Source of the DNA: Candidatus Methanophagales archaeon
GTDB taxonomy: Archaea > Halobacteriota > Syntropharchaeia > Alkanophagales > Methanospirareceae
DNA length: 32,141 nt
Assembly: GCA_025435355.1 (NCBI GenBank)
Contig: JANJFQ010000010.1
Location: 1-32,141 of the forward strand
Direction: 5' to 3'
The position numbers and the translations under genes were made by a program. The notes under the pieces are model-generated. The model ran no database searches. It had not been told where the DNA came from and saw only the letters and a list, made by a program, of their open reading frames with translations. Below are positions 1-32,141 of the stretch, piece after piece; position 1 is the stretch's first letter; each line of letters opens with the position of its first letter.

Positions 1-640
1 ATAGCGTTTCTTGATAGAGTATCCTTCCCTCAATCATTTGCGAATGTTTGAATGCCCGATCAGGTATGTAGATGAACACTAGGTCGGAGCTTGTGTGAAT
101 ATAGTCGGACAGGATGAGTGGATAGATCCCATAAGACAATATGTTCAGGGCGGTCAAGGGGAAATTCTCAGCTTGTAGCCCGCTGGCTTCTTGAGGATGG
201 ATGCCTTCTGGATGTTTTTGGACATAGCCTGTCTGTTGGGCAATTTGCTTTTCCCCCTTCCATATCTCATTCCACCATTGCTGGAAGATTTTTGGTAACC
301 AAATCTGCCCCAGAGGAAATCTCTCAAAGAAAAGGGGCCAAGTATATGACAAAGAAGTTCGACTCACATAGTTTTGATAAGGGTAAGTAGTAGAACTCTT
401 GCAGATGTAAAATAGACTTTCTTCTGAAGATTTTGGTGCATGTTTCTTGAGCCCTTCCCCCCATTCTTGTATTTTGGCCATCTCATCCAAGAGTTCCAGG
501 GCTTCGGCGCCACCAATTCTTTCTTTTACTTCTTTTTGCTGGCGCTCGGCGAGCCCCGTTTGGAATTGCTCGTCTAGCCAGGAAGCTAATTCCTTATCAA
601 ATAGACTATCGTAATTGACCTTACGAAGTAATCGAAACAT
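1..640 (-). CDS. Orphan protein, partial (cut by left window edge)
   Basis: Reading the minus strand from an ATG at 640 gives 213 codons without a stop up to the window edge, so the 3' end is missing. The start is well supported: GAGGTG lies five bases upstream. The protein begins MFRLLRKVNYDSLFDKELASW, is rich in aromatic residues (Trp, Tyr, Phe), and shows no signal peptide or clear membrane helix. I do not recognise a family. It lies about 30 bases after an attC-like element and is followed in the opposite direction of reading by nothing visible here. An unrelated open frame on the plus strand (118-390) overlaps it and is taken to be spurious. The long open frame plus a good ribosome site make it likely real; function unknown. 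Confidence 0.6.
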   Translation of the reverse strand, partial: MFRLLRKVNYDSLFDKELASWLDEQFQTGLAERQQKEVKERIGGAEALELLDEMAKIQEWGEGLKKHAPKSSEESLFYICKSSTTYPYQNYVSRTSLSYTWPLFFERFPLGQIWLPKIFQQWWNEIWKGEKQIAQQTGYVQKHPEGIHPQEASGLQAENFPLTALNILSYGIYPLILSDYIHTSSDLVFIYIPDRAFKHSQMIEGRILYQETL

Positions 641-672
641 CAAGGCACCTCATAAATATCAAAAAGTCTTTC

Positions 673-761
673 GCATAACGTTCCGAGCGTATCTGAAGTT
701 CCAAGCGAAGCGAGGAATTTGGACGAATGCTTTAGCCGTAGCCAGATACGCTCTGTTAAGT
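673..761 (-). other. attC-like recombination site (integron cassette type)
   Basis: Read on the minus strand the site begins with ACTTAAC (fits the RYYYAAC R'' box) at 761-755 and ends with GTTATGC (close to GTTRRRY, R' box) at 679-673. Inside are perfect 11-base inverted arms, GAGCGTATCTG on the minus strand at 753-743 and its complement at 695-685, enclosing about 47 bases with further partial pairing. It lies 12 bases beyond the stop codon of the 774-1772 gene and 33 bases before the start codon of the next gene, which is the layout of gene cassettes. Against it: the spacers between outer and inner boxes are unequal (1 and 5 bases), only one site is seen, and no integrase is in the window. 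A terminator hairpin is the main alternative. Confidence 0.45.
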
Positions 762-773
762 GATGTCGACTCA

Positions 774-1772
774 TTAAAATACCTCGTCTAAACTTTTTGC
801 ATTCCTTATTTTGTCAAATGTAGTATATCTAGGTGCTTGTGGGGCTTTCACCTCCCCCTTTGGTTTAGGAATTAATTTTAAATGCTCTATTTCTTTTGCT
901 TGATCCTCAAAATAAATGATGAATTTATCAGTATCTTTATATCTTTCAATTTTAACTACTTTCGCATAATGTGTTATTGCTGATGTCGGAGCCGTTTGAT
1001 AACCAGCAATATATTTTATTTTACCTATCATTGATTTTGATATTCTGATCGCATACCAGCAATTTTCTCCTAAGAATGTTTCTTCAAAACCCTCTTTATT
1101 AGCTGGAACGACTATTGTATCGACATTTTCTATCACTCCTCCGGCAACTTTACTTTTTTTAAATTCTCGTATATCTGCTTGAAAGGGTATATATTTGTGT
1201 ACATGGCAATCGAACTCTTCTTCATCAGTTATAAAGGTCTGAAATTCAACCACTTCTGTATTCATTGTTAATTGATTGAGAACATTAATTAAATCATCTG
1301 TTCTCTGGTCAATTATTATTATTGCTCCAACCGGCTTATCAAAGATGATTAATTCAAGAAAAGCATCTATGTTTCTGATGTTAAGAGATTTTAATTTATC
1401 GTCTATGAAAGATTTTTTTGCGGTGTCTTTTATTATATCGTTTAATAAAAACTCCTTAATTTTTCTCCCACTTGCTTTGTAAGATATTGAAAACTTTAAT
1501 AACTGTTGACCAATATGGGCAAAGGGATCATGGCTCGACAACTCATTTTCGATTATATATAATCGGGGATCACTTTTAAAAGAAAAGTCAATTAAATAAC
1601 CATCTGGGATAGATAATATATCTCCCCTCCCTATCCTTTTCTTAATATCTATATAGATGGATTCATCCCCAAATAATTCTCGGGAATGGGTGATAACCTC
1701 TTTTTCAAATTCTTCTTCCAAATCCCATAGATGCTGGTTATAAACTTTCTCAGTTATAAGCAAATTTTCCAT
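774..1772 (-). CDS. Orphan protein, possible nuclease-like N-terminus with EVE/PUA-like C-terminus
   Basis: A 332-residue protein. The ATG at 1772 is preferred because GAGGAGG lies nine bases before it; a TTG at 1790 overlaps that site. The N-terminal half has an acidic pattern, LIDFSFKSDPRLYIIENEL then HIGQQLLKF, that resembles the D...ExE core of PD-(D/E)XK-type nucleases, followed by an alpha/beta stretch (LELIIFDKPVGAIIIID). The C-terminal part (from GFEETFLGENCWYAIRIS to KEIEHLKLIPKP) has the look of an EVE/PUA/ASCH-type small beta barrel, a fold often used to sense modified bases. That would suit a defence or restriction role, but this is inference from pattern only; I cannot name the family. 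An attC-like site follows directly, consistent with a mobile cassette gene. Confidence 0.6.
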   Translation of the reverse strand: MENLLITEKVYNQHLWDLEEEFEKEVITHSRELFGDESIYIDIKKRIGRGDILSIPDGYLIDFSFKSDPRLYIIENELSSHDPFAHIGQQLLKFSISYKASGRKIKEFLLNDIIKDTAKKSFIDDKLKSLNIRNIDAFLELIIFDKPVGAIIIIDQRTDDLINVLNQLTMNTEVVEFQTFITDEEEFDCHVHKYIPFQADIREFKKSKVAGGVIENVDTIVVPANKEGFEETFLGENCWYAIRISKSMIGKIKYIAGYQTAPTSAITHYAKVVKIERYKDTDKFIIYFEDQAKEIEHLKLIPKPKGEVKAPQAPRYTTFDKIRNAKSLDEVF

Positions 1773-1818
1773 CAGTATCATCCTCCTCAATTAATTTAGC
1801 CGATTTTACTTGACTCAG

Positions 1819-1841
1819 GTATATCTGCAATGCGGATATAC
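1819..1841. promoter_or_regulatory. Operator-like palindrome upstream of the 774-1772 gene
   Basis: Arms GTATATC (1819-1825) and GATATAC (1835-1841) are perfect complements, with a near-symmetric centre, giving a 23-base imperfect palindrome. It lies 47-69 bases before the ATG at 1772, a position suited to control of that gene. No cognate regulator is adjacent. Confidence 0.3.
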
Positions 1842-1994
1842 TCATTTTGGGAGTGTCCTTTAACTTATTTCATAATCGTATACATCTTTTTAGTTAAGAC
1901 ATAGGGCACATATAAAGGTGTCGCAACCATGTAAAATTTTAGCGTATCTTATTATAGTGGGAGTTTTCTCTGAGTCGAAACATTCTCCATCAAA

Positions 1995-2375
1995 TTAAAA
2001 ATCATGTTTTGATTTTAGTCTCATAGAGATACCTATGAGAATAAGCAAAACTAAAGTTTTGGACTTCCTCATGAGATGCCAGATTGAAAGAGGGGGATAT
2101 TCTGGTAATGACATTGCGAAATAAGCAAGTCCCTGGTTGTAATAAGCCACTGCAAAGTTTTCCCCCAGTTCTTCTTTAATTTTGTCATCTTCTGCAAGTT
2201 TTTCTGCAAGCTCGAAATAAGAAATTGAAATGTCATATTCTCCGATAGTTCCAAAAGTGATTCCCTCGTTCATTAAAAGTTCCGCAGATATACTTCTATC
2301 TTCCTTTATCTGTTCGTATGCCTCCTCTTTCCTGCCTCTTCGTAGTAATTCTTCTAATTCGTCAAGATTCGTCAA
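1995..2375 (-). CDS. Short TPR-like protein, probably truncated
   Basis: A 126-residue protein starting at TTG 2375, chosen because GAGGAGG lies six bases upstream; an in-frame TTG at 2426 has no such site. Helical repeats of tetratricopeptide type are visible: an N-terminal helix pair (LDELEELLRRGRKEEAYEQI), a repeat around EGITFGTIGEYDISISYFELAEKL, and the start of another (NFAVAYYNQGLAYFAMS). After that the repeat pattern breaks into LPEYPPLSIWHLMRKSKTL and a short hydrophobic segment (LVLLILIGISM). In intact TPR proteins the repeat would continue, so the tail looks like out-of-frame or replaced sequence. It may be a decayed gene or a small membrane-anchored TPR protein. TPR domains bind proteins; no partner can be named. 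Confidence 0.45.
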   Translation of the reverse strand: MTNLDELEELLRRGRKEEAYEQIKEDRSISAELLMNEGITFGTIGEYDISISYFELAEKLAEDDKIKEELGENFAVAYYNQGLAYFAMSLPEYPPLSIWHLMRKSKTLVLLILIGISMRLKSKHDF

Positions 2376-2508
2376 GTTATTCCTCCTCACTTTTTTCGAT
2401 TTGTTTTTTATGACATTTTGTTGCAAACACTATTTATATCCCGTTAGACAGGTCTTGTAAATCCCCTCTAATCTCTTACTTAAAATCCTTTCATTTAAAG
2501 TTTGTGTT

Positions 2509-2664
2509 TCATTTCTCCCAAAGCTTCCACCATTTCTTTTGTGCAGAAGGTAGTCTGAGCTTCAAATGAGCTTTTTGCTCAAAAGCAAGGCCCCTTCTCA
2601 GTTCCTCGTTCGCTACTTCCGTTCTATCCCGTTTCTCTTGAAGATACTTCTTATCTTCTATCAC
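2509..2664 (-). CDS. Possible small protein or gene remnant (51 aa)
   Basis: From a GTG at 2664 the minus strand encodes 51 residues rich in Lys, Glu and Arg, ending in QKKWWKLWEK. The charged, helical composition differs from random six-frame translation and suggests genuine coding sequence. A stop lies a few codons upstream of the GTG and no good ribosome site is visible, so it may be the tail of a decayed gene. Function unknown. Confidence 0.3.
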   Translation of the reverse strand: MIEDKKYLQEKRDRTEVANEELRRGLAFEQKAHLKLRLPSAQKKWWKLWEK

Positions 2665-2718
2665 AGATAACCCACGATGTTACCCCTTATTTCCACAGCT
2701 CAAGCTCTTCTCGTGTTC

Positions 2719-2808
2719 TTACCCAAGGCATTCAACTCTTCTTTTTATCATATTCATGCAGTGCTTTGAATATTTCTTTACCATCGCATCATACACCTTT
2801 TTTGACAT
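2719..2808 (-). pseudogene. Scrap of a winged-helix regulator gene
   Basis: The 29-codon ORF starts MSKKVYDAMVKK and then diverges. Its first part matches residues KKVYDAMVKK of the regulator at 15906-16124, and 32 bases (2773-2804) are identical to 16068-16099. Only the 5' end of the gene is represented; the helix-turn-helix is absent. Best read as a truncated duplicate, not a working regulator. Confidence 0.5.
2773..2804 (-). repeat. 32-base exact direct repeat (copy 1 of 2)
   Basis: Identical to 16068-16099, where it encodes the first helix of the winged-helix regulator. The same orientation and the matching reading frame indicate copying of a coding segment, not a mobile repeat. Confidence 0.8.
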
Positions 2809-2974
2809 ATCGTTTTTCAAAAGTGACGGAGTGAGTGGCTCAAAATTCGAAAAGATTTTGGCTTCTTTTAGACTCGGTGGGTTGACAGTCTAAATCAAGA
2901 GATGAAAAAGGGGAAGGGATGAAGGAGGGGTAAAGATACACCCTCTCCCTCCATAAATAATGCTCCACCAGCAT

Positions 2975-3352
2975 CTACTTCATCAGCCACACTCCCTCTA
3001 CACCCTCAAAATGTGGATCGGCTGTAGCGAGTTCAGAATTAACGCTCATAGCACAAGCGTATATGAGCGCATCCATGGCGTGCAAGCCATACTTTGTAGA
3101 GATGTCCGCCGCACTATCAGCGATCTCCTCGGTCACCTCCACGATTATGCTCCGCTCCTTGATAAAATCCATAGCCTCTTTCACTCCTTCCATACCCTCT
3201 TTCTTCAGTTTCCTCTTCACCTCAAAAATGGAGAGAGAAGACGTGTAGAGGATCGTTTCGGATTCAATGAGTTCTTTAACCTCCTCCCTTTCAGCAAAGA
3301 AATAAGCGAGCCAGATAGAGGAGTCGAGAAGTTTAAATTCTGTCCTCCTCAT
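2975..3352 (-). CDS. vapC: VapC-type PIN-domain ribonuclease toxin
   Basis: A 125-residue PIN-domain protein. The acidic residues that bind metal in PIN nucleases are in place: D10 (KLLDSSIW), E44 (SIFEVKRK), D94 (HAMDALIYA) and D112 (TADPHF). PIN toxins cleave RNA, often tRNA, when not bound by the partner antitoxin. Its start lies inside the 3' end of the upstream antitoxin gene (20-base overlap, 3333-3352), so the two are translated together, the usual VapBC layout. Length is normal for the family and no residue appears lost, so the toxin is probably active. Confidence 0.9.
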   Translation of the reverse strand: MRRTEFKLLDSSIWLAYFFAEREEVKELIESETILYTSSLSIFEVKRKLKKEGMEGVKEAMDFIKERSIIVEVTEEIADSAADISTKYGLHAMDALIYACAMSVNSELATADPHFEGVEGVWLMK

Positions 3353-3539
3353 CCCTCAATCCCTCCAGGATCTCCTCCATCGTTTTCCTCCCGAAAGTCC
3401 CATACATGCTCTTACCCGGCTTTATAGCGTCCTTTATGAGAAGCACTATCACCTCATCATAACTCGAAAGCCGCTTCCTCCCTTTTATCTGCCGTAAAGC
3501 TTTTAGAGTTTCCTCCTTCACTTGAACCGTTGTGACCAT
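3333..3539 (-). CDS. vapB: VapB-type antitoxin
   Basis: A 68-residue protein immediately upstream of and overlapping the PIN toxin gene. The N-terminus (MVTTVQVKEETLKALRQIKGRKRLSSYDEVIVLLI) has the beta strand plus two helices expected of a short DNA-binding antitoxin of AbrB/RHH-like type, and the charged C-terminus (RKTMEEILEGLRDEEDRI) is the likely toxin-neutralising tail. Antitoxins of this type repress their own operon. A TATA-like box 27-36 bases upstream on the minus strand (3566-3575) fits a leaderless transcript. Confidence 0.85.
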   Translation of the reverse strand: MVTTVQVKEETLKALRQIKGRKRLSSYDEVIVLLIKDAIKPGKSMYGTFGRKTMEEILEGLRDEEDRI

Positions 3540-3565
3540 ACTATATTCTATATACCATAGTAACG

Positions 3566-3575
3566 TTTATAAATA
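3566..3575. promoter_or_regulatory. TATA-like box shared by vapB and the radical SAM gene
   Basis: TTTATAAATA lies in the 45-base divergent gap. It is about 30 bases before the vapB ATG on the minus strand and 19-28 bases before either ATG of the radical SAM gene on the plus strand, so it could serve either direction. Confidence 0.45.
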
Positions 3576-3584
3576 AATGACGCC

Positions 3585-4430
3585 ATGCCAGCAATGGAAG
3601 AGAAAAAGAGATTGGGAATTGGATACCGATATGTCCCTTTTATCACGCTGTCAGAGCTAAAGCCACGAGTTTGGATCACGCTTTCGGGCTGCAACTTCAA
3701 ATGTAAAGGATGTTTTAGCATCGCTCGTGGCACGGTAGGCGAGCCGATGACTGTTGAGCAGTTAATAAGTTTAGTGAAGAAATCGTCAAGTGAATATTAT
3801 GGGAATACACCGCTGGAAGAAGCAGTAATAACGGGTGGCGAACCTACGCTAAACAGACATTACCTCGTGGATTTGGTAACGCAGCTAAAAAAAATTGTTG
3901 GATGGATAGTGCTTGATACGAATGGATACTTTTTAGACGATGCTTACCTGGAAGAGCTAATAGAAGCAGGTTTAAGTGAAGTCATGTTTGACTTGAAGGC
4001 GTATGATGAGAAACTGCATGAATGGTACACCGGGCACTCGAATAAAAGAATATTAGCGAATATAAGAAATGCGTACGGAAAAATAAAGCTCGTGGTGAAC
4101 ACCGTATATATACCGGGAATTGCGGATGACCCCGAAATAGAGCAGATAGTGAAGTTTTTAGCTGAAATAGACAAGAAAGGCGAGATAGATTACAGGATAA
4201 ATAGATTCAGAGCGGAGTTGAGCCACGAGAAAATATCGAGGAATCCATATCCGGAGGAGATAGAGCGTGCTTACTCGATTGTTGCTAAATATATGAAAAA
4301 CTCGGTGATAGGCAAGAGTTGTGTGCGAGAAAGGAGAATAGGCGTAAAAAGGGGTTGGATAACGGTATTCCCGGATGGGACTTTAAAAGGGCGAACTTTG
4401 GATGATTACAGGGCAGGGTTTAGTGCTTAG
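3585..4430 (+). CDS. Radical SAM protein, glycyl-radical-activase-like
   Basis: A 281-residue radical SAM enzyme. The 4Fe-4S motif is C36-x3-C40-x2-C43 (SGCNFKCKGC), and GGEPT at 84-88 is the SAM-binding motif; VLDTNGYF and EVMFDLKAYD follow, as in activase-like members of the family. These enzymes cut SAM reductively to make a 5'-deoxyadenosyl radical. There is no second Cys cluster, so it resembles short activating enzymes, but no glycyl radical enzyme is nearby and the substrate is unknown. Translation may begin at 3585 or at ATG 3594, which is equally plausible because no ribosome site is present and the transcript is likely leaderless. A GNAT gene follows 39 bases downstream on the same strand, so the two may be cotranscribed. 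Confidence 0.8.
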   Translation: MPAMEEKKRLGIGYRYVPFITLSELKPRVWITLSGCNFKCKGCFSIARGTVGEPMTVEQLISLVKKSSSEYYGNTPLEEAVITGGEPTLNRHYLVDLVTQLKKIVGWIVLDTNGYFLDDAYLEELIEAGLSEVMFDLKAYDEKLHEWYTGHSNKRILANIRNAYGKIKLVVNTVYIPGIADDPEIEQIVKFLAEIDKKGEIDYRINRFRAELSHEKISRNPYPEEIERAYSIVAKYMKNSVIGKSCVRERRIGVKRGWITVFPDGTLKGRTLDDYRAGFSA

Positions 4431-4469
4431 AATTTATACCACAAGATATTGAGCAATTACATATAGACA

Positions 4470-4898
4470 ATGATAAGGAAATTCAAGAAGTCGGACTTGT
4501 GGGAAATTATAAGAATAGAGAAGAAAGCATTCCCCAAATCGCCTTACAACAGGTTTATTTTTTTGCATTATGCATCCGCATACCCCGATAATTTTCTGGT
4601 ATACGTAGAAGATGAAGGAACGCAGTTGAATAAAATCGTTGGCTATATAATCTTTTATCCTGAGGGGCATATAGTGTCTATCGCAGTGCATCCTGCGTAT
4701 AGAAGGAGAGGGATAGGGACAGAGCTTGTGGCGGTGGTATTGAAAAGAACGAAAGGTAAGGCAAGTGTGGAAGTGCGAGATAGCAACGAAGTGGCAAAGG
4801 AGTTTTATACACATTTAGGCTTCTCCCTTCGAACTATAATCCCAGAGTATTACGGCGACGAAGATGCACTTGTGATGGTGCGAACAGGTACAAATTAA
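4470..4898 (+). CDS. GNAT family N-acetyltransferase (RimI-like)
   Basis: A 142-residue GNAT protein. Motif A, SIAVHPAYRRRGIGTEL, carries the R-x-x-G-x-G loop that grips the pyrophosphate of acetyl-CoA, and the later VRDSNEVAKEFYTHLGF segment matches the B motif of RimI-like protein N-terminal acetyltransferases. Such enzymes acetylate the alpha-amino group of proteins; in archaea a RimI homologue modifies many N-termini. It lies 39 bases after the radical SAM gene on the same strand. Its 3' end overlaps the convergent GH130 gene by four bases. Substrate is inferred from family only. Confidence 0.8.
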   Translation: MIRKFKKSDLWEIIRIEKKAFPKSPYNRFIFLHYASAYPDNFLVYVEDEGTQLNKIVGYIIFYPEGHIVSIAVHPAYRRRGIGTELVAVVLKRTKGKASVEVRDSNEVAKEFYTHLGFSLRTIIPEYYGDEDALVMVRTGTN

Positions 4899-5779
4899 AA
4901 AATCCCTAACATTTCTTCCTTATCCACGGTAGCTACGCAAACTACACTATCTGCCCCACCGTAATATACAAAATATTTATTCCGTACCTCACATGCACCG
5001 CAAGCAAATACAACACGAGGTACCTCGCCTCTTATTTCATAATCCGCCTCTGGTTCGATAATAGGTTCAGGATGCCGGTATAACACTTTTGAAGGGTCAT
5101 CCAGGCTGAGCATCGCCGCTCCCAATCTATATACATTATCCTCGTCAACACCATGGTATATCAGCAGCCATCCTTTCTCCGTCTTTATTGGCGGAGCACC
5201 CGCACCAATCTTCTCACTTTCCCAACCTCCTTCTTCGCACGGTGCCATAATTTCTCTCGTCCCATACCACTCAGCTAAGTTATCTGAGTAACTAATCCAG
5301 ATACCCATACGCTCTCCTTCTCGTGTTGGCCTATGAAGAAGCACATATTTACCTTCAATCTTATCAGGGAAGAGAACGGCATTTTTGTTATTCATCTCAG
5401 GCCACCATACATCATATCTCCTCCAACTGATAAAGTTATCCGTGGATGCTAAACCTACCCGCATCCCCCTCTCAGAATAAGCGGTATAAGTCATATAATA
5501 ACGGTTTTCAAGTTTTACCACCCGTGGGTCCTCACACCCTCGTGGTTCCAATATCACTTTCGGCGTGAAAACCGGTTTGTCAAAGCGAAAGAAGTTGAAA
5601 CCGTCTACACTTACTGCATACCCAATTCTTGAAATACCATCCCGCCCCATAGCCCGGTAAAGGAGGTGAAATAAACCATGATCATAAACAACCGCGGGAT
5701 TAAAAACATCTTCTGATTCCCATGCATTCTCTGGCTTGGGCTTCAATATCGGGTTGCCTTCGTAACGCCTCAACTTCAT
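4895..5779 (-). CDS. GH130 mannoside phosphorylase
   Basis: A 294-residue five-bladed beta-propeller enzyme of glycoside hydrolase family 130, whose members phosphorolyse beta-mannosides to mannose 1-phosphate (some hydrolyse them). Family hallmarks: RYEGNPIL near the N-terminus, CEDPR at 82-86 carrying the catalytic Asp, and KIGAGAPPIKTEKGWLLIYHGV. Compact length is normal. The linkage acted on (beta-1,4 or beta-1,2) cannot be told from sequence by eye. It starts four bases after the upstream glycosyltransferase gene, with GGAGAGGAGG overlapping that gene's end, so the two are one operon. A second pair of the same kind is at 11628-13872, suggesting coupled synthesis and recovery of mannosides. 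Confidence 0.85.
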   Translation of the reverse strand: MKLRRYEGNPILKPKPENAWESEDVFNPAVVYDHGLFHLLYRAMGRDGISRIGYAVSVDGFNFFRFDKPVFTPKVILEPRGCEDPRVVKLENRYYMTYTAYSERGMRVGLASTDNFISWRRYDVWWPEMNNKNAVLFPDKIEGKYVLLHRPTREGERMGIWISYSDNLAEWYGTREIMAPCEEGGWESEKIGAGAPPIKTEKGWLLIYHGVDEDNVYRLGAAMLSLDDPSKVLYRHPEPIIEPEADYEIRGEVPRVVFACGACEVRNKYFVYYGGADSVVCVATVDKEEMLGIF

Positions 5780-5783
5780 TCAA

Positions 5784-6821
5784 TTACAACCTCCTCTCCT
5801 TCAATACCCCGGTAAAAACGTCTATGTATATCTCTGCTATCTTCTCCGCAGACATTATATGTGTGTACACCTCTTCCGCTTCTATAACTCTCTTCGCTAT
5901 CCTCTCATCTTCACAAAAGTCAACCAATTTATGGCACAGGTCCTCCGTATCACTATAATAGGTCACTTCATCCTTCAATGGCTGGAAGTACTCGGATTGC
6001 TGTGGAATGAAGATTGGGCAATCAGCACCTATCGCCTGGAAGATTGTAGCAGAAACAAGCCTGTGGTATCTGTTCTGGTATTTATGGAAAATAACCGCAT
6101 CCGAAGCAAATAGATACTCGTCAAACCGCTCATCTGATAAAGTCCCCTCTTCACGAACAATCATCCATGGTGGTGCCGACTCCTTCTCAAGCATCTCGTA
6201 GCCATGAGAAATCACAAATAATAAAACCACTTTCGACTTTAACTCTTCACACAAGTATCTCAGGTATGGATAATATCCCCTCTGGCAGAAAGTGAAGATT
6301 ATTTTCTTATCCATCGGCAAATCAAGTCTTTTTCTGCTTTCATACTTGTCCCCATGCCTTATAGGGAAACAGGGAAAGGGGATGTATTCTGCGTCAGGAT
6401 AAACATCCTTCAGGAACTCTTGCCGCTCATCGAAGTAAACTACTTTATCCCAGGGAAACTGATAAAACCACGTTTCCTCCGGTAACTTATCTTCGTGAAC
6501 GATATGAACCGTTCTCGCCCGATTTTTTATCATAGGGAATATCCTGGCGAGCGGTTCTACGGGGAGCGTCCTTAAGTCCTCCACTACAAAGATGTCAAAC
6601 TCTGATGTGAGTATGGGTCTTGGGTCGAGGAAGTTTTTCCCAAAGCATCTTATTACATAACGCCCGTCTTTACCCGTAAATTTGTCTTCGCCGAACTCAT
6701 CCTTAAGAAAACTGAATACAGTTACTTTATGCCCCATCGCCAGCCATGCATTCACCAGCGCTTTTGCATGCACCGCAGCGCCAGTTTCAACGTTCCATGA
6801 GGTCATCACTGCAATCTTCAT
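5784..6821 (-). CDS. Glycosyltransferase, GT-B fold (GT4-like), paralogue of 12778-13872
   Basis: A 345-residue cytoplasmic protein with a GT-B layout: N-terminal Rossmann domain (MKIAVMTSWNVETGAAVHAKALVNAW, then GHKVTVFSF), linker with IPFPCFPI, and C-terminal nucleotide-binding domain (IIFTFCQRGYYPYL to the C-terminal helices). The usual acidic E-x7-E of GT4 enzymes is not obvious; the equivalent segment reads SATIFQAIGADCPIF. It is clearly paralogous to the transferase at 12778-13872: both share the opening, TVHIVHE/TVLVVHE, the Trp-Asp-Phe/Phe-Asp pattern after it, and PFPCFP/PYPCHP. It forms a two-gene unit with the GH130 gene. A GDP-mannose donor is a guess from that pairing. GGTGGAG six bases before the ATG supports the start. 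Confidence 0.75.
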   Translation of the reverse strand: MKIAVMTSWNVETGAAVHAKALVNAWLAMGHKVTVFSFLKDEFGEDKFTGKDGRYVIRCFGKNFLDPRPILTSEFDIFVVEDLRTLPVEPLARIFPMIKNRARTVHIVHEDKLPEETWFYQFPWDKVVYFDERQEFLKDVYPDAEYIPFPCFPIRHGDKYESRKRLDLPMDKKIIFTFCQRGYYPYLRYLCEELKSKVVLLFVISHGYEMLEKESAPPWMIVREEGTLSDERFDEYLFASDAVIFHKYQNRYHRLVSATIFQAIGADCPIFIPQQSEYFQPLKDEVTYYSDTEDLCHKLVDFCEDERIAKRVIEAEEVYTHIMSAEKIAEIYIDVFTGVLKERRL

Positions 6822-6935
6822 TTGTTCTCCACCGTGCTTTATAAAGAATTTTAAAGTACTATATATAACTTACTATTATTTGCGCTATTTTCTGGTTACA
6901 TCTTCAAACAACCTTATAAACTTCATTTCTTTTAC

Positions 6936-8072
6936 TTATTCCACACCCAGATACAATCGTAAATGTTTGCGTACGGTTACTGGCCATGAGGTAGCTCTCC
7001 GGTATTTTTCCGTTCTCTCGAGTACATACTGCTCAAATTCCTTATCCGTAAAAAGGCGGATAGCCGTTTGTGCAATCCCTGATACGTCACCCGGAAGAAT
7101 AAGCAGTTCGTCAGAAATATGTTTGACCACCTCAAACTTCGGCACCCTGTAAGCAATAACTGGTTTCTTTGCCCCTATTGCAAGATGAATTGAACCGGAA
7201 GCAGACCGATCTTCATGATAATGGAGGTATAAAACAACATCGGATGCTCCGAATACATAGGGTATCTCCTTGTTTGAAATGAAGTTATCGGAAAATAGTA
7301 CGTTATCGGTAAGTTTATTTTTTAAAATCATCTTTTTGAGAAATTGAACGTATTTTCTCTGTTTTTCTGATGCGGTAGGTGCAAGACCGCCAGCAATAAA
7401 TAAATACACATCTTCAACCTCATATATTATCTCTTTGAGCACCTCAAGCGAAACATCCAGACCCTTAAAGGGATTGATAAAACCAAACACAGTAATTATA
7501 TTGCCCTCTTCTGGTAATTTTAGCCTTCTCCTCGAATCTTTCTTATCTGCATCACTGAGCGCGGTACCATGTGTGATAATATGAATCTTCTCCGATGGTA
7601 TCCCAAGCCGCTCTAATATCGCTTTCTGCGAATCAAGATGGACAATTACCTCGTCAGCAAGCTCAGCAATTTTCTTAACGCAATTCTCGGCCATCTTCAT
7701 CACCCCTCTATTAGAGAATTGGAGTGGTGTTATACAATGGATAGTTATGATCGTCCTTTTTCTCTCTGCGGTCAATCTCTTAAGCAGCGTTGGCAGTCTG
7801 TCATCAAACTTGTAAATGCCGAACTCATGTTGAATATGGACTATATCTGCGTCCTTTATATTGCTGATGATTGGGTCTACATAATTCTCATTCCTATCCC
7901 AACAGGGGACCACCTCAAATTTGTCCTGCTTGAATGGCGATGCACCCTTCTCGGCAACCACCTTAATGTCCACTAAGGGACTCACCTTTTGGATTGCCCG
8001 AATGACATAATCCGTATACGTGGCTATTCCACACTGCTGAGGGAGATAGGTAGATACGTATGCAATTTTCAT
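6936..8072 (-). CDS. Glycosyltransferase family 4-like protein
   Basis: A 378-residue GT-B glycosyltransferase. The N-terminal domain starts MKIAYVSTYLPQQCGIATYTDYVIRAI, a common opening in GT4 enzymes, with DADIVHIQHEFGIY in the acceptor cleft; the C-terminal domain has ITVFGFINPFKGLDVSLEVL and the donor-site region EDRSASGSIHLAIGAKKPVIAYR. The first acidic residue of the donor motif is present but the strict E-x7-E spacing is not. It probably transfers mannose or another hexose, but donor and acceptor are unknown. It is separated from the next transferase gene by 114 bases. Its upstream region carries a 58-base element that also precedes the winged-helix regulator gene at 15906-16124, suggesting shared control. 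Confidence 0.78.
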   Translation of the reverse strand: MKIAYVSTYLPQQCGIATYTDYVIRAIQKVSPLVDIKVVAEKGASPFKQDKFEVVPCWDRNENYVDPIISNIKDADIVHIQHEFGIYKFDDRLPTLLKRLTAERKRTIITIHCITPLQFSNRGVMKMAENCVKKIAELADEVIVHLDSQKAILERLGIPSEKIHIITHGTALSDADKKDSRRRLKLPEEGNIITVFGFINPFKGLDVSLEVLKEIIYEVEDVYLFIAGGLAPTASEKQRKYVQFLKKMILKNKLTDNVLFSDNFISNKEIPYVFGASDVVLYLHYHEDRSASGSIHLAIGAKKPVIAYRVPKFEVVKHISDELLILPGDVSGIAQTAIRLFTDKEFEQYVLERTEKYRRATSWPVTVRKHLRLYLGVE

Positions 8073-8097
8073 CTTTCAACATTATTATAACCCTATG

Positions 8098-8155
8098 TTA
8101 AATATTTCTAAATTCATATTCCGTTTTTCTAAAATAAAGAAAAATGGTGCGATAC
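8098..8155 (-). repeat. Promoter-region repeat, copy A
   Basis: About 58 bases nearly identical to 16170-16231 (a few substitutions, one 1-base and one 3-base gap). It begins 26 bases before the ATG at 8072. On the minus strand it ends in AAATATTTAA, placed as a TATA box would be for that gene, and contains CGCACCATTTTTCTTTATTTT-type sequence further upstream (key core CGCACNAT). Confidence 0.75.
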
Positions 8156-8163
8156 AAGTGTTT

Positions 8164-10146
8164 CTATTCCCCACTTTCAAACACTTTGTTTATACCTCTC
8201 GCTGTCGCCCTTTCGTCTTTGTTCAGATGCAACATGCGTGCTTCAGCGGTTTTCAGGATGGCTTCCAGCATCTCTCCGTAGGGCATTCCAGCGATGGCAG
8301 CCATCTTTGCTAAATGCCCATCCCAGCACCAGCCGGGATTAGGATTAACTTCTAAGAGTTTGGGGTTGCCTTTAGCATCCAATCTCCAGTCGAATCTGGC
8401 GTAATCCCTGCATTCAACCCGCTCAAAGAGTTTCAAACACCATTCCACGATGTTTCTTTCCACCTCTTCGGGAAGTTCCGCCCTTACTGACTGAATATTC
8501 CAATATGGCGATTCAGGGAGCCACTTCACTTCGTAGCCACATATCCGCGGAAATCCTTCAGGTAGCGATGAGTAATCCTCTTCAACAATAGGCAGAGCCG
8601 TGTAAGATTCAGGTGGATTGCCAATAATGCCCACGCTCAGGTCCTTGCCACTCAGAAACTCCTCCACGAGTATTGGCTTATCATAGCCGAATTTCTCTCT
8701 TATCTCTGAAATTGCATTCGTCAGTTCCTCCGGGCTGTATGCCACACTTCTCTGCGTTATCCCGAAACTGGAATCGCCGAAGTTTGGCTTTGCGATTACC
8801 GGGAAGTCGAAAAGAAGTTCAAAAGCAGTATCTTCAGGCTTGATGAATACCGCTTCAGGCACAGGAATATCCATCTCCTTTGCGATTCCCCTCACAAGCG
8901 ACTTATCATAACAGAAAGTGAGACATTGAGGACCTGAGCCTGTGTAAGGAATGCTGAGCATTTCGAGAAGCGCAGGAACATGCAATTCCCTTCTTGCTTC
9001 GTTCGAAAAACCTTCATCACAGAGATTGAACACAAAGTCTATCTTCGCTCGCATCTTTATCAAATCCTGAATAAGCGTGTCGTGAGTGCAGAGATAAGTG
9101 AACCGGAAGTCCTTCAATTCCCGCAACGCTTCTTTCAACCGGTCAATCGTATATAAATCATCGTCATCAAAGACGCAACAGGGTTTTATACGGTCTGGTT
9201 TGTACGGGTCACCCAGGATTACCACGACATTCTTTACCTCAATTCTCTTTTTCTTCTTTAGAGGTGTCCATTCCTTTCTGACCACTGCGGTGACCACAAT
9301 GCGTTTCTCCATCATTCCCAGGTCTTGATTCCGCTGTGAATTGGATGAGAAGTCGTCATTAAAAGTGACGTCGTTGAAACCTGCTGTCTTCAGCAGTTCA
9401 TATAAACTTTCACGAGTGTAAAGCCTTTCAGCATAAAATTGGTCCACGATTACACCTTTTCCTACATGTGTTACCACCTCTCGTGAAATCAGACGCTGTC
9501 CATCCAGCGCAAGAGAACGCTCCCGGCAAACGAAAAGGTTCTTATCTATCCATTCCCATGACCTGAGCTGGAAGTGTTCCCTCTGATATTCCCCATCCGC
9601 AACGTCAATAATAAAACGTCTCCATGGCTTTAAAACCCTGAAAATTTCTTTTAGGACTCGCAAGTCGTCCTGAACTGTCTCGAAGTAGCCGAAACTGTTG
9701 CCAAGAAGCATAACAGCATCAAAAGTATCGGGTGGATAATGTAGTCTTCTGGCATCTCCTTCCCTGAACCTGACAGACAAACCTTCCTTCTTTGCTTGCG
9801 CTTTCGCTTTTTGAATAAGGTAATGTGAGCGGTCTAAACCCTCCACATCCTTGAATCCCCTTTTCGCTAATTCTAAGGAATGGCGACCCTGCCCACAGCA
9901 GAGGTCGAGAATCTTGTCGTCAGGCGAAAGGTGAAGAATTTCTGAGAAGTAATCGACCTCTTTTCGGGTGATGTTCTGGTCATCAACCACATCCGCATCG
10001 GTTTTTAAGTAGATAGAATTGAAAATCTGCCGCCACCAATCTGGACGCACATGCTCCTCCAGGTTAGAGACCGGTCCCAGTGGTTTGGTTCCCCCGGTCA
10101 TCTTCCGCCGCGGCGGTGGCTTTTCTTTTGATGTTTCGTCCTTCAT
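8164..10146 (-). CDS. Fusion of SAM-dependent methyltransferase and D-Ala-D-Ala-ligase-like ATP-grasp enzyme
   Basis: A 660-residue two-domain protein starting at ATG 10146, preceded by AGAGGATAAAGG; an in-frame ATG at 10254 would add 36 poorly conserved residues. Residues about 60-300 are a class I methyltransferase: ILDLCCGQGRHS at 79-90, GLDRSHYL, and DTFDAVMLLGNSFGYF. Residues about 310-650 are an ATP-grasp ligase close to D-alanine-D-alanine ligase: FVFNLCDEGF, FPVIAKPNFGDSSFGI, PILVEEFLSGKDLSVGI and the metal-binding end RFDWRLDAKGNPKLLEVNPNPG. Such ligases join a carboxylate to an amine through an acyl phosphate. Archaea lack murein, so the product is probably a small peptide-like or amidated metabolite that is also methylated. 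The gene lies among glycan genes. Substrates are unknown. Confidence 0.82.
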   Translation of the reverse strand: MKDETSKEKPPPRRKMTGGTKPLGPVSNLEEHVRPDWWRQIFNSIYLKTDADVVDDQNITRKEVDYFSEILHLSPDDKILDLCCGQGRHSLELAKRGFKDVEGLDRSHYLIQKAKAQAKKEGLSVRFREGDARRLHYPPDTFDAVMLLGNSFGYFETVQDDLRVLKEIFRVLKPWRRFIIDVADGEYQREHFQLRSWEWIDKNLFVCRERSLALDGQRLISREVVTHVGKGVIVDQFYAERLYTRESLYELLKTAGFNDVTFNDDFSSNSQRNQDLGMMEKRIVVTAVVRKEWTPLKKKKRIEVKNVVVILGDPYKPDRIKPCCVFDDDDLYTIDRLKEALRELKDFRFTYLCTHDTLIQDLIKMRAKIDFVFNLCDEGFSNEARRELHVPALLEMLSIPYTGSGPQCLTFCYDKSLVRGIAKEMDIPVPEAVFIKPEDTAFELLFDFPVIAKPNFGDSSFGITQRSVAYSPEELTNAISEIREKFGYDKPILVEEFLSGKDLSVGIIGNPPESYTALPIVEEDYSSLPEGFPRICGYEVKWLPESPYWNIQSVRAELPEEVERNIVEWCLKLFERVECRDYARFDWRLDAKGNPKLLEVNPNPGWCWDGHLAKMAAIAGMPYGEMLEAILKTAEARMLHLNKDERATARGINKVFESGE

Positions 10147-10260
10147 GCCTTTATCCTCTTGATGGCGGTAGAACTTATTATTCCATAGTTTAAATACACA
10201 AGAAATAAGAAATTTAAGCGTGTGACTTCTAATCTTAATTATAATGTGCTCCAACTAAAC

Positions 10261-10541
10261 ATGATGGATATACCAACAAGAACCTTGAATACCCCCCTTA
10301 TTAAAATATCAATTGTGATTATAGCCACGGTCATAGTTGTACGGGTCATAAACCGAGCTTTGGCAACTTACTTCAAATTCGCAAGCGAGAAGCCGAAAGT
10401 TGATGAAATAACTTATACGGTTGTTAGAAGATTTTTCGCCCTTTTCGTGTCGGCGATGTCGTAGAAATGGAAAATGAATATGGAACTATAGAAGAAATAA
10501 AACCTAAGGAGAAAAAAAAGGATGAAGGGATTAGCCTGTAA
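10261..10541 (+). pseudogene. MscS channel remnant with internal deletion
   Basis: The first part encodes a membrane helix and the start of an MscS channel (MMDIPTRTLNTPLIKISIVIIATVIVVRVINRAL, then VDEITYTVVRRFFAL), and stops at TAG about 10462. In another frame the sequence continues RPFRVGDVVEMENEYGTIEEI, which is the diagnostic start of the MscS beta domain, followed by a Lys/Glu-rich tail ending at 10541. The pore helix and about 60 residues between them are missing, as is the rest of the cytoplasmic domain. Compare the intact channel at 19899-20756. It overlaps the end of the inositol-3-phosphate synthase gene by 11 bases. Non-functional. Confidence 0.75.
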
Positions 10542-11613
10542 TAACTCCTCTTCTTTCTCCCCAACTGTCTTCAATTACTTCCCTGTCCACTCTTATAAAT
10601 CTTTCCAAAAGTTCTCTTGCCACTTCGTCTGGATACTGTAGCGGCGGATGCTTCATCGTATACGCAGATATTTCTATCAGCGGTCCTGCAATTCCTCTAT
10701 CCAGCGCAAGTTTGCATACCCGTATCGCATCAATCGTGCTTCCTCCACTGTTAGGCGAGTCCTCCACTGAAAGTCTGAGTTCAAGGTCTATCGGAATATC
10801 TCCAAATATTCGTCCTTCCATCCGCAAGAAACATATCTTGTTGTCGCGCTGCCATGGGACGTAATCAGAGGGGCCTATGTGAATGTCATCGGGCATCAAC
10901 GGAACATCCAGAACCGACTGCACCGCCTCTGTCTTTGAAATCTTCTTTGATTTCAATCGCTCCCGGTTCAGCATATTCAAAAAATCGGTGTTTCCACCTG
11001 TGTTAAGCTGATAGGTCCGGTCGAGCTTACATCCGCGGTCGTTGAACAACTTCGCAAGCGTTCTGTGAACAATCGTCGCACCAATCTGCGATTTCACATC
11101 GTCGCCGACCACAGGTAATTTCTTCTCCTCGAATTTCCTCCCCCATTCGGGGTCGGATGCGATAAACACTGGCATGCCGTTGATAAACGCCACACCTGCT
11201 TCCAAAGCCGCTTTCGCATAGAACCTCGTAGCTTGCTCCGAGCCCACGGGCACGTAATTCACCAAAATCTCAGCACCGCTCTCTTCAAGCTCCTTCGCTA
11301 CATCGCATGGCTCTTCATCCGCAACCACGAATGTTTTATCCTCTGGATACCTGTACATGTGTGATGCCACACCGTCCAGAACCGGTCCCGTCCTTACTTC
11401 CACACCGTAATAAGGTACTCGATAAAAAACCACAGTGCAATTAGGCTCTGCAAAAACCGCTTCACTTAGGTCCTTCCCCACTTTCCTCTTATCTACGTCA
11501 AATGCCGCTACAACCTCTATATCGCCTGGTCTGTATCCATTGATCTCATAGTGCATCAAACCGATGCAATCCTTCGCATCCACGTGTTTGTAATACTCGA
11601 CTCTTTTTCTCAC
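10531..11613 (-). CDS. ino1: Inositol-3-phosphate synthase, N-terminally short
   Basis: A 360-residue protein of the myo-inositol-1-phosphate synthase family, which turns glucose 6-phosphate into inositol 3-phosphate with bound NAD. It follows the actinobacterial-type sequence closely: EVVAAFDVDKRKVGKDLSEAVF, VNYVPVGSEQATRFYA, GDDVKSQIGATI, LNTGGNTDFLNM, SKKISKTEAVQS and DSPNSGGSTIDAIR. What is missing is the start: homologues begin with a strand and NAD-binding loop of the kind VAIVGVGNCASSLVQG before the EYY motif, whereas here GTG 11613 leads almost directly into VEYYK. The upstream frame has no other start codon and soon meets a stop, and upstream DNA codes for the GH130 gene. Either the enzyme is truncated or a distant start is used. 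It is the last gene of the inositol operon. Confidence 0.85.
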   Translation of the reverse strand: MRKRVEYYKHVDAKDCIGLMHYEINGYRPGDIEVVAAFDVDKRKVGKDLSEAVFAEPNCTVVFYRVPYYGVEVRTGPVLDGVASHMYRYPEDKTFVVADEEPCDVAKELEESGAEILVNYVPVGSEQATRFYAKAALEAGVAFINGMPVFIASDPEWGRKFEEKKLPVVGDDVKSQIGATIVHRTLAKLFNDRGCKLDRTYQLNTGGNTDFLNMLNRERLKSKKISKTEAVQSVLDVPLMPDDIHIGPSDYVPWQRDNKICFLRMEGRIFGDIPIDLELRLSVEDSPNSGGSTIDAIRVCKLALDRGIAGPLIEISAYTMKHPPLQYPDEVARELLERFIRVDREVIEDSWGERRGVITG

Positions 11614-11627
11614 CCCCTTTATTTGCT

Positions 11628-12800
11628 CTAATTTTTCTCCTGCTCCAAAACATCCCAGAGATAATCCAGTAAATTACCTAAATCGCAGGTTAACAGGATA
11701 ACATATTTATCGCCACTGCCACAGTAGAGGTGGAGTTTATCCTTTACAACAACGATTCCGGTGGGAAAAACGACTGCGGGGACATCAACTGGATATACCA
11801 CATCGCCATAAAGTTCATAGGGCTTTGAAGGGATATAGATTGGCACTTTAGTTCTACATAAGACATCTCTCGGATTCTCTAAATCTAATATGGCTGCGGA
11901 TACAGAGTATGCCTTTTTAATCCCCTTTTTCAGCCCGTAACTCTTTGCCATCTCTGAATTTATTTCTCCAACACCGTGATAGATCAGTAACCATCCACTC
12001 TCAGTTTTTATAGGTGGTGGACCTGCACCTATCTTTTCTTTCTCATGTTGATACATGCCCGCTTTTAAAATTCGATTTTTTTTGCGCCTCTCATGAAGAA
12101 TCAGCCATTCCTTTCTATGTTTATCTGGCATTAATAATTGCTCCCATCCAGCATCCAATACATCGAGAAATATGCCATTGGATGGAGGGTATCTCAGTAG
12201 CATATAGACATCTTCATTTTCCATAAATGGTATCGAATTTCGAGATTCTATGCCGTGTACTATCCCATGATAGGCAATCTCTTTAAAGTCGGATGTAGAA
12301 TAGATGGCTATTCTATCATCATCTCCATTACCCTTGAATGGAGGGTTTAACTTCCCCGTACCTATCAATAAATATTTTTCCCGAAGCTTGATTATCCTCA
12401 TATCCTCTATCCCATAGAGAAAATCCTTATGCTGGGTTCCATCTCCCGTAATTACAGAATTGTTGATTCTTTGAAAACGGACGCCATCTTCGCTTATCAA
12501 TGGCCATATCTCTGAAATATATTCCTCAAATTTGTTTCTTTTAATGCCTGATTTATGGTCAAAAAACTCTTTCTTTCGGTAGTTTGTATGGCATCTCGGC
12601 GTTAATAATATCTTACCATAAAAAATTTCTGCTCCCGGATTGAAAACTGCTCCTGACTGAGGTCTTCCATTTTCGTAGCATAATAAACCCAAATCGTTGG
12701 GTTCTATTATGGGATTACCTTTATACGAGTCCAATTTAAATACCTTCTCGCCGGAATCCAGTCTGAGGACTTCACCTTCACCAAATTCTTTCACTTCCAC
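11628..12800 (-). CDS. GH130 mannoside phosphorylase-like protein (second paralogue)
   Basis: A 390-residue protein of glycoside hydrolase family 130. Visible hallmarks: SYKGNPIIEP, a catalytic-Asp region YGIEDMRI at 129-136 (Met replaces the usual Pro of EDPR), and KIGAGPPPIKTESGWLLIYHGV, which is nearly identical to the first GH130 protein here. It is about 95 residues longer than that paralogue, with extra sequence near residues 70-100 and around the LKKGIKKAYSVSAAIL segment. Probably phosphorolyses or hydrolyses a mannoside. The GTG start at 12800 lies inside the end of the glycosyltransferase gene (23-base overlap) with GGAGG upstream. The inositol-3-phosphate synthase gene starts 14 bases after its stop, so it sits in the middle of the inositol operon. 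Confidence 0.8.
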   Translation of the reverse strand: MEVKEFGEGEVLRLDSGEKVFKLDSYKGNPIIEPNDLGLLCYENGRPQSGAVFNPGAEIFYGKILLTPRCHTNYRKKEFFDHKSGIKRNKFEEYISEIWPLISEDGVRFQRINNSVITGDGTQHKDFLYGIEDMRIIKLREKYLLIGTGKLNPPFKGNGDDDRIAIYSTSDFKEIAYHGIVHGIESRNSIPFMENEDVYMLLRYPPSNGIFLDVLDAGWEQLLMPDKHRKEWLILHERRKKNRILKAGMYQHEKEKIGAGPPPIKTESGWLLIYHGVGEINSEMAKSYGLKKGIKKAYSVSAAILDLENPRDVLCRTKVPIYIPSKPYELYGDVVYPVDVPAVVFPTGIVVVKDKLHLYCGSGDKYVILLTCDLGNLLDYLWDVLEQEKN

Positions 12801-13872
12801 TTCTTCTTTCCTCCCTCACCTTCTCAAATAGTTGTATAAACCTATCCGCTACCCTGCTCGCATTATTCTCCCTTAGATAGGATTTTGTCTTTTCAACATC
12901 AAATTCCCCATCGAATAAGTCAACGAGTTTGAGCTTCATGTCATCAATATCCCTATACTTAACAATCTCGTTTCCATGCAATTCCACATAGTTCGAATCG
13001 TGAAACAGGATAGGACACCCGGAACCGAGTGTTTGGCATACAGTGCTTGAAATTACCGCTCTATGTTTGGATGATTCCTTAGGGATGAGCAGTACATCAC
13101 AGGCATGCAGATAATCGTAGAGTGCATCTAAAGAAAGAGCTTTTATCCTCACATCCATAAAATCATATTTTTCTTCCCATTTTCGTAATTCTCTATGCTC
13201 CAGTTTACTTTCCGGATTGGCAATAATCAGGTATTTAAAGGGATGCTCTTTTTTTAACACTCCTAAAGCGGGTAAAACCTCTTTAATCTCCTCTAAACTG
13301 AAACCGAATGAGAATACAATCTTATCGTCCAATGGAAGACCTAATTTCCTCCTTGCTCCCTTCTTGTCACCAACTTTAAGTGGATGACAGGGATAAGGAA
13401 TTATGTGAATAATATCTTTGGGAAAAAATCTCACGAGAAAATCTCGGTAGCGTTGATCGAAACAAACGATAGCGTCCCAGTTAAATTTGTAGAAGAGCGG
13501 ATCCTTGGGTGGGAAACCCTCGTGGACTACCAGTACAGTAATTGCCTTTTCCTTTATCTTCGGAAATACATCCAGGAGCTCTTTGGTTGGGAGCCTCTCC
13601 ACATTTTGAGCCACAAATACCTCATAATCCTCTTCGAGCAAAGGAGTAGGCTCGAAAGAATCTGCCTTTGTCAGGGGAAAAATTTCACTAACATCAAAAT
13701 GCCTGATAACGAAATCTTCATCCTCCTGTTGGGTAGGTCTGAAATCCGGATGCTTACGAGCGGAAAACACCACCAGGCTATGCCCGCTCTTTATCCACTC
13801 CCTCCCAACAAATTCCGCGTGAATGGAGGGACCATTGGCGGCATTCCACAGACTCATCATTCCTATTTTCAT
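12778..13872 (-). CDS. Glycosyltransferase, GT-B fold, paralogue of 5784-6821
   Basis: A 364-residue GT-B protein opening MKIGMMSLWNAANGPSIHAEFVGREW, with KAITVLVVHEGFPP, NWDAIVCFDQRYRDFL, IIPYPCHPLKVGDKKGARRKLGLP and a C-terminal donor-site region SSTVCQTLGSGCPILF. Each of these has a counterpart in the transferase at 5784-6821. No membrane segment is apparent. It lies two bases after the cytidylyltransferase/CDP-alcohol transferase gene, whose end supplies GGGGGTGAT as ribosome site, and overlaps the GH130 gene. That position suggests it glycosylates the inositol-phosphate product or its lipid, with mannose being the favoured sugar because of the GH130 partner. This is inference; acceptor and donor are not shown by the sequence. 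Confidence 0.75.
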   Translation of the reverse strand: MKIGMMSLWNAANGPSIHAEFVGREWIKSGHSLVVFSARKHPDFRPTQQEDEDFVIRHFDVSEIFPLTKADSFEPTPLLEEDYEVFVAQNVERLPTKELLDVFPKIKEKAITVLVVHEGFPPKDPLFYKFNWDAIVCFDQRYRDFLVRFFPKDIIHIIPYPCHPLKVGDKKGARRKLGLPLDDKIVFSFGFSLEEIKEVLPALGVLKKEHPFKYLIIANPESKLEHRELRKWEEKYDFMDVRIKALSLDALYDYLHACDVLLIPKESSKHRAVISSTVCQTLGSGCPILFHDSNYVELHGNEIVKYRDIDDMKLKLVDLFDGEFDVEKTKSYLRENNASRVADRFIQLFEKVREERRSGSERIW

Positions 13873-13874
13873 TT

Positions 13875-15272
13875 TTAATCACCCCCAATAGGCGTTCTCG
13901 GAGTTAATTTACCAGCCCGATAGAAATACAAAATCGCCCTTGAACCATAAAATATAGCGCTAACTAATGACCATAAGGATATGGCTACTAATGAATAGAG
14001 CGGGATATTAAATAATACGCCAATCAGGATAAAGATTATATAACTGTTTTTTCTCCCATCGAACTTTCTGAATACTCGTTCCACCTTACCATAATCTGGC
14101 AAGGGAATACCTATAACTTTTTCAAATATATCCTGTCCGTATTGAGAAAAACCATCGAATAAGAGAATGAACGTTGAAAGCAGTATTGGCATTGTCCCAT
14201 ATTCTCTTGATAGAAAAATTGCCAGTGCGATATACCACGAATGCTCAAACAGAAAATCGAATGCGTGCTCCATTTTTCCAATATTAGAAGATGCCATTTT
14301 TATTCTGGAGAGTTTTCCGTCCACACCATCCATAAAAGAGACGACAAAGATGAGAAGAGAAGCAGCCAACAAATAACCTTTAAGAAATAAGAACGTTGTT
14401 AAATAGGCGATTACATTCGTTAGTATAGTAACCTGGTTTGGTGTAATCTGCGTATTTGCAAATCTGCTTACGATAAAATTTTCTATTGGTTTATTCACGT
14501 AGGTTGCAAGCAAGTCATTTCTTCCTTTGCAGGCATTCTCAATCAAAATCCTTTTTGCTTCGATTACATCCTCTTTTGTATCAATATCCATCCAGAAAGC
14601 CTTAATCTCCTTGCGCATGCTCGGTATATAGCTATTAATTTGCGTGATGTCGAATATTCCAGCATCCCAGTTATCAGCAGCTTTTGCAATACCGTCAGCA
14701 AGTTCCGTTTTACCTTCTTCTACTGCCCCACCTATATAAGAAAATATCTTTGGTGAGCAAAGAAATATGCCGGTGTCTATGCAGTTTGATTCCTCAATAT
14801 GCTTGCCTATATCAACGATTTTTCCATTCTTTTCGAGAACTTTCGTGTCCCCTGGTAGAGGTTTCCTTCTATCAACGGCTAAGATAAGCGAACTTATCAT
14901 ATCAGAATCAATAAATTCTCTTAGAATGCCACCATCAAAGATATGGTCTGACATCAACAGTATAAAGTTCTCATTTAACACTTCTTTAGCTTTTAAAACA
15001 GAAAACCCATTTCCCTCTTCCCATTCTTCATTCTCAATGTAATCTATTTTTACTCCCAGCCGCTCCCCATCTTCTAATTCCGCTTTTATTTTATCTCCAA
15101 GATAACCAACGACGATTACAAATTCATTAATGCCTGCTTCCTTTGCAGTTAATAGTACTCTTTCAATTAAAGACAAACCCAAAAGTTGAATCAGGGGCTT
15201 AGGCTCATCTTTAGTTAGACTTTCGAGTCTACTACCCTTTCCAGCAGCAATTATTAAAGCCTTCATACTCAT
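13875..15272 (-). CDS. Bifunctional inositol-1-phosphate cytidylyltransferase / CDP-alcohol phosphotransferase (IPCT/DIPPS-like)
   Basis: A 465-residue fusion. Residues 1-245 are a nucleotidyltransferase: IIAAGKGSRLESLTKDEPKPL at 7-27 and MSDHIFDGG. Residues about 255-455 are a membrane CDP-alcohol phosphatidyltransferase with several helices. This is the layout of the enzyme that makes CDP-inositol and joins it to inositol phosphate in di-myo-inositol phosphate synthesis. The CDP-alcohol motif is altered: D315-x2-D318-G319-x2-S322-R323-x8-G332-x3-H336-x2-D339, so the usual Ala is Ser, the third Asp is His and the fourth Asp is one residue early (GKMEHAFDF). Other sugar-phosphate or lipid products are therefore possible. 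The start overlaps the Lrp stop (ATGA). Followed by the operon's glycosyltransferase, GH130 and inositol-3-phosphate synthase genes. Confidence 0.8.
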   Translation of the reverse strand: MSMKALIIAAGKGSRLESLTKDEPKPLIQLLGLSLIERVLLTAKEAGINEFVIVVGYLGDKIKAELEDGERLGVKIDYIENEEWEEGNGFSVLKAKEVLNENFILLMSDHIFDGGILREFIDSDMISSLILAVDRRKPLPGDTKVLEKNGKIVDIGKHIEESNCIDTGIFLCSPKIFSYIGGAVEEGKTELADGIAKAADNWDAGIFDITQINSYIPSMRKEIKAFWMDIDTKEDVIEAKRILIENACKGRNDLLATYVNKPIENFIVSRFANTQITPNQVTILTNVIAYLTTFLFLKGYLLAASLLIFVVSFMDGVDGKLSRIKMASSNIGKMEHAFDFLFEHSWYIALAIFLSREYGTMPILLSTFILLFDGFSQYGQDIFEKVIGIPLPDYGKVERVFRKFDGRKNSYIIFILIGVLFNIPLYSLVAISLWSLVSAIFYGSRAILYFYRAGKLTPRTPIGGD

Positions 15273-15736
15273 TCGGGAGTTATTTTGAGTTGTTCTTCTT
15301 TGCGGGTCTTTAATACGGTTGTTACCCTTGTGTTTACAATATTTGGTATGATTCGGATTCCCCTTACCACGAGATCCCTCAGGTCTTCAATGGTCTTAGC
15401 TCTTATTTTGGCGATAATGTCATAGTCCCCGAAAGTTTCATGGATTTCGAGCACCTCATCCAGCCTTCCAAGGTTTCTGATAACTTCTTCAATTGTGTTA
15501 GGTTTTACGTTGATCTCGATAAACGCTGCGACACCCTTTTCCACTTTCGCCGGTGCTAATACTGCGGTGAACTTCTCTATTACGCCTGCCTCCTGAAGCT
15601 TCTTAACCCTCACGTGGATGGTGGGGTCTGAGACGCCCAACTCTTTCGCAATCTCTACGAAGGGCTTTCTCGAATCCTCTTGAAGCATCTCGATTATCTT
15701 CTCATCAATCTCATCAAGTTCGACTTCTTCTCCCAT
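15269..15736 (-). CDS. Lrp/AsnC family transcriptional regulator
   Basis: A 155-residue Lrp-type regulator: winged helix at residues 6-60 (LDEIDEKIIEMLQEDSRKPFVEIAKELGVSDPTIHVRVKKLQEAGVI) and a RAM ligand-binding domain (AAFIEINVKPNTIEEVI, HETFGDYDIIAKIRA). Such proteins form dimers or octamers and respond to amino acids or other small molecules. It is the first gene of the inositol operon and overlaps the next by four bases, so it probably governs that operon and itself. There is no ribosome site before the ATG; a TATA-like box at 15761-15770 and a palindrome between it and the ATG fit a leaderless, self-regulated transcript. Confidence 0.9.
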   Translation of the reverse strand: MGEEVELDEIDEKIIEMLQEDSRKPFVEIAKELGVSDPTIHVRVKKLQEAGVIEKFTAVLAPAKVEKGVAAFIEINVKPNTIEEVIRNLGRLDEVLEIHETFGDYDIIAKIRAKTIEDLRDLVVRGIRIIPNIVNTRVTTVLKTRKEEQLKITPE

Positions 15737-15741
15737 CTCAT

Positions 15742-15755
15742 CGATAAGTATATCG
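15742..15755. promoter_or_regulatory. Lrp operator-like palindrome
   Basis: CGATA and TATCG arms separated by AGTA lie six bases before the Lrp ATG, downstream of the TATA-like box. Binding here would block transcription of the lrp-led operon. Autoregulation is usual in this family; the site itself is a prediction. Confidence 0.4.
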
Positions 15756-15760
15756 TAATA

Positions 15761-15770
15761 AATATATAAA
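15761..15770 (-). promoter_or_regulatory. TATA-like box of the lrp-inositol operon
   Basis: TTTATATATT on the minus strand, centred about 29 bases before the ATG at 15736. Spacing suits an archaeal promoter with a leaderless or very short leader. Confidence 0.5.
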
Positions 15771-15905
15771 TTCTTTAAGAAAATTCATTCTTATGTTCCT
15801 TTTTTATAAGATATATAAGTCAATAGATAGATTTATTTAGAAGTTCTTAAATAAAGACGAGGATCATGTATGCAGAATCCGGAAATGCTTCTTCACCTCT
15901 TTGAA

Positions 15906-16124
15906 TCATCCAATTATATAATATTTTGCGGTCTTCTCTCCCGCCTTCCTCTTCACAAGTTTCTTCTTTACCAGCTCGTTTAAGCTGTTCGCTACTGTCC
16001 CTTTCGGGATTCTCGCTTCCCTTACAATATCCTCCATTCCCTTTGCCCTTCCCTCGCTTCTCGCACCTTTCTTTACCATCGCATCATACACCTTTTTTGT
16101 GTTGCCCGATAGTTCTTTCGCCAC
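15906..16124 (-). CDS. Small winged-helix transcriptional regulator
   Basis: A 72-residue DNA-binding protein. GTG 16124 is chosen because GAGGTG lies six bases upstream; GTG 16133 is inside that site. The fold is a MarR/TrmB-like winged helix: first helix KKVYDAMVKK, helix-turn-helix MEDIVREARIPKGTVANSLNELVKKKLV, then a wing RKAGEKTAKYYIIG. There is no ligand-binding domain. It is divergent from the GH38 mannosidase gene, and the gap between them holds an inverted repeat and a 62-base element also found before the glycosyltransferase gene at 6936-8072. It is thus a candidate local regulator of the mannoside genes. A truncated copy of its 5' end occurs at 2719-2808. Confidence 0.8.
   Translation of the reverse strand: MAKELSGNTKKVYDAMVKKGARSEGRAKGMEDIVREARIPKGTVANSLNELVKKKLVKRKAGEKTAKYYIIG
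16068..16099 (-). repeat. 32-base exact direct repeat (copy 2 of 2)
   Basis: Coding sequence of the regulator's first helix, identical to 2773-2804. This is the intact source copy. Confidence 0.8.
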
Positions 16125-16169
16125 TGCTCTCACCTCACGAACTCAGTCCCTTATAGCATGTTTTTATAT

Positions 16170-16231
16170 TTAAATATTTCCAAACTCATATTCCGTCTTT
16201 TCTAAAATAAAGAGAGATAGTGCGACGATAC
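16170..16231 (-). repeat. Promoter-region repeat, copy B
   Basis: Counterpart of 8098-8155, lying before the wHTH regulator gene on the minus strand. On that strand it carries the core CGCACTATCTCT followed by TTTATTTTAG and, nearer the gene, AAATATTTAA. The same 12-base core occurs at 25482-25493, before the MFS gene. Confidence 0.75.
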
Positions 16232-16241
16232 GGCACTATCT
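16215..16241. promoter_or_regulatory. Inverted-repeat operator candidate before GH38
   Basis: Perfect 9-base arms, AGATAGTGC (16215-16223) and GCACTATCT (16233-16241), with a 9-base centre. It lies just upstream of the TATA-like box of the GH38 gene and inside the upstream region of the divergent wHTH gene, a good position to control both. Confidence 0.5.
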
Positions 16242-16247
16242 AAAAAG

Positions 16248-16256
16248 TTTTTATAA
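16248..16256 (+). promoter_or_regulatory. TATA-like box of the GH38 gene
   Basis: TTTTTATAA, centred about 27 bases before GTG 16279 and 36 before ATG 16288. It abuts the inverted repeat at 16215-16241. Confidence 0.45.
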
Positions 16257-16287
16257 CTATTGATTGAAAGAGATTAAAGTGAGAAAG

Positions 16288-18897
16288 ATGACGAACGAGA
16301 AGACGGGAGAAAAAGATAAAGATACGATTTACCTCGTTCCACACTCGCATTACGATGCCATCTGGGTCTTTACGAAGGAAAGCTATTTTTACATCAATAT
16401 AATGCTCATTCTGAAGGAGGTGGCGAGTCTCGTTGAAAAGACTGATTACAAGTTCCTGATAGAGCAAACTTTTCTGCTGGAGGAGATGGAGAAGAGGTAC
16501 CCGGAAGTATTCTCAAAGATTGCGAGGTGCATAAAGGAAGGCAAGGTGGAGATTGCCGATGGAGAATACCTGATGGCAGATACGATGCTCCCGGAAGGAG
16601 AAACGTTGATAAGAGAAATCCTGGAAGGTAAGAGATACGTGAAGGAGAAGTTAGGAGTTGACGTTCCGGTAATGTGGCAAGCTGACAGCTTTGGTTTGAA
16701 TGCCCAGCTCCCACAGATATACAAAAAATCAGGCTACAAATATGTTGCATTCAGAAGAGGAGCAACGAAGAGAAAGCCTTCGGAATTTATATGGGAGGGT
16801 TTGGATGAAACGAGGATTTTAGCTCACTGGATGCCTTTAGGATACAGAGCAGGGTTAGACTTGACAAAGCTGGAGGAAAGCTATGAGAAACTTAAAGACT
16901 TAGCGGCAACCTCTCACATCTTGATGCCTTCCGGGAGTGGAGTTACGATGCCGCAGCCGGAAACACCGGAAGTTGTGAAGGTGTGGAATGAGAGGAAAGG
17001 AGAAGTAGCAAAGATGAAGATTGCAACGCCAAGTGAATACTTTGAAGCACTGGAGAAGGAAATAAAGGAGAAGAATCTTAAGATGGACGTGTGGAAAGGA
17101 GAGATGTATTCAGGGAAATATTCCGAGGTATTTCCAAATTGCTGCTCGAGCAGGATGTGGCTAAAACAGGATCTTTGCGAGTTCGAGGGTTGGTTGACAT
17201 GTTGCGAGCGGTGGTGTACACTAACCCACCTCCTGAATAACCCCTCTGAGGAGTTGAGAAATTGCTGGCGGAAAATTTTGTACATTGCATTTCATGATGT
17301 GGTTCCTGGAACAGGTATGGACGCGGGTTACGAGGAGGTGAGGCACTTCCGTAGCTTTTTCAATACTGAGATGACCGCCCGCTGCCTTCGCGTACATACT
17401 CAAGTAATAGAGGTGGAATCGGAGAAAGGCGTTGAAAGTGGGGATATAATAGTATTTAACTCGATGTCGTGGGAAATGAAGAGCTGGGTAGAAATGGATT
17501 TGAACTTTGACATAGGGAAAGTGGTAACGATTAAAGGCTTACAGAGTGGTGAAGAGGAGATAGATGTGGAGGTGATAAAGTTTGCGAGGTACAAGGATGA
17601 CTCTTTGAGATATGAGAGGATAGGATTTGTTCCCACAGTTCCTGCAATGGGATATAAGGTGTATAAAATCCTTGAGCGTGAGCCTAAACGGTATCGTTAT
17701 GACCCAAATTTTGTCATGGTAAGGGGGAACATCATAGAGAACAGATTCTTTGGGATTGAAGTCGACCCATCCACGGGGTTGATTGACGTGTACCAAGACG
17801 AGATGGGAGGGAAGAGGGAGAAGCTTTGTACGGGGAATGAGCTTGTGCTGGAGGAAGAAACCGGCGACCTCTACTACCACCGACAAACACTGGGTATCCC
17901 ATTGAAGACAGAAAAGGGGGAAGGAGTGAAGTACGGCTCGTTCAGGGTGGAGGATTTCGGGATAAATGAAAGTCCTTTGAGGCGGGTTATCAACGTCGAG
18001 ACCAATTATTTTTCGCTTAGATGGCCGTACCGATTGACGGAGAAACTGGAGCCACTTATATGGGAGCATAAATTCCTCGAATGTTCAAAGAAAATAATAG
18101 TTTATAAGGACATTCCGAGAATAGATTTCATCACGAGTGTAGTGGACAAGCATCCGAGGGCACGGCTCAGAGTCAGGTTCTCCACAGACATGAAATCTTC
18201 GGATTATGCCTGCGGGACCCAATTTGGCGTTGTTTCACGACCGACAGACCAGTGGCACTATAAGCCCAAGGAGGAGTGGGTGGAGGAACCCTGTGGCGTA
18301 TACCCCTCACTGAAATGGCTTGATTATTCTGATGGAAAGAAGGGCTTGACCGTGATCCACAAGGGGATACCGGAAAACGAGGTAAGGGATGGAGATGTCT
18401 ATTTAACACTGCTAAGAAGCGTTTTAATGCTCTCTTCGGATGGCAGGACAGGTCCTGCAATACCGGTTCCGGATGCACAGGAGTTAAGAAGATACGAGTT
18501 CCGGTATTCCATTTACCCACACAAAGGAGATTGGCGTGAAGCTTCGTCCTACAAGCATGCTTTTGAGTTCAACTATAATTTGGATGCAGTGCAGTTGCGT
18601 GAGGGCGAAAAAATTCCTTGGAAACGGTCTTTTTTGAAAATAGAGCCGGAAAATGTCGTTTTAGCCGCACTGAAAAAAGCAGAGGATGGGGATGAGGTAA
18701 TTTTGAGATTTTATGAGACGAAAGGAGAAGAGACGGATGCTGAAATAACACTTTTCAAGGAGCCAAAGGCAGTCAAGGTGGTGAACCTGCTGGAGGAAGA
18801 GGACGAGGGAGTGGTAAAAGAGTTGAAACAGGAGGGAGAAAGAATAAAGTTGAAGGTGAAACCTTTCGAGATAGTTACTTTGAAGGTAAAACTTTAA
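16288..18897 (+). CDS. GH38 alpha-mannosidase
   Basis: An 869-residue glycoside hydrolase family 38 protein that removes alpha-linked mannose. The zinc-binding opening H19-S-H21-Y-D23 (LVPHSHYDAIW) and the nucleophile D133 (MWQADSFGLNAQLPQ) are in place, followed by the middle helical domain (around IAFHDVVPGTGMDAGYEEVRHF) and a long C-terminal beta region with YRYDPNFVMVRGNIIENRFFGIEV and DIPRIDFITSV, as expected. No signal peptide is present, so it acts in the cytoplasm on imported or endogenous glycans. Start: ATG 16288; TTG 16264 and GTG 16279 are in-frame alternatives, all before the first motif. It is divergent from a winged-helix regulator with an inverted repeat between them. Confidence 0.88.
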   Translation: MTNEKTGEKDKDTIYLVPHSHYDAIWVFTKESYFYINIMLILKEVASLVEKTDYKFLIEQTFLLEEMEKRYPEVFSKIARCIKEGKVEIADGEYLMADTMLPEGETLIREILEGKRYVKEKLGVDVPVMWQADSFGLNAQLPQIYKKSGYKYVAFRRGATKRKPSEFIWEGLDETRILAHWMPLGYRAGLDLTKLEESYEKLKDLAATSHILMPSGSGVTMPQPETPEVVKVWNERKGEVAKMKIATPSEYFEALEKEIKEKNLKMDVWKGEMYSGKYSEVFPNCCSSRMWLKQDLCEFEGWLTCCERWCTLTHLLNNPSEELRNCWRKILYIAFHDVVPGTGMDAGYEEVRHFRSFFNTEMTARCLRVHTQVIEVESEKGVESGDIIVFNSMSWEMKSWVEMDLNFDIGKVVTIKGLQSGEEEIDVEVIKFARYKDDSLRYERIGFVPTVPAMGYKVYKILEREPKRYRYDPNFVMVRGNIIENRFFGIEVDPSTGLIDVYQDEMGGKREKLCTGNELVLEEETGDLYYHRQTLGIPLKTEKGEGVKYGSFRVEDFGINESPLRRVINVETNYFSLRWPYRLTEKLEPLIWEHKFLECSKKIIVYKDIPRIDFITSVVDKHPRARLRVRFSTDMKSSDYACGTQFGVVSRPTDQWHYKPKEEWVEEPCGVYPSLKWLDYSDGKKGLTVIHKGIPENEVRDGDVYLTLLRSVLMLSSDGRTGPAIPVPDAQELRRYEFRYSIYPHKGDWREASSYKHAFEFNYNLDAVQLREGEKIPWKRSFLKIEPENVVLAALKKAEDGDEVILRFYETKGEETDAEITLFKEPKAVKVVNLLEEEDEGVVKELKQEGERIKLKVKPFEIVTLKVKL

Positions 18898-19002
18898 AAT
18901 TCACCTTGAGCAGAATTCTTCAGCGAATACACTTATTCCTATTACAAAACCGTTATCACAACTTTTTTCATACTCCTCATTATCATCAGTCGAATTTTGA
19001 CT

Positions 19003-19834
19003 TTATCCCAGGAATTTTCTCAAATTTGCTGCTCTTAGAGCATATTCTCCTAAACCTTCCGTCTTATTTTCCTTTAATGAACCTGCAATGTAATCCGTTA
19101 TTTCTTTATGCTCTTCATCTGGTTGAAAATCTGCTGGGAAATCTCTAACCCTTGCTTCAAGACCTTGTGGTAAAAAACCGGTATCCGGGTTAAAATATCT
19201 GAGAGAATCCCTTAAATCATCTTCAAAATTTACATAAACTTCCCTGATAAATTGCATGTCATCCTCATTCAAAGCATTCAAACCAAGGATTTCTGGTGGC
19301 AAACCTATGGAATAAAGAGCGGCGGTAAACGCTATCGCCCTTGGCAATGTAATTCCTCCTATACTACGTGAATAACCGAATAGACCTATATGCAACTTTC
19401 TCTTTCTTCTACTCGGAACATGCCTTGCAACCTTATTGATTACAGGTGCTAATTCTATGATTTGTTTTTGGTATTCCTGAAAATACTTCCTGATTATTTC
19501 CAAACACCTTTCTTCATCTATTTCCTGAGGCGAACCTGTTTTTCTTTCTTGCAATTTTCTTATAGCTTCTCTAACTTCCTCAGGAGGATTGTCATATTTG
19601 AATGCCGATTGAACGGTAAATGTATGAGCGCCTGGATATTCTTTTGCAACACTTTCTACTGTTTGTGGTCTGAGATTGCCTCTGAAAGGAGCCGAGCCGA
19701 TACCCACAATAGGATAAATATCAATACCAATCTCTTCTGATAATTTTTGCAATCTTTGAAGTGTTCCTTGCAAAAAACGGGGAATTTACATTATCAGGAT
19801 GTTGCGTACTCATGCATTTTGGTATTCTTATCAT
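19003..19834 (-). pseudogene. ppcA: Archaeal-type PEP carboxylase with large internal deletion
   Basis: The start is authentic: ATG 19834 preceded by GGAGTGA, encoding MIRIPKCMSTQHPDNVNSPFFA, the signature N-terminus of archaeal PEP carboxylase. After about 22 codons the homology jumps, with a change of frame near 19775, to the C-terminal half: LQKLSEEIGIDIYPIVGIGSAPFRGNLRP, TFTVQSAFKYD, VPSRRKRKLHIGLFGYSRS and the rest to the normal end at 19003. Intact proteins are about 480-530 residues; roughly 230 residues including much of the barrel are absent. The C-terminal open frame alone (TTG 19773, 256 codons) could be mistaken for a gene. The enzyme (PEP plus bicarbonate to oxaloacetate) cannot work from this copy. 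A genuine deletion or a misassembly could cause it. Confidence 0.85.
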
Positions 19835-19898
19835 TTGAATCACTCCGTAGTTAGAGTATCTTTTCATACCTATTAATTTTGAAAGCATAATTTAAATT

Positions 19899-20756
19899 TT
19901 AGCCCGTAGAATTACTGGAACCAGGGTCAGAGGAATTGGAATTTTTAATCTCTCGACTTTTGAGCTCATTGTTAAACCACACCTCGCGTTGGGGAAATGG
20001 AATCTGTATCCCCTCTTTTTCCAGAGCCTTCTTTATTTTCCATAGAAGCTCCATCATAACCCCATACCACTCTGTAGTAGGTACCCAGATTCTCACAATA
20101 ATATTAACTGAGCTATCTCCAAGGTTATTAACAAAAACATCAGGAGCTGGATTTTTTAGGGTGAGGGGGTGCACTTCACTGAGTTTTTTAATTATCCCAA
20201 TAGCCTTATCTGCATCGTCGCTATACCTTATTCCAACAACATACTCAACTCTCCTGGCAACATAGGCAACGTAGTTCGTTATGCTGGTAGTGAAGACCTG
20301 CTCATTGGGTATCCTAACGTACAACCCATCAAAAGTTCTAAGTGTTGTAGAGATTATGCGGATGTCCTCTACAACTCCGGCAGTTCCGGCTATATTTACC
20401 GCATTCCCAATCTTTATGGGTCTCTCAATCATCAGGAAAAGCCCTGATATCAGGTTGCTTACGATACTCTGACTGGCAAACCCTATCACTAAACCCGCTA
20501 TGCCTCCAGCAACCAGCAAACCTGAAGGGTGTACCCCGAGGGTTGGAAGAACCAAAAGCACTGCAACACCAATAATGCTGTAGTTTACAGCTTTGACAAT
20601 AATCTCTAAATGTTCTCTGCTCACCTTATCCTTAAGAGACCTCTTTAGGTTGATTGCTACCCCCTTGGCTATCACAACCGCAATTATGAGAATCACGGTA
20701 ACCATAAGAAGGTTAAAAAGGGTGACATTACCGTAAACAACCGTGTCAAGGATCAT
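19899..20756 (-). CDS. Small-conductance mechanosensitive channel (MscS family)
   Basis: A 285-residue MscS channel that opens under membrane tension to release solutes. Three membrane helices: residues about 12-30, 58-80 and the pore helix PSGLLVAGGIAGLVIGFASQSIVSNLISGLFLMI; then the beta domain with ERPIKIGNAVNIAGTAGVVEDIRIISTTLRTFDG and the alpha/beta cytoplasmic part. The C-terminus ends in a Ser/Asn-rich tail (KNSNSSDPGSSNSTG). The start overlaps the end of the DUF432 gene by four bases, so the two are cotranslated. The gene has a decayed relative at 10261-10541. Confidence 0.9.
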   Translation of the reverse strand: MILDTVVYGNVTLFNLLMVTVILIIAVVIAKGVAINLKRSLKDKVSREHLEIIVKAVNYSIIGVAVLLVLPTLGVHPSGLLVAGGIAGLVIGFASQSIVSNLISGLFLMIERPIKIGNAVNIAGTAGVVEDIRIISTTLRTFDGLYVRIPNEQVFTTSITNYVAYVARRVEYVVGIRYSDDADKAIGIIKKLSEVHPLTLKNPAPDVFVNNLGDSSVNIIVRIWVPTTEWYGVMMELLWKIKKALEKEGIQIPFPQREVWFNNELKSREIKNSNSSDPGSSNSTG

Positions 20757-21460
20757 ATACCCACCTCCATCACAAATTTTGTTGCGGTTACAGAAAGCGT
20801 TCTTACGGTGTAGAGCTCAAAAGACTTTTTCATTCCTTTTTCAAGAGGAGAATCAACAAAATCAGTTTCTGCACTTTTCCCCTTCACGATCTTCATAGTC
20901 GCTTTCATAGAGACCATATCATCGCTGTAGTATATTTTCATTCCATACGCATTGAAAACAGCTTTAGTTACTTCAACCCACTCGGTGTTTGTGTTTGTTA
21001 TGCTGAGCTCTAAGATTCCTTCATGAAGAAGATTTATAGAGGGTTTCGAGGAATAAACTTCGCTCCTCCAGTATTTGCATATAACTCCACTTCTTGGGTC
21101 GCCATAGAGAGTAAACTTCTGCTTTATTAGGGTGAAAATATCAAGGATTTCAAAATCTTTATCCCCTGACATAAAAACACCTATTTCTACTGGATATGTG
21201 ACGTAGATTTTCTGTGTTGCTCCAGGCTCAACCACAAGGGTCTTTTCAAATTCTATGAGAAGATACGAGGTTAGTTCCTTGGGCTTGTTCAACGGCTCAA
21301 TGGGATTGATGAGGATCTTTTCAGTGCTCGCCAGGAGAATTTTCTCCACTTTCTCATCAACGCACTCCCTCCGGTAAAGCAGCACCTCTCCCTTCCTCTT
21401 AACAGACAGAGAGATTCCTTCCTTCGCAATTCCTAAGGGTACGTCATAATAGCCGAACAT
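20753..21460 (-). CDS. DUF432 family protein
   Basis: A 235-residue protein beginning MFGYYDVPLGIAKEGISLSV that I recognise as DUF432, an archaeal family of unknown biochemical function often found next to MscS channels. It is mostly beta strand (FEKTLVVEPGATQKIYVTYPVEIGVFMS; GILELSITNTNTEWVEVTKAVF) without membrane helices or signal peptide. The four-base overlap with the channel gene downstream suggests it assists or modulates that channel, but no activity is known. A TATA-like box (21487-21497) is centred about 32 bases upstream of the ATG. Confidence 0.75.
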   Translation of the reverse strand: MFGYYDVPLGIAKEGISLSVKRKGEVLLYRRECVDEKVEKILLASTEKILINPIEPLNKPKELTSYLLIEFEKTLVVEPGATQKIYVTYPVEIGVFMSGDKDFEILDIFTLIKQKFTLYGDPRSGVICKYWRSEVYSSKPSINLLHEGILELSITNTNTEWVEVTKAVFNAYGMKIYYSDDMVSMKATMKIVKGKSAETDFVDSPLEKGMKKSFELYTVRTLSVTATKFVMEVGI

Positions 21461-21486
21461 AAAGTTGGTGTACTATTATGAATGTA

Positions 21487-21497
21487 TAATATAAAAA
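21487..21497 (-). promoter_or_regulatory. TATA-like box of the DUF432-MscS operon
   Basis: TTTTTATATTA on the minus strand, about 32 bases before the ATG at 21460. Confidence 0.45.
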
Positions 21498-21570
21498 CCT
21501 CGTAACCCTTGCTCTTCCCCCGCACCTTCGGGATCTTACTTTTAAGTAAATTCATATCAAGAGTGAGAAG

Positions 21571-23280
21571 CTAACAAAGATATGCATTCAAGAGGTACTG
21601 CGAAACCATTCTATGCGAATTGAAGAACGAAGAATTAAATGCAATTGCATATCGCATGATTTGAGCCCATGCATCCTTATTGTTATAAAACACAGGCAAT
21701 ACCACCTGTCCTAATTTGTCATAAAGGTCTTCTGCGTCTTTTGAATCATCCGATTGATCCACAGAGCCTTCTGAGATAATTGATCCAATCGCCCATCCTG
21801 TTACACCCTCGATACAACCTTCCAACCACCACCCATCCAATATACTCAAGCTCGGAACGCCGTTAAGACATGCCTTCATTCCACTTGTACCCGATGCTTC
21901 AAGAGGTCTTTTAGGTGTATTAAGCCAAACGTCTGCACCAGAGATAATCAATTTCGCAAGTTCCATATTGTAATTCTCGAGGAATACAACCTTTATATCC
22001 TCTCTCAACCTTTTTATGACTTTGAAGATGGTTTTTATCAGTTCTTTTCCTCCTGTATCCTTGGGATGTGCTTTGCCTGCAAGGATGATCTGTATGGGTG
22101 TATTTTTCGCACTATTCACCAGTCTATCTGGATTGCTGAATAAAAGGTCGGGTCGTTTATACTTTGTAATCCTTCTTGCAAAACCCAGGGTGAAGGTATC
22201 ATAATCCATTCCTATACCGTGCTTTGCGTTTACAAAATCAATCAGCCTCTTCTTTGCTTCTCCGTGCGCTTGTACAATCTCCTCCTTTGGTATCGAGATC
22301 ACATACCTCAGATCAAAGGGGTCCTTTCTCCAACCAACGACGTACCTATCATACAACTTACAGAAAGGTTCGGAAGTCCAAAATACATGGTGCACACCGT
22401 TAGTTATCGAATCGATTGGATAACCAGGAAACATATTCCTGGAGATTTCTTCATGCTTCTTTGCCACACCGTTTATATATTCACTGTGTTCTAAAGCGAG
22501 CAAAGCCATATTTAATTCATTCCCATGGCAAATTTTATCTATTTCATCATCTTCTAAGTATCCTCTAAGAAGACTTTTTACCAATGAAGCCGGGAACTTG
22601 TCGTGACCCGCGGGAACTGGAGTGTGGGTCGTAAAGATGCACTTTTTACGTACTAACTCGATAATCTGCTCATTTGTATAGTCTGGATAGTCATTTCTCA
22701 TCTTCTTTATCAGTTCCAAAGCGACTAATGCAGAGTGTCCTTCATTCATGTGATATTTTTGGATGTCTGTGTAGCTCAATGCTTCAAGCATACGCACACC
22801 GCCGATTCCCAGAACTATCTCCTGTGACAATCTATATCTCTCATCGCCCCCATAAAGATAAGAGGTAATCTCCCTATCAGAGTCGCTATTTTCAAAGAGG
22901 TTGGTATCGAGGAGATATACTGGTACTTGATAGCCCTCTATGCCTGTTAAAAGGTATTTCCAAGCATGGATTTTCACCCCCCTTCCCTCGATAGATACAG
23001 ATACCTTAGGTGATATGAGTGTTGTAAAATCATCGATCCTCCACTCTATCGGCAATTCAGTTTGATTACCCTCGTCGTCTAATCTTTGCGATAGATAGCC
23101 TTTATTACTGGCGAGCGTAATTGCAACAATTGGGACACTCAGATCTGCACATGACCTTAGGATATCTCCTGCTAAAACTCCAAGCCCTCCGCTATAGGTC
23201 GGCATCTTATGATCTATGCCTATCTCCATGCTGAAAAGAGCAATTTGAACATCTTTTTCTAAGGCGTTATCGCTTTCCAT
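21571..23280 (-). CDS. glgP: Alpha-glucan (glycogen) phosphorylase, short GT35 type
   Basis: A 569-residue GT35 phosphorylase that releases glucose 1-phosphate from alpha-1,4-glucans. The N-terminus has IALFSMEIGIDHKMPTYSGGLGVLAGDILRS; later motifs are YHMNEGHSALVALELI, TTHTPVPAGHDKFP, ITNGVHHVFWTSEP, ARRITKYKRPDLLF and the PLP-lysine segment EASGTSGMKACLNGVPSLSILDGWW. The length fits the compact archaeal/thermophile form without the N-terminal extension. It starts 21 bases after the marC stop in the same direction and may be transcribed with MFS and MarC. A glycogen-synthase-like gene lies at 27598-28764, so the window has both sides of glycogen turnover. Confidence 0.92.
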   Translation of the reverse strand: MESDNALEKDVQIALFSMEIGIDHKMPTYSGGLGVLAGDILRSCADLSVPIVAITLASNKGYLSQRLDDEGNQTELPIEWRIDDFTTLISPKVSVSIEGRGVKIHAWKYLLTGIEGYQVPVYLLDTNLFENSDSDREITSYLYGGDERYRLSQEIVLGIGGVRMLEALSYTDIQKYHMNEGHSALVALELIKKMRNDYPDYTNEQIIELVRKKCIFTTHTPVPAGHDKFPASLVKSLLRGYLEDDEIDKICHGNELNMALLALEHSEYINGVAKKHEEISRNMFPGYPIDSITNGVHHVFWTSEPFCKLYDRYVVGWRKDPFDLRYVISIPKEEIVQAHGEAKKRLIDFVNAKHGIGMDYDTFTLGFARRITKYKRPDLLFSNPDRLVNSAKNTPIQIILAGKAHPKDTGGKELIKTIFKVIKRLREDIKVVFLENYNMELAKLIISGADVWLNTPKRPLEASGTSGMKACLNGVPSLSILDGWWLEGCIEGVTGWAIGSIISEGSVDQSDDSKDAEDLYDKLGQVVLPVFYNNKDAWAQIMRYAIAFNSSFFNSHRMVSQYLLNAYLC

Positions 23281-23301
23281 CTATCCTGTCCCCAGTTCAC
23301 T

Positions 23302-23934
23302 TTAAATCATGGACTCATATATATTCCATATACCAATAGAGATAAAATTAACTGCGATAGCACCTAATAATAACCCCATAACACGTGTTACCACTAAAGA
23401 TCCACTAACGCCCAATATTCTATTGATTTTATCCGCAAATCTAAAGATGAGATAAGATAGAGCAAAGGTTAGTAATATGGCTAATATCGCGATTATTTTC
23501 AATTCCAGCGTTTGACCTGTTCTTATGACCACTATCACCGTTGTAATTGCACCCGGACCGGTTAATAATGGCATAGCAATTGGAAATACAGAAACATCTT
23601 CTCTTTTGGTAGCGTCCTTTACCTCTTCTGCGGTTACGCTCTCACGTGAGACTCTTGCATGCAACATGTCTAATGCGACTATAAAAAGTAATATACCTCC
23701 TGCAACTCTTAAACAGTCCACTGTCACGCCAAAAAATCTCAATATCAACTCTCCAGATATAGCAAAAACAATTGCCAAACCGCATGCTACCGTAACCGAG
23801 CGCTTTGCTATCTCTTTTCTTTCTGCTGCACTCATTCCTGCGGTTAACGAGATGAAAGTGATTAGCCCACCAACTGGATTTACGATAATAAATATTGATG
23901 TGAAGGCATAAATGAAGAAGGTTATTGTTTCCAT
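23302..23934 (-). CDS. MarC family integral membrane protein
   Basis: A 210-residue membrane protein with about six helices and the MarC/UPF0056 hallmarks: FIIVNPVGGLITFISLTAGMSAAERKEIAKRS at the start, LRVAGGILLFIVALDMLHA in the middle, IAMPLLTGPGAITTVIVV and VTRVMGLLLGAIAVNFISIGI at the end. Its transport role is uncertain; despite the name the family is not firmly tied to drug resistance. It overlaps the end of the MFS gene by 13 bases, so the two are coupled. Confidence 0.88.
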   Translation of the reverse strand: METITFFIYAFTSIFIIVNPVGGLITFISLTAGMSAAERKEIAKRSVTVACGLAIVFAISGELILRFFGVTVDCLRVAGGILLFIVALDMLHARVSRESVTAEEVKDATKREDVSVFPIAMPLLTGPGAITTVIVVIRTGQTLELKIIAILAILLTFALSYLIFRFADKINRILGVSGSLVVTRVMGLLLGAIAVNFISIGIWNIYESMI

Positions 23935-25436
23935 TGCCGATTCCTCCGATTCTTCCTCACTCTTACCTTTACAAATGTAGTTCTAACAATAGAAAACGGA
24001 AATTGAACCATTTGACGAAGTCCACCAGCAGTGGAGAAATTTCTTAACGGTCTTTTTACCTCCGAAATAAGTTCACGAACGACAATTTTCTCCTTAACCT
24101 CTCCTTCCTCTTTTACCATAGCCAACCGGTGGATAGAATACAGACCTATTAAGAAAGCGAGGAAGAAGAAGAAATCCCACTGCTGGAAGTCCAACGTTGG
24201 AATAGCTATTTCTCCTCCCGGGCTTGTCCATTTTAGCGTCCATGAAAGTTCACATCCAGCAAAGAAGTCGGCAAACTTACCACCTAAAACTGGTGCAATA
24301 CCTGCTGCTAACGAATTAATAAGACTATTTGCGGCTAAATATGCGGTTGCCTGCCCCTTTGGTGCCAATTTAAGCCCGATGTTTCCCGAAGCCAGAGTTA
24401 CTCCTGCCGTGGAAATGCCCATAAAGATGTGTATGGCTATTAGTAACGGAATAGTTAATATATACTTCTCAGGCAATGTTGTAAAAGTCCATGCGAGGAT
24501 GCACAGCATGAATAAAGGACCGCTGACGCCAAGCACAGATTTATTACTGAAATGGTCTGAAAATCTACCCCAGAGTCGTAAAAATGCAAGACTTGTTAGT
24601 TGACTCAATACCAGAAGAGCAATAATAAACGACATGTCCAATTGTAATCTTTTAAGCATGTAAACGGTGAAAAAAGGAGCAGCCAGATTGACGGCGAAAT
24701 TCCAGGAACCCAAAAACGTGATGAGGTTTTTAAAATTGGCATCCTTAAATGGCTGCAAGATTAAATTGAAAATTTTGGGTTTCTCCTCTACGGGTGCCAT
24801 ACGAGGCTCTGGTATGGTGGATATGAAGTAAACGCCAAGCATGCCCGCAAGGAATCCGAAGAAAAAAAGGATTGAATAGCCATATAACTCGTAATCGGGA
24901 AATAGCTTTTTCCAGTAGTCAATATAAAATCCAGCAGCCAGGCTAAGAGGGATACCCAATCCGGTAGCTACGCTCATTCTTTTAGAGTAAAACGCACCCA
25001 ATCGGTCTTGCGGTATGAGGTCACGCATCCAGGGGTTCCAACTGCTGCCCCCAACCGCACCGAACGTCGCATAGAGTAATAGTGCAATAATGAGAAAGCT
25101 TAACCCTGCTTCAATAGAGAACAAGAATGGGATTAAGGCGATTGCCAACCAGAATATCCTGCTCGATGCGGTTGCAGTCACACAAATTGCTCGCCTAACC
25201 CGGTATTTCTCGATTAAATAAATTGCGGGAATCTGAACCAGTTGCGCTAACGGTGGGATAGCAGCCAGAAGTCCAATCATCAGGTTAGAAGCCCCAAGCT
25301 TCAACGCAAAAGCAACCAGGAAGACACCTCCCGTCAGTGTTACCATCGTTTGAGTGGTTAAGCCATCTCTGATAACACTTCTAAGACCTTTCTGGATTTC
25401 TTCTTCCGTTAAGGTGTCTTTAACTGCGAATCGCAT
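23922..25436 (-). CDS. Major facilitator superfamily transporter
   Basis: A 504-residue MFS protein with about 12 membrane helices. Visible signatures are GASNLMIGLLAAIPPLAQLVQIPAIYLIEKYRVRRA (the A-motif loop between helices 2 and 3), WNPWMRDLIPQDRLGAFYSKR and LWGRFSDHFSNKSVLG. A long soluble C-terminal tail ends in FSTAGGLRQMVQFPFSIVRT and a basic cluster. The substrate is unknown; the family has drug, sugar and metabolite exporters. The ATG follows GAGAGG by about six bases, and a TATA-like box (25459-25466) and the 12-base motif shared with the wHTH promoter (25482-25493) lie upstream. Its C-terminal tail is partly duplicated at 27395-27520. Confidence 0.85.
   Translation of the reverse strand: MRFAVKDTLTEEEIQKGLRSVIRDGLTTQTMVTLTGGVFLVAFALKLGASNLMIGLLAAIPPLAQLVQIPAIYLIEKYRVRRAICVTATASSRIFWLAIALIPFLFSIEAGLSFLIIALLLYATFGAVGGSSWNPWMRDLIPQDRLGAFYSKRMSVATGLGIPLSLAAGFYIDYWKKLFPDYELYGYSILFFFGFLAGMLGVYFISTIPEPRMAPVEEKPKIFNLILQPFKDANFKNLITFLGSWNFAVNLAAPFFTVYMLKRLQLDMSFIIALLVLSQLTSLAFLRLWGRFSDHFSNKSVLGVSGPLFMLCILAWTFTTLPEKYILTIPLLIAIHIFMGISTAGVTLASGNIGLKLAPKGQATAYLAANSLINSLAAGIAPVLGGKFADFFAGCELSWTLKWTSPGGEIAIPTLDFQQWDFFFFLAFLIGLYSIHRLAMVKEEGEVKEKIVVRELISEVKRPLRNFSTAGGLRQMVQFPFSIVRTTFVKVRVRKNRRNRQWKQ
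23992..24043 (-). repeat. 52-base imperfect direct repeat (copy 1): MFS C-terminal tail
   Basis: Coding sequence for the MFS tail (FSTAGGLRQMVQFPFS), closely matching 27432-27483; the first 21 bases are identical. Confidence 0.75.
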
Positions 25437-25458
25437 GTTATCCTCTCACGTAATGAAT

Positions 25459-25466
25459 GTATATAA
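25459..25466 (-). promoter_or_regulatory. TATA-like box of the MFS-MarC genes
   Basis: TTATATAC on the minus strand, centred about 26 bases before the ATG at 25436. Confidence 0.45.
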
Positions 25467-25481
25467 GCTTTCATGTGAAGA

Positions 25482-25493
25482 AGAGATAGTGCG
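25482..25493 (-). promoter_or_regulatory. 12-base motif shared with the wHTH/GH38 promoter
   Basis: CGCACTATCTCT on the minus strand is identical to 16213-16224, where it forms an arm of the inverted repeat. It lies about 16 bases upstream of the MFS TATA-like box and just after the antiporter stop codon. Confidence 0.4.
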
Positions 25494-25499
25494 CTATTA

Positions 25500-27335
25500 C
25501 TACCGTAACATATTTGCAGCTTCCTGTACAGCCCCCAGTTTTCCGATAATTGTCACTAAATCCCCCTCCGAAAGCTGTGTCTCACCGTGTGCGATCAGTG
25601 ATTTACCCTCTCTTCGAACTAATACGAGCAGAGTATCCTCTGGTAGCGATATATCTTTTATTGCCTTTCCTATTACGCGCTTATTAGACACTTCAACCTC
25701 GAGTATATCTCCCTCTTCACTGACTTCGCACATGGTAAATAAATCGGGATGCCCTACCATACTGTCAAGCATCAGAGCAGTGGCGGTGATAGGACTAATG
25801 GAGCGGATGCCGAGGTCCATAAACGCCCGAAGGTTTTCCGGTTCATTAACCCGTGCCACGAGCTTTTCTTCACTAAATCCAAATTTTGTCTTTGCAAGCT
25901 GGCATACTAACAGATTGGTGTTATCCTGGTCTGTTGTTGCTACAAGGTACTTAGCATGTTCGATTCCAGCTTTCTTGAGAATGGCTACCTCTTCTGCATC
26001 ACCGTGAATGGCTCGTATTCCCAGTTCTATCGCTTTTTTGCAATTCTCTTCATCAGTATCGATTATTACCACATTCTCCCCGCGCTTGATGAAACGGTCT
26101 GCCAGAGCCCTTCCGACCCCGCCTCCACCAACTATAATGATTTCCATAGGTATTACTCCTGTTTGTTTCGCTATAAATCTTGCTGAAACTCCTGTTGCGA
26201 GTACCGTAATGATAATGGTAATAAAAATCAGTCCAAGAAGGCTGGTTGATTCAGAACTAAACCCTAAAGCGTTCAGCCGAATGGCAAAATACACAGCCAT
26301 TGAGGCGGGGACAACTCCTCGTGGCCCCATTGCAGATATAAAGAGTTTCTCACCTCGTTTCAGGTCTGACATCTGCGTAGATACAAATACCGCCACGGGT
26401 CTTATGATAATCAGCAATAGACCCGCTAAAAGTATCCCTTTAAACCCAATTGCGCGAATAGCGTCAAAATCGATAAAGGCAGAGAGCAGAATAAATATAA
26501 CCGAAAGTAAAATTATCGATAAATCTTCTTTAAAATGCTTTATTGTCTCTTTATGAGGGATGTCAGACGAGCCAATAAGTATTCCAAATAGTGCCATTGC
26601 CAGTACTCCAGACTGGGTTCCAATATTCTCAGCGCTGACAAATGCAGCCAAAAGAATTGCTATGGTGAATAATCGCGCATACTGTTTGGTGAGTAAAGGG
26701 GTCTTACGCAAAAGGATGATCAGAATAATCCCACTTAAAATACCGAAGAAAACGCCGTTCAGGATCCTGATTAAAAGAAAATTCACAACTTTAATTCCTG
26801 TTAATGATGCTATAATCCACTCAAAAACTAATGCTGCAAGTATCACACTTACACCGTCATTCAATACCGCTTCCGCCTGGAGCGTACTGGCAACTTTAGT
26901 ATTCACACGTATCTGCCTGATTATCGGTGTAATCACTGTGGGACCGGTTGCTGAAACAAAGGCGCCAAACAGCAGGGCGATATTAAACGGAATAGCAAGC
27001 AGAATGGCAGCAGTTACCGCTGTAAGTACTGCGGTAATGGCGACCCCAATCGTAACCAGATTCAGTATACTGTGCTGCATTTTCCGCAGCCGTCTAATAT
27101 CAATGTCCAGTCCTCCTTCAAAGACGATTATTGCAACGGCAAACCCCACAAGCAATTCGATACCGCTTCCAAATCGGCTGGGTTCTATAAGTCCGGTAAC
27201 TTCAGGACCTAAAATAATCCCGGCTATTAACAAAAAAACGATGCTTGGAATTTTAACAACCCGTCCGAGCATGTGTGCAAAAATTCCAATAATCATCACA
27301 GCCACAAGAGATGTCAGCAGGTATATGGTGCTCAT
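25500..27335 (-). CDS. Cation/proton antiporter (CPA family) with C-terminal RCK (TrkA) domains
   Basis: A 611-residue protein. Residues 1-390 are the membrane antiporter with about 12 helices: SATGPTVITPI at 128-138, EAVLND at 155-160 with the Asn-Asp pair of electroneutral antiporters, and MGPRGVVPASMAVYFAI. Residues about 395-520 are a TrkA-N (RCK) domain, IIIVGGGGVGRALADRF with acidic IIDTDEENC for nucleotide binding, and about 530-611 a TrkA-C domain. Such proteins exchange Na+ or K+ for H+ under control of nucleotides or pH. The ATG has GGAGGAG five bases before it. A remnant of a second antiporter is at 30105-30428. Confidence 0.9.
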   Translation of the reverse strand: MSTIYLLTSLVAVMIIGIFAHMLGRVVKIPSIVFLLIAGIILGPEVTGLIEPSRFGSGIELLVGFAVAIIVFEGGLDIDIRRLRKMQHSILNLVTIGVAITAVLTAVTAAILLAIPFNIALLFGAFVSATGPTVITPIIRQIRVNTKVASTLQAEAVLNDGVSVILAALVFEWIIASLTGIKVVNFLLIRILNGVFFGILSGIILIILLRKTPLLTKQYARLFTIAILLAAFVSAENIGTQSGVLAMALFGILIGSSDIPHKETIKHFKEDLSIILLSVIFILLSAFIDFDAIRAIGFKGILLAGLLLIIIRPVAVFVSTQMSDLKRGEKLFISAMGPRGVVPASMAVYFAIRLNALGFSSESTSLLGLIFITIIITVLATGVSARFIAKQTGVIPMEIIIVGGGGVGRALADRFIKRGENVVIIDTDEENCKKAIELGIRAIHGDAEEVAILKKAGIEHAKYLVATTDQDNTNLLVCQLAKTKFGFSEEKLVARVNEPENLRAFMDLGIRSISPITATALMLDSMVGHPDLFTMCEVSEEGDILEVEVSNKRVIGKAIKDISLPEDTLLVLVRREGKSLIAHGETQLSEGDLVTIIGKLGAVQEAANMLR

Positions 27336-27394
27336 ATGTGTTCTCCTCCAATAATAAAAAGTAGTTCTGATTATTTTGGTATATTTTTTGCTGT

Positions 27395-27520
27395 TCAGCT
27401 TCGTGCCTTTTCAAAGATAGGTTTAATGCTTGAAAACGGAAATTGAACCATTCTTTGGAGTCCACCAGCGGTGAAGAATTTTCCATCCCTTTTAAAACAC
27501 CACTTCCTATTAGTTATAGG
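27395..27520 (-). pseudogene. 3' remnant of a second MFS transporter gene
   Basis: The minus strand encodes KRDGKFFTAGGLQRMVQFPFSSIKPIFEKARS and a stop at 27395-27397, matching the tail of the MFS protein at 23922-25436 (FSTAGGLRQMVQFPFSIVRTTF). Upstream the frame runs into unrelated codons and a stop. Only the last 30 or so codons survive, next to the antiporter promoter region. Confidence 0.7.
27432..27483 (-). repeat. 52-base imperfect direct repeat (copy 2): MFS tail remnant
   Basis: Matches 23992-24043 in the same orientation; differences are mostly compatible with preserved protein sequence, pointing to an old paralogous gene rather than a recent duplication. Confidence 0.75.
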
Positions 27521-27597
27521 TTATGCATTTTTTCCCTTCCCCCTTCTTTGCTTTCAAAAAGGGATAGGAAAAGGTGCGTCTTTTAAGGGGTTAAAAA

Positions 27598-28764
27598 ATG
27601 GAATCGTTAAGAATTGGAATGTTTTCATGGGAAAGTCTCTACTCGGTGAAGGTAGGGGGAATATCGCCTCATGTCTCTGAGCTTGCGGAGACATTGGCAG
27701 CCAAAGGACATGAAGTGCATATGTTCACACGAATTGGAGATGAAAGTGAATACGATGAGATCAACGGCGTGCATTATCAGCGATGCAGGCATGACCAACC
27801 CGGAGGCGTAGTTATGCAAATGGACCGTATGTGTGATGCGATGGTGCGACGATTTGACGCGGTACAGAACATATTTGGACGATTTGATGCAATCCACGGA
27901 CATGATTGGCATCCAGTAGCCGCTTTGAACCATGTCAAGAAATATTATGGCTTGCCGTATGTGCTGACATATCACAGCACTGAATGGGGACGAAATGGTA
28001 ATACCTTTGGTGATTGGAGGGAATTTCATGAGATTTCGCATAGAGAATGGCTTGGCGGTTATGAATCGGCAGAGGTAATCATAACATCAGAAAACTTAAA
28101 GGACGAGATACAATTTCTTTACAAAATCTCCAACGACAAAATAAATTTAATACCCAATGGAATTCGTGCAGATAAAATAAAAAGAGAAGTTGACCCGGGT
28201 AAAATAAAGGTGCACTATGGCATACATCCTTTAGCACCAGTAGTATTGTTCATTGGGCGCATGAGTCACCAAAAAGGACCGGATTTATTGGTTGAGGCGA
28301 TACCAAAAGTATTAAAGAACAGATGGGACGTTAAATTTGTATTAATCGGTGAGAAAGAAATGAGGCATTACTGCGAGCATCGAGCATCGCAATTAGGAAT
28401 AAGTGATGCTTGTAGGTTTCTTGGTTATGCACCTGATGAAGTAGCATATGAGTGGATGAATGCATGCGATGCCGTGTGTGTGCCAAGTCGTAACGAGCCT
28501 TTTTGTATCGTTGTTCTTGAAGCGTGGGATGCCTGTAAACCCGTTGTCGGTACTGATGCCGTTCACTTAATTTCCAATTTCTCTACGGGCATAAAGGCTT
28601 ACATTTCGCCTGATTCAATCGCGTGGTGTATTAATTATGTGATAGATAATCCGGAAAAATCAAAAATTATGGGCGAAAATGGTAATAAATTGGTTATTGA
28701 GAAATATAACTGGAATACCATTGCGGATGAAGTAGTAAATGTGTATAAGAGAATAAAAAGGTAG
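27598..28764 (+). CDS. Glycogen synthase-like glycosyltransferase (GT4/GT5)
   Basis: A 388-residue GT-B enzyme. It has the synthase-type K-x-G-G loop near the N-terminus (SLYSVKVGGISPHVSELAETLAAKGHEVHMFTR), a cleft motif DAIHGHDWHPVAAL, the donor-site FIGRMSHQKGPDLLVEA and the E-x7-E motif EPFCIVVLEAWDACKPVVGTD. These fit ADP- or UDP-glucose-dependent alpha-glucan synthases of archaea, though a general GT4 hexosyltransferase cannot be excluded. AAGGGG seven bases before the ATG supports the start. The glycerate kinase gene follows 35 bases on. With the glucan phosphorylase at 21571-23280 it suggests storage-glucan metabolism. Confidence 0.8.
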   Translation: MESLRIGMFSWESLYSVKVGGISPHVSELAETLAAKGHEVHMFTRIGDESEYDEINGVHYQRCRHDQPGGVVMQMDRMCDAMVRRFDAVQNIFGRFDAIHGHDWHPVAALNHVKKYYGLPYVLTYHSTEWGRNGNTFGDWREFHEISHREWLGGYESAEVIITSENLKDEIQFLYKISNDKINLIPNGIRADKIKREVDPGKIKVHYGIHPLAPVVLFIGRMSHQKGPDLLVEAIPKVLKNRWDVKFVLIGEKEMRHYCEHRASQLGISDACRFLGYAPDEVAYEWMNACDAVCVPSRNEPFCIVVLEAWDACKPVVGTDAVHLISNFSTGIKAYISPDSIAWCINYVIDNPEKSKIMGENGNKLVIEKYNWNTIADEVVNVYKRIKR

Positions 28765-28799
28765 ATGCTAGTGCATAAAAACCCGAAAGAGGTATAACT

Positions 28800-30122
28800 A
28801 TGAAAGATTCAGAGATGAGGGAGGATGCAAGAGACATTTTTAATGCTTCTCTTAAGGCGGTAGACCCCATTATTGCGGTCAAAAAGCATCTCAGTTTGGA
28901 AGGTGATGTTTTGCAAGTCGGGAAGCGAAGTTATGACCTCTCCAATTACTCCCATATTTACGTGATAGGATGCGGAAAAGCCGCTGCTTCTATGAGTTAT
29001 GCCCTAGAAGATATACTGCAAAACAGAATAAGTGGTGGCATTATAAATGTGAAGTATGGACATACAAAGGATTTAAAATACATCAAAATTAATGAGGCGG
29101 GACATCCAATTCCTGATGAAGCAGGTGTCAAGGGAACAAAAGAAATTTTGACTTTGCTTCACGGATTGCGTGATAAGGACCTAGTTATGTTTGTTATATC
29201 CGGAGGTGGGTCTGCGTTACTGCCTCTTCCAAAAGATGGAATCAGTTTGGAGGAGAAGCAAAGGGTAACAAAGATGCTTCTGGATAGTGGTGCAAGCATA
29301 GATGAGATGAATGCCTTAAGAAAGCACATATCCCAAGTTAAAGGAGGACAATTGGCAAGAGTCGCATATCCAGCAACCGTGATTTCACTCCTCTTATCTG
29401 ATGTGGTCGGAGATCGTTTGGATGTGATTGCATCTGGACCAACAGTTCCCGATGAATCTACTTTCGGAGACTGCATGAGTATAATTGAAAAATACAATTT
29501 GAAACTTCCCGAATCAGTTATGAATCTGATTAAAAAAGGTGAAGAGGGAGAAGTAGAAGAAACCCCAAAAGAGGGAGATCCCTTTTTTGAGAAGACCGTC
29601 CATGTAATCATTGCCAGCAACATCCTGGCACTGAAAGCTGCAGAACAAAAAGCTGACGAACTAGGATATAATACTTTGATACTCTCATCGGCAATCGAAG
29701 GAGAGACTAAAGAGGTGGCAAAGGTTCATACTGCAATTGCAAAGGAGATTCATGCATCTGGAAATCCAATCTCAAAACCTGCTTGTATCATCTCGGGAGG
29801 CGAAACCACAGTAACAATAACGGGTAAAGGTCTTGGTGGGAGGAACCAGGAATTTGTTTTGGCTAGTGCACTAGAAATTGCGGGAATGGGTGACACGGTA
29901 ATACTCAGTTGTGGAACTGACGGCACAGATGGACCCACCGATACAGCAGGTGCTCTTGTCGGCAGGCTTACAATACAACGTGCAGAGAAACTCGGAATGC
30001 AAGCGAGGGAATACCTAGGGAATAATGACTCTTATCACTTCTTTGAGAAGCTGGATGACCTTATTAAAACAGGACCTACGAATACCAATGTGATGGATGT
30101 CAGGTTATTGCTGGTGAGGTAA
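28800..30122 (+). CDS. Glycerate 2-kinase (type II, MOFRL family)
   Basis: A 440-residue kinase of the archaeal/bacterial glycerate 2-kinase family that makes 2-phosphoglycerate from glycerate and ATP. N-terminal DUF4147 part: YVIGCGKAAASMSYALEDIL, NEAGHPIPDEAGVKGT, FVISGGGSALLPLP, MNALRKHISQVKGGQLA, LLLSDVVGDRLDVIASGPT. C-terminal MOFRL domain: CIISGGETTVTITGKGLGGRNQEFVLASAL and SCGTDGTDGPTDTAGALV. All expected motifs are intact and length is normal. AGAGGT precedes the ATG. Its 3' end overlaps the convergent antiporter remnant by 18 bases. It may feed glycerate into central metabolism, or recycle glycerate from glycosides. Confidence 0.92.
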   Translation: MKDSEMREDARDIFNASLKAVDPIIAVKKHLSLEGDVLQVGKRSYDLSNYSHIYVIGCGKAAASMSYALEDILQNRISGGIINVKYGHTKDLKYIKINEAGHPIPDEAGVKGTKEILTLLHGLRDKDLVMFVISGGGSALLPLPKDGISLEEKQRVTKMLLDSGASIDEMNALRKHISQVKGGQLARVAYPATVISLLLSDVVGDRLDVIASGPTVPDESTFGDCMSIIEKYNLKLPESVMNLIKKGEEGEVEETPKEGDPFFEKTVHVIIASNILALKAAEQKADELGYNTLILSSAIEGETKEVAKVHTAIAKEIHASGNPISKPACIISGGETTVTITGKGLGGRNQEFVLASALEIAGMGDTVILSCGTDGTDGPTDTAGALVGRLTIQRAEKLGMQAREYLGNNDSYHFFEKLDDLIKTGPTNTNVMDVRLLLVR

Positions 30123-30428
30123 TTTCCTCGAATAAATGTAAGTTCCGAAGGTGCATATCAAAATCGTAGCAATAATTACTATAAAAACGAGTTCCGATAT
30201 TGTCATGGCATTCTGTTTCAATATTTTCTCAGGGAATTGGTCAGCAAAACTCAGCACTAAGATAGATAATACCGCTGGTGCTAATCCGCGTGGCACCATC
30301 CACCTCATTATTCCCTCATCTTCCTTCAATGGGCTTTTGAACGTGCATGCCTTAACTGAAAAAATGCGAATTGCAAATAGTATTAGTGAAATAAGCGCAC
30401 CGTAAAGGATGACTGAATAATGTGGGAT
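30105..30428 (-). pseudogene. C-terminal fragment of a cation/proton antiporter
   Basis: Encodes membrane sequence LISLILFAIRIFSVKA, then MRWMVPRGLAPAVLSILVLSFADQF and a last helix ELVFIVIIATILICTFGTYIYS before the stop. VPRGLAPA corresponds to GPRGVVPA of the intact antiporter at 25500-27335. The N-terminal two thirds are missing; the frame continues upstream into a Gfo/Idh/MocA fragment with no start of its own. A gene fusion by deletion. Confidence 0.75.
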
Positions 30429-30870
30429 GAGTACAAGCTCCAGAGCAGCCCTCGCATCACTTCCTGTAATCACCGGAGCCCTATCTTCTATGATACAATC
30501 TACAAATTCGTTTACATTGGATATTACATCCTCTCGCCCCGGGTCTAAGAATTCGGTGCACTCCTTGGATACGCAAAAATCACTCACTGGCTCATATAAT
30601 GGCTTGTTTATCAATACTACCACCTTATCTGACAATATTTCTAACGTTGCCCTCATCCACGGCGCATTACCAACGGGATTTGTCCAGCCGCTTACCAGAT
30701 ATACCAAAGCTCAGCTTTTAAACTCGATCATCGCCTCACAAAAATAATCATCTTCGTTTATCGCATAGACGCTAATCGCATCGCTTTCCACCAAAAACCG
30801 TATTGCATCAATCATGTGCATGCCGATGTCACCAAACCCACCAAAACCCGCTCTGTCGCGAATAAATACC
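30429..30870 (-). pseudogene. C-terminal half of a Gfo/Idh/MocA oxidoreductase (B), with in-frame stop
   Basis: Reads GGFGDIGMHMIDAIRFLVESDAISVYAI...EAMIEFKS, a TGA at 30713-30711, then in the same frame ALVYLVSGWTNPVGNAPWMRATLEILSDK...ISNVNEFVDCIIEDRAPVITGSDARAALELVL, all typical of the C-terminal domain of this family. The TGA most likely replaces a Gly codon (GGA). The dinucleotide-binding domain is absent. It is joined upstream to a different Gfo/Idh gene (A) and downstream, in frame, to an antiporter tail. Confidence 0.75.
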
Positions 30871-31666
30871 ATTGGATTCGCATCTGTCGGAATATTCGAT
30901 CCTTCCCTCCGTTCCGAATATATCCCGAGAGGAATAGAAAGGTGCATAAGTCATTGGAAACGCCCAGCTTACGTCAATGAATGCCGTCTTACCATCCTCA
31001 TACCTTATCATAACCGTTACCAAATCATGAACACCATTTGCTTTTGCTTCTTCTCTGATCATATTTCCGCGTGCAAATACCTCTTTCGGCTTTGAACCAA
31101 AGAACCAGTTAATTAAATTCGCACAATGGATACCACTGTCTAATAGTACTCCACCGCTCTTCTCAGGGTCCCAGTGCCAGTAATCTGGTGGGAACGGCAG
31201 CCAGGTCCGCTCACATCTTCTGATATATAGTAGCGTGCCAATCTTCCCGGAATCAATACTCTCCTTTGTCTTCCTCCATCTTTGATCAAATCTCCTCGTG
31301 TGGCCGATGTATAATCCCTTACCACTCTTCTCAGCAGCTTTTAGCATCTCCGTAGCGCTTTCTAAGTTCCTTGCTAGTGGCTTCTCACATATAACATGCT
31401 TTCCGGCTTTAAGTGCAGCAATACTCAATCTTGCGTGCTCATGCGTTGGAGCACAGATATCTACTACATCTATATCATCATTGCTCAGCAAATCGCCTAT
31501 AGTTGTGTAATAGTTCTTCGCAACAATATCCTTATACGCCTTCTCCGCTCTCTTTGCTATAATATCGCATGTTGCTTGAATCTCTACTTCCTTCATGGAT
31601 TTCCATGCATATTTATGTGCCAGATTATATATATATATTCCCATTTCCAACGATTGCAACTTTCAT
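30871..31666 (-). pseudogene. Gfo/Idh/MocA oxidoreductase (A), frameshifted and truncated
   Basis: From ATG 31666 the frame reads MKVAIVGNGNIYI, the normal Rossmann start, then stops inside a (TA)n tract (about 31625-31640). The frame one step over continues YNLAHKYAWKSMKEVEIQATCDI, DIDVVDICAPTHEHARLSIAALKAGKHVICEKPL and WDPEKSGGVLLDSGIHCANLINWFFG through IFGTEGRIEYSD, where a second shift (about 30895) leads to ANPMVFIRD and then into fragment B. One more TA unit would restore the first frame. Family members oxidise or reduce sugars and inositols with NAD(P). The TATA-like box at 31681-31690 still precedes it. Confidence 0.8.
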
Positions 31667-31680
31667 TCTTATACCCCGCC

Positions 31681-31758
<78 letters not shown>

Positions 31759-31762
31759 ATTC

Positions 31763-32141
31763 AAGGTTTTTAAAGAACATGGAAAACCTGTCCAAGAAGT
31801 TATCAAAAAATTCGGTGTATGTCTGGATACATATTATTACTGGTATCATCGGTATACAGAAATGGGCATTTTCGGTCTATCCGATTCCAAAAGGGGTCCA
31901 AAAACACCACATAACAAAACCAGTGACGATGTTGCATCCAAGGTCGTTGAGACCGCCAATTACCATCCAGAGCTAGATGCACCGGAAATATTGGAGGTGC
32001 TCGACTGTCCAGCCGGGCACAAACCCTCTGTCTCCACTGTACAGCGGATCTTACGATCAAAGGGGATGAATCGCTCTAGGGGACGGCGTTCAAAAAAAAC
32101 GACGGAGAATAAGAGAATAACAATTCAAGCCCACAGGAAGG
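31763..32141 (+). mobile_element. Transposase N-terminal region, partial (no start codon; cut by right edge)
   Basis: The plus strand encodes KVFKEHGKPVQEVIKKFGVCLDTYYYWYHRYTEMGIFGLSDSKRGPK...PELDAPEILEVLDCPAGHKPSVSTVQRILRSKGMNRSRGRRSKK and runs open to the window end. This is the helix-turn-helix N-terminus of a transposase (IS481/IS3-like DDE type is my best guess); the catalytic domain would be beyond the edge. No ATG, GTG or TTG precedes the homology in this frame, which runs back into the TATC repeat, so the gene is probably 5'-truncated at the microsatellite. Another frame opening at ATG 31780 is spurious. Confidence 0.65.

Follow-up and report, generated by a model that had tools for sequence, protein, structure and literature searches.

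Integrons are the best-known natural gene-capture platform. The literature considered includes an integron review (PMC8946536) and PMC8371274, and archaeal integrons have been reported in nine phyla (PMC9668308). ANME, Methanophagales and Halobacteriota are absent from the main text of the latter article; Halobacteriota may be among its nine phyla. The IntegronFinder 2.0 article (PMC9024848) gives no integrons for the archaeal genomes of its database. In the open-licence literature we found no report of a Methanophagales integron or of a Halobacteriota attC, and the articles found there for an ANME integron or an ANME-1 tyrosine recombinase do not, to judge by their entries, concern arrays of the kind described below. 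ANME-1 we take to be a name for the order to which the DNA analysed here belongs.

The window, that is the whole stretch of 32,141 nucleotides of a Candidatus Methanophagales contig that was analysed, begins with what we interpret as the head of an integron-like array, consisting of an attI-like sequence, a complete first cassette and the start of a second. We put the probability of this reading, the capture mechanism proposed below included, at roughly 0.88. The sites, the arrays, the attI, the position of the junction, the match of R'' to the end of its own cassette and the sharing of cassettes between genomes can be read from the sequences themselves.

The window hairpin and the first cassette

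The preliminary description of this DNA had reported an 89-base site with R''- and R'-like boxes and perfect inner arms of 11 bases, placed 12 bases past the stop codon of a gene, and each of these particulars proved accurate (Table 1), the 12 bases being counted to the start of R''. Exchange in this site is expected between positions 679 (G) and 678 (T). The junctions of cassette 1 were set by comparison with the attI of relatives and with a copy of the cassette in contig L028. The attI-like stretch matches the attI of two relatives, L224 and L228 (blastn E 1.4e-4), and its junction, aligned by eye, reads G|TC and not G|TT. The R'' box fits the classical consensus and the R' box lies outside it. 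Folded as a single sequence, the hairpin is unexceptional (z -1.2 and -1.7); we rate it above chance because copies of it recur and not because of its folding score.

Table 1. Coordinates of the array-head features in the window
Feature	Positions	Strand	Remarks
attC-like site	673-761	minus	89 bases; supported by family and covariation
R'' (ACTTAAC)	761-755	minus	part of the attC-like site
Inner arm GAGCGTATCTG	753-743	minus	one base after R''
Complementary arm CAGATACGCTC	695-685	minus	five bases before R'; variable middle between the arms
R' (GTTATGC)	679-673	minus	part of the attC-like site
Cassette 1 as a unit	679-1813	minus	5' end TCAAGTAAAAT, gene, attC through the G of R'
Cassette 1 gene	ORF 774-1790; ATG at 1772 after GAGGAGG	minus	predicted nuclease-ASCH protein
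Cassette 2, start	1-678	minus	ORF 2-643 leaves the contig; no Pfam match
Degenerate attI-like sequence	1814-1880	minus	ends GCAGATATACCTGAG; 5' limit approximate

The gene of cassette 1 had been called an orphan, which is refuted by relatives at 26 loci in bacteria and archaea, one of them 87% identical and located in the Methanophagales MAG GLR107 (another relative, L031, contains stops and was left out of the alignment of relatives). The protein has no match in Pfam or PADLOC, and sequence searches of the PDB gave matches at chance level only. In its predicted model (pLDDT 84) the C-terminus adopts an ASCH fold (5y6b, Z 8.9, 104 aligned residues, rmsd 3.1) and the N-terminus is PD-(D/E)XK-like, resembling the EndoMS-type structure 2vld (Z 8.6, 108 aligned residues, rmsd 2.7). 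Foldseek returned no match under 0.001 for this model and, with Z scores of 8 to 9, these folds are likely rather than proven. The protein thus likely combines a PD-(D/E)XK-like nuclease part with a C-terminal ASCH-like domain, and the EndoMS-like and ASCH-like parts of the model agree with the earlier suggestion that the cargo is a fusion of nuclease and base-sensing modules.

The cassette copy in L028, which belongs to GLR107, is 88.8% identical over 1084 bases and likewise starts directly behind an attI-like sequence; its own site ends after the first arm. Neighbouring cassettes of L028 (7096-9330) encode a TIR-type Pycsar-like effector and an ORF that, judged by eye, is adenylate/guanylate cyclase-like, possibly a Pycsar pair split across two cassettes. 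The remaining part of the window (5784-30122) is devoted to ordinary metabolism, with glycosyltransferases, GH130, GH38, a Na/H exchanger and an inositol-1-phosphate synthase gene adjoining a nucleotidyltransferase/CDP-alcohol transferase fusion.

A family of sites in codirectional arrays

With the window hairpin as DNA query, nine further copies or partial copies were recovered at E<0.01 from the genome to which the window belongs (G000; 227 contigs, 82% complete, same family as G030). No mcrA was found in this MAG. The covariance model R1, built from nine aligned copies, identifies 25 sites in G000 at E<=1e-4, the nine training copies included. Of the 53 genomes of the order 52 have R1 matches, at most 38 in any one of them. 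In a sample of 392 genomes from the phylum, 96 have matches, 44 of which are from outside the order; a genome so counted in this sample need not possess arrays. Among 12 named contrast genomes GLR107 has 18 matches, nine have none and two have weak ones (three in Bacillota MES16 and one in Frisingicoccus). The matches of GLR107 agree in position and score with those of G030 wherever both are listed. The aligned matches, 135 in number, contain 662 two-sided compensating cells as compared to a shuffled mean of 234, and none of 500 shuffles equalled this value; the alignment was fitted to R1 and so favours the structure, and sliding the partners destroys the signal.

The R boxes of classical sites follow the consensus RYYYAAC and GTTRRRY. 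In the archaeal family R'' ends in AAC in 196 of 211 sites and R' starts with GTT in 176 of 211, and the consensus is fitted by 62 (R'') and 56 (R') of the 211. Strand asymmetry takes the form of unequal spacers: beside the stem, 77 of 168 sites have one base next to R'' and five next to R', and the two spacers are unequal by four bases in 109 of 168. With regard to extrahelical bases of the folded attC, the longest uninterrupted pairing run has a median of 9 with a wide range, the perfectly paired inner arms of the window site measuring 11. The exact 18-base attC arm also occurs in a contig from a viral collection (L253, IMGVR_UViG_2651869799_000002, 1142-1159), in a stretch to which R1 gave no match at E<=0.05.

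How the sites are arranged was analysed for at least 175 of them in seven genomes, those of G000 being taken at E<=1e-4. Among the matches listed, neighbours no more than 4 kb from each other share one direction in 54 of 54 pairs, which holds for 7 of 11 pairs with 4-10 kb between them and for 4 of 7 pairs at greater distances; random placement of these matches predicts about 8 pairs within 4 kb. Adjacent sites within 4 kb are separated by a median gap of 829 bases, and 88 of the 175 sites have such a neighbour, the other 87 being solitary, again among the matches listed. In contigs chosen partly for their clusters, 73 of 75 pairs are codirectional after removal of three overlapping matches, and both exceptions involve sites with E >=0.03. 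The longest ORF runs in the direction of the site in 104 of 116 cassettes and opposite to it in 12, cassettes without an ORF of 40 amino acids being skipped. The median cassette has 904 bases and an ORF of 223 amino acids. Most families among 104 cassette proteins are present once or twice; they include DNA methylases, MazF, HepT with nucleotidyltransferase, DUF5615, CAAX proteases, Pycsar cyclases and one ThsB-like match.

In an integron, the circular form of a cassette unites its R'' with the R' of its own 5' end in a single site; the R' adjacent to this R'' in the array is that of the next cassette. Of 122 archaeal cassettes, 100 had usable boxes and 22 were dropped. Of 12 positions compared in these 100, R'' shares 9.10 with its own cassette's 5' end and 7.13 with the R' of the same site; it is closer to its own 5' end in 72, farther in 8 and tied in 20. 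Identity over the first nine bases is seen in 44 cassettes for the own end and in 2 for the same-site R' (p 2.8e-12), and the preference is seen both inside (63) and outside (37) the order. Since the alignment used for placing the boxes favours pairing within a site, the test is conservative. Such a match of R'' to the own 5' end would be expected if the cassettes circularise and recombine at G^TT.

Cassettes held in common tell the same of the edges. A cassette of L055 (G000) is 96.7% identical to one of L182 (G051) while their 50-base flanks are 24% and 48% identical, and a 275-base cassette present in both G036 and G037 shows 94.5% identity from end to end, with 37% and 30% in the flanks; in both cases homology stops at G^TT. 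L273 (G075, same class) and L272 (G387, another part of the phylum) share 93.7% identity across 59-2090 of 2101 bases, and L152 (G034) and L271 (G387) have a whole cassette in common at 74%; several other matches of this kind are incomplete or have their ends elsewhere than at the junction. Judged by this signature in the DNA alone, the cassettes would be circularising units that exchange at G^TT.

The recombinase at the array head

Which enzyme, then, would act on these sites? A tyrosine recombinase of about 340 residues is encoded upstream of the arrays and is read in the same direction. Fragments scoring at least 85 bits with the subfamily profile occur at 23 loci, 14 of which have an R1 site on the same piece (some of the 23 were chosen for their sites; nine of the 14 are among the 20 picked by recombinase score). 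At each of these 14 loci the next site lies downstream on the same strand, and of the nine loci without a site eight stop within about 150 bases of the gene, the ninth (L225) running siteless for 923 bases. Outside the order, six of six strong matches are upstream of and codirectional with the sites (G075, two in G387, G076, G057 and G077), and genomes with sites such as G034, G028, G002, G066 and G100 gave no recombinase match at E<=1e-20. Inspected copies have intact catalytic motifs, with L259 failing the strict pattern for the first of them. Decay of the gene is frequent; the search of G000 yielded fragments only, and tblastn detected no remnant in the window. At odds with the simple layout are weak C-terminal scraps in L064, L156 and L169, which are placed close downstream of a site. 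L065, a contig of G000 that has a site as well as a recombinase fragment, carries ORFs which by eye we presume to be of the mevalonate pathway.

The stop codon of the recombinase is followed by conserved sequence with palindromes (e.g. ATATACGCAATATTGCGGATATA) that ends in GATATACCGAAG|TT and that we regard as attI. Its identity is 48% before the junction and 33% after it (ungapped, 78 pairs), for junctions picked by pattern, with L235, L064, L258, L260 and others misfitting or left out. Contig L219 ends at the attI junction.

The recombinase lacks the IntI-specific insert and falls outside the IntI clade as sampled here, as judged from profiles, motif spacing and phylogeny. None of the 53 genomes of the order passes the cut-off of the IntI model TIGR02249. 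Aligned with VchIntI (2a3v), the recombinase profile matches in two pieces, with 61 IntI residues facing 19, whereas archaeal XerA (4a8e) is matched in one piece. From the first catalytic box to HxxR nearly all copies measured have 93 residues (96 in L266), as compared to 134 in IntI1 and 99 in XerD. The archaeal XerA model NF040815 (XerA_Arch), which carries 'integron integrase' in its product name, is passed by three of three proteins. In a tree of 30 sequences, the deeper branches of which are poorly supported and in which IntI and Xer are thinly sampled, the archaeal enzymes form a clade with sequences from viral contigs, Chryseobacterium and Persicobacter and with TnpF (98.9/100), separate from IntI1 and its relatives (97.9/100). 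The same clade contains TnpF-type recombinases encoded on plasmids of Acinetobacter (e.g. FJ012881.1, 39471-40265). These share 48% identity with the Chryseobacterium enzyme, and their genes presumably adjoin tet(X). More distant relatives lie directly upstream of IS91-family transposase genes in L304 and L305.

Proposed mechanism and relation to known systems

As relatives show it intact, the system has a tyrosine recombinase that lacks the IntI insert and whose gene lies immediately upstream of attI, reading with the cassettes. At G^TT this enzyme would recombine the attC of a circular cassette, in folded form, with attI or with a second attC, and genes would thereby be added, removed or shuffled. 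We infer that the recombinase at the array head is the enzyme that performs this exchange; attC presumably works in single-stranded, folded form, and strand choice may be set by the additional 3-4 bases next to R'. Against intact capture at the window itself stand the missing recombinase remnant there, the mere fragments in G000 and the mutated junction G|TC, and the array of this MAG is probably not mobile by its own enzyme at present. Against the cassette reading itself count the 87 of 175 listed sites that are solitary, the 8 of 100 cassettes that fit the neighbouring R' better, the 22 of 122 with unusable boxes and the 12 of 116 in which the longest ORF is opposite to the site.

Other explanations have to be weighed against this one. 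A transcription terminator or structured RNA element, which the preliminary description had named as an alternative in the form of a common terminator, would suit a hairpin that starts 12 bases past a stop codon and folds on both strands. Yet termination needs neither conserved arms nor a junction-specific pattern of R boxes, R'' tracks the 5' end of its own cassette, the cassettes recur with edges at G^TT and the sites are associated with a recombinase; no Rfam family was found in window positions 1-5000, one sub-threshold match lying elsewhere. We consider this the least probable of the alternatives. Scarcely more credible is a dispersed, self-moving hairpin repeat of the MITE or REP type that came to lie behind genes by chance. 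Half of the sites are indeed isolated among the matches listed, and copies per genome are many, but the complete codirectionality of close neighbours among those matches, the tracking of the far end of the cassette by R'' and a common unit made up of gene and site, with unrelated flanks and edges at G^TT, do not fit such a repeat. The hairpin alone as the mobile unit was rejected, since gene and site recur together.

Closer to our reading, and improbable without being quite so remote, is a canonical integron that lacks intI, that is a plain CALIN on which an ordinary IntI acts in trans. Arrays of attC-like sites without an adjacent IntI are what a CALIN would look like, and CALINs are described as common in archaea (PMC9668308); however, not one of the 53 genomes of the order passes the IntI cut-off, next to the attI of the arrays lies the gene of another recombinase, and the R boxes and the asymmetry of the spacers are unlike those of classical attC. 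The proposal of an integron cassette in an archaeon is thus supported by the sites, the codirectional arrays, the own-end match of R'' and the shared cassettes, though not as one of the canonical IntI type. The suggested search for an integrase and further attC sites was rewarded in part, with sites in arrays and a recombinase elsewhere in the same and related genomes; no recombinase was found in the window, and the enzyme is not an IntI. Failure of the integrase test places the system outside the IntI integron family and leaves the cassette reading well supported.

The system is near-universal in a methane-cycling order. The IntI insert has been described as necessary for integron recombination (PMC9668308); if insert-free capture holds, it is not essential. 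Such capture would supply a mechanism for the shuffling of defence and toxin-antitoxin genes in ecologically important archaea, would explain how standard integron searches could miss these arrays, and would make the origin of integrons testable by biochemistry. More tentatively, and at slightly less than even odds, we suggest a second, IntI-independent integron lineage, Halobacteriota-wide, whose Xer-like recombinase lacks the insert, has an added N-terminal domain and is read with the array, and whose clade reaches Bacteroidota plasmids and viral contigs; integron function would then either predate the insert or have arisen twice.

Among known recombinases, archaeal XerA (4a8e, 5hxy; NF040815) resembles the array enzyme in the one-piece profile match, the lack of an insert and the cut-off passed by three of three proteins. 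XerA acts at dif; the array recombinase differs in its extra N-terminal domain and in its location with arrays. The recombinase of a Chryseobacterium plasmid (NZ_CP041688.1) is 42% identical over 97% and has the same N-terminal domain, and behind its gene lie small genes in the same direction and three structured repeats that close with GTTA. In this locus (L288, NZ_CP041688.1 10035-23045) recombinase, small genes and repeats occupy 5971-11780; the repeat of 209 nt is present in three copies, 90-98% identical, each of which ends in GGCCGTTA and then diverges. Different from the archaeal arrays, it is located on a bacterial plasmid and its repeat has no R1 match; recombinase and repeats nevertheless look like a bacterial counterpart. 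The repeats of two further Bacteroidota plasmids (L301, L302) show no comparable array.

The reverse integron of Treponema denticola (PMC4909258), a bacterial system likened here by gene orientation alone, has its integrase gene oriented like the cassette array. The archaeal integrons of Ghaly et al. 2022 (PMC9668308) share chromosomal attC cassette arrays with the present system, but their IntIs are described as carrying the IntI-specific domain, which the recombinase of the Methanophagales order lacks. Like sedentary chromosomal integrons of the IntI type and their CALINs, the arrays have an attI, codirectional cassettes, as a rule with one short ORF each, an exchange point at G^TT, attC sites with AAC...GTT boxes and a variable, covarying end, and a cargo of defence and toxin-antitoxin genes. 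They differ from IntI integrons in a recombinase without the insert (spacing 93 as opposed to 134) that lies outside the IntI clade sampled and is read along with the array, and in R boxes mostly off consensus with spacers of 1 and 5. Taken together, the sequences suggest a system that would work like an integron and yet is not a canonical IntI integron.
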